Shown: positions 1 through 64,000 of the stretch, in pieces
Numbering within the stretch: the stretch's first letter is position 1
Layout of the letters: each line of letters begins with the position of its first letter
Source of the DNA: Chloroflexia bacterium SDU3-3
Lineage (GTDB): Bacteria; Chloroflexota; Chloroflexia; Chloroflexales; Roseiflexaceae
NCBI GenBank assembly: GCA_009268125.1
Contig: WBOU01000022.1
Span: 1 to 64,000 of the forward strand
Direction: 5' to 3'
DNA length: 64,000 nucleotides
Made by a program: the position numbers and the translations under genes
Notes under the pieces: generated by a model
The model's input: the letters and a program-made list of their open reading frames with translations, nothing else
Told to the model about the DNA's origin: nothing
Databases searched by the model: none

Positions 1-177
1 GTGTCAAACGGGCCATTCGGCTCGGTGTGTGGCGCCTCTGGTTGTTCGGGTTCCGGGCGGCACCGCCGCTCGCAACGAGGCGTACTATAGCACTCCACCG
101 CGATGCTGTCAAATCGGCGCGAGCACATGGCACGCTCTCTGCTAGTCAGTTCCAAATACGCGAAAGGAGTATGCTTT
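1..177. other. Upstream region of the copper cluster
   Basis: No gene is recognisable here. Bases 11-21 (GGCCATTCGGC) differ by one base from the core of the palindromic elements found before the next three copper genes, so this may be a degenerate fourth copy. A TATA-like stretch lies near 82-88. The ribosome binding site AAGGAG at 164-169 belongs to the gene that starts at 178. Confidence 0.35.
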
Positions 178-546
178 ATGTCACATGCAACTGAGCACCA
201 GATGGAGATGGATGTCTCGATGCAGGAATGCATCACCCACTGTCTGAACTGCCACAGCGCCTGCACCCAGACAAGCATCCACTGCCTCAGCATGGGCGGC
301 AAGCACGCCGCGCCGGAGCACATCCGCCTGCTGCAGGATTGCGCCCAGGCCTGCGCCACGAGCGCCGACTTTATGCTGCGCATGTCGCCCTTCCACCCCT
401 CCTTCTGCCAGGCCTGCGCCGATGTGTGCACAGCCTGCGCCGACGACTGCACCCGCCTAGCCGACGGCGACCAGATGATGATGGCCTGCGCCCAGGTGTG
501 CCGCTCGTGCGCGGAGTCATGCGCGCAGATGGCGGCGATGGCATAG
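178..546 (+). CDS. Cys-rich four-helix-bundle copper storage protein (Csp/DUF326-like)
   Basis: The product is 122 residues with 16 cysteines, mostly spaced as CxxxC or CxxC along predicted helices (for example CADVCTACADDC near the C-terminus) and with many Met and His residues. This is the pattern of Csp-type four-helix bundles, which line the core with thiolates and bind many Cu(I) ions. No signal peptide is seen, which fits a cytosolic Csp3-like form. The ATG at 178 is chosen because AAGGAG ends eight bases upstream; the longer frame from 103 lacks this support. A DUF305 lipoprotein, CopZ and CopA follow on the same strand, so a copper-detoxification role fits. A hairpin terminator follows the stop. 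Confidence 0.85.
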   Translation: MSHATEHQMEMDVSMQECITHCLNCHSACTQTSIHCLSMGGKHAAPEHIRLLQDCAQACATSADFMLRMSPFHPSFCQACADVCTACADDCTRLADGDQMMMACAQVCRSCAESCAQMAAMA

Positions 547-565
547 CAACCGTGGAGATCGGCAG

Positions 566-600
566 AGCGCCGCTGGCGAATATCCGCCAGCGGCGCTTTG
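566..600 (+). terminator. Rho-independent terminator after the copper storage gene
   Basis: A perfect 13-bp stem (AGCGCCGCTGGCG at 566-578 with its complement at 585-597) and a six-base loop are followed by a short T run. It lies 20 bases after the stop and separates this gene from the next one, which has its own promoter-like element. Confidence 0.75.
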
Positions 601-608
601 TGCGCCTA

Positions 609-652
609 TAGGCCATTTGGCGGGTAGCGCCCACCAGCGCCCAGCATATACG
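609..652 (+). promoter_or_regulatory. Copper-cluster palindromic element, copy 1
   Basis: TAGGCCATTTGGCGGGTA at 609-626 is followed by GCGCCCACCA, so GGCGGG and CCCACC face each other across five bases. A TATACG hexamer begins 24 bases after TTGGCG. The same arrangement stands before the copZ and copA genes. An operator for a copper sensor overlapping the promoter is inferred; the protein that binds it is not known from this window. Confidence 0.6.
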
Positions 653-695
653 CTTTGCCTACCTATGGTTTTATGCATAGCACGAGGAGTAACGC

Positions 696-1343
696 ATGAC
701 GAAAAGCATTTTAGGTCTTACCTGTTTACTAGCTCTTGGCCTGATCAGCGCCTGTGGGCAGGCTGCCACCGCACCGACGCCAACCGCAGCGCCAGCAGCC
801 AGCGCAGCACCAGCAGCCAGCGCAACACCAGCAGCCACACCAACAGCCGATAGCCACGCCGCAATGGGCGATATGGATATGACCGCGATGCCGGAGATGG
901 CTGCCGCCCCATACGACGCGCAGTTTATCGATAGCATGATCGAGCACCACCAGGGCGCGATCGCCATGGCCAACGAGGCCCTGAAGAGCGCTGAGCACGA
1001 GGAGATCAAGACGATGGCGCAGGCCATCATCTCGGCGCAGCAGGAGGAGATCGGCAAAATGCAGGCGTGGCGCACGGAATGGTACCCCGAGCTGGCCAGC
1101 ACCGGCGGCATGGGTATGTCGATGGGCGATATGCAGGTGGAAAATGATGCGAGCGTGCCGTTCGACCAGCGCTTTATCATCGCGATGATCGCCCACCACC
1201 AGGGCGCGATCGCCATGGCCAAGGACGCCCAGCAGCGCGCCGAGCACGCCGAGATCAAGAGCCTTGCCGATGCGATTGTGGCAGCCCAGGAGGGCGAGAT
1301 CACGCAGATGCAGGGCTGGCAGAAGGCCTGGTACGGCAAGTAG
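696..1343 (+). CDS. DUF305 copper-associated lipoprotein with two DUF305 repeats
   Basis: The product has 215 residues. An N-terminal hydrophobic segment ends in LISAC with the lipobox Cys at residue 20, so it should be a secreted, lipid-anchored protein. A low-complexity Ala/Pro/Thr linker (about residues 22-50) and a Met/His stretch follow. Then come two related halves, each with MI.HHQGAIAMA and a downstream EI..MQ.W motif, typical of DUF305 (ferritin-like) proteins often found with copper-resistance genes. The linker is encoded by short repeats (gcaccagcagccagc type). It sits between the copper storage gene and copZ, and metal binding outside the membrane is inferred from the family and context. 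Confidence 0.85.
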   Translation: MTKSILGLTCLLALGLISACGQAATAPTPTAAPAASAAPAASATPAATPTADSHAAMGDMDMTAMPEMAAAPYDAQFIDSMIEHHQGAIAMANEALKSAEHEEIKTMAQAIISAQQEEIGKMQAWRTEWYPELASTGGMGMSMGDMQVENDASVPFDQRFIIAMIAHHQGAIAMAKDAQQRAEHAEIKSLADAIVAAQEGEITQMQGWQKAWYGK

Positions 1344-1347
1344 CGCG

Positions 1348-1392
1348 TAGGCCATTTGGCGGGTGGTATACTCGCCAGCGGCGCGCTACCAT
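1348..1392 (+). promoter_or_regulatory. Copper-cluster palindromic element, copy 2
   Basis: TAGGCCATTTGGCGGGTG at 1348-1365 begins five bases after the DUF305 stop. GGCG and CGCC arms face each other across eleven bases, and a TACCAT hexamer starts 25 bases after TTGGCG. It is nearly identical to copy 1 over its first 17 bases and precedes copZ. Confidence 0.6.
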
Positions 1393-1424
1393 GGCGCTAC
1401 CCTGATGAACAAATGGAGCACACA

Positions 1425-1667
1425 ATGATCCACACATTTGCCGTAAACGATATGAGCTGCAAGGGCTGCGCTGCCAAGATCACCAAGTCGGTAACGGCGC
1501 TGGCGGGCGTGACCAACGTGGTGGCCGAGATCCCCACCAAGCTGGTGCACGTGACCGCTGGCGAGGGCGTGACCCCCACGCAGATCAGCGAGGCGATTGG
1601 GGCGGCAGGCTACCACGCCGAGGCCCCGGCGGCCAAGAAGGCCAGCGACTGCGGCTGCGGCAACTAG
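1425..1667 (+). CDS. copZ: CopZ-like copper chaperone (HMA domain)
   Basis: This 80-residue protein is a single heavy-metal-associated domain. MSCKGCAAKI near the N-terminus carries the CxxC that binds Cu(I), and the length and layout match Atx1/CopZ chaperones, which pass copper to CopA. The C-terminal tail ends SDCGCGN and adds two more cysteines (CGC), a less common extension that might bind metal. The ATG at 1425 is preferred over in-frame ATGs upstream because a GGAG stands six bases before it. The gene lies just ahead of copA but has its own palindromic element and terminator. Confidence 0.9.
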   Translation: MIHTFAVNDMSCKGCAAKITKSVTALAGVTNVVAEIPTKLVHVTAGEGVTPTQISEAIGAAGYHAEAPAAKKASDCGCGN

Positions 1668-1682
1668 CGCGGCCCATCCAAG

Positions 1683-1713
1683 AGCGGCGGGGGAGCATTC
1701 CTCCGCCGCTTTG
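1683..1713 (+). terminator. Likely terminator after copZ
   Basis: AGCGGCGG (1683-1690) pairs with CCGCCGCT (1703-1710) around a G-rich loop and is followed by TTTG. It lies about 15 bases after the copZ stop. Confidence 0.6.
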
Positions 1714-1741
1714 CTATGCCGCTGGCACCGGCCAGGGTGCG

Positions 1742-1786
1742 TAGGCTATTTGGCGGGTATCGCCCGCCGCCCCGCCGCGCTACACT
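1742..1786 (+). promoter_or_regulatory. Copper-cluster palindromic element, copy 3
   Basis: TAGGCTATTTGGCGGGTA at 1742-1759 continues into a perfect inverted repeat, GGCGGG-TATCG-CCCGCC (1752-1768). A TACACT hexamer starts 25 bases after TTGGCG, the same spacing as copy 2. It stands directly before copA and is the most symmetrical of the three copies. Confidence 0.65.
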
Positions 1787-1822
1787 GAGGCTATCAGGAG
1801 CACTATTCCAGAGGTTTGGCAT

Positions 1823-4312
1823 ATGACAACAAAACATATCACCTTCGCGGTGACGGGGATGACCTGCGCGTCGTGCTCGGGCCGCGTCGAGCGGGCGCTG
1901 CGCAAGGCCGAGGGCGTGGTCGAGGCCAACGTTAACCTTGCCACCGAGCAGGCCCATGTCGAGTACGACCCGCAGCAGGCTCAGCCACAGGCCCTCATCG
2001 CCACCGTGGAGCGCAGCGGCTACGGCGTGATCACCGAGCAGGTGGAGCTGCCGGTGACGGGGATGACCTGCGCGTCGTGCTCGGGCCGTGTGGAGCGGGC
2101 GCTGCGCAAGGCCGAGGGCGTGGTCGAGGCCAACGTCAACCTCGCCACCGAGCGCGCCAGCATCACCTACGCGCCGGGGGTGGCCAGCCTCGACACGCTG
2201 CGGGCGGCGGTGGAGAAGGCGGGCTACGGCGTGATCATGCCCGCCGCCGAGAGCGCGCAGGTGGACAGCGAGGCGCAGGCGCGGCAGGCCGAGCTGGATG
2301 AGAAGCGCCGCAAGCTGGTGGTGGCGGTGATCTTCACCCTGCCGCTGTTCGTGGTCTCCATGGCCCGCGACCTGGGCTTCATCCAGCCGTGGCTGATCGG
2401 CGCGGGTCGCGCCATAGCCGAGCAGATGCCATCGATGCCCATGGATGAGATGATGAAGATGATTCCTGCCCGCGACGATCTGCTCAACTGGATCTTTCTG
2501 GCGCTGGCCACGCCGGTGCAGCTCTACAGCGGGCGCAGCTTCTACATCCACGCCTGGAAGGCGCTGCGGGCGCGCACGGCCAACATGGACACCCTGATCG
2601 CGCTCGGATCCTCCGCCGCCTACCTCTACAGCCTAGCGGTGCTGCTCGCCGGGATGGCGGGCCATGTCTACTTCGAGACAGCGGCGGTGATCATCACGCT
2701 CATCCTGGTGGGCAAGTTCCTAGAGGCGCGGGCCAAGAGCCAGACCGGCGCGGCCATCCGCGCGCTGATCGGGCTGCAGCCCAAGACCGCCCGCGTGCTG
2801 CGCGGCGGGGCCGAGGCCGAGGTGCCGCTGGCCGAGGTGCGCGCTGGCGATATCGTGAGCGTGCGGCCCGGCGAGAAGGTGCCAACCGACGGCGTGATCA
2901 CCATGGGCCAGTCGACCGTGGATGAGAGCATGATCACCGGCGAGAGCATGCCGGTGCAGAAAAACGTGGGCGACAGCGTGATCGGTGCGACGATCAACCG
3001 CGCTGGGGCGTTCCAATTCCGGGCCACCCGTGTGGGCAAGGATACAGCGCTGGCGCAGATCGTGCGGCTGGTGCAGGAGGCCCAGGGGTCGAAGGCCCCG
3101 GTGCAGCAGCTGGTGGACAAGGTGTCGGCGGTGTTCGTGCCCGTGGTGATCGGCATCGCCGCGCTGACCTTTGTGGCCTGGATGCTCGCCACCGGCGATT
3201 TCACCCAGGCCCTGATCTTCGCGGTGGCGGTGCTGGTGATCGCCTGCCCCTGCGCGCTGGGGCTGGCCACCCCGACCGCGATCATGGTCGGCACAGGCAC
3301 GGGCGCGGCGCACGGCATCCTGATCAAGAACGCCGAGGCGCTGGAGCGCGCCAGCAAGCTGACGACGGTCATCTTCGACAAGACCGGCACGATCACCGAG
3401 GGGCGGCCATCCGTCACCGACATGGTTGGGGCCGACGAGGCGCGGCTGCTGCGCCTGGCCGCCAGCGCCGAGCGGGCATCCGAGCACCCGCTGGGCGAGG
3501 CGGTGGTGCGCGCCGCCCAGGAGCGCGGCGTGGCGCTGGCCCAGCCCCAGCAGTTCGAGGCGCTGGCCGGGCACGGCATCCAAGCCATGGTCGATGGCGC
3601 GGCGGTGCTGGTTGGCTCGCCCCGCCTGATGGCTGAGCGCGGGATCGAGATCGGCGCGCTGCGGGGGGAGATCGAGCGCATGCAGCGCGAGGCCAAGACC
3701 GCCGTGGTGGTGTCCGCCGACGGTGCGGCGCTAGGCGCGCTGGGCATCGCCGACACGCTCAAGCCCACATCCGCCGCCGCCATCGACGAGCTGAAGCGGC
3801 GCGGCGCGGCGGTGCTGATGCTCACCGGCGACAACCGCGCCACCGCCGAGGCCATCGCGCGGCAGGTGGGGCTGGACGCCGCCGAGGTGCGCGCCGAGGT
3901 GCTGCCGGAGATGAAGGCCGCCGAGGTGAAGCGCGCGCAGGAGCAGGGCGCGACCGTGGCCATGGTGGGCGATGGCATCAACGACGCGCCTGCGCTGGCC
4001 CAGGCCGATGTGGGCGTGGCCATGGGCGCTGGCACCGACGTGGCCATGGAGACCGCCGACCTCACGCTGCTGCGCGGCGACCTGCGCGCGGTGGCCCAGG
4101 CGATCACACTCAGCCAGCGCACCATGGCCACCATCCGCTGGAACCTGTTCTGGGCGTTTATCTACAACGTGATCGGCATCCCGCTGGCGGCTGGCCTGCT
4201 CTACGCGCCGCTCGGCATCCAGCTCAGCCCCATGATCGCCGCCGGGGCCATGGCCTGCTCATCGGTGTTCGTGGTGAGCAACTCGCTGCGGCTGCGCGGC
4301 GTGCGGCTCTAG
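1823..4312 (+). CDS. copA: Copper-exporting P1B-type ATPase CopA with two HMA domains
   Basis: This 829-residue protein pumps Cu(I) across the cytoplasmic membrane using ATP. Two N-terminal HMA domains have GMTCASC motifs (Cys15/Cys18 and Cys83/Cys86). The core shows TGE (MITGESMPV), the transmembrane CPC metal site (475-477), the phosphorylated Asp519 in DKTGT, the SEHPLGE nucleotide-binding motif and GDGIND (from Gly716). A Met-rich stretch ([12 protein letters not shown]) lies between early membrane segments and could act as an external copper-sensing or entry loop; this is inference. The two HMA coding segments are almost identical in DNA. The start has GAGGT upstream. It is the last gene of the copper cluster. 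Confidence 0.96.
1850..2153 (+). repeat. Near-identical duplication of HMA coding sequence within copA
   Basis: Bases 1850-1949 and 2054-2153 differ at only about four of 100 positions, two of them clustered in one pair of adjacent codons. Flanking parts of the two domains are clearly diverged. This points to recent duplication or gene conversion limited to the metal-binding motif and first helix. Confidence 0.85.
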
Positions 4313-4340
4313 TTCTGGCCGCACAACACTTTACACGAAT

Positions 4341-4378
4341 AATGCGCCCTATGCCATTTCTCAGGCATAGGGCGCATT
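4341..4378. terminator. Bidirectional terminator between copA and the AraC-type gene
   Basis: A perfect 15-bp stem (4341-4355 with 4364-4378) has an eight-base loop. It lies between the converging stops of copA (+) and the AraC-type gene (-). T runs are weak on both sides. Confidence 0.7.
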
Positions 4379-4422
4379 GTTAGAGGATCAACATCCAGCT
4401 GAACACACGCAGGCTGTCAAGG

Positions 4423-5343
4423 CTATAGCTCCAGCGCCTCGACCTGGGCGAGCTGGAGGATGGTGCGCACATCGCGCAGCGGCGACATGCCGAACAGCCG
4501 CGCGTACTCGCGGCTGAACTGCGAGAGGCTGCGGTAGCCCACCTGCAGCGCGGCGGCGGTCACATCGGCAGCGCCGCTGAGCATCAGCCGCCGCGCCTCC
4601 TGCAGGCGCAGCTGCTTCTGGTACTGCAGCGGCCCCATGGCCGTAAGCGCCTTGAACTTGTGGTGCAGCCCCGACACGCTCATGTTCGAGGCCCGCGCCA
4701 GCTCCTCGATGGTGAACGCGCAGTCGTAGTGTCGCTCGATCCAGACAATCGCCTGGGCGATACCGTCGCCCTGCTGCTCGAAGAAGACCTGCTGGAGAAA
4801 CAGGTGGCCGTAGTCGCCCGAGAGCAGGTGGTAGATAAGCTCCTGCTTGATCAGCGACGCGCGGAACACCGCGCCGCGAGGGCTGGCATCGGCCCGCAGC
4901 AGGCGGCAGCACAGGTCAAGCAGCTCGTCATCCGCCCTGCCCACGAACGACCCGATGCTGGGCTGGCCCTCGGGGGGCCGCACCTGCAGGCCCGACTCCG
5001 AGAGCACCGCCGCGACCTCGGCGGGGGCTAGGTCGATGCGCAGGCCGATGTAGGGCGTGTGAGCCGACGCGCCGACCACCTGGGCCAGTCCTGGCATGCG
5101 GATCACCGAGACCAAGAAGCTGCCCGCCGGACAGTCCACGATCTGCTCGCCGAACTGGATGCGCTTACCGCCTTGCAGGATAAGACAAAAAGACGGCGAC
5201 AGCACCGATGGGATGGGCGGCGTGGCGCGGGTGTTGCGCACCACGGTAAGAAATGGGATGTTCGTCTTGGCCTTGCCGTCGGCCTTGGTCACGCGCTCGG
5301 TCAGCGCGATAGTGGCCGCCAGCCGCTCGCTCAGATCTTCCAC
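4423..5343 (-). CDS. AraC-family transcriptional regulator (AraC_N type)
   Basis: The 306-residue product has an N-terminal cupin-like AraC_N region (PSFCLILQGGKRIQFGE and the following strands) and a C-terminal pair of helix-turn-helix motifs (IEELARASNMSVSGLHHKFK and VTAAALQVGYRSLSQFSREY). This subfamily usually sits next to the aldo/keto reductase or SDR genes it controls, and here it diverges from exactly that pair. The frame begins with a GTG and a GAGG upstream; a later start is possible. The effector is unknown. Confidence 0.9.
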   Translation of the reverse strand: MEDLSERLAATIALTERVTKADGKAKTNIPFLTVVRNTRATPPIPSVLSPSFCLILQGGKRIQFGEQIVDCPAGSFLVSVIRMPGLAQVVGASAHTPYIGLRIDLAPAEVAAVLSESGLQVRPPEGQPSIGSFVGRADDELLDLCCRLLRADASPRGAVFRASLIKQELIYHLLSGDYGHLFLQQVFFEQQGDGIAQAIVWIERHYDCAFTIEELARASNMSVSGLHHKFKALTAMGPLQYQKQLRLQEARRLMLSGAADVTAAALQVGYRSLSQFSREYARLFGMSPLRDVRTILQLAQVEALEL

Positions 5344-5531
5344 AGTGCCACGCCTCTCTTTTTGCCCACGCTCGACCCTGCCCTAGCCCTCCACTCCATT
5401 ATCGCATAGAACGCCCCGCGCAGCTCTTGCAGCTTTAGGCAAATGAGCGGCAGAAACGGACTAGCCCGCAGCCCCGCCGCCACGTACCATTTCCCTATCG
5501 ATCATTCATTGACACAAAGCGAGGGTTGACC

Positions 5532-6527
<996 letters not shown>

Positions 6528-6542
6528 AAAGAGGAGGCGGAG

Positions 6543-7559
6543 ATGCGCGAGACGGTGCTGGTGACCGGCGGGAGCGGCTATGTGGCCGAGTGGTGCGTGG
6601 TCGAGCTGCTGCGGCAGGGCTACACGGTGCGCACCACCGTGCGAAGCCTAGCCAAGGAACCGCAAGTGCGCGCCCAGATCGGCGCGGCTATCGACCCCGG
6701 CGAGCAGCTGCGGTTCTTCGCCGCCGACCTGCTGGATGATGCGGGCTGGGATGCGGCGGTGGCGGGGTGCGACTATGTGCTGCACGTCGCCTCGCCGCTG
6801 GATGCGGCGGGCGGCCCCGATGCGCTGATCGCCCCGGCCCGCGATGGCGCGCTGCGCGTGCTGCGCGCCTCGGCCAGGGCGGGCGTGCGGCGCGTGGTGA
6901 TGACCTCGGCGTGCGCGGCGGCCAGCCCGACGCTCTACACCGACGACAGCATCAGCGACGAGAGCGTATGGACCGACCCCAACGACACCCGGATCAGCGC
7001 CTATCGAAAGTCGAAGACGCTGGCCGAGCTAGCCGCCTGGAAGTATATCGAGGAAGAGGCGCGGGGACAGACCGAGCTAAGTACCATCCTGCCCGGCGCG
7101 GTCTTCGGGCCGGTGCTCTCGGCGGCGCATATCGGCACCGCCCAGGTCATCCAGCGCATCATGCGCGGCAGCGCGCTGGGCGTGCCGCGCATCGGCTTCG
7201 AGGTGGTGGATGTGCGCGACCTCGCCGACATCCACATCCGGGCCATGACCCACCCGCACGCGGCGGGCCAGCGCTTCATCGCTGTGAGCGAGTTCATGTG
7301 GATGAGCGAGATCGCGGGCGAGCTGCGCGCCCGGCTTGGAGACGCGGCGCGCGGCATCTCGACCCACACGCTGCCCGACATCCTGATCCAGCTGGTGGCA
7401 CGCTTTGACCGCGACCTGCTGTCGATCACACCCGCGCTGGGCAGGAAGAACCGCCACACGGCAGCCAAGGCACGGCAGCTGCTGGGCTGGCAGCCCCGGT
7501 CAGCCCGCGAGACGGTGATAGACTGCGCCCAGAGCCTGATCGGGTGGGGGCAGGGCTAG
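6543..7559 (+). CDS. NAD(P)-dependent epimerase/dehydratase-like reductase (extended SDR)
   Basis: The 338-residue protein opens with the Rossmann motif VTGGSGYVAEW (a variant of GxxGxxG) and has the catalytic pair in AYRKSK. DYVLHVASPLD and the VVMTSACAA segment match the dihydroflavonol-reductase/cinnamoyl-CoA-reductase-like branch of extended SDRs. Bacterial members reduce various aldehydes or ketones, and the substrate cannot be read from sequence. It is translated 15 bases after the aldo/keto reductase and is probably in the same transcript. Confidence 0.88.
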   Translation: MRETVLVTGGSGYVAEWCVVELLRQGYTVRTTVRSLAKEPQVRAQIGAAIDPGEQLRFFAADLLDDAGWDAAVAGCDYVLHVASPLDAAGGPDALIAPARDGALRVLRASARAGVRRVVMTSACAAASPTLYTDDSISDESVWTDPNDTRISAYRKSKTLAELAAWKYIEEEARGQTELSTILPGAVFGPVLSAAHIGTAQVIQRIMRGSALGVPRIGFEVVDVRDLADIHIRAMTHPHAAGQRFIAVSEFMWMSEIAGELRARLGDAARGISTHTLPDILIQLVARFDRDLLSITPALGRKNRHTAAKARQLLGWQPRSARETVIDCAQSLIGWGQG

Positions 7560-7667
7560 GCAGGCACGCCAACAGCAAGACAAACTGGCGTAAGCGCGGT
7601 AGAGTACGGCCAGCGCAGGCAATGCGCTGCAGAAGCTTCGCATTTCGCTAGGCGATGAAGTGCACCT

Positions 7668-8228
7668 TTGGAGAAAAGCTACGTTATCCTGCTCAACGGG
7701 CCGTCGAGCGCGGGCAAGTCCACGCTGGCCCGCGCCATCCGGGCCACGCTCGACCGGCCCTTCTGGCATATCGCATCCGATCAGTTTGTCGAGGCGGGCA
7801 TGCTGCCGCCGCGCCGCCCGCACCCGCCGGAGTTCACATGGAAGGAGCAGAGGCCGCGCTTCTTTGCGGCGTTCCACCGCTGCCTGCCCGCCATCCTCAG
7901 CGCCGGGAACAGCCTGATTGTCGACCACGTGATCGAGTTCCAGGAGTGGATGGACGAGCTGGTCGACCTGCTCGCGCCCTACGACGTGTTCTTTGTGGGC
8001 GTGCGCTGCCCGCTGGAGGAGCTGGAGCGCCGCGAGCGCGAGCGCGGCGACCGCGCCATCGGCGAGGCGCGCGACCACCTGGCGGTGGTCCACTCCTTCG
8101 GCAGCTACGACTTCGAGGTGGACAGCGCGGCGCACAGCGCAGAGGAGAACGCCGCGCAGATCATCGCGGCCTGGCGGCGGCGGGCTAGGCCCTCGGCCTT
8201 CGAGCGGATGCGCCGCGCCCAAGGGTGA
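7668..8228 (+). CDS. Chloramphenicol phosphotransferase-like P-loop kinase
   Basis: The 186-residue protein has a Walker A motif, NGPSSAGKST, close to the N-terminus. The family pattern of chloramphenicol 3-O-phosphotransferases follows: a DQF segment, IVDHVIEF after strand 3, and VGVRCPLEELERRERERGDR. Such proteins phosphorylate small hydroxyl compounds, and antibiotic inactivation is possible but unproven. The start is a TTG at 7668 with no strong ribosome binding site. It converges on the histidine kinase gene with a gap of six bases. Confidence 0.8.
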   Translation: MEKSYVILLNGPSSAGKSTLARAIRATLDRPFWHIASDQFVEAGMLPPRRPHPPEFTWKEQRPRFFAAFHRCLPAILSAGNSLIVDHVIEFQEWMDELVDLLAPYDVFFVGVRCPLEELERRERERGDRAIGEARDHLAVVHSFGSYDFEVDSAAHSAEENAAQIIAAWRRRARPSAFERMRRAQG

Positions 8229-8234
8229 TGCGCC

Positions 8235-9218
8235 CTAGCCCCGCGCCAAGTACTGATCGGGCTGAGCCAGAAACAGGTCGCGGCAGGCCGGCGAGCAGAA
8301 CCGGAAGATCCGGCCATCGTGTGTCGCGCCTAGGTCGCCAGGGCCGACGGCCATGCCGCACACGGGGTCGCGGCCATCCTCGCCAGGATAGGGGATGAAC
8401 ACCGCCAGCGCGGTGCCCTGGCCCGGCTGGCTGCGCACATCCAGCGTGCCGCCGGTCAGCTCGGCGCGCTCGCGCATGCCACGCAGGCCCCAGTGGCCCT
8501 CGGCGGCGCTGTCGGGCGCGGGCGGGGTGAAGCCCTGGCCGTCATCCACGATGGTGAGGTGCAGCCCATCGGTCGCGTAGCGCAGGCGGATCTCGACACG
8601 GCTAGCCCGCGCGTGGCGGGCGATGTTGGCCCAGGCCTCCTGTACGATGCGGAACACGGCCAGCTCGCTCTGCGGGGCCAGCCGCCGCGCCGCGCCCTGC
8701 TGGGCCACGCTGGCCTCCACGCCCTGGGCCGGGTGCCGCTGGATGAGCAGCTGCGCCGCAGGCAGCAGGCCCAACTCCTCCAGCGCGGGCGGGCGCAGGT
8801 CGCCGATGATCCCGCGCAGGTCGTCCACCAACGCGGTGACGCTGGCGCGGGTCTCGCGCAGCTGCTCGGCGGCATGGTCGGGCGAGCGCTCCATCAGCCG
8901 TCCGGCGCGCTCCACGCTGTGGCCCAGCGCGATCAGGCGCTGCACGATGTCGTCGTGCAGCTCGCGGGCCAGGCGGCTGCGCTCGGCCTCCTGGGCAGTG
9001 CTGAGCGCGGCGATGTAGGCGTACTGGCGGCGCAGGCCCTGCTCGGTGTGCGTGCCCAGCACGTCGATGGCGCGGCGCAGGTCTTCGAGGGCAGGCTGGC
9101 CATCCAGCGGCTGGCCCTGCGCCGCAAAGTCGCCGCGCGTCATGGCCTCGGCCCGCCGCACCAGCTCGCGCAGGGCCTGCGAGCGCACAAGGATGGGCTG
9201 CTCATCTTGATGTTCCAT
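8235..9218 (-). CDS. NarL-type sensor histidine kinase with C-terminal YHS domain
   Basis: The 327-residue soluble kinase has a coiled N-terminus and a HisKA_3 dimerisation box with phospho-acceptor His88 (LARELHDDIVQRL). A HATPase region follows (NIARHARAS, DDGQGF, GLRGMRERAEL, GQGT). From about residue 284 it carries a YHS domain, DPVCGMAVGPGDLG ... FCSPACRDLF, with its conserved cysteines. YHS domains usually occur in copper ATPases and metal-handling proteins, so metal or redox sensing is inferred. No membrane segment is present. Its likely partner is the response regulator upstream on the same strand, 633 bases away. Confidence 0.9.
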   Translation of the reverse strand: MEHQDEQPILVRSQALRELVRRAEAMTRGDFAAQGQPLDGQPALEDLRRAIDVLGTHTEQGLRRQYAYIAALSTAQEAERSRLARELHDDIVQRLIALGHSVERAGRLMERSPDHAAEQLRETRASVTALVDDLRGIIGDLRPPALEELGLLPAAQLLIQRHPAQGVEASVAQQGAARRLAPQSELAVFRIVQEAWANIARHARASRVEIRLRYATDGLHLTIVDDGQGFTPPAPDSAAEGHWGLRGMRERAELTGGTLDVRSQPGQGTALAVFIPYPGEDGRDPVCGMAVGPGDLGATHDGRIFRFCSPACRDLFLAQPDQYLARG

Positions 9219-9423
9219 TGGGGTTCTCCGAGGGGTGGTGTTGGGTGGGGCTTTTGGCGCTATAGCGCTGCCCCTGGCATGGTGTCGCTTCGCTCTGAAA
9301 AAGGCGGCGGTGGCCGCGCTGCTGGCCTATGTGATGATGGCGGTGGTGCTTGGGCGGTGGATGGTATCACTTTTCGGGGATAGTTCCGCGTCGGGCCGAA
9401 CGTGCGAGTAGTTCCGCTTGGTT

Positions 9424-9600
9424 GCTGGGTGGATGCCCTGCGCGGGCAGCGCCTAGGGGACTGCCCCTAGGAACCCCGCGAGGGGGTGTAACCCCCTTCG
9501 ATCCCTCAATTTTGAGCGTTCCTATGCCATCTGCTGGTAGCTGGTGTTTGTGCATATGGCCAGTGTGCACGAGCGGCACCTTCGCCGCATGGGCGGGGTA
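9424..9600. repeat. Dispersed structured intergenic repeat, family A copy 1
   Basis: This is a full-length copy of a roughly 180-bp element also found at 43808-43990, with partial copies at 20402-20470 and 38956-39053. Conserved landmarks are TGCCCTGCGCGGGC, two G/C hairpins (CCTAGGGG-actg-CCCCTAGG at 9452-9471 and AGGGGGT-gta-ACCCCCT at 9481-9497), GCTGGTGTTTGTGCATATGG and CACCTTCGCCGCATGGGC. The rest of the 9219-9851 gap holds no gene that I can support. Confidence 0.8.
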
Positions 9601-9851
9601 GGTAGGGTATAGCGCAAGGATGCTTCCACCCGCCCCAGCCGTAGGCAAGGCTTGAAGCCTTGTGCCCCCGCCGCAGCGGGGCGGGCTGGCAGGGCCTGCG
9701 GGCTAGTGCCGTGCGGCCTCGCCCATCCGGCGAAGGTGTGCGATGGGGCGGCTGGCCATAATCCCATCCGTAGCGACGAGGCGGCTGCGCACGAGGCAGC
9801 GCGATTTTTCCTGCATGCTTCGTCGTGCGCTCACCTGCCTCACTCGTGCGC

Positions 9852-10481
9852 TCACTCGCCCAGGCGAATGTCGCCGCGCTGGATGGCCGCCGTCACCGCC
9901 TCGGTGCGCGAGGCCACGCCCAGCTTGGCGTAGATATTGGCCAGGTGGTTCTGCACCGTGCGGTCGCTGATCGCCAGCTCGGCGGCGATCTGCTTGTTGG
10001 TGAGGCCGCGCGCCGCCAGCCGCAGCACCCCCAGCTCGCGCTCGGTCAGGTCGGCGGCGCTGCGCTGGGGGTGCTGGGCCACGATCTGGGCCACGGCGGG
10101 GTCGATCATGCGCTGGCCCGCCGCCACGGCCCGCACCGCCCGCACGATATCGCGGCTCTCCGCTGTCTTCAGCACATAGCCGCTGGCCCCCGCATCCAGC
10201 AGGCCCGACACGTAGGGCGGGTCGGCGTAGGCGGTGAGCGCCAGCACGCGCACGGCGGGCGCGGCGGCGCAGATCTGGCGGGTGGCCTCCACGCCCGACA
10301 GCTCGGGCATGGCGATATCCATCACCACCACATCGGGGCGCAGCGCCAGGGCCAGGTCCACCGCCTCGTGGCCGTCGCGAGCCTCGCCCACCACGGCGAT
10401 ATCCGGCTCGTCGGTCAGCAGCTCGCGGATGCCCTTGCGCACCACCCCGTGGTCATCGGCTATCACCACCCGGATCGCCAT
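9852..10481 (-). CDS. NarL/FixJ-type response regulator
   Basis: The 209-residue protein has a receiver domain with acidic residues (IADD), phospho-acceptor Asp55 in VVVMDIAMPE, the Thr/Lys switch residues (LTAY, YVLKT), and a C-terminal LuxR-type helix-turn-helix (LTERELGVLRLAARGLTNKQIA). It should be phosphorylated by the YHS-containing kinase downstream and act as a dimeric DNA-binding regulator. It lies after the SCP2-like gene on the same strand with a nine-base gap, so these may be co-transcribed. Confidence 0.93.
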   Translation of the reverse strand: MAIRVVIADDHGVVRKGIRELLTDEPDIAVVGEARDGHEAVDLALALRPDVVVMDIAMPELSGVEATRQICAAAPAVRVLALTAYADPPYVSGLLDAGASGYVLKTAESRDIVRAVRAVAAGQRMIDPAVAQIVAQHPQRSAADLTERELGVLRLAARGLTNKQIAAELAISDRTVQNHLANIYAKLGVASRTEAVTAAIQRGDIRLGE

Positions 10482-10490
10482 AGCTGCCCC

Positions 10491-11027
10491 CTAGCTGTTC
10501 AGCGCCGCAAGCTGCATCAGCAGAGGCAGGCTACCCTCGAACTTCAGCTTGCCGGTCAGGAAGGCCATCTGGCCATTGAGCCTGCCGCTCATCATGGCCA
10601 GATAGTCGTCGGCGGCCATGCGCAGCGTCACCTCGGGATCATCGGCGCCGCCAAATACCAGGCTGCCCTGCATCGGCTCGCCGTCCGGCTGGGCCAGCTC
10701 CAGCGTCACCTTGCCGCGAAAGCCCTTGAGCAGGTCGATCTTGCGCTTCTGGTAGTAGTAGAAGGGGTGGGCCATACCGACATCCAGGCCAGCTCGCCAC
10801 TCATCCACATTGGCGAAGATCTGCATGTCGCTGTCGAGGATACCGCCGGGCACCACGCTGAGCGCCCCCTGGGCCACCCGCAGGCCGTAGGTGCCGCCCT
10901 CGGCCCCGGCCACGTGGTAGGTGGTGGTGAAATCGGGCTGCGCGGCGATCTCCGGCCCCGCCTCGCGCAGCATGCGCTCGAACACCTGCTGGACCTCATT
11001 CTCATAGTACTGCGAGACAACGGACAT
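10491..11027 (-). CDS. SCP2 sterol-carrier-like domain protein
   Basis: The 178-residue product matches the SCP2 fold by its late beta-strand/helix pattern: DPEVTLRMAADDYLAMMSGRLNGQMAFLTGKLKFEGSL, cut short here by one residue group, is the classic SCP2 end. SCP2 modules bind lipids or other hydrophobic ligands. The start at 11027 is chosen because AAGGAAGAG stands upstream; a longer frame from 11069 lacks this. No signal peptide is seen. The gene lies between the response regulator and a membrane-anchored protein, and its role is unknown. Confidence 0.75.
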   Translation of the reverse strand: MSVVSQYYENEVQQVFERMLREAGPEIAAQPDFTTTYHVAGAEGGTYGLRVAQGALSVVPGGILDSDMQIFANVDEWRAGLDVGMAHPFYYYQKRKIDLLKGFRGKVTLELAQPDGEPMQGSLVFGGADDPEVTLRMAADDYLAMMSGRLNGQMAFLTGKLKFEGSLPLLMQLAALNS

Positions 11028-11065
11028 GTGGCTCTTCCTTCTGCTACAAAAAGGGAAAACGCGCA

Positions 11066-11659
11066 TCACGGCGCGTCAAGCGTCTCCACCACCAGCGTCT
11101 GCTGGATCGGCTCGTCGGGCGGCAGCGTGACGATCATCGCCAGCCCGCGCCCAGCGGGCAGCGGCACACTCAGGTCGAAGGGGGCCGACTGCTGCGGCTG
11201 GATGCTGGTGGCCCCGCCGCCACCGATGGTGTAGGTCACGCCCGCGCTGTCGCGAAAGGTGAAGGCGGTGGTCGGCACATCCAGCGGCTGCGCGGCGGTG
11301 TTGGTGATCGTGCCGCGCACCTTCACATTGCCGCCATCGCGGGCCAGAGCGCTCACCTCCACGCGGGCGCGCGCGCCGCTGGCCACCGGCGTGAGCGCGG
11401 GCACCGCCGCGCCGCTGGCGAAGCGGTCGCCCAGGCTCTTGAGCGCGGCCTGGGCGTCGGGCGGCAGCTGCGGCAGGCTCACCTGGGGCAGGCTGCCCGC
11501 TGCGGGCGGCGCGCTTGGGTCGGTCGGCTGCGGGCGGAAGGTGTCTACCAGGGCCTGGTTGTTGACCGCACCGCCCACATACTGCCCGATCAGCACCAGC
11601 GCGATAGCCACCAGCACGCCGATCAGCCAGAACGGCGGCGAGAAGCGCGGATTCTCCAT
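11066..11659 (-). CDS. Membrane-anchored protein with an extracellular beta-sandwich-like domain
   Basis: The 197-residue product starts with one transmembrane segment (FWLIGVLVAIALVLIGQYVGG), then a Pro/Ala/Gln-rich linker. A C-terminal region from about residue 105 looks like the DUF4352/FxLYD type of beta-sandwich (VRGTITNTAAQPLDVPTTAF, FRDSAGVTY). The family is assigned by pattern only. It starts with ATG preceded by GGAGGG and lies eight bases after the MFS gene, suggesting co-expression. Confidence 0.65.
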   Translation of the reverse strand: MENPRFSPPFWLIGVLVAIALVLIGQYVGGAVNNQALVDTFRPQPTDPSAPPAAGSLPQVSLPQLPPDAQAALKSLGDRFASGAAVPALTPVASGARARVEVSALARDGGNVKVRGTITNTAAQPLDVPTTAFTFRDSAGVTYTIGGGGATSIQPQQSAPFDLSVPLPAGRGLAMIVTLPPDEPIQQTLVVETLDAP

Positions 11660-11667
11660 ACCCCCTC

Positions 11668-12882
11668 CTACGCGGCACCGCTCTGGCCAGCCGCCGGGCG
11701 CGGGGCCGCGCGGCCCACCAGCGCCAGCCCGATGGCCGAAAGCGCGCCGACCACAAAAAAGGTGAGCCAGGGCAGCGCGGGCAGCGCGATCTGGCCGCCC
11801 AGGGTGTAGAGCCAGCCGCCGGCCAGGTTGCCCAGCCCGCCGCCGAACGCCAGCGCCAGCGAGCCAAACCCAAAGTACGATCCCAGCGCCGCCGGGTTGG
11901 CCAGCCGCGCCATCACCGTCTGCTGCGAAGGCGCGACCAGCAGGCCGCCCAGCGAGAAGATCGCCACGCAGCCCAGCACAGCGGCGGTGGTGGTGGCCAG
12001 CGAGATCAGGCCCAGGCCCACCGCCATCAGGGCCACGCCCACCACCAGCAGCTGCTCGTGGCGCAGCCAGCGCTCGGCCAGCCGCACCAGCGGGTACTGC
12101 AGCACGATCGACATCCCCGAGTTCAGCGCGTAGACCCAGCTCACCGCCGACTCGTTGCCGCTTATGGTGGTGGCCACCAGCGGCAGCGAGATCGACATCT
12201 GCACCCACATAAACCAGTAGCCCATAAGCATGGCGGTAAACAGCACGAAGGGCCTGTCGCCCACGGCCATGCGCAGACCCTGGGTGGCCATGCCGCCCTC
12301 TTGGGCGGCCACCCGCACCGGCGGCAGGAGGAAAATACTGATCAGCAGGCACACCACGAAGCAGGCCGTGGCCCCGTAGGCCACCAGCGCGAAGTCATAG
12401 GGCAGCAGCCACGCGCCCACCGCCGGACCGATCGTCATGCCCAGCCCGCTCACCACGCCCATGATCGCGTAGTAGCGGCTGCGGGTCTCTGGCTCGGTCA
12501 GCGCCGCGATCGCCGCCGACTTCGGCGAGTCGAACAGCGCGCCGCCCAGCGCGGCCAGCACCCCCGACAGCATCAGCAAGGGAAAGGTGGTAGCATGCGC
12601 CATCATCGCAAAGCCCACCACGCGGATGGCAATACCAATACAGATCAGGATCTTGGCCCCGAAGCGGTCGGCCAGCATGCCGCCAAACACCGTCAGGCCC
12701 TGCTGAGTCAGCTGACGCACCGCCAGCACCAGGCCGATCAGCGCTGCGTTCCAGCCCAGACCCTGCACATAGTGCACCGAGATCATGGGGATGACCATAA
12801 AGAAGCCACCCCACATAAAGAAGGTGTCGATCAGCACCGAGATCAGGCCGCGACGCCGTGCCGCGGGAGAAAGCGTGGCCAT
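11668..12882 (-). CDS. MFS transporter (MdtH-like drug exporter family)
   Basis: The 404-residue protein shows about twelve hydrophobic segments. The MFS signature GGMLADRFGAK lies between segments 2 and 3, and a motif-C-like stretch (GVVSGLGMTIGPAVGAWL) in segment 5 is typical of proton-driven exporters. It probably exports drugs or small metabolites. A weak -10 (TATACT on this strand at 12931-12936) lies upstream, without a good -35. It heads a run of minus-strand genes ending with the two-component pair. Confidence 0.88.
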   Translation of the reverse strand: MATLSPAARRRGLISVLIDTFFMWGGFFMVIPMISVHYVQGLGWNAALIGLVLAVRQLTQQGLTVFGGMLADRFGAKILICIGIAIRVVGFAMMAHATTFPLLMLSGVLAALGGALFDSPKSAAIAALTEPETRSRYYAIMGVVSGLGMTIGPAVGAWLLPYDFALVAYGATACFVVCLLISIFLLPPVRVAAQEGGMATQGLRMAVGDRPFVLFTAMLMGYWFMWVQMSISLPLVATTISGNESAVSWVYALNSGMSIVLQYPLVRLAERWLRHEQLLVVGVALMAVGLGLISLATTTAAVLGCVAIFSLGGLLVAPSQQTVMARLANPAALGSYFGFGSLALAFGGGLGNLAGGWLYTLGGQIALPALPWLTFFVVGALSAIGLALVGRAAPRPAAGQSGAA

Positions 12883-13373
12883 GTTGCGCTATACCTACCA
12901 CTAGATTGTGCCGATTCAGCACAGGTGGCCAGTATACCATGGTGGGGGATGCGCCCGGAGGCGCGGGAGGGGAATGAGACGCGAGCGGCGGACAGGCCTA
13001 GGGGCCACGCCCGCCACCCTATAGCGGTAAAGGGCATCTTCCGTGGATGCCATGGGGTCTGTAGCAGGCAAACCTCCCCTGGTTGGTCGCTCTTGCCCAG
13101 CCGTAAGGCGAGCAGTGGATCAACCGCAACCGTACGCCGATAAAAAGAATGAGAGAAAGCCACGCATCTTCGACGGCGTAGGGCCACTGCGGGTAGGCAA
13201 CGAAGGATGAAAGACAGCACTATTCCCTATTCACATGCGGTTTCTACCACATAGGGTTGCTCCTTTACACTTTCTCAACCTTTGTGTACTCAGACAGTGT
13301 TGCCAAAGATCAAAAAAATACACGCGCCTTTTAATGTATACTGTTGGCACGTTTGTGGTTGGGAGAGAAAACA
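12883..13373. promoter_or_regulatory. Divergent intergenic region before the sigma-factor gene
   Basis: There is no gene that I can support in this 491-bp gap. Near its right end TATACT (13337-13342) is a good -10 for the sigma-factor gene, 31 bases before its ATG, in an AT-rich stretch without a clear standard -35. GGGAGA at 13361-13366 is the ribosome binding site. Confidence 0.45.
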
Positions 13374-13946
13374 ATGGAGCCATCCGACGAGGCGTTGCTA
13401 CAATCCTGCCGCCTCGGCGATGCCGATGCATGGGAACAGCTTGTTCAGCGCTACCAGCGCTTAGTCTATACCATCCCACGCCGCGCTGGCCTCGGCGAAG
13501 ATCTAGCAGCCGAGGTGTTCCAGCGTGTTTTTGCCCTCCTAGTGCAAAAGATCGGCACGATCGAGCAGCCCGAGCGGATCAGCGCGTGGCTCACCACCGT
13601 AGCCAAACGCGAGACATGGCGGGTCATCCAGCAAGAGCAGCGCGCCCTTACATCCCACATCGCTCTCGGGGATGATGAAGAAAATGGCGAGATCATCATC
13701 GCCGACACGGCCCTACCCGATGATCAGGTCACGCAGATCGAAGAGCAGCACCAGATCCGGCTCGCGATCCAGACCCTGGGGGAGCGCTGCACCAAGCTGC
13801 TGACCATGCTCTACTATCAGGATGAGACCCCGGCCTACACCGAAATTGCAGCCACGCTGGGCATCAGCACGGGCAGCATTGGGCCAACGCGCGCCCGCTG
13901 CCTTGAGAAACTGCGCCGCAAGCTTGAGGAAATGGGGTTTGAGTAG
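13374..13946 (+). CDS. ECF-type RNA polymerase sigma factor
   Basis: The 190-residue protein has sigma region 2 (DADAWEQLVQRYQRLVY, then RISAWLTTVAKRETWRVI) and region 4 with a helix-turn-helix (YTEIAATLGISTGSIGPTRARCLEKLRRKL). Regions 1 and 3 are absent, as in the extracytoplasmic-function group. ATG 13374 is chosen for its GGGAGA site. It is followed on the same strand by an anti-sigma-like protein, a TPR-CHAT protein and a secreted peptide gene. It may therefore switch on this locus or similar ones elsewhere. Confidence 0.92.
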   Translation: MEPSDEALLQSCRLGDADAWEQLVQRYQRLVYTIPRRAGLGEDLAAEVFQRVFALLVQKIGTIEQPERISAWLTTVAKRETWRVIQQEQRALTSHIALGDDEENGEIIIADTALPDDQVTQIEEQHQIRLAIQTLGERCTKLLTMLYYQDETPAYTEIAATLGISTGSIGPTRARCLEKLRRKLEEMGFE

Positions 13947-14060
13947 CCCGCAGGCCACAGAGTACACCGCGCCGCATGTCAAGCACGCCGCCCGCATGTA
14001 TTTTTTCAGCCTGGCGCCACACTGTCCTTAGTAGAATTCATGGCTATTGGAGTAGATAAC

Positions 14061-14657
14061 ATGAGTGGCGCATCCGCACGGTGTACCTTTGAGCAACTTG
14101 TGGCCCTTGCCGAAGGGCAATATCCGCCCGAGGAGCGTGCCGTGCTGCGTGCGCGCGCGCTGGCTTTCCCAAAAGATGCGGTGACGCTTGCATGGCTCGA
14201 GCGCGTCATCACGCACATACGCGACGACCAGAGCCTCAGCGCACCGCCCGAGGTGGTAGCGCGCGCCGCACGGCTGCTGCGCCCGCTGGCCCCGCCGCGT
14301 GCCCCCAGCCTGCGCGAGCGCGTCAGCGCCGCGCTGCGCTTCGACAGCAGGCTTCAGCCCGCCTTCGGGGTGCGCTCGGGGTTTGCCAGCACCCGCCAGC
14401 TGCTGTTCAACGCTGGCATGCACGACATCGACCTGCGCATCGCCCCGAGCGGCGGCAGCTGGACCATCTCCGGCCAGGTGCTTGGCCCCGAGGGGCCGGG
14501 CAGCGTGGCGCTGGAGCTGGCGGGCACCCGCTGGGAGGCCAAGCTCAACGATCTGGCCGAGTTTGAGCTGCCGCCGATCGCCGCAGGCACCTACACGCTC
14601 AGCCTTGAGCTTGAAGATGCCGAGATTGTCATCGACCGCCTGCACATCGAAGGCTAA
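14061..14657 (+). CDS. Anti-sigma-like cytoplasmic protein with C-terminal beta-sandwich
   Basis: The 198-residue product begins with a short helical region (CTFEQLVALAEGQYPPEERA) of the size and placement of an anti-sigma domain, but it lacks the HxxxCxxC zinc motif. The C-terminal half (WTISGQVLGPEGPGSVALEL ... FELPPIAAGTYTLSLELEDA) resembles carboxypeptidase-regulatory or Ig-like beta-sandwiches. No transmembrane segment is seen, unlike most anti-sigma factors. The start at 14061 has TGGAGT upstream; an in-frame ATG at 14040 is possible. The stop is two bases before the CHAT gene, so translation is probably coupled. The anti-sigma role is inferred from gene order. Confidence 0.65.
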   Translation: MSGASARCTFEQLVALAEGQYPPEERAVLRARALAFPKDAVTLAWLERVITHIRDDQSLSAPPEVVARAARLLRPLAPPRAPSLRERVSAALRFDSRLQPAFGVRSGFASTRQLLFNAGMHDIDLRIAPSGGSWTISGQVLGPEGPGSVALELAGTRWEAKLNDLAEFELPPIAAGTYTLSLELEDAEIVIDRLHIEG

Positions 14658-14659
14658 CC

Positions 14660-17476
14660 ATGGAACGGCGTGCCCTAGCCGAACACCTCGTCAGCGCAGA
14701 CACGGCGACACGCTACCTCATCTTGGCAGAATGTGTCGCCGATATTGATGTCCAGCTCGCCTGGGAGATCAAGACGATCTACGACGATGCGAAGGTATCG
14801 GACGCGCGCCGAGCGATTGCATGCGTGGATACGCTGCGCGCTGCGGCCAATCTCACAAACTCACCAACCATTGCAGCATATGTTCGATGGGTTGAAGGGA
14901 TGGTTGCGCTCCACCTTGAAGGCCAGGCCGAGCAGAGCCTTCAGCTTCTCGATCAAACAATCGAAGACTTCAAGCAGCAACAGCTTCCACTGCTGGCAAG
15001 CTACACGCAGTTCAGCCGGATGCATGCCCTTGCCATCCTTGGAAGATATGATGAGGCGATCGCCTGCGGATTAGAAACCCGCACGATACTCTTGGAGCAG
15101 AACGACCTGATCTCGGTCGGCAAGATCGAACAGAACCTTGGCAATACCTACGGAAGACGCGGGCAATATGTCGAGGCGGAGCAATTTTTCCTCCTAGCCC
15201 GCGACCACTTCATTGAGGCAGGGCAACACCGGAAAATCGCTGGTGTTGAGAGCAACCTAGCAAATATCCTCGCCTCTCAATGTCGGCTCAAGGAGGCAGC
15301 AGATTTCTGCGAGCAGGCCCTCACTCGACTCGATAAAAATGAGGAGGGTGAAATCCATGCCTCTATTGAAGAAAACCTTGGCTGGCTAGCGCTCCTCCAA
15401 GGCCAGTACCATCGCGCGCTTGACTACCTCGGACGCTCGCGCAGGCTGTATGCTTCTTTTGGAACCCATGGTTCAGCAATCGCAGAACTCGGTATCGCCG
15501 ATACCTATCTCAACCTAAACCTCACCTATGAGGCTGAATCTATCTATGTAAGGGCAGAGCAGATATTTACCGAGCGCGGAATGATCGGCGAGCTGGCAAA
15601 TACCTGGGCCAACCATGCCCGTGCGTGCCTTGCCGTGAGTCGGCTTGCCGAGGCTCACACCCTTGCCCAAAAAGCTAGTAATGCGTACCTTGCCGAAGGG
15701 AATTCGGTGGGCAGCGCCGAAGTTGCGCTAGTGAGCGCACAGATCCTCTATGAACAGCACGAATATAGCCAAGCCTATGATGCGGCTGCGCAGGCAGAAG
15801 GGGCGCTGCTTGCGACCAATGTGATCGGAAAGATGCTGCTGGCCAGATGGGTGCGTGGCCAATGTGCAACCGCCCTCGGCCTGCCTACCGAAGCCGAAGA
15901 GATATTTACGACAACCCTAACCCAGGCAGAACAGCAACCGCTGCCGGAAATCGTGCGACTATGCATTACATCTCTCGGCATGCTTGCCATGAAAGTAGGA
16001 GAGATTGACCGTGCCCAAACCCTGTTCCAACGCGCAATTAGCCTGATTGAGACCATACGCGCTCCGCTACCAACCGATGAACTACGTAGCGCTTTCTTAT
16101 TAAATAAACTGACGCCCTATATTGAGTTGGCTCGCCTCGCGCTAGGTGAGGCTGGTACGCAGAATATTGAACTCGCTTTTCAGACCATCGAACAAGCACG
16201 TTCACGTGCGCTCTTGGACATGGTGGGAGGATCAATTCAAATGCAGATCCAACCTAGCAATGTTGAAGAGCAACAAATGGTTGCAAAAATCGAGCAGCTA
16301 TCCACCGAGCTAGGTTGGATCTATAGCCAACTGAGTCTACCAGCTGATGATGGATATGATCGCCTCTATAAGGATGCCCAAATCCGCGAGATGCAGATGC
16401 TTGATCTTATGCGTCAGCTGCGGCAGGGTAACCTTAGCAAAGCAGCACCATATCACACCGTAAGCCTAGATGTGTTCCAAAAATCGCTACCTGATAACAC
16501 CGTCTTAATCGAATATTTTGTTATCAACGATGAGATCATCGCACTCCTTATTGACAAAGACCATACTACGGTTTATCGTAATATTGCTCAACAACAACAG
16601 ATCGAAGCTGTTGTCCGGCAGTTCCATTTTCAGATCGATACACTACGCTATGGATCATCACGACTTCAGGCACATATTGCACAGCTAGAGCATAGGACAA
16701 AATCACATCTTCAGAATCTCTATGATTTATTGCTCAGACCATTTACAAATCACCTAAATACAAAGCATATTATAATTGCACCTTATCATACGCTACATTA
16801 TGTTCCATTCCACGCGCTCCATGATGGCAAGCAATATCTCATCGAGCGCTGCGAGATCTCATACACGCTCAGCGCAACTTTACTCTATCGTAGTAGGGAG
16901 GCCTGGCAGTGCCCTGATGGAGATACCTTATTACTGGGCGCATCTGATGCAAATGCACCTCACATAAATGAAGAGCTTCTATCTCTGCATCAGATCCTAC
17001 CAAATAGCCAACTGCTCATGGAAGAAGCTGCAACATTAACAAACCTTCGCAAGTATGCAGCCCAGTCCAAAATCATTCATATTGCAAGCCATGGTATTTT
17101 CCGCCCAGATAACCCGCTTTTCTCGGCGATACAGCTGGCTGATGGATGGCTAACAGTCCACGATATCTATGAGCTCAATCTTCAAGGCAGTCTTGTCGCA
17201 TTGAGCGCATGTGAAACAGGCGTGAGTTTCATCGCCTCAGGAGATGAGCTGCTCGGGCTTATCCGAGGGTTCTTTGCCGCTGGTGCAGAGCGATTGCTGG
17301 CAAGTTTGTGGGTTGCTGATGATATCGCCACCACGAACCTTATGCGATCGTTTTATACCAATCTTATCAATGGCCATTCTCCAACCACAGCACTACGTAA
17401 TGCTCAACTTGCTACCTTAAAAGAGCATGCTCACCCATTTTTCTGGGCTAGCTTTGTTCTTATAGGTGGGTATTAA
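14660..17476 (+). CDS. TPR-CHAT protein (caspase-like peptidase domain)
   Basis: The 938-residue protein has about ten tetratricopeptide-type helix pairs over residues 50-500, a linker helix region, and a C-terminal CHAT domain (about 640-938). The catalytic dyad is visible: His811 in HIASHG and Cys851 in LSACETG. CHAT proteins are caspase/separase-like proteases, some of which are activated by partners bound to their TPR arm. No signal peptide is present, so it should act in the cytoplasm. From roughly 15000 the coding sequence is much richer in A/T and A/T-ending codons than the neighbouring genes, a sign of separate origin. A small secreted-peptide gene follows at 17632. Confidence 0.92.
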   Translation: MERRALAEHLVSADTATRYLILAECVADIDVQLAWEIKTIYDDAKVSDARRAIACVDTLRAAANLTNSPTIAAYVRWVEGMVALHLEGQAEQSLQLLDQTIEDFKQQQLPLLASYTQFSRMHALAILGRYDEAIACGLETRTILLEQNDLISVGKIEQNLGNTYGRRGQYVEAEQFFLLARDHFIEAGQHRKIAGVESNLANILASQCRLKEAADFCEQALTRLDKNEEGEIHASIEENLGWLALLQGQYHRALDYLGRSRRLYASFGTHGSAIAELGIADTYLNLNLTYEAESIYVRAEQIFTERGMIGELANTWANHARACLAVSRLAEAHTLAQKASNAYLAEGNSVGSAEVALVSAQILYEQHEYSQAYDAAAQAEGALLATNVIGKMLLARWVRGQCATALGLPTEAEEIFTTTLTQAEQQPLPEIVRLCITSLGMLAMKVGEIDRAQTLFQRAISLIETIRAPLPTDELRSAFLLNKLTPYIELARLALGEAGTQNIELAFQTIEQARSRALLDMVGGSIQMQIQPSNVEEQQMVAKIEQLSTELGWIYSQLSLPADDGYDRLYKDAQIREMQMLDLMRQLRQGNLSKAAPYHTVSLDVFQKSLPDNTVLIEYFVINDEIIALLIDKDHTTVYRNIAQQQQIEAVVRQFHFQIDTLRYGSSRLQAHIAQLEHRTKSHLQNLYDLLLRPFTNHLNTKHIIIAPYHTLHYVPFHALHDGKQYLIERCEISYTLSATLLYRSREAWQCPDGDTLLLGASDANAPHINEELLSLHQILPNSQLLMEEAATLTNLRKYAAQSKIIHIASHGIFRPDNPLFSAIQLADGWLTVHDIYELNLQGSLVALSACETGVSFIASGDELLGLIRGFFAAGAERLLASLWVADDIATTNLMRSFYTNLINGHSPTTALRNAQLATLKEHAHPFFWASFVLIGGY

Positions 17477-17561
17477 ACGATCAATATTCTACAAAGCTCG
17501 AATGAAGCACAAGGAAGGAGAGGTCTTCATCATCGATGCATCTCAAGGTAGGTATTAAGAT

Positions 17562-17588
17562 CAGATGTATCTATTAAAAATACATCTG
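17562..17588 (+). promoter_or_regulatory. Hairpin in the leader of the secreted-peptide gene
   Basis: CAGATGTAT (17562-17570) pairs perfectly with ATACATCTG (17580-17588) across a nine-base AT-rich loop. It lies 86 bases after the CHAT stop and 43 bases before the peptide start. No T run follows, so it is more likely a processing, stability or regulatory structure than a terminator. Confidence 0.5.
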
Positions 17589-17631
17589 CCTATCCCTTCT
17601 CAATAGTAGCGTATATAAAAGGAACAAATTC

Positions 17632-17787
17632 ATGAAACTCAAAACCCTGGTCGCTAGCATCGCCGTTGCTCTGGCTCTGTTCGCAAACTTCGTGTCCGTG
17701 CAGCCCACCTTCGCCGGCGAGAGCACTTCCACGCCCAACCCGGTCGTGCCAGCGTCCTCGCCTAATGGCTTTGTTTGGGAGTGCTAG
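17632..17787 (+). CDS. Small secreted peptide, 51 residues, at the CHAT locus
   Basis: A strong ribosome binding site (AAAAGGA at 17617-17623) stands eight bases before the ATG. The product starts MKLKTLVASIAVALALF, a textbook signal peptide, with a probable signal-peptidase cut after PTFA near residue 28. About 23 residues remain: Ser/Thr/Pro-rich, ending in GFVWEC with a single terminal Cys. No family is recognised. It follows the ECF sigma factor, anti-sigma-like and CHAT genes on the same strand and is closed by a terminator, so it belongs to that locus. It could be a signal, a substrate of processing or an effector; the sequence does not decide. Confidence 0.8.
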   Translation: MKLKTLVASIAVALALFANFVSVQPTFAGESTSTPNPVVPASSPNGFVWEC

Positions 17788-17838
17788 TCTAACAGCGCAT
17801 GCGTCCATTGTGCCCATCAATCGCATAATTGACGAAAG

Positions 17839-17870
17839 AGAGGCCTCGCAGGTACACCTGCGAGGCCTCT
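17839..17870. terminator. Terminator between the secreted-peptide gene and the DUF711 gene
   Basis: A perfect inverted repeat (AGAGGCCTCGCAGGT at 17839-17853 with its complement at 17856-17870) forms a 14-15-bp stem with a very short loop. It lies between converging genes, with moderate T content on the plus side. Confidence 0.75.
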
Positions 17871-17881
17871 GCTTTGCTTGC

Positions 17882-19048
17882 CTACAGCGCCAGCGCGCGG
17901 GCCGCGCAGAAATAGCTGGCCATCGCTGGGTCGGCGGAGAGGTCGAAGCGGGTGGGGTCGCCCGCGCGCAGCCCGGCCATGGGCATGAGCCGCGCGGTGA
18001 GCGGCTTGCGGTAGGTGGCCGAGAGCGTGGCGACCTCGGCCAGCACCTGGGCAATGGCGGGGGCGCTGGCGTCGCCAGGCAGCGGGATGGTGTCTAGGCC
18101 AGTGCCGCACACCGCGCTGAAGGCTAGCAGGTCGCGCAGGGTGTAGCGGCCTTCGTCGCAGCGCTGGGCCAGCACGGTGTCCTCCAGCACGGGCAGCATC
18201 ACCCCGCTGAAGCCTAGGCGCGTGACCTGGGCCGCCTGGATGGCGGCGGTGAGGGCGCGCACCGCCGCCATGGTGCCCCATGCCCCGAAGGGCACGCCGC
18301 TGATCGCCTCGATGGCCGCGCCCACGCTGGTCTCGTCGCCAGGGCGGGGCGCGAGCGACCAGTCGCAGCCAGCGTAGCGCACCCCGGTCTGGCCCGCCAG
18401 GTCGCCCAGGGCGGCGCGGATGCCCGCGTCGTGGCGCTCGATCAGGGCGGTGAGCTGGGCCATGGCCTGGCGCGAGGCCGCGCCCAGCGCCGCAGGCGGC
18501 TGGCCCGGCGCAGGCAGGCCGCGCACAGCCTCGCGGGCCAGCGCCGAGGCCTCTGGCCCGATGGCCAGCCAGGGGTCGCCCCGGTCGTGGTAGGAGGCGG
18601 GCAGGAAGGGCGAGCCGGGGCCAACGTTGGCCAGCGCAGCGAAGCGCATATTGCCGAAGCCATCGGGCGAGAGCTGGGCGAGCGCCACCATGGCCTCGGC
18701 GGCGGCGCGCAGGTGCTCGGGCAGCACCTGGCCGTCGGGGGTGACGATCTGGGCCGATGCGAAGACCGCCTGGGTCGAGCCGATCACCTCGGCGGCGGCG
18801 GCCAGCCGATCGCCCTCTAGCGGGCCGAGCGACACAAAGCCAAAGCCGTGCTCTAGGGCCAGCTCCTCGGCCCCACGGGCGATGGTAGCCATATCGCCAC
18901 ACACATTCGATGCCAGCGAAAGCGCCAGCCGCATGTTCTGGACCACATAGCCCGCGTCCTCCAGCCTGGCCCGCGCCAGCCGCGCCGCCGCAGCGGCCTG
19001 GGCCAGCGAGTCCTCCCTCGCGCCCACCGTGATCGTGCGGATCTGCAT
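17882..19048 (-). CDS. DUF711/UPF0210 family protein
   Basis: The 388-residue product starts MQIRTITVG and carries the segments seen in DUF711 proteins (FGFVSLGPLEGD, FGNMRFAALANVGPGSPFLPASY, CDWSLAPRPGDETSVGAAIE, LDTIPLPGD). The family has a glycyl-radical-enzyme-like fold reported for some members but no settled function. It has no signal peptide. The ATG at 19048 follows a GGGAGAG site; the longer frame upstream has none. It stands alone between the CHAT locus and the divergent APH-like kinase gene. Confidence 0.75.
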   Translation of the reverse strand: MQIRTITVGAREDSLAQAAAAARLARARLEDAGYVVQNMRLALSLASNVCGDMATIARGAEELALEHGFGFVSLGPLEGDRLAAAAEVIGSTQAVFASAQIVTPDGQVLPEHLRAAAEAMVALAQLSPDGFGNMRFAALANVGPGSPFLPASYHDRGDPWLAIGPEASALAREAVRGLPAPGQPPAALGAASRQAMAQLTALIERHDAGIRAALGDLAGQTGVRYAGCDWSLAPRPGDETSVGAAIEAISGVPFGAWGTMAAVRALTAAIQAAQVTRLGFSGVMLPVLEDTVLAQRCDEGRYTLRDLLAFSAVCGTGLDTIPLPGDASAPAIAQVLAEVATLSATYRKPLTARLMPMAGLRAGDPTRFDLSADPAMASYFCAARALAL

Positions 19049-19195
19049 GATCCTCTCCCTTTCCTCGCGCGTGCCGCGCTGATCAAGCCTGCTCATCATT
19101 ATCGCGTAGCGCGGCTCCGCCCCCGGCGGGATGAAGCCGCCAGCATGCGGTGCTACAATCGCGGCGTACCCGCCCGCAGAGCAAAGAAGCACGTT

Positions 19196-20164
19196 ATGTA
19201 CAGCCGAACCAAGACCAAGATCGACCACTCGACGCTGAGCCAGATCGTCGCATCGGCATTTGGCCCCGACCGCCACCTCGCGCAGAGCCGCGAGCTGACC
19301 GATGGCTACTTCAACGCCGCGTACCTGCTGGAGCTGAGCGACGGCCAGCGCGCCGTGCTGAAGGCCGCGCCGCCCGCCGATGTGCGGGTGATGCGCTACG
19401 AGCACCAGCTGATGCGCGCCGAGGCCGCGGCCATGGGCCTAGCCCACGCCCGCACCAGCGCGCCAGTGCCCGCCGTGCTAGCCTTCGACACCAGCCACCA
19501 CCTGCTGGGCCAGGACTACCTGATCATGTCGTTCGTGCCGGGCACGCCGCTAAACAAGATCAAGGCCGAGCTTTCGCCTGAGGCGGTGGCGGGGGTGGAG
19601 CGCCAAATCGGCGGCTTCCTAGCGCAGATGCACCGGATCGCCGGGCCAGGCTTCGGCCCGATGACCGGCGTGCCCGCGCCGATGCCCACCTGGGGCGCGG
19701 CCTTCTACGCGATGATGGATGATATTCTAACCGATGGCGAGGAGATGGGGGTGGCGCTGCCGCGCGCCGCCGCCGACATCCGCGCGCTAGTGGCGCGCCA
19801 CGCGCCGCTGCTGGATGCCGTGCGCACGCCCAGCCTAGTGCACTGGGATCTGTGGGACGGCAATATCTTCTACGACCAACAGCTGGGGCAGGTGACGGGC
19901 CTGATCGACTTTGAGCGGGCGATGTGGGCCGACCCGCTGATCGAGAACCAGTTCTTCTGCCATAGCGAGTCGGATGCCTTCGCGGAGGGCTACGGCGCGC
20001 GGCTGCTGGCCGACGAGGCGGCCCACACACGCCGCGATCTCTACGACATCCACCTGCTGCTCATCCTGATCGTCGAGCCGGCCTTCCGGCAGTATGAGGA
20101 CAACGGGCTGGAGCTGTGGGCGCGTGAGCAGATCGACGGCGTGTTCAGGCGTATGGGCATGTAG
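19196..20164 (+). CDS. Aminoglycoside-phosphotransferase-fold kinase
   Basis: The 322-residue protein shows the APH kinase layout: a nucleotide loop region near RELTDGYFNAAYLLEL, the ATP-binding Lys in RAVLKAAPP, the catalytic loop LVHWDLWDGNIFYD with Asp and Asn, and the metal-binding IDFERAMWADP. Such kinases act on antibiotics, sugars, choline or other small molecules, and the substrate is not predictable. ATG 19196 is preferred; the upstream extension begins close to a TACAAT -10-like box (19154-19159) and is unlikely to be translated. Confidence 0.85.
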   Translation: MYSRTKTKIDHSTLSQIVASAFGPDRHLAQSRELTDGYFNAAYLLELSDGQRAVLKAAPPADVRVMRYEHQLMRAEAAAMGLAHARTSAPVPAVLAFDTSHHLLGQDYLIMSFVPGTPLNKIKAELSPEAVAGVERQIGGFLAQMHRIAGPGFGPMTGVPAPMPTWGAAFYAMMDDILTDGEEMGVALPRAAADIRALVARHAPLLDAVRTPSLVHWDLWDGNIFYDQQLGQVTGLIDFERAMWADPLIENQFFCHSESDAFAEGYGARLLADEAAHTRRDLYDIHLLLILIVEPAFRQYEDNGLELWAREQIDGVFRRMGM

Positions 20165-20401
20165 CGCGGGCGGCGCGGCCCGACCGTGGGTGGTGCTTGC
20201 GGTCGGGCTGCGCTGGCGACGCTTTATGGCCTCACGAGCAGTGTAACCTTGTTCCTCGGTCACTTCCCCCGCTTCCTCGGTCTCTTCCCTCTCTTCCCCC
20301 GTCAATCTACGCATTGTTTTATGATGCATGAGGTCAATATACATATGTTCTCTAGAACAATGGCAGTAAGTGCTATGCATGATGGCGGTTGCTCATGGTT
20401 A

Positions 20402-20470
20402 GTGGGTGCGTGCCCTGCGCGGGCGGCGCCTAGGGGCGCACCTTCACCGTATGGGCCAGGTGGGGATGGC
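20402..20470. repeat. Family A repeat, deletion derivative (copy 3)
   Basis: The 5' landmark TGCCCTGCGCGGGCGGCG is joined directly to the 3' landmark (CACCTTCACCGTATGGGCC), with the central hairpins and the GCATATGG block missing. It resembles the 9424 and 43808 copies with an internal deletion of about 110 bp. Confidence 0.7.
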
Positions 20471-20504
20471 TGGCTTTTCACCATTTCCTAGTGCCTTTTA
20501 TTCC

Positions 20505-20650
20505 CTTGGTGTCTTGGTGTCTTGGTGGTGAAAATCTTCATGCCTCGCGCCTTCGTGGTGAATCGGCCCCTTGGTGTCTTGGTGGTAAACATCTTCGTGC
20601 CTTCGCGTCTTCGTGGTGAATCGGTCCCTTGGTGTCTTGGTGGTGAACAT
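20505..20650. repeat. Tandem CTTGGTGTCTTGGTGGT-type repeat (family B copy 1)
   Basis: Two to three units of about 60 bases each combine CCTTGGTGTCTTGGTGGT with a GCGCCTTCGTGGTGAATCGG block. The same words recur at 24333-24362, 39079-39118, 43508-43640 and 50885-50994, always between genes. The remaining part of the 20165-20723 gap has no recognisable gene. Confidence 0.8.
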
Positions 20651-20658
20651 CTCGCGCC

Positions 20659-20687
20659 TTGCGGCGGCAAGATCGCTGGGCTATAAT
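20659..20687 (+). promoter_or_regulatory. Sigma-70-type promoter for the OYE-like gene
   Basis: TTGCGG (20659-20664) and TATAAT (20682-20687) are separated by 17 bases. The predicted start of transcription is about 30 bases before the ATG at 20724. Confidence 0.75.
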
Positions 20688-20723
20688 TCCCCCACACGCG
20701 CACATTGAGAATGCCCACTGCCT

Positions 20724-21647
20724 ATGCACCTCTTCAGCCCGCTGAGTATCGGCCCGACGCGACTCCCGAACCGGATTGTGTTTGCCGGGCTGCCAAGCGG
20801 CCACGCGAGCAGAGATGGCAGCATCTCGCCCGCCTTCACCGCGTTCTACGCCGCGCGGGCCGCAGGTGGTGCGGGCGCGGTGGTGCTCGAATCGGCCTGG
20901 CCGCTCGCGCCGAGCGCGCAGACCATCCCCCACCTCGGACTCTACCACGACCGACAGATAGCAGATCTCGGAAGCTGTATCGAGCGTATCCATAGCGCGG
21001 GCAGCTGCGCGCTGGTGCAGATCGACCAGCCGATCGTGATCGCCAGCCTCTCCGACGAGGGGCTGGGCCAGATCAGCAAGGCCTGGATCGCAGCGGCACA
21101 GCGGGCCTGCAGCGCCGGGGCCGACGGCGTGCTGCTCTCGTGCGTGGACGGCGGGCCGTTCCAGCAGCTGCTCTCGCCGCTGACCAACCAGCGCGCGGGC
21201 CGCTTCGGCGGGCCGCTGGACCGGCGCATGCAGCTGCTGCAGGACACCGTGGAGCGCATGCACGCCCGCTTCAGCGCGCGCATGGTGGTGGGGCTGCGGC
21301 TGCTGGTCGAGGAGTTCACCCCCGGCGGCGTGACGCTGCAGGACGCGCGGGTGATCGCCCGCCGCATGAGCATCGCCGGGGCCAGGCTGGTGGAGGTGTT
21401 CGCACCCACGGTGGGCGCGGTGCCCATGGCCTACTTCCCCGGCTGGCGCACCCCGCTGGCGGCGGCCATCCGCGCCGTGGTGGATGTGCCGGTGATGGTG
21501 GGCGACCTGAACGACGACCCCGAGTTCGCCAACAGCGTGCTGGCCGACCGCTGCGCCGACCTCGTGTGCATGGGCGAGGTGCTGCGCGACGACGCGGCAT
21601 GGCCCAAGCGCGCGCGGGCCGCGCTCTTCCCCGATGGGCGGGAGTAA
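20724..21647 (+). CDS. Old-yellow-enzyme-like NADH:flavin oxidoreductase
   Basis: The 307-residue protein has the OYE-family start (LFSPLSIGPTRLPNRIVFAG), the central SAGADGVLLSCVDGGPFQQLLSPLTNQRAGRFGGPL segment (trimmed here: the Asn-Gln-Arg-xx-Arg-(Y/F)-GG core is present), and the C-terminal FMN-phosphate region (VMVGDL, CADLVCMGEVLRDDAAWP). It should bind FMN and reduce activated double bonds or be part of a related catabolic enzyme. It is shorter than typical OYEs (about 350). The usual His pair at the substrate site is not obvious (VQIDQP in place of QLxHxGR), so catalysis may differ. Confidence 0.8.
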   Translation: MHLFSPLSIGPTRLPNRIVFAGLPSGHASRDGSISPAFTAFYAARAAGGAGAVVLESAWPLAPSAQTIPHLGLYHDRQIADLGSCIERIHSAGSCALVQIDQPIVIASLSDEGLGQISKAWIAAAQRACSAGADGVLLSCVDGGPFQQLLSPLTNQRAGRFGGPLDRRMQLLQDTVERMHARFSARMVVGLRLLVEEFTPGGVTLQDARVIARRMSIAGARLVEVFAPTVGAVPMAYFPGWRTPLAAAIRAVVDVPVMVGDLNDDPEFANSVLADRCADLVCMGEVLRDDAAWPKRARAALFPDGRE

Positions 21648-21703
21648 GACGGGCAGCGCCGCCCCCACGTGAACCATAGATCTACCTTACAGAAAGGCTA
21701 GCG

Positions 21704-23002
21704 ATGACAACCTACGAGCACCGCCTCCCCAACGGCATGCTGGTGCTGCTGCGCGAGTCGCACGCCGCGCCCGTGGCCACCTGCTGGGTGTGGTACCGCG
21801 TCGGCTCGCGCAACGAGGTGCCCGGCACCACCGGCATCTCGCACTGGGTCGAGCATATGCTGTTCAAGGGCACGCCCACCATCGCCAAGGGCGAGATGGA
21901 CCGCCTGATCGCCCGCAACGGCGGCACCTTCAACGGCTTCACATCCTACGACTACACCGCCTACTACGAGACCCTGCCCTCGGACAAGATCGAGCTGGGC
22001 CTGCAGATCGAGTCGGACCGCATGATGAACTCGCTGTTCGACCCCGAGGAGGTGGAGAGCGAGCGCACCGTGATCATCTCCGAGCGCGAGGGCCACGAGA
22101 ACGACCCCGAGTGGTGGCTCGGCTCGGCCATGATGACCTCGGCCTACCAGTACCACCCCTACCGCAACGAGATCATCGGCTGGAAGAGCGACCTGCTGGC
22201 CATGACCCGCGACGAGCTGTACCAGCACTACCAGAGCTACTATATGCCCAACAACGCCGTGCTGGTGGTGGTGGGCGACTTCGACCACGCCGAGATGCTG
22301 GCCAAGATCGAGCGCTACTTCGCGCACCTGCCCGCAGGCCCGGCGCTGCCCGCCGTGCGCGCCGTGGAGCCGGAGCAGCAGGGCGAGCGCCGCGTGGTCA
22401 TCCGCCGCCCCGGCGCGGCGCAGTATGTGCAGGTGGCCTACCACGCCGTGGACTGCCGCCACGCCGACTTCGCCCCGCTGATCGTGCTGGACGCGGTGCT
22501 CTCGGGCGCGAAGGGCCTGGGCTTCGGCGGCGGCGCGCAGACCAACCGCAGCGCCCGCATCTACCGCGCCCTGGTCGAGACCCAGATCGCATCCTACGCG
22601 GGCAGCGGCTTCCGGCCCTCGTTCGACCCCGGCCTGTTCGAGCTAGACGCCACCGTGCAGGAGCCGAACACCTGCGAGGATGTCGAGCGCGCCCTGGTGG
22701 CCGAGGTCGAGCGCGTGCGCGCCGAGGGCGTCTCGCCCGCCGAGGTGGCCAAGGCGATCAAGCAGACCCGGGCGCAGATCGCCTACTCCAGCGAGAGCGT
22801 GACCCAGCAGGCGCTCCAGCTGGGCATGTGGGAGCTGCTGGACAGCTACAAGCGGCTCGACACCATCCTGGATGAGGTGGCCGCCGTCACCCCCGAGGAT
22901 GTGCAGCGCGTGGCCCAGACCTACCTGCACGAGAACAACCGCACGGTGGGCTACTTCATCCCCACCGAGGACGAAGCGGGCGAGGCCGAGGACGAGGCCT
23001 AG
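21704..23002 (+). CDS. M16-family zinc peptidase (catalytic subunit)
   Basis: The 432-residue protein carries the inverted zinc motif HxxEH (His47, Glu50, His51 in ISHWVEHMLFKG) near the N-terminus and the distal Glu region (EVESERTVIISERE) of M16B peptidases. Length and layout match one subunit of the bacterial heterodimeric processing-peptidase type. No signal peptide is seen. It is followed 43 bases later by a second M16 gene without the zinc motif, and the two probably form a working pair that degrades peptides. Confidence 0.93.
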   Translation: MTTYEHRLPNGMLVLLRESHAAPVATCWVWYRVGSRNEVPGTTGISHWVEHMLFKGTPTIAKGEMDRLIARNGGTFNGFTSYDYTAYYETLPSDKIELGLQIESDRMMNSLFDPEEVESERTVIISEREGHENDPEWWLGSAMMTSAYQYHPYRNEIIGWKSDLLAMTRDELYQHYQSYYMPNNAVLVVVGDFDHAEMLAKIERYFAHLPAGPALPAVRAVEPEQQGERRVVIRRPGAAQYVQVAYHAVDCRHADFAPLIVLDAVLSGAKGLGFGGGAQTNRSARIYRALVETQIASYAGSGFRPSFDPGLFELDATVQEPNTCEDVERALVAEVERVRAEGVSPAEVAKAIKQTRAQIAYSSESVTQQALQLGMWELLDSYKRLDTILDEVAAVTPEDVQRVAQTYLHENNRTVGYFIPTEDEAGEAEDEA

Positions 23003-23045
23003 CCAGATCCGGTGTCCAGTGCGACACCTTCAAAGGAGCCAGAGC

Positions 23046-24326
23046 ATGACAACTCCCCCAGGGGGCGACGCAATAGAGACGGCCACGCGGCACGTGCTGC
23101 CAAACGGCATGGTGGCGCTCATCCAGCGCAACCCGGCCAGCACCACCGTGAGCGTGCGCGGCGAGGTGCGGGCGGGCGCGGTGCACGAGGCCGCCGAGAA
23201 GAACGGGCTGGCCGTGTTCACCGGCGCGTCGCTCATACGCGGCACCCAGCGCCGCAGCTTCCAGCAGATCGTAGCCGAGACCGAGGAGCGCGGCTGCAGC
23301 GTGAACGCGGGCGGCGGCCAGCACGCCAGCGGCTTCGGCGGGCGGGCGCTGGCCGAGGATCTGCCGCTCATCCTTGAGGTGCTGGCCGAGATGCTGTCGC
23401 AGCCGATCTTCCCCGCACAGGAGATCGAGCGGCTGCGCGGCCAGTTTCTGACCGGCCTGCGCGAGAGCGAGCAGGAGACCCGCACCCAGGCGTCGCGGGC
23501 CATCCGCCAGATGCTCTTCCCGCCCGAGCACCCCTACAGCCGCCTGAGCAGCGGCACCATCGCCAGCATCGAGAAGCTGACCCGCGACGATCTGGTGGCC
23601 TTCCACCGCAACTACCACCCCGCCGCCACCACGATCGCGATCGTGGGCGACGTGCAGCCGCAGGCCGTGGTGGAGCTGCTGGAGCAGAGCTTCGGGCACT
23701 GGGAGCCGCTGGGCCAGCCGCCCACGCTGGCGCTGCCCCAGCCCACGCCAATCAGCGGCATCGAGCGACGCGACATCGCGCTGCCCGGCAAGAGCCAGAC
23801 CGACGTGATCTGGGCGGTCCACGGCATCGCCCGCACCGACCCCGACTTCTACACGGCCAGCGTGGCCAACATGATCCTGGGCCGGATCGGCATGGGCGGG
23901 CGGCTGGGCGACAATGTGCGCGAGCAGCAGGGCCTGGCCTACTACTGCGGCAGCAGCCTAGAGGCCGACATGGGCGCTGGCCCGTGGGTGGCGCTGGCGG
24001 GCGTGAACCCGGCGGATGTGGAGAAGGCGATCAGCGCCATGGTCCACGAGATCGCTCGCTTCGCCGCCGAAGGCCCCACCGACGAGGAGCTGGCCGATGC
24101 CCGCGACTACATGACCGGCAGCACCGTGCTGGGCCTGGAGACCAACGACGGCATCGCGGGCACGCTGCTGGGCATCGAGCGCTACAGCCTGGGGCTGGAC
24201 TACATCCGCCGCTACCCGGAGATCATCCGCTCGATCAGCGCTGAGCAGATCGTGGACGTGACGCGCAAGTACCTCTCCACCAGCAGCTACGCGGTGGTGA
24301 CGGCGGGGCCTGCGATCGCGGGCTAA
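23046..24326 (+). CDS. M16-family subunit without the zinc motif
   Basis: The 426-residue protein aligns in layout with its neighbour, but the place of HxxEH reads VFTGASLIRG (residues 57-66), so it cannot bind the catalytic zinc in the usual way. It keeps the R/Y-type C-terminal motif (GRLGDNVREQQGLAYY) that non-catalytic partners contribute to the active site in M16B heterodimers. The ATG at 23046 follows AAAGGAGCC; the upstream in-frame extension overlaps the first gene and is rejected. Confidence 0.9.
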   Translation: MTTPPGGDAIETATRHVLPNGMVALIQRNPASTTVSVRGEVRAGAVHEAAEKNGLAVFTGASLIRGTQRRSFQQIVAETEERGCSVNAGGGQHASGFGGRALAEDLPLILEVLAEMLSQPIFPAQEIERLRGQFLTGLRESEQETRTQASRAIRQMLFPPEHPYSRLSSGTIASIEKLTRDDLVAFHRNYHPAATTIAIVGDVQPQAVVELLEQSFGHWEPLGQPPTLALPQPTPISGIERRDIALPGKSQTDVIWAVHGIARTDPDFYTASVANMILGRIGMGGRLGDNVREQQGLAYYCGSSLEADMGAGPWVALAGVNPADVEKAISAMVHEIARFAAEGPTDEELADARDYMTGSTVLGLETNDGIAGTLLGIERYSLGLDYIRRYPEIIRSISAEQIVDVTRKYLSTSSYAVVTAGPAIAG

Positions 24327-24730
24327 GAAAACCTTTACCACCAAGACTCCAAGGCCCCAAGTTTCGGAGGAGCCGTGTTTTCGATGAGGGTGGACACAAG
24401 ATCCGCCTTCATCCAAAATACAGCGCAACGCCGTAGGGGCAGATCTCGGATCCGCCCGCGATGATGAGCATTGAGATACATTGGCCGCATCGTGTCGCGT
24501 GCGATGAACGCAATGTATGCAATGCGGGCGAACACCAGGTTCGCCCCTACACCCGTTGGGATACGATGCACACATCGCGCGGCATTTTCGATGTCGGCAA
24601 TGGGCGTTCATCGCCCACACCGCCGTAGGGGCGGATCTCGTGTCCGCCCGCGATGAGATCAGCTCAGCACATCGCTGCGCCGCAGCAACGAGAACCGGCG
24701 ACCGCCAACTGTAGAGATAGAGGGCAACCG
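24327..24730. repeat. Intergenic repeats (families B and C)
   Basis: At 24333-24362 there is a family B piece (TTTACCACCAAGACTCCAAGG). Three family C units follow: 24433-24462, an inverted one at 24524-24550, and 24625-24652. Each reads GTAGGGGC(G/A) followed by an imperfect or perfect hairpin ending CGCCCGC. In the third unit GGCGGA pairs with TCCGCC, and in the inverted unit GGCGAA pairs with TTCGCC. No gene is supported here. Confidence 0.75.
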
Positions 24731-25063
24731 ATGACGACAGACCGATGGATCGAGATGGCCCCCGGCGTGCTGCGGCGTACCCTGGCCGCAGGCGAGCACC
24801 TGATGCAGATGGAGGTGACGCTGCAAAAGGGCAGCACGCTGCCGCTGCACCACCATCCGCACGAGCAGGTGACGCACGTCATCCGCGGGCGGCTGCGCAT
24901 GCACCTGGCGGGCACGCCCCACGAGATCGGCGCGGGCGACTCGCTGCTGATGCTGCCCAACATGCCACACGATGTCGAGGCCCTGGAAGACTCGCTGGTG
25001 ATCGACACCTTCAGCCCGCCGCGCGAGGATCTGCTGGCGCAGGATCGCGGGCAGCAGGGCTAG
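24731..25063 (+). CDS. Small single-domain cupin
   Basis: The 110-residue protein has the cupin metal motif HHHPHEQVTHVIRG (motif 1) and a motif 2 with PNMPHDVEAL. The histidines and Glu could bind a divalent metal. Single-domain cupins of this type have varied or unknown roles. The ATG at 24731 has AGGG upstream. It converges on lysJ across a bidirectional terminator and has no evident operon partner. Confidence 0.85.
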   Translation: MTTDRWIEMAPGVLRRTLAAGEHLMQMEVTLQKGSTLPLHHHPHEQVTHVIRGRLRMHLAGTPHEIGAGDSLLMLPNMPHDVEALEDSLVIDTFSPPREDLLAQDRGQQG

Positions 25064-25082
25064 CTGGCCTCCTTCTCAGCAA

Positions 25083-25120
25083 AAAAGGGCGCGATCGAAA
25101 AACTTCGATCGCGCCCTTTT
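25083..25120. terminator. Bidirectional terminator closing the lysine cluster
   Basis: AAAAGGGCGCGATCGA (25083-25098) pairs with its exact complement at 25105-25120, leaving a six-base loop. A and T runs flank both sides. It lies between the cupin stop and the lysJ stop, serving both strands. Confidence 0.92.
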
Positions 25121-25141
25121 CCCATGTCTCGCGCGCCCGCC

Positions 25142-26314
25142 CTACGAGAGCACCTCGCCGATGGTGGCCACCACGCGGTCGAGCTGCTCGTAGGTGATAA
25201 CCAGGGGCGGCAGCAGGCGCAGCACGTTGGGGCCAGCGGGCAGGGCCAGCACACCCTGGTCCATCAGCGCCTGGAGGTGGGGCTGCACGCGCTCCTTCAG
25301 CTCTAGCCCCACCAGCAGGCCCAGGCCGCGCACCTCGCGCACCTTGGCCAGCCGCAGCGCCCGCAGCTTCTCCACCAGGTACGCGCCCTTCTCCTCGGCC
25401 TGCTGGGGCAGGCGCTCCTCCACCAGGGCGCGCAGGGCGGCGCGGGCAGCGGCGCATGCCAGCGGGTTGCCGCCGAAGGTGGTGCCGTGGCTAGCCGGGG
25501 GCATGGGGCCGAGCGCGCCGCGCAGAGCGAACGCGCCCATGGCCATGCCGCCCGCGATGCTCTTGGCCATGGCCAGGATGTCGGGCGTGATGCCGTAGCG
25601 CTCGCAAGCGAACAGCGTGCCAGTGCGCCCGAAGCCGGTCTGCACCTCATCCACGATCAGCAGCGCGCCGCGCTCGGCGCAGATCCGCGCCGCCGCCTGG
25701 GCGTAGGCCGCGCTGGCCGGGCGCACGCCGCCCTCGCCCTGCACCAGCTCGATGATCACCGCCGCCGTCTGCTCGGTCACCGCCGCGTCCAGCGCCTCGA
25801 TCTTGTCGTAGGGCACGTGCGAGAAGCCCTCGACCAGGGGCAGGAACGGCTCGCGGTACTTTGGCTCCCAGGTGGCCGAGAGCGCGCCCAGCGTGCGCCC
25901 GTGAAAGCCGCGCACGGTGGCCACCACGCCGTGCCGCCCGGTGAGCGCGATCGCGGCCTTGATCGAACCCTCCACCGCCTCGGCCCCCGAGTTGCACAGG
26001 AAGATCCGCTCCAGCCCCGCCGGGAGCACGGCGGCCAGCTCGGCCATGTAGGCCGAGCGCTGGTCGTTGTAGAAGATCTCGGGGCAGCTGATCAGCGTGG
26101 CGGCCTGCTGCTGGATGGCGGCGACCACCGCCGGGTGGGCGTGGCCCAGATTGGCCGCGCCCTGGCCACCCACGCAGTCGATGTAGGCGCGGGCCTCGGC
26201 ATCCCACACCGCCGCGCCCTCGCCGCGCACCAGGGCCAGGTTGCGCTTGGGGTAGACCCCGATGGTGTGGGCCTGCTCGGCGGCGATGATTGCTGCGCTG
26301 GTTGTATCGGTCAT
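25142..26314 (-). CDS. lysJ: [LysW]-aminoadipate semialdehyde / acetylornithine aminotransferase
   Basis: This 390-residue PLP enzyme of the class III aminotransferases shows CNSGAEAVEGSIKAA, the VDEVQTGFGRTG block and the PLP-binding Lys251 in LAMAKSIAGGM. In the AAA pathway LysJ turns LysW-bound aminoadipate semialdehyde into LysW-bound lysine using glutamate. The family overlaps ArgD, and the assignment rests on lysZ, lysY, lysX and lysW in the same unit; dual use for arginine is possible. It is the last gene before the terminator. Confidence 0.9.
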   Translation of the reverse strand: MTDTTSAAIIAAEQAHTIGVYPKRNLALVRGEGAAVWDAEARAYIDCVGGQGAANLGHAHPAVVAAIQQQAATLISCPEIFYNDQRSAYMAELAAVLPAGLERIFLCNSGAEAVEGSIKAAIALTGRHGVVATVRGFHGRTLGALSATWEPKYREPFLPLVEGFSHVPYDKIEALDAAVTEQTAAVIIELVQGEGGVRPASAAYAQAAARICAERGALLIVDEVQTGFGRTGTLFACERYGITPDILAMAKSIAGGMAMGAFALRGALGPMPPASHGTTFGGNPLACAAARAALRALVEERLPQQAEEKGAYLVEKLRALRLAKVREVRGLGLLVGLELKERVQPHLQALMDQGVLALPAGPNVLRLLPPLVITYEQLDRVVATIGEVLS

Positions 26315-26372
26315 AGGGGTTTCTCCCTTGCTTCATGTGAAAAAAGTGCGCCGCCTAATCCCCATTCCCCGC

Positions 26373-27068
26373 TCAATCGTCCTTGCGCAGGGCCTGCTCG
26401 GCCAGCGCGCCGCCCCACGGTTCGAGCGGGCGGGCGGGCAGGTGGGCCGTGCTGGGCGCACCGAAGAACAGGCTGCGGTCGGGCGCGAGCAGCACGCGCA
26501 TGATCGCGGCGTTGGGGAACGAGAAGCTGCCGGTGAAGTGGCAGTAGTCGTCCATCGCGCAGGCGTCGAGGGTGGAGGGCTGGGCTAGGTGCACCCACAG
26601 CATGGTGCGGAAGAACTGGGCGTGGCCGAACACCGCCACGAACGGCTCGCCGACGCCACGTAGCAGCTCCAGGGCGGCCTGGGCGCGCACCACCCGCTGC
26701 ACGAACGACTCAGCGCCGGGGCCGTCGCAGTAGTCGGGGTCGCGGCGCTGCCAGTAGGCCGCGAGCAGCGGGGTGCGGTCGGCGATGGTGGTGTTGAGGC
26801 GGTGCTCGTCGCTGAGCGCGGCGCACTCGTGGATGGGCCACTCCTCGCAGGGCGTGCCGGGGTAGCGATCCAGCAGCGGCAGGGCCGTGGCCTTGGCGCA
26901 GCGGTAGGCCGAGGTGATCACGCGCGAGGGGGCGCGGGTGAAGGCCTGGGCCGCGAAGGCCGCCTGCTGCTGGCCAAGCGCGGTCAGGCCGATCTGCTCG
27001 GTCGCGCCCACGCGCGCCCCCGCGTTCGACTCGCTCTGGCCGTGGCGGATAAGCCAGATCTCCGTCAT
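26373..27068 (-). CDS. Histidine-phosphatase-superfamily protein (phosphoglycerate-mutase-like)
   Basis: The 231-residue protein begins LIRHGQSESNAGARVG, the RHG catalytic motif with the phospho-His, and has a later GHAQFFRTML with the second His. It acts as a phosphatase or mutase on small molecules, and the substrate is unknown. Its ATG overlaps the lysZ stop by four bases (ATGA), so translation is coupled to lysZ, which is unusual for a gene with no known step in lysine synthesis. Confidence 0.88.
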   Translation of the reverse strand: MTEIWLIRHGQSESNAGARVGATEQIGLTALGQQQAAFAAQAFTRAPSRVITSAYRCAKATALPLLDRYPGTPCEEWPIHECAALSDEHRLNTTIADRTPLLAAYWQRRDPDYCDGPGAESFVQRVVRAQAALELLRGVGEPFVAVFGHAQFFRTMLWVHLAQPSTLDACAMDDYCHFTGSFSFPNAAIMRVLLAPDRSLFFGAPSTAHLPARPLEPWGGALAEQALRKDD

Positions 27069-27868
27069 GCGATCACCGTCCCCTCGCCCGCAAGCGCCTT
27101 GGTGATCGGCTGGGTGCTGCGGGCATCGCCCATCACCACGCGGCCCACGCCCTGGGCCAGCGCCTCGGCTGCGCCCAGCACCTTCTTCTTCATGCGGCCC
27201 TGCGCCACCGGCAAGTACTCCTCCACCGAGGCGCGCGGGATGCGGCGGATGAGCGAGCTTTCATCGGGGAAGCTGCGCAGCAGGCCGGGGACATTGGAGA
27301 GCAGCAGCAGCGTGTCGGCCTTCAGCGCGGCGGCCACGGCGGCGGCGGCGCGGTCGCCATCCACGTTGATGGCATCGCCCGCCGTGCTGGCGGCCAGCGG
27401 CGCGACCACCGGCAGGTAGCCCGCATCCAGCAGCAGCTGGAGCAGCCCGGCGTTCACCTTCTCCACCGTGCCGGTCCAGTCGTCGCGCAGCACCTTCTGC
27501 TTGCCGTCCTCCACGATGCGGATGGTGGCCTTGCGCTGGCCCTCCAGCACGCGGCCATCCAGCCCGCTCAGGCCCACGGCGTTGATGCCCAGGCGCTGCA
27601 GCCGCTCGACGATCAGCTTATTCATCTTGCCGCTGTAGGCCATCATGAAGATCTCCAGCGTCCTGCGGTCGGTGTAGCGGCTGGTGTAGCCCGAGGGCGA
27701 GGTGACGAAGCGCGGCGGGTAGCCGATCTGCTCGGCCAGCACGTTGGTCTCGTGCGAGCCGCCGTGGACAAGGATGGGGCGCTCGCCCGCGTTCCACTGC
27801 GCGGCCAGATCGGCGCATAGCGCGTCGTAGTCGATCCCCTGCCCGCCGCCGACTTTAATCACAATCAT
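27065..27868 (-). CDS. lysZ: [LysW]-aminoadipate kinase
   Basis: This 267-residue amino-acid kinase is of the acetylglutamate kinase family: IVIKVGGGQG at the start, ILVHGGSHETN, DWTGTVEKVN, APLAASTAGDAINVDGDRAA and GRMKKKVLGA. LysZ phosphorylates the side-chain carboxylate of aminoadipate held on LysW. The start MIVIKVGGG (27868) follows GGGAGAAAC; a longer frame adds 15 unlikely residues. It lies between the chromate-transporter halves and the phosphatase gene. Confidence 0.9.
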   Translation of the reverse strand: MIVIKVGGGQGIDYDALCADLAAQWNAGERPILVHGGSHETNVLAEQIGYPPRFVTSPSGYTSRYTDRRTLEIFMMAYSGKMNKLIVERLQRLGINAVGLSGLDGRVLEGQRKATIRIVEDGKQKVLRDDWTGTVEKVNAGLLQLLLDAGYLPVVAPLAASTAGDAINVDGDRAAAAVAAALKADTLLLLSNVPGLLRSFPDESSLIRRIPRASVEEYLPVAQGRMKKKVLGAAEALAQGVGRVVMGDARSTQPITKALAGEGTVIA

Positions 27869-27945
27869 CGCGTGTTTCTCCCGTTGGTTGAAGGTTTTCC
27901 ATGGCCTGGGCAAGCGCCGCGCCGTCGGCGACCAGATCCCGCAGG

Positions 27946-28455
27946 CTATCGATAGAGCAGCACCCCGGCCAGGCCCGCAGCCAGCAGCACGGGCAGCGGC
28001 GAGATCTTGAGGCGGGCCACCACCGCGATGGTGCTTGCGGCGATCAGCAGGCTGGGCAGGTTCAGCTCGGTGCGCATGATGCCCGCCACCACCACGAACA
28101 TCGACCCGACGGCCACCAGCATCAGGCCGCGCAGGAAGCCCGCCGTGGCCGGGTGGCCGCCGATCCGCTGATAGATGCGGTTGACCAGCAGCACCAGCAT
28201 GGGCGGCAGGATGATCGCCGCCGTGGCCAGCAGCGCGCCCATCAGCCCATAGGTCAGGTAGCCGAAGGCGATCACCCAGAAGCCGCTGGGGCCGGGCGAG
28301 ATCTGGCCCAGGGCCAGCGACTCGGCGAAGTCGCGCTCGCCCGCCCAGCCCTGCGCGATCATGTCCTCGTGCACGATCGGCAGGTTGCCGCCGCCGGTGG
28401 TCGAGAACAACGAGCCTTTCAGCAGGATGAGGAAGTACAGCAGCGGGTCGATCAT
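27946..28455 (-). CDS. chrA: Chromate transporter (CHR) half protein, second half
   Basis: The 169-residue membrane protein has about five to six hydrophobic segments and the CHR-family signature (FSTTGGGNLPIVHEDMI, ALGQISPGPSG). Short CHR proteins work as pairs of related, oppositely oriented halves. The ATG at 28455 overlaps the stop of the partner by four bases, so the two are co-translated. It may export chromate or another anion, or act as a general anion/proton carrier, and why it lies inside the lysine cluster is unclear. Confidence 0.88.
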   Translation of the reverse strand: MIDPLLYFLILLKGSLFSTTGGGNLPIVHEDMIAQGWAGERDFAESLALGQISPGPSGFWVIAFGYLTYGLMGALLATAAIILPPMLVLLVNRIYQRIGGHPATAGFLRGLMLVAVGSMFVVVAGIMRTELNLPSLLIAASTIAVVARLKISPLPVLLAAGLAGVLLYR

Positions 28456-29087
28456 CGCGCCTGCCCTCCCCGCGCGGCCCGCCGCCACGCCAGCAGGCCG
28501 CCCGCCAGACCCGCGCCCCACAGCAGCGCCAGCATGGGGATGTGCAGCAGGCCCAGTCCCAGCACGCCGCCCGCCAGCAGCGCCAGCGTGGCCGCCAGGC
28601 TGCCCCAGCCCTCGCGCCGGCTCTCGGCCACGATCGGGCGCAGCATCTGAAACGAGAGCAGCAGGCTGAAGCCCACCGTAGCCGGGATGATGCCGCGCAG
28701 CGCCGACTGCACCTGCGGCACCTGCTGGATGCTGGCGTAGCCCGCCGTCAGCATGATCGTCACCGCCACGCTGGGCAGCATCAGGCCCAGCAGGCTCACG
28801 GCCACACCCGCCGCGCCGCCCAGCTTCGCCCCGATCAGGATGGTCAGACCCAGCAGGTTGATGCCCGGCGAGATCTGGCAGATGCTCCAGAAGCGGTTAA
28901 ACTCGGCCTCGGTCAGCCATCGCTCGCGCTCCACCGCCGCCTGCCGGATGAGAAACAGGGTGGCCGTGCCGCCCCCGAAGGACTGGGTGCCGATCCGCGC
29001 CCACACCGCCAGCTGATGCCGCAGCGTGGGCGTGGTCGCGCCGCGCTGCTCGGGCGCGATCGCCTCGGCCTGCTCTACTATTGCCAT
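28452..29087 (-). CDS. chrA: Chromate transporter (CHR) half protein, first half
   Basis: The 211-residue membrane protein has the first-half CHR signature: IGTQSFGGGTATLFLIRQ, a WLTEAEFNRFWSICQISPG segment (here ISPGIN), then several hydrophobic helices. It overlaps the second half by ATGA. A consensus promoter is found just upstream (29119-29147), so this pair and the lysZ end of the cluster can be transcribed separately. Confidence 0.88.
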   Translation of the reverse strand: MAIVEQAEAIAPEQRGATTPTLRHQLAVWARIGTQSFGGGTATLFLIRQAAVERERWLTEAEFNRFWSICQISPGINLLGLTILIGAKLGGAAGVAVSLLGLMLPSVAVTIMLTAGYASIQQVPQVQSALRGIIPATVGFSLLLSFQMLRPIVAESRREGWGSLAATLALLAGGVLGLGLLHIPMLALLWGAGLAGGLLAWRRAARGGQAR

Positions 29088-29118
29088 GCTCGTGTCCTTT
29101 TACAATCTTTTAATAGAA

Positions 29119-29147
29119 AGTATAGGCCGCGAGCGGGCCGCGTACAA
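29119..29147 (-). promoter_or_regulatory. Internal promoter before the chromate-transporter genes
   Basis: On the minus strand TTGTAC (29147-29142) and TATACT (29124-29119) are 17 bases apart, in the 114-bp gap after the homocitrate-synthase-like gene. It would drive both transporter halves, lysZ, the phosphatase gene and lysJ. Confidence 0.7.
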
Positions 29148-29201
29148 TCCGCCTCTGGCTATAGCCCGCATTGAAGCGGCCTATAGAAGCGGAGCCGAGC
29201 A

Positions 29202-30716
29202 TCAGGCGTTGTAGACCCCCGGCTGGTAGAACATCAGCACCAGCTCCATGGCCTCGGCGTGCGAGATGCCGTTCTGGGCGATACTGTAGCGGCGGATGAG
29301 CTGGGCGATCACGTCATCCACGCGGTCGTCGGGCGGCGTGTCGGCCAGGGGTAGGCCGGTCTGGCTGGCCAGCCTGCGCAGCGTAGTGCGCAGCTCGTCC
29401 TGCGGGCGGGGCAGCAGGCGCTCGCGCTCGCGCCAGTAGCGCACGTTGGCCTTGCCGCAGCCAAAGCAGGCCAGCACCGGCGTGCGCAGCGGCATGTCGT
29501 AGGGCGGCAGCGCGCCCGCGTAGGCGCTGTTGCCGATGTCGATCGCGTCCTGGCCCTCCACATTGCGCGAGAGCGCCAGCCGATAGGCGCGGGCCGTGGT
29601 GTCAGCGTGCACGCCCGAGCCATCGTACTCGGTGTTGGCCGAGAACGGGCTGCGGTCGAAGATAAAGCCGTTGCTGGCGAAGATATGGTAGAAGAAGGCG
29701 TCCATGTCGCGGTAGCAGTTCACGAACAGCTCGCCCGAGGGCAGCGTGCCCAGCCGATCGCGCATGGCGCGGCGGATCTCGGCCATCTTGCGCGGGTAGA
29801 GCAGGATGAGCCGCCGGTAGATCGCCTCCAGCAGCGAGGAGAGGCCGATGGTGCCGTTGCGCTCGCCGATGCCCAGGATGGAAAAGTCGGGCAGCATGGT
29901 GATGCCCAGCCGCTGGCAGAGCAGCAGCGTGTCCACGTACATGCGGTCGGCGTTGCCGATGTCGTTGTGGATGTGGCACTCCAGAAACTGGAAGCGCATC
30001 CCGGCGCGCTGGAGGATGGCGATGCGGTCGCCCAGCTCGGGGATGGACGAGAGTCCCACGGTGTCGGGGATGCCGATGCCATCCACCTCGGTGGCGCTCT
30101 CGGCCAGCAGGCGCTGGAGCGCGGTGTAGAACTGCTCGTAGTCCTCCAGCGGGGTGCGGAAGGCATCCTCGGTGCTGATGCGCACGGTGTGGAAGCCCAG
30201 CTCGCGGGCGTAGCGGATGCTCTGCGCGGCCTTCTCGGCCAGCTGCGGGATGCTGGCGTTGGCGGTAGCCTGCTTGATCGGGCTGGTGCCGATGTACAGG
30301 TGCACGCGGCGGAAGCCCGAGCCGAAGGCCGCGTCGATGTCGGACGGCACGCAGCGGGCGTGGGCCGCGAAGTCGATGGCCAGCCCAGCCTGCCTGGCCC
30401 GCTCCAGCAGGCTCTGGTTCCAGACCTGGCCCGGCTCGTTGGCGGGGTTGGAAGGCAGCTCCACCACGCCCACGCCCAGCCGGTCCATGAAGCGCACGCT
30501 CTCCCAGGCCTCCTCGGCGCTGAGGTGGAAGCCCTGGAGCGTGCCGTCGCGGTTTTCGCCCACGGCCTGGAGCGACTCGCGGATGGAGAAGACCCCGAAG
30601 CCCTGGGCCTTCAGGTAGTCGAACAGCGCGAACAGCTCGGTGGCCTCGCGGTAGCGCTCCTGGGCCGGGTTCTCGCCCGCCAGAAACGGCGGCAATGGTA
30701 GATCTGTGCCTGTCAC
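29202..30716 (-). CDS. Homocitrate-synthase-like enzyme (HMGL/isopropylmalate synthase superfamily)
   Basis: This 504-residue TIM-barrel acyltransferase has the Arg-Glu of the first strand (FSIRESLQ), GIGIPDTVGL, and the metal-binding His pair in LECHIHNDIGNADRM. GIGERNGTIGL matches the GxGERxGN motif. By context it should join 2-oxoglutarate and acetyl-CoA into homocitrate, the first AAA step. It is longer than Thermus-type homocitrate synthase (about 376), with an extra C-terminal segment holding Cys-x-x-Cys (ACFGCGKANVRYW). The start is a GTG with AAAGGAG seven bases upstream; no ATG fits. Homocitrate versus isopropylmalate specificity is inferred from the neighbours. Confidence 0.78.
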   Translation of the reverse strand: MTGTDLPLPPFLAGENPAQERYREATELFALFDYLKAQGFGVFSIRESLQAVGENRDGTLQGFHLSAEEAWESVRFMDRLGVGVVELPSNPANEPGQVWNQSLLERARQAGLAIDFAAHARCVPSDIDAAFGSGFRRVHLYIGTSPIKQATANASIPQLAEKAAQSIRYARELGFHTVRISTEDAFRTPLEDYEQFYTALQRLLAESATEVDGIGIPDTVGLSSIPELGDRIAILQRAGMRFQFLECHIHNDIGNADRMYVDTLLLCQRLGITMLPDFSILGIGERNGTIGLSSLLEAIYRRLILLYPRKMAEIRRAMRDRLGTLPSGELFVNCYRDMDAFFYHIFASNGFIFDRSPFSANTEYDGSGVHADTTARAYRLALSRNVEGQDAIDIGNSAYAGALPPYDMPLRTPVLACFGCGKANVRYWRERERLLPRPQDELRTTLRRLASQTGLPLADTPPDDRVDDVIAQLIRRYSIAQNGISHAEAMELVLMFYQPGVYNA

Positions 30717-30807
30717 AGCCGGTCTCCTTTGAGACGAGGGAGGGGCGAAAGACGAACACCGCTGGCCACTGCGCCGGTTCGGCTTCGCGGTGCGCGTCCC
30801 TCGCACA

Positions 30808-31293
30808 CTAGCTAGAGGTTTTTGCCAGAACGGCGTAGGTGGGCACCGTGTAGCCCTCGTGGCAGCGCTCCTCAACCAGCGCGTAGCCCAGCCGCTCGTA
30901 GCGGGCGCGGGTGAGGGGCAGCGCGGTGCGCACGGCGATTTCGATCCGGGGTGCGCCCAGCGCATGCGCCCGCGCCTCCACGTAGGCGATCAGCGCGCCG
31001 CCCACGCCCTGGCCGCGGTGCTCGGGCAGCACGCCCAGCCTGCCGAAGTACAGGTGGCCCTCGCGCAGCTCGTAGAGCACGCAGCCCACCGCGCGCCCGT
31101 CGATCTCGGCCAGCGCGAGGCCGCCCTGCTGCATCTTCCCGCGCACGCTGTCGCCCGTCTCGCGGATCGCGCCGGTGGGCGGGTCCAGCACGGCCTCCTC
31201 CTCGAAGGCGGTGCGGATGATCTCGGCGGCGCGGTCGGCCTCGCTGGGGCTGGCCTCGCGGATGTGGAATGCGGGCGATGCGTGGTGTGTCAT
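30808..31293 (-). CDS. GNAT-family N-acetyltransferase
   Basis: The 161-residue protein has the acetyl-CoA loop VLPEHRGQGVGGALI (motif A) and a preceding strand LYFGRLGV. The C-terminal RARYERLGYALVEE is typical of GNAT enzymes. The substrate is unknown. It lies between lysY and the homocitrate-synthase-like gene with small gaps, so it is transcribed with lysine genes, but no acetylation step is needed in the LysW pathway. Confidence 0.85.
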   Translation of the reverse strand: MTHHASPAFHIREASPSEADRAAEIIRTAFEEEAVLDPPTGAIRETGDSVRGKMQQGGLALAEIDGRAVGCVLYELREGHLYFGRLGVLPEHRGQGVGGALIAYVEARAHALGAPRIEIAVRTALPLTRARYERLGYALVEERCHEGYTVPTYAVLAKTSS

Positions 31294-31317
31294 GGTTGTG
31301 GTGCTCCCTTGGCGGGG

Positions 31318-32352
31318 CTACACCGGGTGCAGCCCCCAGAACTCAAGCCCTGCGGTCTCTTCGAGGCCGCACATCAGGTTCATGCACTGCACGGCCGAGC
31401 CTGCGGCACCCTTGCCCAGGTTATCGATCGCGCAGATGCTGACGATCCGGCCCGTGGCCTCATCCAGCGCGAAGCCGACATCGGCGTAGTTGGTGCCGGC
31501 CAGGATCTTCGGCTCGGGCAGGCGGTAGATGCCCTGCTTCTCGCGCACGATCCGCACGAATGGCTCGGGCGTGTAGGCGGCGCGGTAGGCCCGCCACAGA
31601 TCCTTCTCGGTGATCGCGCTCTTGGCGAAGGCGTGGGCCGTGGCCACCGCGCCGCGCACCATCTCGATACCGGTGATCGAGAGGTGCACCCGCTCGACCC
31701 CGGTCTCCTGGATGACCTCGGCGGTGTGGCGGTGGCCGGTGGTGGCGAACGAGCGCACCGCGCCCGAGCGCTCGGGGTGGTGCGAGGCGTCGCTCGACTG
31801 CGCGCCGCCCTCGGACGAGCCAACCTTCACCTCCACGATCACGTCGCGGTCGGTGTCGATCAGGCCCGCGCGGGCCAGCGGCAGCAGCGCCAGGTTGGTG
31901 GCGGTGGCGTTGCAGCCCACGCCCGAGACGTAGCTGGCCGCGCGGATCTGCTCGCGGTAGATCTCGGGCAGGCCGTAGACGAAGCGGCCCAGCCACGCGG
32001 GGTTGGGGTGCTCCTCGCCATACCAGCGCTCGTAGGCGGCCGTATCGCGCAGGCGGAAGTCGGCGGAGCAGTCGACGATCTTTGGCGCGAGCGCCGCGAA
32101 CTCCTCGATCCGCTTGGCCGCCGAGCCGTGGGGCAGCGCCAGAAACAGCACGTCGCAGGGCGCGACCTTGCTGGCAGGCACATACTGCAGGCTGGTGTGG
32201 CCGCGCAGGTTGGGGTGGGTGCTGGCCACCGGCTTGCCCGCAAGCCGCTCCGAGGTCACATGCGCAACCTCCACACCCGGGTGGGCCAGCAGCAGCCGCA
32301 GCAGCTCGCCGCCCACATAGCCGCTGCCGCCAATGATGGAGACACGTAGCAT
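31318..32352 (-). CDS. lysY: [LysW]-aminoadipate 6-phosphate reductase
   Basis: This 344-residue NADPH-dependent reductase is of the ArgC family. The nucleotide motif IIGGSGYVGGELLRLL opens the protein, the catalytic Cys lies in SGVGCNATATNLALLPL, and KVGSSEGGAQSSDASHH with GTNYADVGF match ArgC/LysY. It reduces LysW-aminoadipyl phosphate to the semialdehyde. ATG 32352 follows AGAGGA. The same enzyme could serve arginine synthesis with LysW-glutamate. Confidence 0.92.
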   Translation of the reverse strand: MLRVSIIGGSGYVGGELLRLLLAHPGVEVAHVTSERLAGKPVASTHPNLRGHTSLQYVPASKVAPCDVLFLALPHGSAAKRIEEFAALAPKIVDCSADFRLRDTAAYERWYGEEHPNPAWLGRFVYGLPEIYREQIRAASYVSGVGCNATATNLALLPLARAGLIDTDRDVIVEVKVGSSEGGAQSSDASHHPERSGAVRSFATTGHRHTAEVIQETGVERVHLSITGIEMVRGAVATAHAFAKSAITEKDLWRAYRAAYTPEPFVRIVREKQGIYRLPEPKILAGTNYADVGFALDEATGRIVSICAIDNLGKGAAGSAVQCMNLMCGLEETAGLEFWGLHPV

Positions 32353-32401
32353 CTTCTCATTCCTCTTGCGATACCGGCCGCCTACGGGCGGCCCACTGCT
32401 T

Positions 32402-33019
32402 TCAGTTCTTGGCCAGGGCCTCGTCATCCGGCGCGATCTGGCCGATCAGGCGGCCCAGCCCGGTGGCCCCAAAGTCCTCGCGGGTGATGTCCATCAGGAT
32501 GTCGTCGTAGCGCCTGCCGTCGAACAGGCGGGCCGCGCGCAGCCGCCCGGCCTCGCGGAAGCCGGCCTTCAGGTAGGCGCGGTGGCCGCGCTCGTTGAAG
32601 CCGGTGTGCCACAGGTGGATGCTGTGCAGGTTCAGGAAGGTGAAGCCGTACTCGCACATCAGGCGTACCGCCTCGGTGCCGTAGCCCTGGCTCCAGGCGC
32701 TCTTCTCGCCGATGGCGATGCCCAGCTCGGCGCGGCCATGCTGGTGGTCGATCTTCATCAGCGAGACAGAGCCGATGATCTGGGCGGTCTCGCGCACGAT
32801 GATCGCGAAGGTGCGCGTGCTGTCGCTGTTGCGGCTGCTGTACCAGCCCTCCTCATCCTCGTAGGTGTACGAGCGGCCAGACGCGCCAAGGTAGGCGGTC
32901 AGCTCAAGGTCGGCGAACCAGCGGGCGAAGAGCGGCAGGTCGCTGCGATGCGGGTGGCTCAGGTAGATGCGCTCGCCGGGCACAACTTCGATACGGAGCT
33001 GCGGTTCTGGATGGGTCAT
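32402..33019 (-). CDS. GNAT-family acetyltransferase (RimJ/RimL-like)
   Basis: The 205-residue protein has the long GNAT form: IYLSHPHRSDLPLFARWF at the start, IGSVSLMKID and ELGIAIGEKSAWSQGYGTEA as the acetyl-CoA loop, and GFNERGHRAYLKAGF. Relatives acetylate protein N-termini, spermidine or other amines. It lies between lysX and lysY, the second acetyltransferase in the cluster. Its substrate is unknown. Confidence 0.85.
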   Translation of the reverse strand: MTHPEPQLRIEVVPGERIYLSHPHRSDLPLFARWFADLELTAYLGASGRSYTYEDEEGWYSSRNSDSTRTFAIIVRETAQIIGSVSLMKIDHQHGRAELGIAIGEKSAWSQGYGTEAVRLMCEYGFTFLNLHSIHLWHTGFNERGHRAYLKAGFREAGRLRAARLFDGRRYDDILMDITREDFGATGLGRLIGQIAPDDEALAKN

Positions 33020-33130
33020 AGCTTCCTCCCAAAGGTTCTATCACAGAGCGATAAGGCTGGATCTGGGAGAGCATAGCATAACTCTATCTGCCAAGACTCA
33101 TTCCAGAGTTGCAACCTGACCAGCGCAGGG

Positions 33131-33982
33131 CTAGGCCTGGCCCCGCGCCGCCGCCAGGGTGTACTCCACGATATGCGCCGGGATGTTCACGCCGGTGGTC
33201 TCGATGCTGTTGCGGAACTCCATGGTGTAGTTCACCTCGTTCACCAGCAGCCGCCCCTCGGTGTCCTCCAGCACGTCGATCGCCACCACGCCGCCGCCCA
33301 CGGCGCTGGCCGCATTCACACAGATCTCGGCCAGCTCGGGGGTGACGGGGCAGTTGGTGGCCTTGCCGCCGCGCGCGGTGTTGGTGATCCAGTGCTGGCT
33401 GGTGCGGTAGATCGCGCCGATGCACTCGCCGCCCACCACAAACGCGCGGATGTCGCGATCCTCGCGCTTCTGGATGTACTCCTGGATGTAGAACACCGAG
33501 TGGTGGTATGAGCCGAGGATCTGCTTGTGCTCCAGCAGGGCCTCGGCGGACTGCGGGTCGTTGACCTTGGCGATCAGGCGGCCCCACGAGCCGATGCAGG
33601 GCTTCAGCACCGCCGGGTAGCCCAGATCCTCCAGCGCCGCCAGCGCCGCCTCGGGGGTGAAGGCCAGCCGGGTCTGCGGGCTGGGCACGCCCGCCTTGAT
33701 CAGGGCCTGGGTGGTCTTGAACTTGTCGCCGCAGGTGTCGGCCACCTGGTAGGTGTTGACGGTGGGCACGCCCGCGTCGTTGAGGATCTTGAGGGTGTAG
33801 AGCGCGCTGTTGTGCTCGATGCTGCGCTCCAGCACTACATCGTAGGGGTAGCTGCCGCTGTTCAGATCGAAGACGATGTCCTGGTCGTTGATGCGCTCGA
33901 ACGGCACGCCGCGCTTCTCGAACTCGGCGAAGATCAGCTTTTCTTCGACGCGGATGCGCGAGCAGAGAACTCCGATTCGCAT
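33131..33982 (-). CDS. lysX: LysW-aminoadipate ligase (RimK/ATP-grasp family)
   Basis: This 283-residue ATP-grasp ligase attaches alpha-aminoadipate through its amino group to the C-terminal Glu of LysW. Visible parts are [16 protein letters not shown], the [18 protein letters not shown] nucleotide-binding block, [20 protein letters not shown], and the metal-binding [12 protein letters not shown]. Length and motifs match LysX/ArgX. It follows lysW with a 59-base gap, as in Thermus-like AAA operons. Confidence 0.94.
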
Positions 33983-34041
33983 GGTGTGGCTCCTTAAAGC
34001 TGTGCGCGCCGCCCAGGTGGCGGCGCGCTACGGTGGAAAAG

Positions 34042-34209
34042 CTACTCGCCCCAGTCCTCGCCAACCTCGGGCGCAAGCGCCAGCTCGGGCGGGTTGACGC
34101 TCACAACCTCAAGCTCCACCCCGCAGTCTGGGCAGGTGACGATCTCACCCTCGACGGTGTCGGCGTTCAGGCTGATGGTGGCCTCGCACTCTGGGCATGT
34201 GGTCTCCAT
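34042..34209 (-). CDS. lysW: Amino-group carrier protein LysW
   Basis: This 55-residue acidic protein has two zinc-type Cys pairs, Cys5/Cys8 and Cys26/Cys29, and the diagnostic C-terminal EDWGE. The last Glu is the site where LysX attaches the amino group of aminoadipate, and later enzymes act on the carried intermediate. The start METTCPEC is chosen because it matches the usual length; the in-frame extension of 15 residues is unlikely. A 389-base gap with a 21-bp repeat array lies upstream. Confidence 0.95.
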
Positions 34210-34328
34210 GGCTGTGCTCCTTGCTGTGTGGCGCGTGCGCGCCTGCGGGTTCAATGCTATTGTAGCCGCGCCGCCGAGCGACGCGCGCTGTCTTCACGAG
34301 AAAATGTGGCTGCTTCCAGCCGTTCGGC

Positions 34329-34513
34329 CAGTTCCCCCTGACCTTCCGTCAGTTCCCCCTGACCTTCCGTCAGTTCCCCCTGACCTTCGGCCAGTTCCCC
34401 CTGGCCTTCTGTCAGTTCCCCCTGACCTTCCGTCAGTTCCCCCTGACCTTCCGTCAGTTCCCCCTGACCTTCCGTCAGTTCCCCCTGACCTTCCGTCAGT
34501 TCCCCCTGACCTT
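34329..34513. repeat. Nine-unit 21-bp tandem array inside the lysine operon
   Basis: Nine units of CAGTTCCCCCTGACCTTCCGT (with a few changes) run without interruption; the last keeps 17 bases. Across each unit boundary GTCAG-TTCCCC-CTGAC can form a small hairpin. At the 3/4 boundary the left arm changes to GCCAG and the right arm to CTGGC, keeping the pairing. The array lies between homoisocitrate dehydrogenase and lysW in a 389-bp gap with no other gene; both strands are open in frames because the period is a multiple of three. Confidence 0.93.
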
Positions 34514-34598
34514 GTATCAATCTACAAGACGTTCTATCAATCTACTGGCTATTTTCGCACAATCGCGCCGATTCACATCACCTACGCATATTTTTGCG

Positions 34599-35663
34599 CT
34601 ACGCCGACTGAATCAGCTCGATCACCGCCGCCGTGACCTGGGCAGTGGTGGCGCTGCCGCCCAGGTCGGGGGTGGCCGGGCCGTGGGCCAGCGTGGCGCT
34701 GGCGGCGGCGCGGGTGCGCTGGGCCGCAGCCAGGTAGGGCGCGGGGTCGGCCACGCGGGCGGCCAGGTGATCCAGCAGCATGGCCGCGCAGCCGATGGCG
34801 GCCAGCGGGTTGGCCACGCCCCGGCCCGCGATGTCGGGCGCGGCCCCGTGCACCGGCTCGAACAGCGCGGTGCTGCGGCCCAGGTTGGCCGAGGACGCCA
34901 TGCCCATGCCGCCGCCCCAGTAGCAGGCGATGTCCGAGAGGATGTCGCCAAACAGGTTGGTCGTCACGATCACGTCGAAGCGCTCGGGGCGCTGCACCAG
35001 CTGGAGCGCCGCCGTGTCGACCAGCAGCTCATCTACGGCCACATCGGGGAAGGCGGCGGCCACATCCAGCGCGGCGCTGCGGAACAGGCCGCATGTCTCG
35101 CGCAGCACATTGGCCTTGTGCACCACCGTCACGCGGGCGGGGCGCGCGGCAGCCTGGCCCCTGGCGCGGGCCAGCTCCAGCGCGGTGCGCACGATCCGCT
35201 CGCTGGCGGCGCGGGTGATCACGCGCTCGGCGATGGCGGTCGCGCCGCCGTCCTCCAGCCGCTCGCGCCCGGCGTACAGGCCCTCGGTGTTCTCGCGCAC
35301 CACCACCAGATCCACGGCGGCGCGGCCAGCGGCCAGCGTGGCGGGGATGGAGGTGACCGGGCGGATGTTGGCGTACAGGTCGAGGGCGCGGCGCATGCCC
35401 ACGATCGGGCTGCGGTAGCCCTGCACCGGGTGGCTGGGCGAGGCCACCGCGCCAAACAGGATGGCGTCGCTGGCCTGGGCCGCCGCCAGCGTGGCATCCG
35501 GCAGGGCCGCGCCCTGGCGCTGGAAGGTGCCCCAGCCCGCCTCGGCCTCGGCGAACTGCAGCGGCAGGCCGCTGGCGCGCAGCACCGCCACGGCGGCCTC
35601 GGTCACCTCGGGGCCGATGCCATCGCCGGGGATGAGCAGGATGCTCGGTGTGGTGGTGGCCAT
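34599..35663 (-). CDS. hicd: Homoisocitrate dehydrogenase
   Basis: This 354-residue decarboxylating dehydrogenase belongs to the isocitrate/isopropylmalate family. LLIPGDGIGPEVT opens it, VVVRENTEGLYAG is the homoisocitrate/isocitrate-type motif (leucine enzymes usually read RELTGGIYFG), and TNLFGDILSD with FEPVHGAAPDIAG are the metal and NAD regions. It produces 2-oxoadipate. It begins three bases after the lysU stop. Confidence 0.9.
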   Translation of the reverse strand: MATTTPSILLIPGDGIGPEVTEAAVAVLRASGLPLQFAEAEAGWGTFQRQGAALPDATLAAAQASDAILFGAVASPSHPVQGYRSPIVGMRRALDLYANIRPVTSIPATLAAGRAAVDLVVVRENTEGLYAGRERLEDGGATAIAERVITRAASERIVRTALELARARGQAAARPARVTVVHKANVLRETCGLFRSAALDVAAAFPDVAVDELLVDTAALQLVQRPERFDVIVTTNLFGDILSDIACYWGGGMGMASSANLGRSTALFEPVHGAAPDIAGRGVANPLAAIGCAAMLLDHLAARVADPAPYLAAAQRTRAAASATLAHGPATPDLGGSATTAQVTAAVIELIQSA

Positions 35664-35666
35664 GGG

Positions 35667-36170
35667 CTACTGCGCCTCGGGCTGGCCGGGGAAGCGGCCA
35701 TGCTGCTTGTAGTAGGGCACGATCCCGCCAGCGGCCCACACCTCGCGCAGGAAGGCGGGCGGCGGCGGCAGCTGGATCTGCTGGCCGTCGGCCACGATCA
35801 GGCCGTGCTCTAGGTCGGTCTCGACCTCCTGGCCGTCGCGCAGCAGCTGGGTCAGGTCGGCCTCGAAGCAGGGGATGCCCAGGTTCAGCGCGTTGCGGTA
35901 GAAGATGCGGGCGAACAGCGGGGCGATGATCGCGCCCACCTGCACCATCTTCAGGGCCAGCGGCGCGTACTCGCGCGAGGAGCCGCAGCCGAAGTTGGGG
36001 CCGGCCACCAGCAGGTCGCCCGGCTGCACCGTGCCCGCAAACTCGGGGCGGGCCTCCACAAAGGGGTACTGGCGCAGCATGGCCTCATCCTTCAGCATAT
36101 AGGGGGCGTAGCGGCCAGGGACGATCTGATCGGTGTTGACGTTGGGGCCAAAGATCCAGACGCGAGCCAT
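35667..36170 (-). CDS. lysU: Homoaconitase small subunit
   Basis: This 167-residue swivel-domain protein is of the LeuD/aconitase C-terminal type. GPNVNTDQIVPGRY, NFGCGSSREYAPLALK and the loop before IFYRNALNLGIPCFE are diagnostic. With LysT it isomerises homocitrate to homoisocitrate. The start at 36170 drops a 30-residue upstream frame without support. LeuD function is possible, but the position in the LysW operon favours the lysine pathway. Confidence 0.9.
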   Translation of the reverse strand: MARVWIFGPNVNTDQIVPGRYAPYMLKDEAMLRQYPFVEARPEFAGTVQPGDLLVAGPNFGCGSSREYAPLALKMVQVGAIIAPLFARIFYRNALNLGIPCFEADLTQLLRDGQEVETDLEHGLIVADGQQIQLPPPPAFLREVWAAGGIVPYYKQHGRFPGQPEAQ

Positions 36171-36216
36171 GTCTATTCTCCTTGCCCGCAGCGCGGGCGT
36201 TCGTTCTGGTAAAAAG

Positions 36217-36825
36217 CTAGCGGGCCAGCAGGCTGAGCAGCGCCGCCGCGCCAAAGCCAAAGATGATCAGGCCAGAGATGCGGTTCACCCACAGCATCGC
36301 GGCGGCATTGAAGCGCGAGCGCAGCAGGCTGACCCCGCCGCTGAGCAGCAGCCACCACAGCGCCGAGCCGAGGAACACGCCCAGCACCAGCAGCAGCGCC
36401 ATGCCGCCCACGCCGCCGAACAGGCCCAGGCTGGCGAACACCGCGCTGAACAGCACGATGCTGGCCGGGTTGGTGAGCGTGAGGAAGAAGGTGGATGCAT
36501 ACGCGCCCAGCAGGCTGCTGCCGCCCGCCTGCGCCGCCTGCTCGGCGGGCCGCGAGAGCAGCGTGCGCACGCCTAGGTAGCACAGGAACGCGCCGCCCAG
36601 CAGCTTGATCCAGGTCTGCTGCTGCATCAGGAAGCCGGAGATGATCGCCAGACCAAACGCGGCAACGCTGCCGAACACCGCATCCGCCGAGGCCGCCCCC
36701 AGCCCGGTGGCAAGCCCAACCGTCCGACCATCCGCCAGCGTCCGCCGGATGCACAGCACCCCGATCGGCCCGACTGGCGCTGCGATCGAGAAGCCGATCA
36801 GCAGTCCCTGAAGCAGCAGATTCAT
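36217..36825 (-). CDS. LysE/RhtB-family amino-acid exporter
   Basis: The 202-residue membrane protein has about six hydrophobic segments. The family start MNLLLQGLLIGFSIAAPVGPIGVLCIRR holds the PVGPI motif, with TNPASIVLFSAVF later. The ATG at 36825 follows GGAGGAAGG. LysE-type carriers export lysine, arginine, threonine or homoserine. Sitting between the two homoaconitase genes, it suggests a safety valve for lysine, which is inference. Confidence 0.92.
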   Translation of the reverse strand: MNLLLQGLLIGFSIAAPVGPIGVLCIRRTLADGRTVGLATGLGAASADAVFGSVAAFGLAIISGFLMQQQTWIKLLGGAFLCYLGVRTLLSRPAEQAAQAGGSSLLGAYASTFFLTLTNPASIVLFSAVFASLGLFGGVGGMALLLVLGVFLGSALWWLLLSGGVSLLRSRFNAAAMLWVNRISGLIIFGFGAAALLSLLAR

Positions 36826-36942
36826 GCCTTCCTCCATCAAACAAAGCCATCTATCGCAAAGCTACCGAGATTGATAAAGATGAAAGGGTATCTTTCCCGC
36901 TTTGCGCTGCGCGCACCGCTCAAGAGCGCGGCGGCACCCGCC

Positions 36943-38199
36943 CTACAGAACCTCGGCGGGATTGGTGATGTAGCCAGTGATCGCGGTGGCGGCGGCCACC
37001 TCGGGCGAGCCGAGGTAGATCTGGGCCTCGGGCGAGCCCATGCGGCCACGGAAGTTGCGGTTGCCGGTGAACAGGCAGGTCTCGCCGCCCGCCAGCACGC
37101 CCATGTGCCGCCCGATGCACGCGCCGCACCCCGGCGTGCCGATGGTCGCGCCGGCCTGGATGAGCGTGGCCAGCGTGCCGTCATTGGTGGCCTGGAGCAT
37201 GGCCTCGGATGTGGCGGGCACCACGATCAGGCGGGTGCCGGGGGCCACGCGGCGGCCCTTCAGCATGCGGGCGGCGGCGGCCATATGGTCGTAGTGGCCA
37301 TTGGTGCAGGTGCCCAGGTAGACCACATCCACCCTCACCTGGCCCAGGTCGCTCAGGTCCACCACGTTGTCCACGTGGTGCGGCACGCTGATCTGCGGCT
37401 CTAGGGTGCCCAGATCCACCTCCACCACGCGGCTGTAGGTCGCGCCATCCTGCACGCTGAGCCACGCGGGTACCTGGTAGCCCAGCCGCGCCGCGTGGGC
37501 CTCGATGGCCGGGCCGGTGGGGGCCACGATGCCCGCCTTGCCGCCCACCTCGATCGAGAGGGTGGCCAGCGTCATACGCTCGCCCAGCGAGAGGGCGTCC
37601 AGCCCGTGCCACTCAACCGACTGGTAGGTCGCGCCATCCGCGCCGATCTCGCGGGCCACGCGCAGGCCCAGATCCTTGGCGCTGACGCCGGGGCGCAGCG
37701 CGCCGCTGGCCTGCACGCGCACCGTCTCGGGCACGCGCATCCAGGTCTGGCCGGTGGCCAGGGCCAGCGCGATGTCGGTGGTGCCCATGCCCGAGCCGAA
37801 CGCGCCCACGGTACCATAGCCGGTGGAGTGCGAGTCGCTGCCGATGATCAGCATGCCGGGGCGGGCCAGCCCCTCCTCCACCAGCACGGGGTGCGAGATG
37901 CCGCGCCCCACGTCGAAGAAGTGCTGGATCTGCTGCTCGCGCACCCAGCGGCGCAGGTTGGCCTGGTGCTCGGCGTTCTGCACGGTGGCCGCCGGGGCCA
38001 CGTGGTCCACCACCACCGCGATGCGGGATGGGTCAAACACGCGCTCGGCCCCCAGCTCGTTGTGCAGCACCTTGATGATGCTGGGCGAGATGCTGTCGTG
38101 CATCATCACCAGGTCGACATTCACCACCACATTCTCGCCAGCGTGGGCCTCGTGCCCGGCGGCGTGCGAGAGGATCTGCTCAGCCAGTGTCTGTGCCAT
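36943..38199 (-). CDS. lysT: Homoaconitase large subunit
   Basis: This 418-residue 4Fe-4S hydro-lyase is of the LeuC/aconitase family. DSHSTGYGTVGAFGSGMGTTD, the cluster ligand in LGTCTNGHYDHM and the pair in IGTPGCGACIGRHMG are visible. The start MAQTLAEQIL follows AAAGGAG; the in-frame extension to 38325 is rejected. It is the first enzyme gene after the attenuator-like leader. Reaction: homocitrate to homoaconitate to homoisocitrate together with LysU. Confidence 0.93.
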   Translation of the reverse strand: MAQTLAEQILSHAAGHEAHAGENVVVNVDLVMMHDSISPSIIKVLHNELGAERVFDPSRIAVVVDHVAPAATVQNAEHQANLRRWVREQQIQHFFDVGRGISHPVLVEEGLARPGMLIIGSDSHSTGYGTVGAFGSGMGTTDIALALATGQTWMRVPETVRVQASGALRPGVSAKDLGLRVAREIGADGATYQSVEWHGLDALSLGERMTLATLSIEVGGKAGIVAPTGPAIEAHAARLGYQVPAWLSVQDGATYSRVVEVDLGTLEPQISVPHHVDNVVDLSDLGQVRVDVVYLGTCTNGHYDHMAAAARMLKGRRVAPGTRLIVVPATSEAMLQATNDGTLATLIQAGATIGTPGCGACIGRHMGVLAGGETCLFTGNRNFRGRMGSPEAQIYLGSPEVAAATAITGYITNPAEVL

Positions 38200-38501
38200 G
38201 GTGTCGGTAGCTCCTTTAGTAGGCTTGGGTTGCAAAAGACGCGGTAGCGGGGCGGGGCGCGCTGCCCCATGTTGTAGCACGCGGGCGTAACCCGCCGATT
38301 CGCGCGGCGCGCGGCGATTCGGCACACCAGCGCGCTGGCGTGCGGCGGAGATCGTGTTGAGGCGAAGGGAGCGCCTGCGGCGTGCAGGCGGGGAGGAGCA
38401 CGTGGAACCGGGGGCGGCAGCAGGGCCGCTGGCTGCGGACAGATCGGCGGGCCGCGCCCATGGGGCGGGCGGCAGGCGCGCGGTGGCCAGCGCGGGCAGG
38501 G

Positions 38502-38621
38502 CTATGCTGTGCGTTCAGGTTCACCATGGCTACTTCTCCGTTCAACAGGTATGCTCAGGCTGCGGGCGACGGCGGCGTGCTGCATCTGGGTTTTCTGTTT
38601 GGTCGATAGTAGCTGTTTCAT
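38502..38621 (-). CDS. Possible small ORF between attenuator and lysT
   Basis: A 39-codon frame begins MKQLLSTKQKTQMQ with three early lysines and has CCAGGAG seven bases upstream of its ATG. It starts 28 bases after the leader terminator, so it would be the first thing translated on read-through. It could be a second leader peptide or a decayed gene. A frame downstream of it (38527 to 38216) is Arg/Pro-rich and looks non-coding. No family is recognised. Confidence 0.35.
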   Translation of the reverse strand: MKQLLSTKQKTQMQHAAVARSLSIPVERRSSHGEPERTA

Positions 38622-38648
38622 GGGTGCTGGCTCCTGGTATAGATATGC

Positions 38649-38687
38649 AAAAAGGCCCGCTCCACCGTATGTCTGGTGAAGCGGGCC
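38649..38687 (-). terminator. Leader terminator (attenuator) of the lysine operon
   Basis: On the minus strand GGCCCGCTTCACC (38687-38675) pairs with GGTGGAGCGGGCC (38666-38654), a 13-bp stem with one G-U pair and an eight-base loop, followed at once by five T. It lies about 26 bases after the leader-peptide stop and about 450 bases before lysT. Its left arm can instead pair with the end of the leader-peptide gene. Confidence 0.9.
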
Positions 38688-38712
38688 TGTACACATTCGC
38701 GCGACAAGCAAG

Positions 38713-38775
38713 CTAACCAGACGTGATGTCCGGTTTTTTCACCTGCTGTTTCTGCTGGAACGTGGTGTGGTTCAT
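38713..38775 (-). CDS. Leader peptide of the lysine operon (20 residues)
   Basis: ATG at 38775 begins about 29 bases after the predicted transcription start, with AGGGA close upstream. The product ends FQQKQQVKKPDITSG and stops at 38713. Three of 20 codons are Lys (all AAA), two of them adjacent (codons 13-14). These stand immediately before AACCGGAC, which pairs with GTCTGGTT around the stop codon; that second segment can instead pair with the terminator left arm. This is the arrangement of ribosome-mediated attenuation, with lysyl-tRNA shortage as the signal. Translation itself is not proven. Confidence 0.75.
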   Translation of the reverse strand: MNHTTFQQKQQVKKPDITSG

Positions 38776-38810
38776 GGTTCCCTAAAAGACGATTTGACTA
38801 AACCGGCGTG

Positions 38811-38839
38811 AGTATAGCACCGCCGCCAGCGTTCGTCAA
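38811..38839 (-). promoter_or_regulatory. Main promoter of the lysine operon
   Basis: TTGACG (38839-38834) and TATACT (38816-38811) on the minus strand are exactly 17 bases apart, a near-consensus sigma-70-type promoter. Transcription should start near 38804 and run through the leader peptide and attenuator into lysT. Confidence 0.88.
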
Positions 38840-38955
38840 GCGGCAGTTTGCCGAAGGCGATGAATAGAAGGCGCGAAGGCGCGCAGCAGCAGCCGAAGGC
38901 CCTGCGCAGCAAAATCACACTATGTGTGGGCATCGCCCTGTTGGCATCTCCAAGC

Positions 38956-39118
38956 TGGGCATCCCTATGCGGTCTTTAGATAGCTGGCATCCGTGCAGAT
39001 GGCCATCCAAACATCCCCGACACCTTCGCCGCATGGCCCGGGTGGGTGAGGGTTAGCTCCGACCCTATGCGCATGGCCTTTGTCGCCTTGGTGCCTTGGC
39101 GTCTTGGTGGTAGCGGTT
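38956..39118. repeat. Partial family A repeat followed by a family B piece
   Basis: 38956-39053 keeps only the right half of family A (ATGGCCATCCAAACATCCCC, then CACCTTCGCCGCATGGCC). 39079-39118 is a family B word (TTGGTGCCTTGGCGTCTTGG). The 38840-39200 stretch has no gene that I can support. Confidence 0.65.
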
Positions 39119-39200
39119 CCTTCATTGGCCGAGGACGCATGGGCGCTGGGTGATGGTATACTTTTCTTTGCAGCCCGCTTCTACCCGCAACAGGTGCCCT

Positions 39201-40034
39201 ATGCAGAATCGCCGCCCGCTCCCGATGCGGCTGCCGCCCGCCGCGCTGGTCGCTATCTCGCTGATCTCGCTGGTGGCGATCGCGCTGCTGCTGCCGGGCG
39301 GCGGCACGCCCGCGCTGGTGTCGCAGTGGCAGCCTGGGGCGCAGCCGCCCGCCGCAGCGGCGCCCACGGTGGCCCCCGCACCCCAGGGCGGGCTGGATGT
39401 GGCCCTGCCCGCCGACCTCTACCCCGGCCAAGAGGCGGCCATCCGCGCGCAGGTGGGCGAGGCGCTGGCCTATGTGTCGGCGCGCTTCGGCGGCGGTGCG
39501 CAGGCGCGGCTCACGGCCAGCTTTGTGGCCGACGCGAGCTGCGGCCTGCAGGGCATCGCCTACACCGATGTGCGCGATGTGCAGGTGTTCACCTGCCCCA
39601 GCATCGCGCCCCAGCGCGCGGTGAACATCCTGGCCCACGAGCTGGTGCACCAGCTGGAGCAGGATCGCTACGGCGAGCGCCACCTGAGCGCCGACCTCAT
39701 CCTCTCCGAGGGGATGGCGACCTACGGCGCGGGCAAGTACTGGCTGGGCGGCCAGCCCGATTTCCGCAGCTTTGTGCAGGCCCAGCGCGCGGCGGGCGAC
39801 CACTACCCGCTGGCCACGCACTACGCCGGGCTGGGCATCGCGGCGATGAACACGCTGTACTATGAGTGGGCGAGCTTTGTCGAGTTCCTGATCGGGCGCT
39901 ACGGGCGCGAGAAGTTCGACGCGCTGTACGTGAGCGGCGCGGGCGCGCCTGGCTCGGCGGACTACGCGGGCGTGTATGGTAAGGATCTGCCTGCGCTGGA
40001 GCAGGAGTGGCTGGCCTGGCTGGATGAGCGCTAG
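39201..40034 (+). CDS. Membrane-anchored or secreted zinc metallopeptidase (HExxH)
   Basis: The 277-residue product has an N-terminal hydrophobic segment (PPAALVAISLISLVAIALLL), then a Pro/Ala linker. The soluble domain carries ILAHELVHQLEQDR (His146, Glu147, His150), and the downstream SEGMATYGAGKYW provides the Glu expected as third zinc ligand in gluzincins. It should act outside the cytoplasm. It ends eight bases before the next ATG and is probably co-expressed with the M50-type protein. Start choice 39201 has AGGTG upstream; later Met are possible. Confidence 0.8.
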   Translation: MQNRRPLPMRLPPAALVAISLISLVAIALLLPGGGTPALVSQWQPGAQPPAAAAPTVAPAPQGGLDVALPADLYPGQEAAIRAQVGEALAYVSARFGGGAQARLTASFVADASCGLQGIAYTDVRDVQVFTCPSIAPQRAVNILAHELVHQLEQDRYGERHLSADLILSEGMATYGAGKYWLGGQPDFRSFVQAQRAAGDHYPLATHYAGLGIAAMNTLYYEWASFVEFLIGRYGREKFDALYVSGAGAPGSADYAGVYGKDLPALEQEWLAWLDER

Positions 40035-40042
40035 AGGCTTTG

Positions 40043-43000
40043 ATGACACGACGTCTTTTTTCCAACACCGCCGATGCTGCGGTTGAGCCGCAGGGGCTGT
40101 GGGCCGAGCTACGGCGCGAGGCTGCGCGCCCCGCTGCGGCCCGCAGGGGCTGGCACAGCCGCCTGGGCAAGCTGCCCGCGTCGCCCGGCCCTGGGCTGTA
40201 CGCCGCGCTGGCGCAGCGGGTCGACCCCGCGCAGTACCGCCCGGTGGCCGTGCCCGATATCGCCGAGGAGGAGGTGGCGGAGGGCGGGCAGCAGCTGACG
40301 ATCATCCACAGCCCGCGCGGCACCTACCTGCAGCTCACGGCGGCGCAGCGCGCTATCTGGCACCAGATGGACGGCACGCGCACGGTGGCTCAGCTGGCCA
40401 CGGGCGCATTTCTGCAGTTCAAGCAGCTGCTGCCGGTGGGCGAGCTGGTGCAGGCGCTGCGCGCCGAGGGCTTCTTGGTCGATAGGCCGGTGGGCGTGTA
40501 CCGCGCGCTGGCGGCCCGGCTGGAGGAGCGCACCGCCGAGGGCTGGGGCCGCCGCGTGCTGCGCGTGCTGGCCGGTCGGCGCTTCGAGCTGCGCGATATC
40601 GACGGGATCTACGGCGCGATCTACCGCTTCGGCGGCTGGCTGCTGTTCACGCCGGTGTTTGCGCTGCTGTGGCTGGCGCTGGCCGTGGCGGGCGCGTCGG
40701 CCTTCGCGCTGATGCTCACCGGCGGCGTGGCCCAGGCCGACGCGGGCGGCGTGCCGACCCAGGTGGCCACGCTCTGGCTGGCCCTGCTGGTCTCGTTCTT
40801 CCTGCACGAGAGCGCCCACGCCCTGGCGGTGAAGCACTTCGGGCGGCGGCTGCGCGGCGGCGGCATGATGCTGTACTACGGCCTGCCCGCCTTCTATGTG
40901 GACACCAGCGACATCTGGCGCTCGCGGCGGCTGCACCGCGTGATCGTCTCGGCGGCGGGGCCGATGTCCGACCTGCTGGTGGGCGGGCTGGCGGCGGGCT
41001 TCGCCTGGCTGCACCCCGAGGCGGCGCTCGCGCCGGTGGCCACCAAGCTGGCCTTCACCTGCTACATCGCCACGCTGATGAACGCCAACCCGCTGCTGGA
41101 GCTAGATGGCTACTTCATCCTGGTGGATGTGCTGCGCCTGCCCGATCTGCGCCAGCGCGCCCTGGCCTTCGTGCGCGGGCCGCTGTGGCAGAAGCTGCGG
41201 CTGGCCACCCGCGCCGAGCGCCAGCACGCCCACGAGCACGGCCTGCGCGGCTGGCTGGTAGTATCCCAGCCGCTCAGCCGCGACGAGCGGATCTTTGCGC
41301 TGTACGGTGCGCTGGCCACGCTCTACGCGGCGGCGGCGGTCTGGTTCGCGCTGCAGTTCTGGCAGCGCTGGATCTGGGGCACCGTGGTGGGCCTGTGGGC
41401 CTCGGGCGGGGCGCTGGAGCGGGCGGCGGCGGCGGCGCTGGTGCTGTTCGTGATCGTGCCGGTGGTGTTCGGGCTGGTGTTTGTGGCGCTGGGCGGGGTG
41501 CGCAGCGCGGTGGCCTGGCTCATCCGCAACGGCTACGGGCGCAGGCCCGACCTGATCGCCTGGGTGAGCGGCGGGGCGGTGCTGATCGCCGCGCTGCTGC
41601 TGGGGCGGGGCCAGGGCGTGGGCTACGGCCAGCTGATCCCGCTGGGGCTGTGGGTGGTGGCGGCGGTGGCGCTGCTGGTGGTGCGCCCCGACTACCAGGG
41701 CGCGGCGATCGCGCCCGCGCTGGGCGCGCTGGCCCCGGCCACCGTGCTGGCGGGCTTCGGCGCGCTGCTGCGGCTGGCCCTGCCGGGCATGTGGTTCTGG
41801 CAGGTGGCCGACGGCGCGGCGCTGCTGCTGCTGCTGCTGGCCGCGTTCACCGCCCAGCTGGAGGTGAGCGTGCGCTTCGCGCCCCAGCGGGTGCAGCTGG
41901 CCACCGCCCTGATGCTGATGGCGGCCTTCGGCGTGGGCGGGCTGGTGATGATCCGCGAGCTGACGATGATCGTGGCACCGCTGCCGCCCGCCGCCCTGGG
42001 CCGCGCCGCCATGCTGGCGCTGCTGGCCGCCGCGCCCGCCTACTTCGGCGCGCTGGCGCTGGCCCTGCTGCTACCCTATATCTTCAGCCTGGCCGACTCG
42101 CGCCTGATCTGGTCGTGGGGGCTGATGTGGATGGCGGCGGCGGCCTCGGCCCTGGCCTACATCACCGACCTGCGGGCCTCGTCGCTGGGGCTGGATGTGC
42201 TGGCCTCGGGCCTGTGGGCGGCCTCGTGGATCACCCACCTGGCCACGCTGCGCCAGATCGCCCCCGCCGAGCTGGCGTGGGATCACCAGCCCGGCCTGAG
42301 CGAGTCCGAGCGCCTGGTGCGGGCCTTCCAGATGTGCTACGCCGGGTGCTACCGCCTGCTGCGTGCGGTGTACGGCGCGCGGCGCACCCAGGATTTCGAC
42401 GACCGCATGGATGTGCTGGCCGCCACGGCCAACTGGGGCGTGCGGCTCGACCGCGACCTGGCCGAGGTGGCGCTGCGGCTGGAGGCCCAGCCGCTGGATG
42501 TGCAGGGCGCACGCTTCGCCGAGGTGCTGCGCTACACGGTCTCCACTATCGAGGATATCGCCGGGGCGTCCTTTGCCCGCCGCACCATCCAGGCCGCCTA
42601 CGACGCGCTGCCCTGGCCCGAGCGCGAGACGGCGGGGCGGCTGTGCTTCCCCGACACGCCCTGGGCCAGGGAGCTGTCGGGCGCGTTCGGCGACGCCATG
42701 GTGGGCCGCATGCGGCTGCTGCGCGAGGTGGAGGCCCTGCTGGCCTGCGACGACGATGAGCTGCTGGCCCTGGCCCGCAGCGCGCGCACCCAGCGCCTGC
42801 GTGCGGGCGAGGCGCTGCTGCACGCTGGCGACGCGCCGCCCGGCGTCTGGATCGTGGAGGCAGGCGAGGTGCTGGGCCGCGACGGCGAGACGGTGGTGGC
42901 CGAGCTACACCGCGCCAGCGCCGTGGGCGTGGATGAGCTGACCAGCCAGCGCGCGGCGGCCCACTCGTTCTACACCTCGGTCGAGTCGACGCTGCTGTTC

Positions 43001-43507
43001 ATCCCCGCCGCCGAGCTGATCGCCCTGATCCGCGAGGCCGCGCCCCACGCGGCCCAGGCCGCCGACAGCGCGGCGGTGCTGCGCCTGCTGGAGCGCGTGC
43101 CGATCTTCGCCGACCTGCCGCGCGGCGCGCTGCGCAGCCTGGCCCAGCTGGCCGAGCAGCGCAGCTTCGCACCGCGCAGCGTGATCATCCGCCAAGACAA
43201 GCCCTCGGGCGTGCTGTATGTGATCCAGGAGGGCGGCGCGGCGGTGATGGTGCGGGCGGGCGAGGATGAGCGCGGCCAGCAGCGGCTGCGGCTGGTGAAC
43301 CGCCTGGGCGCGGAGGAGTTCTTCGGCGAGCTGGAGCTGATCGATGGCACGCCGCCCCGCGCCTATGTGCTGGCGGCCACCGAGCTGCGCGTGCTGGCGC
43401 TGCCCCATCAGGCGGTGCGCGCGCTGGCCATGGGCAACACGGCGACGGCACGCGGCCTGGAGCAGGTGGGCAGCGCCCGCAAGCTGGAGCTGCGCACGAC
43501 CGATTAA
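40043..43507 (+). CDS. PqqD-like / M50-type membrane metalloprotease with two cNMP-binding domains
   Basis: The 1154-residue protein has four parts. Residues about 80-150 resemble a PqqD-like winged helix (YLQLTAAQRAIWHQMDGTRTVAQLA). A membrane part carries the site-2-protease motif HESAH (His255, Glu256, His259) and ANPLLELDGYF with Asp355. A long polytopic region (about 400-760) follows. The C-terminus has two cyclic-nucleotide-binding-type domains, the second with EEFFGELELIDGTPPRAYVLA. PqqD plus M50 is the layout of putative peptide zinc metalloproteases near RiPP exporters, and adding two cNMP domains suggests gating by a nucleotide. It is followed by a terminator at 43673. Confidence 0.85.
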   Translation: MTRRLFSNTADAAVEPQGLWAELRREAARPAAARRGWHSRLGKLPASPGPGLYAALAQRVDPAQYRPVAVPDIAEEEVAEGGQQLTIIHSPRGTYLQLTAAQRAIWHQMDGTRTVAQLATGAFLQFKQLLPVGELVQALRAEGFLVDRPVGVYRALAARLEERTAEGWGRRVLRVLAGRRFELRDIDGIYGAIYRFGGWLLFTPVFALLWLALAVAGASAFALMLTGGVAQADAGGVPTQVATLWLALLVSFFLHESAHALAVKHFGRRLRGGGMMLYYGLPAFYVDTSDIWRSRRLHRVIVSAAGPMSDLLVGGLAAGFAWLHPEAALAPVATKLAFTCYIATLMNANPLLELDGYFILVDVLRLPDLRQRALAFVRGPLWQKLRLATRAERQHAHEHGLRGWLVVSQPLSRDERIFALYGALATLYAAAAVWFALQFWQRWIWGTVVGLWASGGALERAAAAALVLFVIVPVVFGLVFVALGGVRSAVAWLIRNGYGRRPDLIAWVSGGAVLIAALLLGRGQGVGYGQLIPLGLWVVAAVALLVVRPDYQGAAIAPALGALAPATVLAGFGALLRLALPGMWFWQVADGAALLLLLLAAFTAQLEVSVRFAPQRVQLATALMLMAAFGVGGLVMIRELTMIVAPLPPAALGRAAMLALLAAAPAYFGALALALLLPYIFSLADSRLIWSWGLMWMAAAASALAYITDLRASSLGLDVLASGLWAASWITHLATLRQIAPAELAWDHQPGLSESERLVRAFQMCYAGCYRLLRAVYGARRTQDFDDRMDVLAATANWGVRLDRDLAEVALRLEAQPLDVQGARFAEVLRYTVSTIEDIAGASFARRTIQAAYDALPWPERETAGRLCFPDTPWARELSGAFGDAMVGRMRLLREVEALLACDDDELLALARSARTQRLRAGEALLHAGDAPPGVWIVEAGEVLGRDGETVVAELHRASAVGVDELTSQRAAAHSFYTSVESTLLFIPAAELIALIREAAPHAAQAADSAAVLRLLERVPIFADLPRGALRSLAQLAEQRSFAPRSVIIRQDKPSGVLYVIQEGGAAVMVRAGEDERGQQRLRLVNRLGAEEFFGELELIDGTPPRAYVLAATELRVLALPHQAVRALAMGNTATARGLEQVGSARKLELRTTD

Positions 43508-43645
43508 CCACGAAGACGCGAAGGCACGAAGATCTTTTACCACCAAGACTCCAAGACACCAAGGGACGGAGAAGACGAATACCACGAAGAGGTGAAGGCG
43601 CGAAGGTCTTTTACCACCAAGACTCCAAGGCACCAAGGGACGGAG
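43508..43645. repeat. Family B repeat, copy 4
   Basis: Alternating blocks of CCACGAAGACGCGAAGGCACG and TTTTACCACCAAGACTCCAAG occur twice with a short GACGGAGAAGACGAAT joint. This is the reverse orientation of the block at 20505. It begins right at the stop codon of the M50-type gene. Confidence 0.8.
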
Positions 43646-43672
43646 AAGACGAATAACCATGGAGATGGAAAG

Positions 43673-43702
43673 GCACGAAGATCAAGCGATCTTCGTGCTT
43701 TT
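43673..43702 (+). terminator. Terminator after the M50-type gene
   Basis: GCACGAAGATC (43673-43683), loop AAGC, and GATCTTCGTGC (43688-43698) are followed by TTTTG. The stem is built from family B sequence. Confidence 0.75.
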
Positions 43703-43807
43703 GTTTGGTGGTGAAAAGGTTTGCATGGTTTGGGTGGAGGCGATCCCGCTGCGGGTGAAGGTCGGCCCGACCTTGTGGTTGTATCAGTGATACCTGTTCT
43801 TCTTTCG

Positions 43808-43990
43808 TGGTGGGTGAATGCCCTACGCGGGCGGCGTCAGGGGCTCCGCGCCCCTGAACCCCCGCCAGGGGAGTGGCCCCTGGACGCCAATTTGAGGCGT
43901 TCCTGTGCTGTTCGCTGGCGGCTGGTGTTTGTGCATATGGCCATCAAAACATCAGCGACACCTTCGCCGCATGGGCCGGGTGGTGGGGTG
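43808..43990. repeat. Dispersed structured intergenic repeat, family A copy 2
   Basis: It has the same order of landmarks as the 9424 copy, but the hairpin arms are different sequences that still pair: TCAGGGGC/GCCCCTGA (43837-43857) and CCAGGGG/CCCCTGG (43865-43883). GCTGGTGTTTGTGCATATGG and CACCTTCGCCGCATGGGCC are retained. Confidence 0.8.
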
Positions 43991-44099
43991 GAGCAGCGAT
44001 CATGGCTCATGTGCGTTGTGGGCGCGGTGCATGGTCTGGCAGGCGGTTGTGCAGTATTTGCCGTGTCCCTATGCCACGCCTAGAAAAGTAATATCCGCT

Positions 44100-44204
44100 G
44101 CGGGTGGAGGTGATCCCGGTGCGGGTGAAGGCGATACCGCTGCGGGTGAAGGCGATACCGCTGCGGGTGAAGGTGCTCCCGCTGCGGGCGAGGGCTATCC
44201 CGCT
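44100..44204. repeat. Five-unit 21-bp tandem repeat
   Basis: Five units of GCGGGTGAAGGCGATACCGCT with scattered changes run back to back; a single related unit lies at 43751-43771. The frame is open on both strands, but there is no start with a ribosome binding site. Together with the flanking repeats it fills the 807-bp gap before the GT39-like gene; no gene is supported there. Confidence 0.85.
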
Positions 44205-44314
44205 GGTACAGATCTGCGCCGAAGGGGGAGATACGATAGCGCAGATCTCCTGCCCCAGCGCGGGAACGCTGGCATGGTGCCGAAGCCCGATTTTTCCTCC
44301 TCTGCTGGCCCGAT

Positions 44315-46810
44315 CTAGCGCTGGCGCACCTGGATCGTGGCCAGATCGAGCGACTGCGCGCCGTCGGCCATGGGCAGCACCGCGCCGCTGGCCGATTCGC
44401 GCAGGGTGAGGCGCAGCGTGTAGCTGCCGGGCGCGAGCGCGTCATCCACCACCCAGGGGTAGGTCACGGGGTTGTTCTTGTGGGTGTGCCACTGGGTTGT
44501 GGGCGACTCCACGCAGGGCGGGGCCACGGCGGATGCGACCGCGCCCGAGGCATCCACGATCTCCAGCGCTGCCGTGTACTCGCGGTCGATCGGCTGCTCG
44601 GCCTTCCATGTGAGCTTGAGGGTGTTGTCCTGCCCGCCGTAGAGCGCGGTGAGGCCCAGGTCGTACTCCTTGAGCGTGAGTCCGCCGGGCCACTGCGCGC
44701 CCGTGTGCTGGGCGGGCGTCACATCCAGCATGGTGTGGCGCTGCCACACGTCCACCAGCAGCTGCTGGTCGTAGCTGGCCCCATCCTGCTCCAGCGACAG
44801 CTCGCGCGGGGCGGGCACGGGCTGGCGGCTGTAGATCTGCATCTTCTGCTCGCCGCCCACGCGGATGGTGGCGAACAGGTGAAACTGCTGGCGGATCTGG
44901 TCCTCGGGCAGCTTGTTCTGGTCGAAGGGGATGTCGGCCAGCACATAGTAGTCGGGGCTGGTGTCGCAGCGCGGGGCGCGGCGGGTATACCAGTGGCCGA
45001 TCAGGTAGTCCTCGTTGCTGCCGAAGGTGCCCCGCATCGCGCCGGTGCGGTACAGCTCGCCCACCGCGCGCCACCCGGCGCTGTGCGGGAAGCCGAAGAA
45101 GCCGCCGACCGCGACCAGATCGGTGGTGGTGAATGCCTGGTAGATCGCTGGCTTCTGGCCGAAGGTGAAGCGGTACTCGGGGCTTTGGCGCAGGTAGGCG
45201 ATGGCGAGGAAGGGCGCAGCCAGCAGGGCCAGCGCCGCGCCGCCGCAGGCCAGCGGCCAGAGCAGCGGGCGGGCGCGGCGGCGCAGCAGGCCCACCAGCT
45301 GGGCCACCGCCAGGCCCACCAGCAGGGCGCAGGCCGGGTACATGGTGTAGAAGTGGGTCTTGGGGTCGCCCAGCACGAACGACTCGGCCAGGAAGGGCGC
45401 GGCGAACCAGACCAGCACGGCCCGCAGCGGGGCGGGCGTGGCTGGGGAGAGCGCCAGCGCCGCCAGGGGCAGGCCGAAGGCCAGCAGCGCTAGGTTCAGC
45501 CCGCTGGGCAGGGCCAGCGGCCAGCCCGCCAGGGTGGCGACGCTGGCCAGCAGCAGCAGGGCGGCCATGGCCAGGCCTAGCGGGCGCGGCCTGCCGTAGC
45601 GCCACAGCCAGGCCAGCATGCCCGCCAGCAGCGCCGCGCCCAGCGCGATGATCTGGTAGGCGGTGGAGTAGAAGGTGGCGCGGATGTAGTAGGCGGGCAG
45701 GTTGTTGAACAGCGCCACGCCGTCGGTCTGGCCGGTGCGCTTGCCCAGGTACTTGAGCGTGCGCAGGAAGTGCTCGTGCAGGAAGAAGGGCACGTAGAAG
45801 CTGGCCAGCAGCGCGGCGGCCAGCAGCAGCGGCGGGCCAAGCATGCGCAGCCACTGGGCGGGCCGCCAGCGCCGCTGCACGCCGCCCGCGATGGCCAGCC
45901 AGGCCAGGGCGGGCAGCACAAACAGCCCGTCGTAGTGGGCCAGCAGGCCGGTGGCCGCGAACAGCGCGACGGCCAGCAGCAGGCGGGCGGGCCGCGCCGC
46001 GCCCTGGCGGAAGCGCCAGGCGCACCAGACGGCGGCCACAGCCATAAGCGCCAGCACCATCTGGTACTGCAGCAGGCGCGAGAAGCCGATCATGAAGCCG
46101 TCGAAGGCCAGCGCGGCGGCGGCCACCAGCCCGGCCAGGCCGCTGCCCAGCACGCGGCGGCCCAGCACATAGGCCCCCAGCAGCACCCCCAGACCCGCCA
46201 GCGCGAAGGGCAGGCGCGCGGCCCACTCGTTGGCCGCGCCCAGCAGGGCCAGCGGCGCGGCGGGCAGCAGGATCTCGACCGGGCCTTTGGAGTGCCAGAG
46301 CAGGATGTCCTCGCGCCCGCGCACCGCGTCGGCGGCCATCAGGATGGCGCGGGCCTCGTCGCCCTGGTACTCGGCGTGGCCGAGGTAGGGCAGGCGGAAG
46401 GCCGCGCCCGCCAGCAGCACGGCGGCCAGGGCCAGCAGCTCGGCGCGGGGCGGCGGGGCGGCGGCGCGCGGCGAGGCGGCCAGCAGCCGCCAGCCAGCGG
46501 CCAGCGCCGCCGCGTCGAAGGGCAGCAGCACCAGCCACCACGGCATGGCGGCGGGCAGTAGGTAGATGCCGTAGAGCGCCAGCGACTGGAAGGCCACGCC
46601 GCCCGCCAGGGCCAGCAGGGCTAGCTCGCACCCGTCGGTCTCGTCGCCCAGCAGCCACAGGGCCAGCAGCGCGCCGGGCAGCAGCAGGATGAGCTGGGCG
46701 AGGGTGCCGCGCAGGCCCAGCGGGAGGGCGGGCAGCAGCGCGAGGTGGGCCAGGGCGGCGCAGGCCAGCAGCGCGATGCGCCAGCGGGCGGCGGTGGGGG
46801 GGAGCTTCAC
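44315..46810 (-). CDS. Polytopic glycosyltransferase (GT39/ArnT-PMT-like)
   Basis: The 831-residue protein has about twelve transmembrane segments in its first 560 residues. An Asp-Glu pair in the first outer loop (LGHAEYQGDEARAIL) is typical of GT-C enzymes that use lipid-linked sugars. A soluble C-terminal region (about 600-831) ends in a beta-sandwich-like part (LTWKAEQPIDREYTAALEIV, SYTLRLTLRES). It probably glycosylates proteins or envelope lipids. The start is uncertain: an ATG at 46861 lies in the loop of the previous gene's terminator, so a GTG at 46810 is preferred. Confidence 0.82.
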   Translation of the reverse strand: MKLPPTAARWRIALLACAALAHLALLPALPLGLRGTLAQLILLLPGALLALWLLGDETDGCELALLALAGGVAFQSLALYGIYLLPAAMPWWLVLLPFDAAALAAGWRLLAASPRAAAPPPRAELLALAAVLLAGAAFRLPYLGHAEYQGDEARAILMAADAVRGREDILLWHSKGPVEILLPAAPLALLGAANEWAARLPFALAGLGVLLGAYVLGRRVLGSGLAGLVAAAALAFDGFMIGFSRLLQYQMVLALMAVAAVWCAWRFRQGAARPARLLLAVALFAATGLLAHYDGLFVLPALAWLAIAGGVQRRWRPAQWLRMLGPPLLLAAALLASFYVPFFLHEHFLRTLKYLGKRTGQTDGVALFNNLPAYYIRATFYSTAYQIIALGAALLAGMLAWLWRYGRPRPLGLAMAALLLLASVATLAGWPLALPSGLNLALLAFGLPLAALALSPATPAPLRAVLVWFAAPFLAESFVLGDPKTHFYTMYPACALLVGLAVAQLVGLLRRRARPLLWPLACGGAALALLAAPFLAIAYLRQSPEYRFTFGQKPAIYQAFTTTDLVAVGGFFGFPHSAGWRAVGELYRTGAMRGTFGSNEDYLIGHWYTRRAPRCDTSPDYYVLADIPFDQNKLPEDQIRQQFHLFATIRVGGEQKMQIYSRQPVPAPRELSLEQDGASYDQQLLVDVWQRHTMLDVTPAQHTGAQWPGGLTLKEYDLGLTALYGGQDNTLKLTWKAEQPIDREYTAALEIVDASGAVASAVAPPCVESPTTQWHTHKNNPVTYPWVVDDALAPGSYTLRLTLRESASGAVLPMADGAQSLDLATIQVRQR

Positions 46811-46841
46811 GGGCGAACCTGCCAGTAGTACAAAAAGAGAA

Positions 46842-46875
46842 CGCGGGGACGATAGTACCATGGATCGTCCCCGCG
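46842..46875 (-). terminator. Terminator after the 46910-47941 gene
   Basis: CGCGGGGACGAT (46842-46853) pairs perfectly with 46864-46875 across a ten-base loop. On the minus strand it is followed by TTCTCTTTTTG. Confidence 0.88.
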
Positions 46876-46909
46876 CCTGGCGGTGTGGCTGTATAGGCTG
46901 TGTGGGTCG

Positions 46910-47941
46910 CTAGGCCTCGGTCTCGGGCTGCTGCGGCTGGGCGCGGCGCTGGGCCACGGCCTCGATCAGGGCGGCGCGGTTCTTCTTCCAGGCCTGCTCG
47001 ATGTCGTTGTTGTAGCCCGCCAAAGCCCACGGCGCGAATCCGTGCACCTCGGTCAGCATCGCCTCGACATCCTGCTCGTTCTTACCCTGCACGGTGATCT
47101 GCTGGCCGTGGCTATCGCAGAAGATGGCGGTGAAAGTCTTGCCCGCCGGGATGCCGTTCACGCGGCGCTGAGTCACCTGCTTGTACATCCACACCAGCTC
47201 GTTCAGGCGCATGGCGCTGAAGTCGGCGGCCACGGTGTAGACCAGCCAGCTGGTGGTGATGCGCAGCTTGTCGTGCTGCCAGCGCGGGGCCAGCAGCTCG
47301 TTCTCGATCTCCGACACCGTCATGGTCGGGTCGCCGAAGCGCGACAGGCGGCGCATGATCGGGTGGCGGGTCGGGTCGGTGTTCATCACGCCCGAAAACA
47401 CGCCCCAGGCACAGAACAGCAGGATGATACCGCCGATGCCCATGCCGATATAGCCCGGCATGCGGAAGTTGCCAGCGTCGAGCATGTAGGGCAGGAAGAC
47501 ATCGTCCAGGTCTTCCTCACGCTCGATCTCGGCAACTATCTTGGTGCGGATCTCGTTAGAGATCGGGATCAGCGCGCCCGAGACCTCAGTCACCTCGTCG
47601 GCGCTGGGCGACTCGACCAGCAGGATGCGGTCGTCGATCACCAGCGCCAGGTAGTTCGACTCCACGGTCTCGCGGCCCGTGCGGCTGGTCTCGACCATCT
47701 GGTAGCCGGTGTCGATCGCCTGGTCGGCCTTCACATTCACCCAGTTGCGCGAGACCTTGTCGGCATCGTCGATCTGCAGCAGCTCGCTGTGGTCGATATC
47801 GCGCGGGCCAGCGAAGAAGTTGGCGATGTAGCGGATGTTGAGCAGGCCGACGCCCAGCACGATCAGCGCGATGATCACGCTGGTGATGATGCGGCGGATG
47901 TTGGAGCTGCGGATGGTGTTGCTGATCAGCTGCGAGGACAT
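46910..47941 (-). CDS. Membrane protein of unknown function
   Basis: The 343-residue protein has one transmembrane segment near residues 20-42 (IITSVIIALIVLGVGLLNIRYI) and a second near 170-190 (YIGMGIGGIILLFCAWGVFSG). A soluble domain lies between them and another at the C-terminus. The latter resembles a folded alpha/beta module (LRITTSWLVYTVAADFSAMRLNEL, cut here; GKTFTAIFCDSHGQQITVQG). I do not recognise the family. ATG 47941 follows GGAAAG. It is a single-gene unit ended by a strong terminator. Confidence 0.8.
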   Translation of the reverse strand: MSSQLISNTIRSSNIRRIITSVIIALIVLGVGLLNIRYIANFFAGPRDIDHSELLQIDDADKVSRNWVNVKADQAIDTGYQMVETSRTGRETVESNYLALVIDDRILLVESPSADEVTEVSGALIPISNEIRTKIVAEIEREEDLDDVFLPYMLDAGNFRMPGYIGMGIGGIILLFCAWGVFSGVMNTDPTRHPIMRRLSRFGDPTMTVSEIENELLAPRWQHDKLRITTSWLVYTVAADFSAMRLNELVWMYKQVTQRRVNGIPAGKTFTAIFCDSHGQQITVQGKNEQDVEAMLTEVHGFAPWALAGYNNDIEQAWKKNRAALIEAVAQRRAQPQQPETEA

Positions 47942-48142
47942 GCGCAAAATCTTTCCGTTCAAAAAAGGCGAAACTCCGTCTCCGTATAGGTCGCTCGTGA
48001 AGGGGTGCGCGGCCTATTATGCCCGAGAAGCACCGAACTTCCATCGGTCTTGGGGCGGGTCTCGGCGGTATAGAGGAATCTTTATGGACGCGAAGGGTTC
48101 AGAAGAGGGCGATTCTTACGCTGGCCGTTGGGCAGAAATGAA

Positions 48143-48177
48143 GATGGCGGCAGATCGATGTGCGATCTGCCGCCATC
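48143..48177 (-). terminator. Terminator after the HEAT-like gene
   Basis: A perfect 15-bp stem (48143-48157 with 48163-48177) and a five-base loop are followed on the minus strand by TTCATTTC. It lies 14 bases after the gene's stop. Confidence 0.85.
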
Positions 48178-48190
48178 TGCGCCGGGCCTG

Positions 48191-48913
48191 CTACTCGGCG
48201 CTCTCGTTGGGGCCGTGCTGCTCGTAGCGCTCGGCCAGGGTGTGGGTGGTGCATGCGATCGTCTTCTCGCCGCCGCCCAGCAGCAGCTGGCGGGCGGTGG
48301 AGGCTGCCACTACGCCCTTGTTGACGGTGCTACCACGGTAGAGCGCCATGATCTCCTGGTAGTCCTCGCTGGAGCCGAGGCCGGTGAGGCCAACCACGGC
48401 GTTGGTGCGCACCACCATGTCCTCGCTGCCGCGCATGCGCTCGCGGTAGGCCTCGATCAGCGGCTGGCGCAGCTCGGGGGCCACGGCGGTAGTGTTGGAG
48501 AGCGCGATGGTGGCCATGGTGCGCGCGGTCGGCTCCCACTCCGCCGAGTCCACGATCGCCCACAGGGCGGGGTGGGCCGCCGCGCCCAGCCGCCCGATGA
48601 TCTGTGGCGTCTCGGTGGCCCAGAGGCGCGGCAGCTCATCCCACTCGCCGTAGGTGGCCACGGGGTACTTGCGCAGCAGCGGCTCGATCATGGCCAGCTG
48701 GGGCAGCTCGCCCAGCAGGCGCAGGGCGTGGATGGGCGCGAAGATCTCCGGCTCCTCGCCGTCGAACAGCTCGAAGTTGGTGGCCAGCTCAAGCAGCGGG
48801 GCGAAAGCGGCGGCCCCGCTGCGGGTAATGGTATGGATGAGCGCCTCGCTGGGGCGCAGCCCGGCGCGGCGCAGCTTCTGCACGTGCTCTCTGGCGGCGA
48901 AGTCAACGGTCAT
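48191..48913 (-). CDS. HEAT-like helical repeat protein
   Basis: The 240-residue protein is made of short helix pairs ([59 protein letters not shown]) that resemble HEAT/PBS-lyase-type repeats. No catalytic motif or signal peptide is visible. Its ATG overlaps the rnhB stop by four bases, so it is translated with rnhB. A binding or scaffold role is likely but not specific. Confidence 0.75.
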
Positions 48914-49572
48914 GGCGTTATGCTCCTTTTCTGCTCGCTCTCGGCCATCTGGTCGAGCAGCGCGGCGATCGGCCGGAAGGTGCGGCGGTGCTGCGCCGTG
49001 ACGCCGTGGCGCGCGAGCGCGCTGGCGTGGGCGGCGGTGCCGTAGCCCTTGTGGGCCGCAAAGCCGTAGGCGGGCAGGTGCCTGCCCAGCTCGGTCATCA
49101 GTCTATCACGGGTGACCTTGGCGATGATCGAGGCGGCGGCGATGCTGAGGCACAGCGCGTCGCCCCGGATGATGGCGCGCTGCGGGCAGGGCCAGTCGCG
49201 CAGCTGCACGGCGTCGATCAGCAGCGCGTCGGGCAGGGCGGGCAGCGAGAGCAGGGCCACCTGCATGGCCACCTTGGTGGCCGCCAGGATGCCGTGGCTA
49301 TCGACCACGTGGGCGGGCACCACGCCCACACCCCACGCGCTGGCGGCCTGGGTCACGCGGGCGTAGAGCGTGTCGCGCTGGGCGGCGGAGAGCGCCTTGG
49401 AGTCATCCACGCCCGCCAGCAGCTCGGGCCGCTCCAGCACGGCATCGGGCAGCACGGCGGCAGCGGCCACCACCGGCCCGGCCCAGCAGCCGCGCCCGGC
49501 CTCGTCGATGCCCGCGATCACGCGGTGGCCCGCCGCGCGCAGGCGCAGCTCCTCGTTTACAGTGGGTGCCAC
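48910..49572 (-). CDS. rnhB: Ribonuclease HII
   Basis: The 220-residue protein has the RNase HII signature [21 protein letters not shown] with the first catalytic Asp-Glu, and [10 protein letters not shown] with a further Asp. [17 protein letters not shown] and [11 protein letters not shown] follow. It removes ribonucleotides from RNA-DNA hybrids. The start is a GTG at 49572 with AAGG upstream, overlapping the end of the methyltransferase gene by 16 bases. The gene order rplS, methyltransferase, rnhB is close to the common rplS-rnhB pairing. Confidence 0.95.
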
Positions 49573-50315
49573 GGGTTGCCTTCTTCGGTGTGGGCCTGGG
49601 GCGCACCAGGGCGCTCGGCCAGGATGATGTGCAGGGATGCGCCGCCCGCCGGGTGCCACAGCTCGCGCACGGCGAACCCGGCCTGGGCGTAGCGCTGGCC
49701 CACCAGCGACGTGGGCGCTGGCGGCGGGTCGTGGGCCAGCACGGGGCGCTGGAGCGCAGCGCGGTAGAGCAGGTCGAGCGCGCGGTGGTAGAGCCCGCCC
49801 CCGCGCAGCTGGGCCGAGAGCACCACCACCAGCCGCCCGCCAGGGCGCAGCACGCGGGCCACCTCGGCCACGGCGGCGGGGGCCACGATGTACTCGCTGG
49901 GGAAGGTGGCGGCCACGGTGTCGAAGGCGGCGGTGGGCAGCGGCACAGCCCCGGCGCTGGCCCGCACCAGCGGGGCCGCCAGCCCGGCGCGGGCCAGCCT
50001 GCCCCGCGTGAGGCCCAGCATCTGCCGCGAGACATCCAGCCCCACGGCGGCGTGCTGCGGGCGGCTGGCCAGGGCCAGCTGCAGGTGCCCGGTGCCACAG
50101 CCCAGCTCCAGCACCCGCCCCCGCAGGAACGGCAAAGCGGCCAGCGACCACTGGGGCCACTGACCGCCTGAGACTATCGCCGCCACGGTGTCGTAGGTCC
50201 AGGCCAGCTCGCGGTAGAACCGCGCGAAGGCCCAGCGCACCAGGCGCGCGTAGACGCCATATGCTATGCCCGCTGGCCCACCCTGCGCCTGCGTGTTGTG
50301 ATCACGCCCAGCCAT
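49557..50315 (-). CDS. SAM-dependent class I methyltransferase
   Basis: The 252-residue protein has the SAM-binding motif [15 protein letters not shown], then [31 protein letters not shown] and the post-motif [13 protein letters not shown]. It belongs to the UbiE/Methyltransf_11 group; the substrate is unknown. It lies between rplS and rnhB on the same strand, with a 17-base gap to the rplS stop. Confidence 0.9.
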
Positions 50316-50332
50316 GGGTGCCAGCTAGGCGG

Positions 50333-50683
50333 CTAGCGCCGCTCTTTGATGCGGGCAGCCTTGCCGGTGAGACCGCGCAGGTAGTACAGCTTGGCGCGGC
50401 GAACCTTGCCCTGGCGAACCACGCGGATGTTCTCGATGCGGGGCGAGTGGAGCAGGAAGGTGCGCTCGACGCCGATGCCGTGCGAGGCGATGCGGCGAAG
50501 CGTGAAGTTCTCGTTGATACCACCGCTGCGGTGGCTGATCACCACGCCCTCGAACTCCTGCACGCGCTCGCGGTTGCCCTCGACCACGCGCACGCCAATG
50601 CGGAGCGTGTCGCCAACGCGGAAGCTGGGGATATCAGCTTTGTACTGGCGCTGCTCAATCTCATTCAAAATCTGCTGCGACAT
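50333..50683 (-). CDS. rplS: 50S ribosomal protein L19
   Basis: The 116-residue product matches L19 over its length: [32 protein letters not shown] (shown in part), [27 protein letters not shown] and [23 protein letters not shown]. It lies at the 30S-50S interface. A consensus-like promoter and a leader hairpin stand upstream. Confidence 0.97.
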
Positions 50684-50717
50684 GCGAAACCAGCCTTTGC
50701 CTTTTTACACAAATAAA

Positions 50718-50753
50718 TGGGGCCCCGATAGAGCTGTTTCCCCATCGGCCCCA
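50718..50753 (-). promoter_or_regulatory. Structured leader hairpin of rplS
   Basis: On the minus strand TGGGGCCGAT (50753-50744) pairs with ATCGGGGCCCCA (50729-50718), with a two-base bulge, and is followed by ATTTATTTG. It lies in the 5' leader, about 35-70 bases before the L19 start. It could be an attenuator or an r-protein binding site. Confidence 0.6.
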
Positions 50754-50787
50754 AAAAGCGCCTGACCATTGGTTGAGCCTGCGGCAG

Positions 50788-50816
50788 ATTATAACATAAG
50801 TGTGGACATGGGGCAA
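50788..50816 (-). promoter_or_regulatory. Promoter of rplS
   Basis: TTGCCC (50816-50811) and TATAAT (50793-50788) on the minus strand are 17 bases apart. The predicted transcript has a leader of about 100 bases containing the hairpin at 50718-50753. Confidence 0.78.
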
Positions 50817-50884
50817 ATGCCACCGCACCGCCTGCAGGGCCCACATCCAAGGGTTTATGGGTTCGTGATCCACTGAAGATTTTT

Positions 50885-50994
50885 TACCACCAAGACGCGA
50901 AGGCTCGAAGATTTCTACTACTTTTCTTCGAATCTTTGTGCCTTCGTGGTTTTTGGTTGCCTTTTTTTGGTGTCTTAGAGTCTTGGTGGTAAAC
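50885..50994. repeat. Family B repeat, copy 5 (inverted pair)
   Basis: TTTACCACCAAGACGCGAAGG on the left faces GTGTCTTAGAGTCTTGGTGGT on the right, with CTTCGAATCTTTGTGCCTTCG between. The two ends are inverted relative to each other and could form a long imperfect stem. The 50817-51047 gap has no gene. Confidence 0.7.
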
Positions 50995-51047
50995 GAATCG
51001 GCGCTCTATCGAGAACACTATAGACCCTGACCCACACCCACATAACG

Positions 51048-51076
51048 TTGACGCTCGCTAGCGGCTCGGCTATAAT
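51048..51076 (+). promoter_or_regulatory. Promoter of the tRNA-Arg gene
   Basis: TTGACG (51048-51053) and TATAAT (51071-51076) are exactly 17 bases apart. The tRNA begins 12 bases after the -10 box. Confidence 0.9.
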
Positions 51077-51087
51077 AGATCCTGCCC

Positions 51088-51163
51088 GCCCCCGTAGCTC
51101 AGTGGATAGAGCAACGGTTTCCTAAACCGCAGGTCAGCCGTTCGAGTCGGCTCGGGGGTACCA
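51088..51163 (+). tRNA. tRNA-Arg (anticodon CCU)
   Basis: The cloverleaf can be read directly: acceptor GCCCCCG with CGGGGGT, D-arm around GCTCAGTGGATAGAGC, anticodon stem ACGGT/ACCGC-side with loop TTCCTAA (anticodon CCT), and T-arm with GTTCGAGTC. The 3' CCA is encoded (51161-51163). It reads the AGG codon. Confidence 0.96.
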
Positions 51164-51309
51164 ACGCAGCGCCACGCGATCAATCGCGCGGCGCTTTTTG
51201 TTGCTGGGCGGTTACTTGCACGTAACGCCCCGCTGCGATACTAGAGACAAAATCGTTATAGCCCAGCATAGATCTACCCTTAGCCAATCACTGCAAAAAC
51301 GAGGCAGCT

Positions 51310-52527
51310 GTGTCGAGCAATACCCCAACTATCGAATCGCTTCAGGCCGAGCTAGCCCGCCTGCACGAGGAAAACCACCGCCTGCAGGCCCAGGTCGTCG
51401 CGCTCAGGCCCTTTCAGATCCTGGCCGAGCGCAGCCACGAGGCTGTGCTGGTCACCACGCTGCAGGGCACCATCGCCTTCGCCAACCACGCCTATCGAAA
51501 GCTCTACGGCTTCAGCGACGACGAGCCGCTCACCGGGCGCGATGTGGTCTCGCACGCGCGGCACCAGGACAGCGGGCAATTTCAGAAGTTCTTCGAGCAA
51601 CTGCTGTCCACCGGCTACTTCCACGGGGCCATCGAAGAGACCAAGATCGACGGCACGCCATTTACCGGCATGGCGTCGATCTTCGTGATCTCCGACGAGC
51701 AGAATCAGCCGCAGCAGTTCATCTCATTCTTCCGCGACATCACCGACCAGCAGAACAACGAGCAGCGGCTGCAGATCTTCGACCAGATGATCGAGAACGC
51801 CCCCGACGGCGTCGCCTATATGAGCAGCGACCGCACCTTCCTCTACGCCAACTCGGCCTTCCGCTCGATCATCGGGCGCGGCGATGAGCTGCTGGGGATG
51901 AACGGCAACGATGTGCTCGACCTCTCCCAGGCCGAGGACATCCGCGGCACCCTGGCCAGCACTGGCAAGTGGAGCGGGCGCACCAACTATCGGCATAAAG
52001 CTGGCCACCTGGTGCCGGTGGCCGTCACGGCCTTCATGCTCAAGACCCTCGCTGGCGAGAGCCTGATCGGCCTGATGGTACGCGACATCACCGCTGTGGT
52101 CGAGGCCGAGGCCGAGCACACCGCCATGCAGGAGCAGATCATCCAGGCCCAGCAGGCCACCCTACGCGAGCTTTCGACCCCGCTCATCCCGCTGGCCGAG
52201 GGCATCATCGCCATGCCGATCGTGGGCACGATCGACAGCAACCGCGCCATGCAGATCCTCGAAGCCCTGCTCGAGGGCATCAGCACCCACCAGGCCGAAA
52301 AGGCCATCCTCGACCTCACCGGCGTGAAGATCATGGACACCCAAGTGGCCAACGCGCTCATGCGCGCGGCCCAGGCCGCCAAGCTGCTGGGGGCCGATGT
52401 CACGCTCAGCGGCATCAGCGCCGAGGTGGCGCAGACGCTAGTGCACCTCGGCGTGGATCTCGGCACCATCACCACCCAGCGCGATCTGCAGCAGAGCATT
52501 GCGGCGGCATTTGGCCACGATCAGTAG
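51310..52527 (+). CDS. PAS-PAS-STAS stressosome-type regulator (RsbR-like)
   Basis: The 405-residue protein has an N-terminal coiled coil (about 8-32) and a PAS domain (ERSHEAVLVTTLQGTIAFANHAYRKLYGF, shown partly). A second PAS domain follows (MIENAPDGVAYMSSDRTFLYAN). A linker helix leads to a C-terminal STAS domain (about 285-400) with AILDLTGVKIMDTQVANALM, which keeps the Thr of RsbR-type phosphorylation sites. No kinase domain is present. It should sense a signal through PAS and act by partner switching. It starts with GTG after GAGGCAG and ends at a strong terminator. Confidence 0.9.
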   Translation: MSSNTPTIESLQAELARLHEENHRLQAQVVALRPFQILAERSHEAVLVTTLQGTIAFANHAYRKLYGFSDDEPLTGRDVVSHARHQDSGQFQKFFEQLLSTGYFHGAIEETKIDGTPFTGMASIFVISDEQNQPQQFISFFRDITDQQNNEQRLQIFDQMIENAPDGVAYMSSDRTFLYANSAFRSIIGRGDELLGMNGNDVLDLSQAEDIRGTLASTGKWSGRTNYRHKAGHLVPVAVTAFMLKTLAGESLIGLMVRDITAVVEAEAEHTAMQEQIIQAQQATLRELSTPLIPLAEGIIAMPIVGTIDSNRAMQILEALLEGISTHQAEKAILDLTGVKIMDTQVANALMRAAQAAKLLGADVTLSGISAEVAQTLVHLGVDLGTITTQRDLQQSIAAAFGHDQ

Positions 52528-52548
52528 CCCGCACCAGCCCGATACGCC

Positions 52549-52585
52549 AAGCCGCTGCCCAGACTGTTCTGGGCAGCGGCTTTTT
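52549..52585 (+). terminator. Terminator after the PAS-PAS-STAS gene
   Basis: AAGCCGCTGCCCAGA (52549-52563) pairs with its complement at 52568-52582 around CTGT and runs into TTTTT. Confidence 0.95.
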
Positions 52586-52608
52586 GCTGCGCTCTGCGCC
52601 CGCAGGGC

Positions 52609-52782
52609 CTAGTCAAAAAAGGGTATGTAGTGCCGCCCGACCTCGATCACCATGCCGATCAGGCCAATGACCACCCCCCAGTACCACGGGATCTCCGCAT
52701 AGATCGCGAGACCGATCATTCCGATAAAGAAAAGAAGGTACAAAAGAATATAGACGCGCAGATTCTTGACGTGCTTCAGCAT
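52609..52782 (-). CDS. Small two-helix membrane protein
   Basis: The 57-residue product is two hydrophobic helices (VYILLYLLFFIGMIGLAIYA and WYWGVVIGLIGMVIEVG) joined by a short EIPWY turn, with a basic N-terminus. No family is recognised. ATG 52782 is chosen since it leaves a clean positively charged start; a GAGG lies about 12 bases upstream. It stands alone between two terminators. Confidence 0.65.
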   Translation of the reverse strand: MLKHVKNLRVYILLYLLFFIGMIGLAIYAEIPWYWGVVIGLIGMVIEVGRHYIPFFD

Positions 52783-52922
52783 GGAAGATTCGCCTCTCTT
52801 TTCAGTTGTTACAATGATGCATAGAATCAAACGTGCGGATAAGGCCATATTATAGGATAGATCGACCTGTTTCTCCCCACTAGCAGCAGGGCTGCCCAGC
52901 AGCGCACCATTCCCGACAAATC

Positions 52923-52956
52923 AAAAGCAGCGCAGCTCTTTGCCCGCGCTGCTTTT
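52923..52956. terminator. Bidirectional terminator after the S8 protease gene
   Basis: AAAAGCAGCGC (52923-52933) pairs with GCGCTGCTTTT (52946-52956). The A/T ends serve both directions; it lies 28 bases after the protease stop. Confidence 0.82.
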
Positions 52957-52983
52957 GGCTAGCTAGCCCCTAGCACATGCGCC

Positions 52984-54366
52984 CTAGCGCGCCAACAGCG
53001 GCAGATAGATCGAGTGTGTCGTGTGCAGCCCTGAGGTAGGCTGCTCAGGCGGGGTGGTCATATCGATGTCGGGCCGTAGGATGTGTAGCGCCGCCTGAAC
53101 CTGCAGCGCCCCATAGCCATAGATCTCATCGTAGCCAGCCACACCCAGATCCGTCGCGCCGCTCTCAAGCGCCGCCTGGATCTCGCCGCGAGTAGCAGTG
53201 GGGGCGGCGGCCCGCAGCAGCGCGGCGGCGCCCGAGACATGTGGCGCGGCCATCGAGGTGCCCTGCAGCAGGCACCATGCAAACTCGCTCGGCATACCGC
53301 AGAGCGCCCCCAGCGTCTGCTGCGCCACGCCATCGGCATAGCCATCGCCATCCACATCGGCAAACAGATCGCCGCCGGGGGCCGTGAGATTGATCCCCCT
53401 GCCTGTGTTGGTATAGCGCGTACGCTGCTGCAGCACATCCAGCGCGCCCACCGCGATCACGTTGGGGTGGTTGGAGGGAAAATCGATCGTCGACTCGCCA
53501 AAATTGCCCGCCGCCGCGACGATCACCACATCGGCGGCAGTAGCCATCGCGATCGCATCATTCACAACATCCGACGAGCAGTCGGGCCACTGGCCGGTGC
53601 CCACGCCGGTGCAGTCGGCCCCCAGCGAGAGGTTGATCACAGCAGCGCCGTGGCTGCTGGCCCAGGCGATGCCCTTGGCCACGTTGGACATGAGGCAGCT
53701 GCCCGACTCGTCACACGCCTTGATCGGCATCAGGGTGACGCCGCTGGCCATACCATTATTTTCGCACTGGGCCACCGTGCCAGCCACGTGGGTGCCGTGG
53801 CCGTTGTCATCCTGGGCGGCGGCCAACCCCTCCGCACCAGTGATGGCGTTGTAGGGCGAGGTGAAGCTGTGGCAGCCGAGGTCGGGGGCGTTGGTCGCGA
53901 TCCCGGTGTCGATCACCGCCACCACCACGCCAGCGCCGGTGGTGAGCGGCCAGACCGCCGGGGCCTGCGTGACCCGCAGGTGCCACTGATACGAAGCGAG
54001 GGCGCCGCTGATTGCGCCGGGCTGCGCCGGGCTGCTTGTGCGCACCGCCGCATCGCTGATCTGGATCACATAGTCCTGCTCGGCGGCGACCACGCTGGAG
54101 CGCGCGCGCGTCTGAGCCAGCGCCTGCTGGGGCGGGGTGCCGGGCACCACGGGAGCCGTGTACCACTGGCCGAACAGGGGTGCGGCACCGGGCAGTGCTG
54201 GCGAGCCATCCGCCAGGCGCACCAGCACGCGGTCGGTCGCAATCGAGGCATTCAGCGTAGCAGGGGGCCACGTGCTCTGAGAGGAGGGCTGGGCGCTGGC
54301 CTGCGCACCGGGGAGCGCCATGAGAACAATGCCAAGGGCCACAAAAAAGATTCTACGCGACAACAT
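52984..54366 (-). CDS. Secreted subtilisin-like serine protease (S8)
   Basis: The 460-residue protein has a signal peptide (IFFVALGIVLMALPGAQASA, cut near residue 25) and a short pro-region to about 120. The S8 catalytic domain has Asp153 (VVAVIDTGI), His190 (NGHGTHVAG) and Ser371 (GTSMAAPHVSG). Asn in VAAAGNFGE forms the oxyanion site. Extra cysteines (165, 201, 218, 224, 252, 263) may form disulfides. It should act outside the cell. The 5' region has two overlapping inverted repeats. Confidence 0.95.
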   Translation of the reverse strand: MLSRRIFFVALGIVLMALPGAQASAQPSSQSTWPPATLNASIATDRVLVRLADGSPALPGAAPLFGQWYTAPVVPGTPPQQALAQTRARSSVVAAEQDYVIQISDAAVRTSSPAQPGAISGALASYQWHLRVTQAPAVWPLTTGAGVVVAVIDTGIATNAPDLGCHSFTSPYNAITGAEGLAAAQDDNGHGTHVAGTVAQCENNGMASGVTLMPIKACDESGSCLMSNVAKGIAWASSHGAAVINLSLGADCTGVGTGQWPDCSSDVVNDAIAMATAADVVIVAAAGNFGESTIDFPSNHPNVIAVGALDVLQQRTRYTNTGRGINLTAPGGDLFADVDGDGYADGVAQQTLGALCGMPSEFAWCLLQGTSMAAPHVSGAAALLRAAAPTATRGEIQAALESGATDLGVAGYDEIYGYGALQVQAALHILRPDIDMTTPPEQPTSGLHTTHSIYLPLLAR

Positions 54367-54370
54367 GGCG

Positions 54371-54409
54371 CAATATCTCTCTTTGCGATATTGTCTTCAG
54401 GGACAATAT
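54371..54409 (-). promoter_or_regulatory. Overlapping inverted repeats before the S8 protease start
   Basis: On the minus strand ATATTGTC (54409-54402) can pair with GACAATAT (54395-54388). The same second segment, read as CAATATC (54393-54387), can instead pair with GATATTG (54377-54371) next to the ATG and would enclose the GAGAGA ribosome binding site. The two stems exclude each other. A TATATT (-10-like) overlaps the first repeat, so it may also be an operator. Confidence 0.5.
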
Positions 54410-54543
54410 AGACAAAATGGTATCAATTTGATTGCGACTAGGACGAGCACCACTATACGTGGCGCACGAACCAAGGGCATACCAACCCTACGATGGAGGC
54501 CCGTGGGATGACAGGGGGGCCTAGCCACATAAAATATTATTTG

Positions 54544-54591
54544 ACTTTCGAAAGTAAATAGTTGACAAACTCAAACCAGCAGTGCTATACT
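54544..54591 (+). promoter_or_regulatory. Promoter and palindromic operator of the SufR-like gene
   Basis: TTGACA (54562-54567) and TATACT (54586-54591) are 18 bases apart. A perfect 12-base palindrome, ACTTTCGAAAGT, lies at 54544-54555, just upstream of the -35. It is a plausible site for the regulator encoded downstream. Confidence 0.75.
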
Positions 54592-54632
54592 TACGGCCAG
54601 AGGAACTGATTAACGAGAGAGCATAGGACACC

Positions 54633-55274
54633 ATGGTGCTTGAACATCGCGAACAAGGCGAAACTCGGCAAGAGATTCTGGGCCTGCTTCGGCAGAACGG
54701 CTCGATGACCGCTGCTGAGCTCAGTTCTGCACTCGGGATTGGTGCGGTGGGCGTGCGCCAGCATCTGGCGCTGCTTGAGCGCGACAATCTGGTGCGCATC
54801 GCCGATGTTCGCCGAGGTATCGGCAGGCCTAGCCATCTCTACTCACTCACTGAAAACGCCGAGCAGCTCTTCCCCAAGCGCTACGACAAAATCGCCCTGG
54901 AAACCCTCGAATTTGTCGAGATGCTGGGCGGCGACGAGGCCATCAACCGGCTGTTCGCCTACCGCCGCGGCAAGCTTGAGAAGCAGTATGCCCTGCAGCT
55001 TGCCGACAAGACCCCGCGCGAACGAGTCTTCGCGCTGGCCGAGATCCTCAACGAGCAGGGCTATATGTGCGAAGTCTCCCAGGAGCCTGACGGCTCCGTC
55101 ATCCTCACCGAGCACAACTGCCCGATCGACTGCGTTGCGCGCTCCTATCAGCAGATCTGCTCGCACGAGCTAACGCTCTACGAGTCGCTGCTGGGCACGC
55201 CGATCATCCGCGAGCAGAACATCACCGAAGATGACACCTGCTGTCGCTATCGCATCCCCGCTTCAGCCCTCTAG
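54633..55274 (+). CDS. SufR-like Fe-S-type transcriptional regulator
   Basis: The 213-residue protein has an N-terminal winged helix (ILGLLRQNGSMTAAELSSALGIGAVGVRQHL, shown partly) and a C-terminal region with Cys163, Cys167, Cys176 and Cys203/Cys204 (HNCPIDC ... ICSHELTLYESLLG ... DTCCRYRI). This matches the cysteine layout of SufR, the iron-sulfur-cluster regulator of suf genes, so redox or Fe-S sensing is likely. It lies 121 bases before the superoxide dismutase gene. No suf genes are in the window, so its target may be itself and the sod gene. Confidence 0.85.
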   Translation: MVLEHREQGETRQEILGLLRQNGSMTAAELSSALGIGAVGVRQHLALLERDNLVRIADVRRGIGRPSHLYSLTENAEQLFPKRYDKIALETLEFVEMLGGDEAINRLFAYRRGKLEKQYALQLADKTPRERVFALAEILNEQGYMCEVSQEPDGSVILTEHNCPIDCVARSYQQICSHELTLYESLLGTPIIREQNITEDDTCCRYRIPASAL

Positions 55275-55334
55275 GGCGGAGCCGCCGCAATCAGATATGC
55301 GGCACCCATCCACCTAAGAAAACCAAACGCGTCG

Positions 55335-55360
55335 GCTCTTCGTACAGGTGTACGAAGAGC
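55335..55360 (+). terminator. Hairpin between the SufR-like and sod genes
   Basis: GCTCTTCGTACA (55335-55346) pairs perfectly with 55349-55360, with a minimal loop, followed by GTTCTCTCTT. It may end the regulator transcript or sit in the sod leader. Confidence 0.55.
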
Positions 55361-55395
55361 GTTCTCTCTTGCCGAGTTTTGGAGGAGGAATCCCT

Positions 55396-56001
<606 letters not shown>

Positions 56002-56024
56002 TCATCACCAACCCAACGATCTCT

Positions 56025-56058
56025 GGCGAGCTGCATCCTGCGGCTCGCCTTTTGTTTT
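56025..56058 (+). terminator. Terminator after the superoxide dismutase gene
   Basis: GGCGAGC (56025-56031) pairs with GCTCGCC (56043-56049), followed by TTTTGTTTT. Confidence 0.85.
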
Positions 56059-56129
56059 GCCGCAAGGTTGACGGCTGCCGCAGAACCACCTATGATCTCC
56101 CTAGTAGCCGCGGTCTATTGCAACCACCC

Positions 56130-57614
56130 ATGCAGATCTGGAACATCCCTACCACCCACCATATCCTGCGCGTGTTCCCGCTAGTCACCGCCCTGGCCAT
56201 TGTGCTGGCAGGCGCACAGCTAGTGTTCCGCGACGAGCCAGACCACGACATGCGCCAGGGCGACGCCATGTTCGGCGCAGGGCGCTACTATGCGGCGTGG
56301 CAGATCTACCGCAGCCTAGCCAGCCAGCACCCCAGCGCGCAGAGCATGGCGCGGCTGGGCATGATCCAGGCCGTGCGCGGCGAGCACGCCGCCGCCAGCC
56401 GTAGCTTCGGCAGCGCGCTGCGCATGGGTGTGGCTGGCCGCGACTACACGCTAGTGCGGCTCTACCAGGGCAGCAGCGCGCTGGCCCAGGGCTACTACGA
56501 TGATGCCATCCGCTCCTGGCGCTTGATCGACGACCACGCCGACATGGCCCCCTACGCCCGCGTTCTGGAGGCCGAGGCCCTGCTGCGCGGGCGCAACTAC
56601 GCCGCCGCCGAGCAGGCATTCGATGGGCTGCGGCAGGCCAGGCTGCCCCAGGAGTGGCGCTGGGCGGTGCAGCTGCGGCTGGCCACGCTGCGCGCCAGCG
56701 ACAGCGCGGGCGAGGCCAGCGCGCTGCTGGGCGGCATCGGCGGCATCGCCCCCGCCCTGCCCGACCCGCTGATGGTCGCGCCGCTGCTGCCCAAGCCTAG
56801 CCCCGCGCCCGACCTGCTGGCGGCAGCCATCCAGGGCCAGCCAGACGAGCGCGCCATGCAGCTGGGGCAGGCCTACCTCTCGGCGGGCATGGCCGAGCTG
56901 GCGCTGGCCCAGTTCGACGCTGTGCCCAGCGATAGCCCGCTGGCGGTGCGCGCCCAGTCGTATGCGGCCTACACCCGCCTGCGCACCGGCGACGCCGCAG
57001 GCGGCATCGGCGCACTGAACGCCCTGGTGCGCAGCCATCCCAACGATACCCAGCTGCGGGCCATGCTGGCCCTGGCCTCGCTTGAGACCGGCGACACCAA
57101 GCACGCCGAGGTACAGGTGAAGGTGCTGCGCCAGATCGCGCCGAATAGCCCGAACACCTACCTCGCATGGGCGCAGTGGTACGCCGCGCAGAGCGAGTAT
57201 ATCGAGGCCAGCAGCAGCTACCAGAAAGCCCTGGCCGCTGCGCCGCCCGACCAGCGAGGCACCTACCTGACAGAGACCGTCCGCTTCCACCTGACGACCA
57301 CCGTGCGGATCTGTGAAAATGGCCGACCCGCCGCCCAAGAGGCGGCCCTGCTCGTCGATAGCAGCGCGGCTTGGGCGGCCCTGGCCCAGGCCCAGATCGC
57401 CTGCGGCAACTTCGCCGAGGCCGAGCGCGCGGCCAGCACCGCCCAGCAACGCGACCCCCGCAGCGCCGAGGCCAGCTTCTACCTGGGCAAGGCGCTGGCG
57501 CTGCGGGGCCAGCGCGGCCCAGCCCGCGAGGCGCTGGTGGCGGCGGCGGATCTCGCGCCCGACAGCGACTGGCGGGCCAAGGCCGAGGCGCAGCTCTCCA
57601 TCCTCGGGCTCTAG
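56130..57614 (+). CDS. Membrane-anchored TPR protein
   Basis: The 494-residue protein has one N-terminal transmembrane helix (FPLVTALAIVLAGAQLVF) and then about eight to ten tetratricopeptide-like helix pairs (for example GDAMFGAGRYYAAWQIYRSL and AEASFYLGKALALRGQRGPA). A role as an assembly scaffold at the outer face of the membrane is likely but unspecific. ATG 56130 lies after the sod terminator; an in-frame extension into sod is rejected. Confidence 0.82.
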   Translation: MQIWNIPTTHHILRVFPLVTALAIVLAGAQLVFRDEPDHDMRQGDAMFGAGRYYAAWQIYRSLASQHPSAQSMARLGMIQAVRGEHAAASRSFGSALRMGVAGRDYTLVRLYQGSSALAQGYYDDAIRSWRLIDDHADMAPYARVLEAEALLRGRNYAAAEQAFDGLRQARLPQEWRWAVQLRLATLRASDSAGEASALLGGIGGIAPALPDPLMVAPLLPKPSPAPDLLAAAIQGQPDERAMQLGQAYLSAGMAELALAQFDAVPSDSPLAVRAQSYAAYTRLRTGDAAGGIGALNALVRSHPNDTQLRAMLALASLETGDTKHAEVQVKVLRQIAPNSPNTYLAWAQWYAAQSEYIEASSSYQKALAAAPPDQRGTYLTETVRFHLTTTVRICENGRPAAQEAALLVDSSAAWAALAQAQIACGNFAEAERAASTAQQRDPRSAEASFYLGKALALRGQRGPAREALVAAADLAPDSDWRAKAEAQLSILGL

Positions 57615-57689
57615 CAGAACGCAAGCTATAGGGCATGCGGATGCCAGATTCGTGTATAATGCCATCGCTCATGCTGTGGAGGAACTCAC

Positions 57690-58376
57690 GTGCCACTTGC
57701 CGAATATTCCGGGCGGCCTGTGCTGCTCGCACCCTCAATCCTGTCCGCCGACTTCGCCCACCTGGGCCGCGACGCCCGCGCCGCCGAGCAGGCCGGGGCC
57801 GACTGGCTGCAGATCGACGTGATGGATGGTGTGTTCGTGCCGAATATTAGCGTCGGCCTGCCGGTGGTCGAGTCGCTGCGCAAGGAGGTGGCGCTCACCC
57901 TGGACTGCCACCTGATGATCACGCAGCCCGAGCGCTACGTTGAGGCCTTTATCAAGGCGGGCGCGAACCACGTGACGGTGCACGCCGAGGCCACCCAGCA
58001 CCTGCACCGCACCATCCAGCAGATCAAAGAGCTGGGCGCAACCGCCGGGGTGGCCTTGAACCCCGCCACCCCGCTGAGCGCGCTGGATGAGATCGCGCCC
58101 GATCTCGATCTGGTGCTGATCATGACCGTGAACCCCGGCTTCGGCGGGCAGCAGTACATCGCGGCCAGCTCGGGCAAGATCGCGCGGCTGCGGGCCATGC
58201 TGGACGGGCGCGGGCTGGGCCACGTGCAGATCCAGGTGGACGGCGGCATTAAGGCGAGCAACATCCGCACGGTGGTGGAGGCCGGGGCCAGCAATATCGT
58301 GGCCGGTTCGGCGATCTTCAGCCCCGCGTTTAGTGTAGAGAGCGCCATCGGCCAGATGCGCGCCGCCCTGCAGTAG
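57690..58376 (+). CDS. rpe: Ribulose-phosphate 3-epimerase
   Basis: The 228-residue (beta/alpha)8 enzyme interconverts ribulose 5-phosphate and xylulose 5-phosphate. LAPSILSADFAHLG, WLQIDVMDGVFVPNIS, DCHLMI, VNPGFGGQ and QVDGGI carry the catalytic Asp and His residues. The start is a GTG at 57690 with GGAGGAACT upstream and TATAAT at 57655-57660. Seven bases separate its stop from the next start, so the pair is co-transcribed. Confidence 0.97.
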   Translation: MPLAEYSGRPVLLAPSILSADFAHLGRDARAAEQAGADWLQIDVMDGVFVPNISVGLPVVESLRKEVALTLDCHLMITQPERYVEAFIKAGANHVTVHAEATQHLHRTIQQIKELGATAGVALNPATPLSALDEIAPDLDLVLIMTVNPGFGGQQYIAASSGKIARLRAMLDGRGLGHVQIQVDGGIKASNIRTVVEAGASNIVAGSAIFSPAFSVESAIGQMRAALQ

Positions 58377-58383
58377 GCAGCCG

Positions 58384-59163
58384 ATGACCAGCATCACCCT
58401 GGCCGCCACCAACCACGACCCCGACGGGCGGCTGTACGAGCAGACCGCGCGCATGCTGCCGCGCCTTGCAGGCCTGTTCCCGCAGATCACCGTGCTGCTG
58501 ACCAGCACCAGCCAGGCCCGCAGCGAGGCCCTGCTGCGCGAGGCGGGCTGCGACACGACCCGCGAGCCGCAGCCGCCCGGCGGGCTGGCCAAGCTCGGCG
58601 AGCCGCGCCGCAGCGTCATCCGCCGCGCGCTGGAGTTGGGCGCTGGCCACGTGGTGTTCTGCGACTTCGACCGCATGCTGCACTGGGCCGAGCACCACCC
58701 CGCCGAGCTGGCCGCCACGCTTGACCAGATCGCCCAGCACGACTTCACCGTGCTGGCCCGCACCCCGCGCGCCTTCGCCAGCCACCCGCGCTGCCAGCGC
58801 GACACCGAGAGTACGATCAACACCGCCTTCGCCGCCGTGAGCGGGCTGGCCTGGGACACAGGGGCTGGGGCGCGCGGGCTCTCGCGCCGCGCCGCCGAGG
58901 CCATCCTGGCGGGCTGCTCCGACACCAGCGTGGGCGTGGATGTGGCCTGGCCGCTGTTCCTGCTGCGCCAGGGCGGCTTCGATGTGGCCTGTATCCCCAC
59001 CGAGGGCATGGAGTTCGAGACCGCCGACCGCTTCGGCGACCAGGTGGCCGCGCTGGGCGGCCTGGCCGCGTGGATCGACCGGCTGGATGCCGACCCGCGC
59101 CAGTGGGCGCTGCGGCTGGATGTGGCCAGAGTCGAGGTCGAATCGCTCTTCCCGTTCAGCTGA
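58384..59163 (+). CDS. Conserved hypothetical protein, possibly glycosyltransferase-A-like
   Basis: The 259-residue product has alternating strand/helix pattern (TSITLAATNHDPDGRLYEQT, ITVLLTSTSQARSEALLREA) and VVFCDFDRML, which could be the DxD-type metal site of a GT-A glycosyltransferase. Later GVDVAWPLFLLRQGGFDVACIPTEG resembles the second half of such enzymes. The family is not recognised with certainty. It follows rpe by seven bases. Confidence 0.6.
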   Translation: MTSITLAATNHDPDGRLYEQTARMLPRLAGLFPQITVLLTSTSQARSEALLREAGCDTTREPQPPGGLAKLGEPRRSVIRRALELGAGHVVFCDFDRMLHWAEHHPAELAATLDQIAQHDFTVLARTPRAFASHPRCQRDTESTINTAFAAVSGLAWDTGAGARGLSRRAAEAILAGCSDTSVGVDVAWPLFLLRQGGFDVACIPTEGMEFETADRFGDQVAALGGLAAWIDRLDADPRQWALRLDVARVEVESLFPFS

Positions 59164-59304
59164 TTGCGCAAGCCCGTCGCACAGCGCCGCAGTACCAGTA
59201 TCGGGCTATGGTACAATCTACAGCCATGCGCTGTATTTCGCAGCCCAAAAGAATCGCATCCCCAGCTAGTGTGTATGTTTGCTCGACAAGAGCGGAGGAA
59301 ATAG

Positions 59305-60747
59305 ATGCCGAAAGACGGAATCACGCCACGCGACCGTGACTACTCGCAGTGGTACCTGGATATTGTGCAGCAGGCTGGCCTGGCCGACTACGCCGAGGTG
59401 GTGCGCGGCTGCATCGTGTTCAAGCCCACCGGCTACGCGATCTGGGAGCGCATGCAGCGCGCGCTGGATGACCGCATCAAGGAGACCGGGCACGAGAACG
59501 CCTACTTCCCGCTGCTCATCCCCAAGAGCTTCATCATGAAGGAGGCCGAGCACGTCGAGGGCTTTGCGCCCGAGCTGTTCGAGGTGACCCAGATCGGCAG
59601 CGAGAAGCTGGAAGACCCCTATGTGGTGCGCCCCACGTCGGAGACGATCATCGGCCACTTCTACGCCAAGTGGATCCGCAGCTACCGCGACCTGCCGCTG
59701 CTGATTAACCAGTGGGCCAACGTGATGCGCGCCGAGAAGCGCACCCGCCCGTTCCTGCGCACCGCCGAGTTCCTCTGGCAGGAGGGCCACACCGTACACG
59801 CCGACGAGGCCGACGCCGAGCGCGAGACGCTGATGATCCTGCACGATGTCTACGCCGACTTCGCCGAGCGCGAGATGGCCATGCCGGTGATCCGCGGCCT
59901 GAAGACCGAGAAGGAGAAGTTCCCCGGCGCGCTGCGCTCGTACTGCATCGAGGCCATGATGCAGGATGGCCGCGCGCTGCAGGCCGGCACCTCGCACAAC
60001 CTGGGCCAGAACTTCGCCAAGGCCTTCGACATCACCTACACCGACCAGAACAACACCATCCAGCACGCCTGGACCACCTCGTGGGGCGTTTCGACCCGAC
60101 TGATCGGCGCGATGATCATGACCCACTCGGATGACGAGGGCCTGGTGCTGCCGCCGCGGCTCGCGCCCATCCAGGTGGTGGTGGTGCCGATCTACAAGAA
60201 CGACACCGAGCGCAGCGCCGTGATGGCCGCCGTCGAGACCATCACCAAGCCCTGGAAGGGCCGCATCCGCATGAAGATCGACGACCGCCAGAACCTGACG
60301 CCCGGCTTCAAGTACAACGAGTGGGAGCTGAAAGGCGTGCCGGTGCGCATCGAGGTGGGGCCGAAGGATGTGGACAAGGGCACCGTGGCCATGGCGCGGC
60401 GCGACATCCCCGGCAAGGCGGGCAAGTCGTTCGTGCCCCAGGAGGGCCTGACCGAACGGATCGAGGCGCTGCTGGAGGAGATCCAGAACGCGCTCTACCA
60501 GCGCGCCCTAGCCTTCCGCGACGACCGCACCGCCGACGTGAGCAGCTACGACGAGCTGAAGCAGCAGGTTGAGCGCGGCTTCGCGCGGGTCTACTGGGCT
60601 GGCACCACCGAGGACGAGCAGCGCATCCAGGATGAGTGCCGCGCCACCATCCGCTGCATCCCGCTGGACCAGCCCGAGGCCCCTGGCACCTGCTTCTACA
60701 CCGGCAAAGAGACCAGCCAGATGGTGATCTTCGCCCGCGCCTACTAG
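59305..60747 (+). CDS. proS: Prolyl-tRNA synthetase, archaeal/eukaryote (type 3) form
   Basis: The 480-residue class II synthetase charges tRNA-Pro. It starts GITPRDRDYSQWYLDIVQQA, has FKPTGYAIWERMQ, motif 2 in FLRTAEFLWQEGHT, and motif 3 near WGVSTRLIGAMIMTHSDDEGL (shown partly). The C-terminus ends CFYTGKETSQMVIFARAY. There is no INS editing domain, as in type 3 enzymes, which occur in archaea, eukaryotes and some bacteria including Chloroflexota, Thermus and Deinococcus. TACAAT at 59212-59217 is a possible -10. Confidence 0.97.
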   Translation: MPKDGITPRDRDYSQWYLDIVQQAGLADYAEVVRGCIVFKPTGYAIWERMQRALDDRIKETGHENAYFPLLIPKSFIMKEAEHVEGFAPELFEVTQIGSEKLEDPYVVRPTSETIIGHFYAKWIRSYRDLPLLINQWANVMRAEKRTRPFLRTAEFLWQEGHTVHADEADAERETLMILHDVYADFAEREMAMPVIRGLKTEKEKFPGALRSYCIEAMMQDGRALQAGTSHNLGQNFAKAFDITYTDQNNTIQHAWTTSWGVSTRLIGAMIMTHSDDEGLVLPPRLAPIQVVVVPIYKNDTERSAVMAAVETITKPWKGRIRMKIDDRQNLTPGFKYNEWELKGVPVRIEVGPKDVDKGTVAMARRDIPGKAGKSFVPQEGLTERIEALLEEIQNALYQRALAFRDDRTADVSSYDELKQQVERGFARVYWAGTTEDEQRIQDECRATIRCIPLDQPEAPGTCFYTGKETSQMVIFARAY

Positions 60748-60770
60748 CTACCAGCCATAGGAGAAACAGC

Positions 60771-60806
60771 GCGCCTGCTGGCGAGCAACTATTCCTCAGC
60801 AGGCGC
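60771..60806 (+). other. Hairpin between proS and the STAS gene
   Basis: GCGCCTGCTG (60771-60780) pairs with CAGCAGGCGC (60797-60806). No T run follows, so termination is uncertain. Confidence 0.4.
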
Positions 60807-60879
60807 GGTATACCTCCATGGCGGAGCTTCCGCCTGAGCTTGTTTTTCCATCACACCTTCTATTTGCAGGAGCAGCTTT

Positions 60880-61746
60880 ATGGCAGCAGATTCACAGCGC
60901 CTCTTCGATTTTTGGTCTAGCCGCAAGGACAGCACGATTGAATCGCTTGCCCAGAGCCTGCGAGACAACTGCGGCCCCTACTATCAGAACCTCTCGCAGG
61001 ATGAGCTTCTGAAGCGCGCCGCCGCCATCATCGACATCTGGCTCGATGTCCTCGTCCACGGCAAACCCGAGCGGCTGAGCAGCTTCAGCCAGCAGATCGG
61101 CACCACCCGCCTCTCCGAGGGCCTTGGCCCGAGCGTGATGATGAGCGTGATCGACCAGGTGCGCAAGGTGGTCTGGCAGGTGATGAGCGATTTCTACGTC
61201 AAGGGCGACTGGGATCTCGATCTGCTGCATACGAGCGAGGGCTGGATCCACGACATGCGGTCGAGCTTCACCGAGACCTATAACACCCACCTGCAGGAGG
61301 CCCAGCGCCAGCTGGAGGAGCGCGAGCACGAGATCGCCACGCAGAGCCAGATCATCCGCGAGACCGCCTCGCCGATCGTGCCGATCTACGACGGCATCCT
61401 GGTGATGCCGCTGGTAGGCGCGCTCGACTCGCTGCGGATCAGCCAGGTGATGGAGTCGGCGCTGGAGCATATCGTCGACAAGCAGGCCGAGGTGCTGATC
61501 ATCGACATCACCGGCGTGCCGATCGTGGACACGGGCGTGGCCAACCACCTGCTGCAGATGGCGCGCGCCATCTCGCTGCTTGGCGCAGAGGTGGTGGTGG
61601 TGGGCATCGGGGCCGAGATCGCGCAGACGATCATCCAGCTGGGCCTCGATATGAGCGCGATCATGACCATGGCCAACCTTGAGGCAGGCATCGCCTACGC
61701 CCTTGAGCAGCGCGGGTTCGCCATCCGCACGATCAGCGAGCCGTGA
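60880..61746 (+). CDS. RsbR-like protein with C-terminal STAS domain
   Basis: The 288-residue protein has a helical N-terminal region (about 1-140, RsbRD_N-like: LKRAAAIIDIWLDVLVHGKPERL, partly) and a coiled linker helix. The STAS domain follows (about 160-285), with the phosphorylation-site core LIIDITGVPIVDTGVANHL. RsbR paralogs form the stressosome with RsbS and the kinase RsbT; neither partner is near. GCAGGAGC lies just before the ATG. Its stop overlaps the next GTG by three bases. Confidence 0.9.
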   Translation: MAADSQRLFDFWSSRKDSTIESLAQSLRDNCGPYYQNLSQDELLKRAAAIIDIWLDVLVHGKPERLSSFSQQIGTTRLSEGLGPSVMMSVIDQVRKVVWQVMSDFYVKGDWDLDLLHTSEGWIHDMRSSFTETYNTHLQEAQRQLEEREHEIATQSQIIRETASPIVPIYDGILVMPLVGALDSLRISQVMESALEHIVDKQAEVLIIDITGVPIVDTGVANHLLQMARAISLLGAEVVVVGIGAEIAQTIIQLGLDMSAIMTMANLEAGIAYALEQRGFAIRTISEP

Positions 61747-62732
61747 TCGACATCTTCGAGCACCTGAACGGCAGCGACACGCTGCTTGGCCCCGCCGAGG
61801 GCGAGCAGCCGCCCGACCTCGCCCAGCGACGCGTGCTCCACCGCCTCGGCGAGTATGTGGAGCACATCGTCCGCCCGCTGAACATGCGCCCCCGCTCGGC
61901 TGCCCTCCGCCACGAGGACGCCGAGCGGATCGAGGTGCGGGTCAGCACCGACGATATCCATATCATCGTGGTGATCGCGCCCGAGGGCGACCTGGCCGCC
62001 GAGCAGTTCTTCATCCGCACGCTCTCGGGGCGGCACCTGCCCATCCCCACCTTCATCACCGCCGATCTCAGCTGCAGCGCGGTCCCGTTTGGCTATATCA
62101 TCCACGGCCACATCGCCGGCACGCCGCTGAGCACGGTCGAGAGTGACCCGCTGGTGAAGGTGGCGGCCCGGCAGATCGGGCGGTCGCTGCGCAGCATCCA
62201 CAGCCAGCCAGCACCGGGCTTCGGCAGGCCCAGCCCATCGGGGCGCTGGACCACGCGCTCGTGGAACGGGGTGCTGGGCGACTGGCTGGGGCGGCGCGGC
62301 GTGCGCGCCCTGGCGGCGGATGTGCTGGGCGACCCGCTGGCCACCGCGCTCTGGCAGGCCACGCTCGACCACCCGCAGACCGACTGGGCCGAGCCGCGCA
62401 TCATCCACGGCGCGGTGGCCCCCGAGCGCGCGCTGGTGACGGTGAGCAGCGCGGCCCACGTGGAGGCGCTGGTGCGCCCCGGCGACATCGTGGGCGGCGA
62501 CCCGCTGTTCGACCTGGCGCTGGCCACCCTGCCCAGGCACCCCGGCCCCTTCCAGCAGGGCGTGTACGAGGGCTACAACTCGGCTGGCCCGATATCCGCC
62601 GAGCAGCAGCGGCGGCTCCAGCGGCTGCGCCTGCTGCTGCACACCGCCGACGCCTGCATCCGCCACGACGAGCACCTGCTGGCCCGCCTGCCCTCGGTGG
62701 TCGAGTCGGCGCTGCGCCAGCTTGAGCCGTAG
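61743..62732 (+). CDS. Kinase-fold (APH-like) protein lacking the catalytic Asp
   Basis: The 329-residue protein has an APH-like layout. ADLSCSAVPFGYIIHGHIAGTPLS resembles the hinge region, and RIIHGAVAPERALV stands where HGDxxxxN is expected. The Asp is replaced by Ala and the Asn by Glu-Arg, so it is probably not an active kinase in the usual sense. VRPGDIVGGDPLFDLA could be the metal-loop region (IDFE/D-type, altered). It starts with a GTG overlapping the STAS stop, so expression is coupled and a partner role is likely. The kinase-fold call is by pattern. Confidence 0.65.
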   Translation: MIDIFEHLNGSDTLLGPAEGEQPPDLAQRRVLHRLGEYVEHIVRPLNMRPRSAALRHEDAERIEVRVSTDDIHIIVVIAPEGDLAAEQFFIRTLSGRHLPIPTFITADLSCSAVPFGYIIHGHIAGTPLSTVESDPLVKVAARQIGRSLRSIHSQPAPGFGRPSPSGRWTTRSWNGVLGDWLGRRGVRALAADVLGDPLATALWQATLDHPQTDWAEPRIIHGAVAPERALVTVSSAAHVEALVRPGDIVGGDPLFDLALATLPRHPGPFQQGVYEGYNSAGPISAEQQRRLQRLRLLLHTADACIRHDEHLLARLPSVVESALRQLEP

Positions 62733-62760
62733 CGCATCCGCTCTGCGCCCGCCCGCCGTA

Positions 62761-62790
62761 CCCCAGCATGCGACAGTGCTGGGGCTTTTT
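62761..62790 (+). terminator. Terminator after the kinase-like gene
   Basis: CCCCAGCA (62761-62768) pairs with TGCTGGGG (62777-62784), followed by CTTTTT. Confidence 0.9.
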
Positions 62791-62833
62791 GCTACCATGG
62801 GGCAGGCATCCTCTGGCGCAAAGGAGCGGCGAG

Positions 62834-64000
62834 ATGACAGACTACGACTCGGTGATCGTTGGGGCGGGGCCAAACGGGCTGGCGGCGGGCATCCGGCTGG
62901 CCCAGGCGGGCAGGCGCGTGCTGGTGATGGAGCAGGCCGACGAGGTGGGCGGCGGGGTGCGCTCGGCGGCGCTCACGCTGCCGGGCTTCACCCACGACAT
63001 CTGCTCGGCCATCCACCCCATGGCCTACGCCTCGCCGTTCCTAGGCGGCCTGCCGCTGCGGCGCTACGGGCTGCGCTGGGTGCACCCCGCCGCGCCGGTG
63101 GCCCACCCGCTGGATGGCGGGCGCGCGGTGCTGGTGGGCCGCTCGGTGAAGGAGACCGCCGCGCAATTCGGGCGCGATGCAGGCGCGTACTACGCCCTGA
63201 TGGCCCCGCTGGTGCGCCACCTGCCGCAGATCCTGGCCATGTTCATGCGCCCCTGGCCCGTCCCCGCCCAGCCGCTCACCTTCGCCCGCTTCGGGCTGCG
63301 CGCCCTGTGGCCCGCCGCGGCGCTGGCCCGCGCCCTGTTCCGCCGCCCCGAGGCGCGAGCGCTGCTGGCCGGGCACGCCGCCCACACCATGGTGGCGCTG
63401 GAGGAGCCAGCCACCGCCGCCGCCGGGCTGCTGCTGCTGGCCCTGGCCCACGCCACCGGCTGGCCCTTCCCGCGCGGCGGCGCCAGGGCCATCCCCCGCG
63501 CCATGGCTGCGCTGCTGTGCGACCTGGGCGGCCATGTGCAGACCGGACGCATGGTGCGCTCGCTCGACGACCTGCCGCCGCACGGCGATGCGCTATTCGA
63601 CCTGACGCCCCGCCAGCTGCTGGGCATCGCAGGCGAGCGGCTGCCCGCAGGCGAGCGCGCCGCGCTGGGGCGGTTCCGCTACGGGCCGGGCGTGTTCAAG
63701 ATCGACTACGCCATCGAGGGCGATATGCCCTGGGCCGCGCCCCAGTGCGCCCGCGCGGGCACCCTGCACCTGGGCGGCACGCTGGATGAGGTGGCCGAGA
63801 GTGAGCGACAGGTGGCGCACGGCCAGGTGCCCGACGCGCCCTTCGTGCTGCTGGCCCAGCAGAGCGTATTCGACCGCAGCCGCGCGCCTGTCGGTCGCAA
63901 CGCCATCTGGGCCTACTGCCACGTGCCCCACGGCAGCGCCGCCGACATGACCGAACGCATCGAGGCCCAGATCGAGCGCTTCGCCCCGGGCTTCCGCGCC
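62834..64000 (+). CDS. FAD-dependent phytoene-desaturase-like oxidoreductase (3' end cut)
   Basis: The frame starts at ATG 62834 with AAGGAG seven bases upstream and stays open to the window end (389 residues). The N-terminus has the FAD-binding motif SVIVGAGPNGLAAGIRLAQ and VLVMEQADEVGGGVRS. Then comes the family's THDICSAIHPMAYASPF. The later GVFKIDYAIEGDMPWAAPQC, HLGGTLDEVAESE and HVPHGSAADMTERIEAQIE match the CrtI/PYROXD2-like branch. It probably dehydrogenates or isomerises a lipid or carotenoid-like substrate; this branch is broad. The C-terminal FAD motif is beyond the window. Confidence 0.88.
   Translation, partial: MTDYDSVIVGAGPNGLAAGIRLAQAGRRVLVMEQADEVGGGVRSAALTLPGFTHDICSAIHPMAYASPFLGGLPLRRYGLRWVHPAAPVAHPLDGGRAVLVGRSVKETAAQFGRDAGAYYALMAPLVRHLPQILAMFMRPWPVPAQPLTFARFGLRALWPAAALARALFRRPEARALLAGHAAHTMVALEEPATAAAGLLLLALAHATGWPFPRGGARAIPRAMAALLCDLGGHVQTGRMVRSLDDLPPHGDALFDLTPRQLLGIAGERLPAGERAALGRFRYGPGVFKIDYAIEGDMPWAAPQCARAGTLHLGGTLDEVAESERQVAHGQVPDAPFVLLAQQSVFDRSRAPVGRNAIWAYCHVPHGSAADMTERIEAQIERFAPGFRA

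Follow-up and report, generated by a model that had tools for sequence, protein, structure and literature searches.

The lysine (AAA-pathway) operon of Chloroflexia bacterium SDU3-3, contained in the 64,000-nucleotide stretch of contig WBOU01000022.1 analyzed here (the window), is preceded by a compact RNA element of about 110 nt, which we regard with high confidence as an attenuator of the trp/his type, in which a translating ribosome controls transcription in response to lysine. The anatomy of this leader, its conservation, the two-sided base changes in its three helices, and the match between its codons and the downstream pathway were observed in the sequences and point to an attenuator that is real and very likely functional. 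A first-pass annotation of this DNA had proposed the same design; its reading is supported by relatives, in which the Lys codons as well as the alternative stem are retained, and by the scaffold carrying Arg codons before argG, argJ, and argCBD. The larger point is that the attenuator appears to be one member of an RNA family that is widespread in Chloroflexota and in which lysine and arginine codons have been exchanged.

The promoter, the 20-codon peptide with AAA AAA at Lys13-14, stem 1:2 with its loop ATCAC, the alternative stem 2:3, and the terminator of 13 bp followed by five T residues had all been named in the first-pass annotation, and each was borne out on the minus strand of the window (Table 1). 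The leader reads ATG-AAC-CAC-ACC-ACG-TTC-CAG-CAG-AAA-CAG-CAG-GTG-AAA-AAA-CCG-GAC-ATC-ACG-TCT-GGT-TAG, with Lys residues at positions 9, 13, and 14, the first of which had been missed. Segment 1 starts within the second AAA codon of the tandem pair, and segment 2 overlaps the last codons of the leader and its stop codon. The outer arm of hairpin 1:2 extends beyond what had been described, adding AGCAGG with CTTGCT. GTCTGGT of segment 2 can pair instead with ACCAGAC of segment 3, continued by AGC/GCT, and this antiterminator helix is mutually exclusive with both 1:2 and 3:4. The GC-rich terminator, GGCCCGCTTCACC-AGACATAC-GGTGGAGCGGGCC-TTTTT, has no mismatch and is positioned between the leader ORF and the first structural gene. 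A spacer hairpin, recognized by eye in aligned leaders with both G-U and Watson-Crick variants, sits between segments 2 and 3, inside the antiterminator loop. In Roseiflexus and Herpetosiphon relatives, TTGACA-17-TACACT/TATACT-like promoters were found at the equivalent place upstream of the leaders.

Table 1. Features of the leader and of the downstream operon in the window
Feature	Position	Strand	Basis
Sigma-70-type promoter TTGACG-17-TATACT (TTGACG 38839-38834, TATACT 38816-38811)	38811..38839	-	sequence
Leader ORF, 20 codons + TAG, MNHTTFQQKQQVKKPDITSG*	38713..38775	-	sequence; peptide pattern common to relatives
Third Lys codon (Lys9)	38749-38751	-	sequence
Lys codons 13 and 14 in tandem (AAA AAA), where the ribosome is proposed to stall	38734..38739	-	Lys kept in relatives
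Outer arm of hairpin 1:2, AGCAGG	38742..38747	-	minimum-energy structure; pairs with CTTGCT 38712-38707
Segment 1, AACCGGAC	38728..38735	-	pairs with segment 2; helix 90.8% paired (58 sequences)
Segment 2, GTCTGGTT	38715..38722	-	GTCTGG nearly invariant; must pair with both segments 1 and 3
Spacer hairpin GCTTGT/ACAGGC	38704..38709 / 38690-38685	-	by eye in aligned leaders
Segment 3, ACCAGAC (top of terminator left arm and first loop bases)	38671..38677	-	covariation, loop conservation
Intrinsic terminator, stem 3:4, 13 bp, loop AGACATAC, TTTTT	38649..38687	-	sequence; helix kept in relatives
Second small ORF MKQLLSTKQKTQMQHAAVARSLSIPVERRSSHGEPERTA*, after terminator, AGGAG upstream	38502..38621	-	sequence
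lysT, of the homoaconitase large subunit family; first structural gene under the proposed control	36943..38199	-	NCBIfam TIGR01343/TIGR02086
Remainder of AAA operon	29202..36840	-	NCBIfam and Pfam matches
lysE-family transporter	36840-36217	-	NCBIfam/Pfam
lysU	36170-35667	-	NCBIfam/Pfam
Homoisocitrate dehydrogenase	35663-34599	-	NCBIfam/Pfam
lysW	34209-34042	-	CPEC/CPDC and EDWGE motifs
lysX	33982-33131	-	NCBIfam/Pfam
GNAT (first)	33019-32402	-	NCBIfam/Pfam
lysY/argC	32427-31318	-	NCBIfam/Pfam
GNAT (second)	31293-30808	-	NCBIfam/Pfam
Homocitrate synthase ORF	30965-29202	-	NCBIfam/Pfam

From this arrangement we infer a sequence of steps comprising transcription, translation of the leader, ribosome stalling, and a change in read-through. 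A ribosome would translate the leader during transcription of the region by RNA polymerase. If lysyl-tRNA is ample, this ribosome would reach the stop codon in segment 2 and cover this segment, leaving segment 3 free to form the 3:4 terminator, and transcription would end before lysT. If lysyl-tRNA is in short supply, the ribosome would wait at the Lys codons and cover segment 1; segment 2 could then pair with segment 3 ahead of the synthesis of segment 4, the terminator would be pre-empted, and the operon would be transcribed.

Conservation of the Lys codons among relatives is in line with this mechanism. With codons numbered backwards from the stop, Lys is encoded at -14, -11, -8, and -7 in 44, 48, 45, and 43 of 49 leaders, respectively, and the peptides share the pattern K-Q-x-K-x-x-K-K-P-[DA]-x-x-S-G*. 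Codon -8 is unpaired in both helices. Here, the pairwise difference was 0.46 at the third codon position as opposed to 0.08 at the first and 0.12 at the second, and silent AAA/AAG swaps predominate while Lys stays, a pattern that would be expected if the codon is read. Three Lys residues in 20 codons, compared to 1.6% Lys in the proteins of the neighboring operon, gave p = 0.004 for this leader alone; the conservation of Lys among relatives is far stronger evidence than this single-leader value. Two leaders (L047 and L083) carry just two Lys codons each. Codon -13, next to the first Lys, specifies Gln in 48 of the 49 leaders, and AGCAG/CTGCT pairing accounts for the conservation of this codon in some sequences only.

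The alternative stem is likewise kept in relatives, and two-sided changes were detected in all three helices. Helix statistics were derived from an alignment (A4) of 58 lysine leaders that was not fitted to 2:3. In the combined 1:2 and 3:4 structure, 90.9% of cells were paired, and 14 pairs had two-sided changes in 124 cells, compared to 8.5 pairs and 45.7 cells in shuffled controls and at most 8 pairs and 31 cells in slid controls; kinship among the sequences inflates such two-sided counts, and the slid controls are the fairer comparison. The outer helix of hairpin 1:2 was 95.1% paired, with two-sided changes in three of its five pairs. For the homologous 12-bp terminator helix, pairing amounted to 94.9%, and 7 of the 12 pairs had changed on both sides. 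T-runs are weaker in the terminators of some relatives. The 2:3 helix was paired in 89.4% of cells versus 17-45% in slid controls, and its two-sided cells numbered 32 versus 16.2 +/- 2.6 after shuffling and at most 12 after sliding. One 2:3 pair occurs as C-G in 22 sequences but in the flipped form, G-C, in 19, and its column stays paired in 3:4 too: a single base is tied to two alternative partners. The terminator-loop bases AGAC, which are free in 3:4 but take part in 2:3, are kept in 47-57 of the 58 leaders, and the subsequent loop positions vary.

A covariance model (R1) built from 20 sequences recovered the element from 64 of the 82 genomes of Chloroflexales (E <= 0.01, best 1e-28, the E-values of this model and of R2, described below, being rough); R1 includes the Lys codon columns, so its matches lean towards Lys. 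The relatives compared included Roseiflexaceae bacterium ES-bin-105, which gave the best match, and Roseiflexus, Kouleothrix, Chloroflexus, Oscillochloris, Chloroploca, Viridilinea, and Herpetosiphon. Across them, the element lies upstream of lysT, hcs, or lysW-lysX-argC. It precedes lysT in Roseiflexaceae, being placed further upstream in the closest relative (L035), and in Chloroflexaceae and family f2 it precedes the homocitrate synthase gene, which is itself upstream of lysT. Confinement of the element to Roseiflexaceae was considered and rejected: a terminator scan within 600 nt of lysT had missed most relatives because other families have hcs between leader and lysT. Two Roseiflexaceae genomes possess a second copy upstream of lysW-lysX-argC (L127, L144). 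Herpetosiphon and one related genome have a divergent KK...KKP leader before hcs, e.g., MFSQQLYLNSKKRSAKKPGSESGLLRRV*, which R1 missed, and the Lys codons of the f2 and Herpetosiphon leaders stand in other registers. In a genome outside the class, a KKSKRIK leader was found before lysW-hcs-lysT (L162). Weak R1 matches such as L154 were rejected as unrelated hairpins. In genus g8, with genomes of about 3 Mb (L133, L134, L136, L138), a lysine leader precedes LysE-like and cystathionine gamma-synthase-like genes; lysX lies shortly downstream where seen, and LysT was not found at the cutoff used.

Weaker R1 matches carry other codons at the place of Lys. Among them are Arg-rich leaders, such as MNRPHATPRRLRRTQPDQTSG* before argG, and in Oscillochloris relatives an Arg-rich leader lies upstream of a phosphatase-like gene and argJ. 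Model R2, built from the scaffold of lysine leaders only and starting after the codons, removes the Lys bias of R1. It matched Arg-rich leaders before argG, argJ, and argC-argB-argD, including one in a genome of another class, MVYQVRSLNNRYPRRPRMVAPDDVSG* upstream of argC-argB-argD. With R2, a leader was found at 16 argG loci, namely 15 of the 18 from Chloroflexaceae and f2 and one further locus (L142). At 12 argG loci of Roseiflexaceae (including the SDU3-3 genome itself), family f3 (Herpetosiphonaceae), and other families, R2 found none. None of 20,000 label permutations reached the observed cognate-codon statistic, for which the groups were defined after the data were seen. As the codon-free R2 recognizes Arg-rich leaders before arg genes, codon identity tracks the downstream pathway on a shared scaffold. 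We consider it likely that an ancestral Chloroflexota attenuator RNA was copied and re-coded, the leaders of lysine genes having Lys codons, those of argG, argJ, and argC-argB-argD Arg codons, and those of LysE-family transporters probably Gln codons, and that the copies retained the antiterminator/terminator scaffold. If true, this would constitute a modular, re-programmable attenuator family, including a bacterial ribosome-mediated arginine attenuator. With Lys or Arg codons placed on one scaffold according to the downstream gene, evolution would in effect have run the codon swap, and the codons at which the ribosome waits could be read from sequence.

Gln-rich leaders on the same scaffold (e.g., QQRGQQQP and KQQQQSQ) were observed before LysE-family transporters at eight loci (L140, L146, L149, L155, L157, L159, L160, L164); the meaning of their Gln codons is less certain because CAG is able to form pairs with CTG of the outer stem as well. 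At another locus (L163, genome G327), the scaffold leader MPMRLPSPPEPEKPDRRSG* precedes genes for a calcineurin-like phosphoesterase and a DUF4032 protein.

Folding calculations bear on how the alternative helices might compete. The minimum free energy of the RNA from 38806 to 38640 was -64.3 kcal/mol versus -43.7 +/- 4.1 for dinucleotide shuffles (z = -5.0; reached by 0 of 200 shuffles). Constrained folding assumed a ribosome footprint of 13 nt past the A site and included 62 lysine loci, with the leader of the E. coli trp operon (checked against 5,371 genomes) as control. Geometry and constrained folding agree that a ribosome waiting at the Lys codons covers segment 1 and leaves segment 2 free, and that at the stop position it covers segment 2; the zero 2:3 pairing in the latter case is imposed by masking segment 2 and is not a result. 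With the RNA ending with segment 3 and a ribosome on the last Lys codon, the mean 2:3 probability was 0.85 versus 0.52 in free RNA, and 0.86 versus 0.31 for the leader in the window, so that a stalled ribosome is predicted to favor 2:3 before segment 4 exists. In the complete RNA including segment 4, the terminator was favored at equilibrium in most loci despite the stalled ribosome; 3:4 reached a probability of 1.00 in the window, and the E. coli trp leader was likewise terminator-favoring (0.85). Full-transcript equilibrium folding thus fails to separate stalled from unstalled states, here and for E. coli trp, and was excluded as evidence. Because a stalled ribosome does not shift the equilibrium away from the terminator, antitermination must be kinetic, occurring during transcription.

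The dominance of 3:4 at equilibrium is also what would be seen if the hairpin were a terminator, either constitutive or under protein control, that sets a basal level of expression irrespective of amino acid supply. We give this explanation very little credence, as it leaves unexplained the silently kept Lys codons, the conserved loop AGAC, the two-sided changes in 2:3, and the Arg codons before arg genes. Nascent-peptide arrest of the TnaC or SpeFL type, in which the C-terminal KKPxxxSG in the ribosome would sense free lysine rather than lysyl-tRNA, might account for the strong C-terminal peptide conservation in the 49 leaders. However, conservation of S-G and P follows from that of the RNA segments GTCTGG and CCGG encoding them, the residues at the stall position differ in the Arg and Gln versions, and the Lys codon registers differ in family f2 and Herpetosiphon. 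Moreover, lysine would induce its own synthesis genes, which is the wrong sign, making arrest very improbable. Riboswitches and T-boxes are common in front of such genes, and a terminator leader with alternative helices upstream of lysine genes would suit a metabolite-binding lysine riboswitch or a T-box with an incidental small ORF; yet this is exceedingly improbable given the compactness of the RNA, the Lys codons kept via silent changes, the Arg codons on the same scaffold before arginine genes, and the Rfam searches, in which no lysine riboswitch, T-box, or other family fitting the leader was found in the whole window at gathering scores, and nothing fitting it in nine loci including L001 at E <= 1.

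Downstream of the leader, the operon has the order lysT, LysE-family gene, lysU, hicDH, lysW, lysX, GNAT, lysY/argC, GNAT, hcs. The LysE-family transporter gene is embedded in this biosynthetic operon, between lysT and lysU, and a seven-residue repeat unit (TEGQGEL / SVPPDLP on opposite strands) occupies 34257-34520, between lysW and homoisocitrate dehydrogenase. The small ORF behind the terminator, MKQLLSTKQKTQMQHAAVARSLSIPVERRSSHGEPERTA*, has a Lys/Gln-rich start, and other post-terminator small ORFs were seen in L035 and L036. A conserved small ORF of 31-38 codons lies between terminator and hcs in L086, L090, L091, L096, and 26 others, and in Herpetosiphon aurantiacus (L182). It has the motif TPRxxRPELFGxCQxR, runs into the hcs start codon (with an ATGA overlap in Herpetosiphon), and had no match in Pfam or NCBIfam. 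This ORF may be a second uORF or encode a translationally coupled small protein, which suggests an additional control layer before homocitrate synthase.

For AAA-pathway bacteria across the order, including Chloroflexus, Roseiflexus, Oscillochloris, Herpetosiphon, and relatives, these observations provide a clear, testable rule of lysine control. Our literature search, which covered few subscription papers, turned up neither a lysine nor an arginine attenuator in Chloroflexota, nor an arginine attenuator of this type in any bacterium. The Chloroflexota RNA family, which would be an addition to Rfam, and its arginine re-coding look new. The claim of the first-pass annotation that such control was undescribed for this pathway is, by contrast, probably wrong: in 2005, Tsubouchi and colleagues reportedly described, in J Biol Chem, leader-peptide transcription attenuation of the lysine (AAA) cluster of Thermus thermophilus. 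That system reportedly shares the pathway, a Lys-containing leader peptide, and transcription attenuation with the one presented here; it belongs to another phylum, and the likeness lies in these reported features. We know of no arginine version of the T. thermophilus attenuator.

Among known and candidate systems, uORFC-8-2 before cysS in Rhodobacterales, with tandem cognate codons at positions 14-15, was read as a candidate for ribosome-mediated attenuation (PMC8632094). It resembles the Chloroflexales leader in the tandem cognate codons within a uORF and in this reading, and differs in its Cys codons, the aminoacyl-tRNA synthetase gene that it precedes, and its alphaproteobacterial hosts; the main text of that study mentions neither Chloroflexota nor lysine (PMC8632094). 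E. coli trpL shares with the Chloroflexales leader a leader peptide with tandem regulatory codons, the exclusive 1:2, 2:3, and 3:4 helices, a stop codon near segment 2, an intrinsic terminator, and the same behavior in constrained folding. In contrast to trpL, the Chloroflexales leader has Lys instead of Trp codons and its stop codon within segment 2, its segment 3 reaches into the terminator loop, and it carries an extra hairpin between segments 2 and 3.
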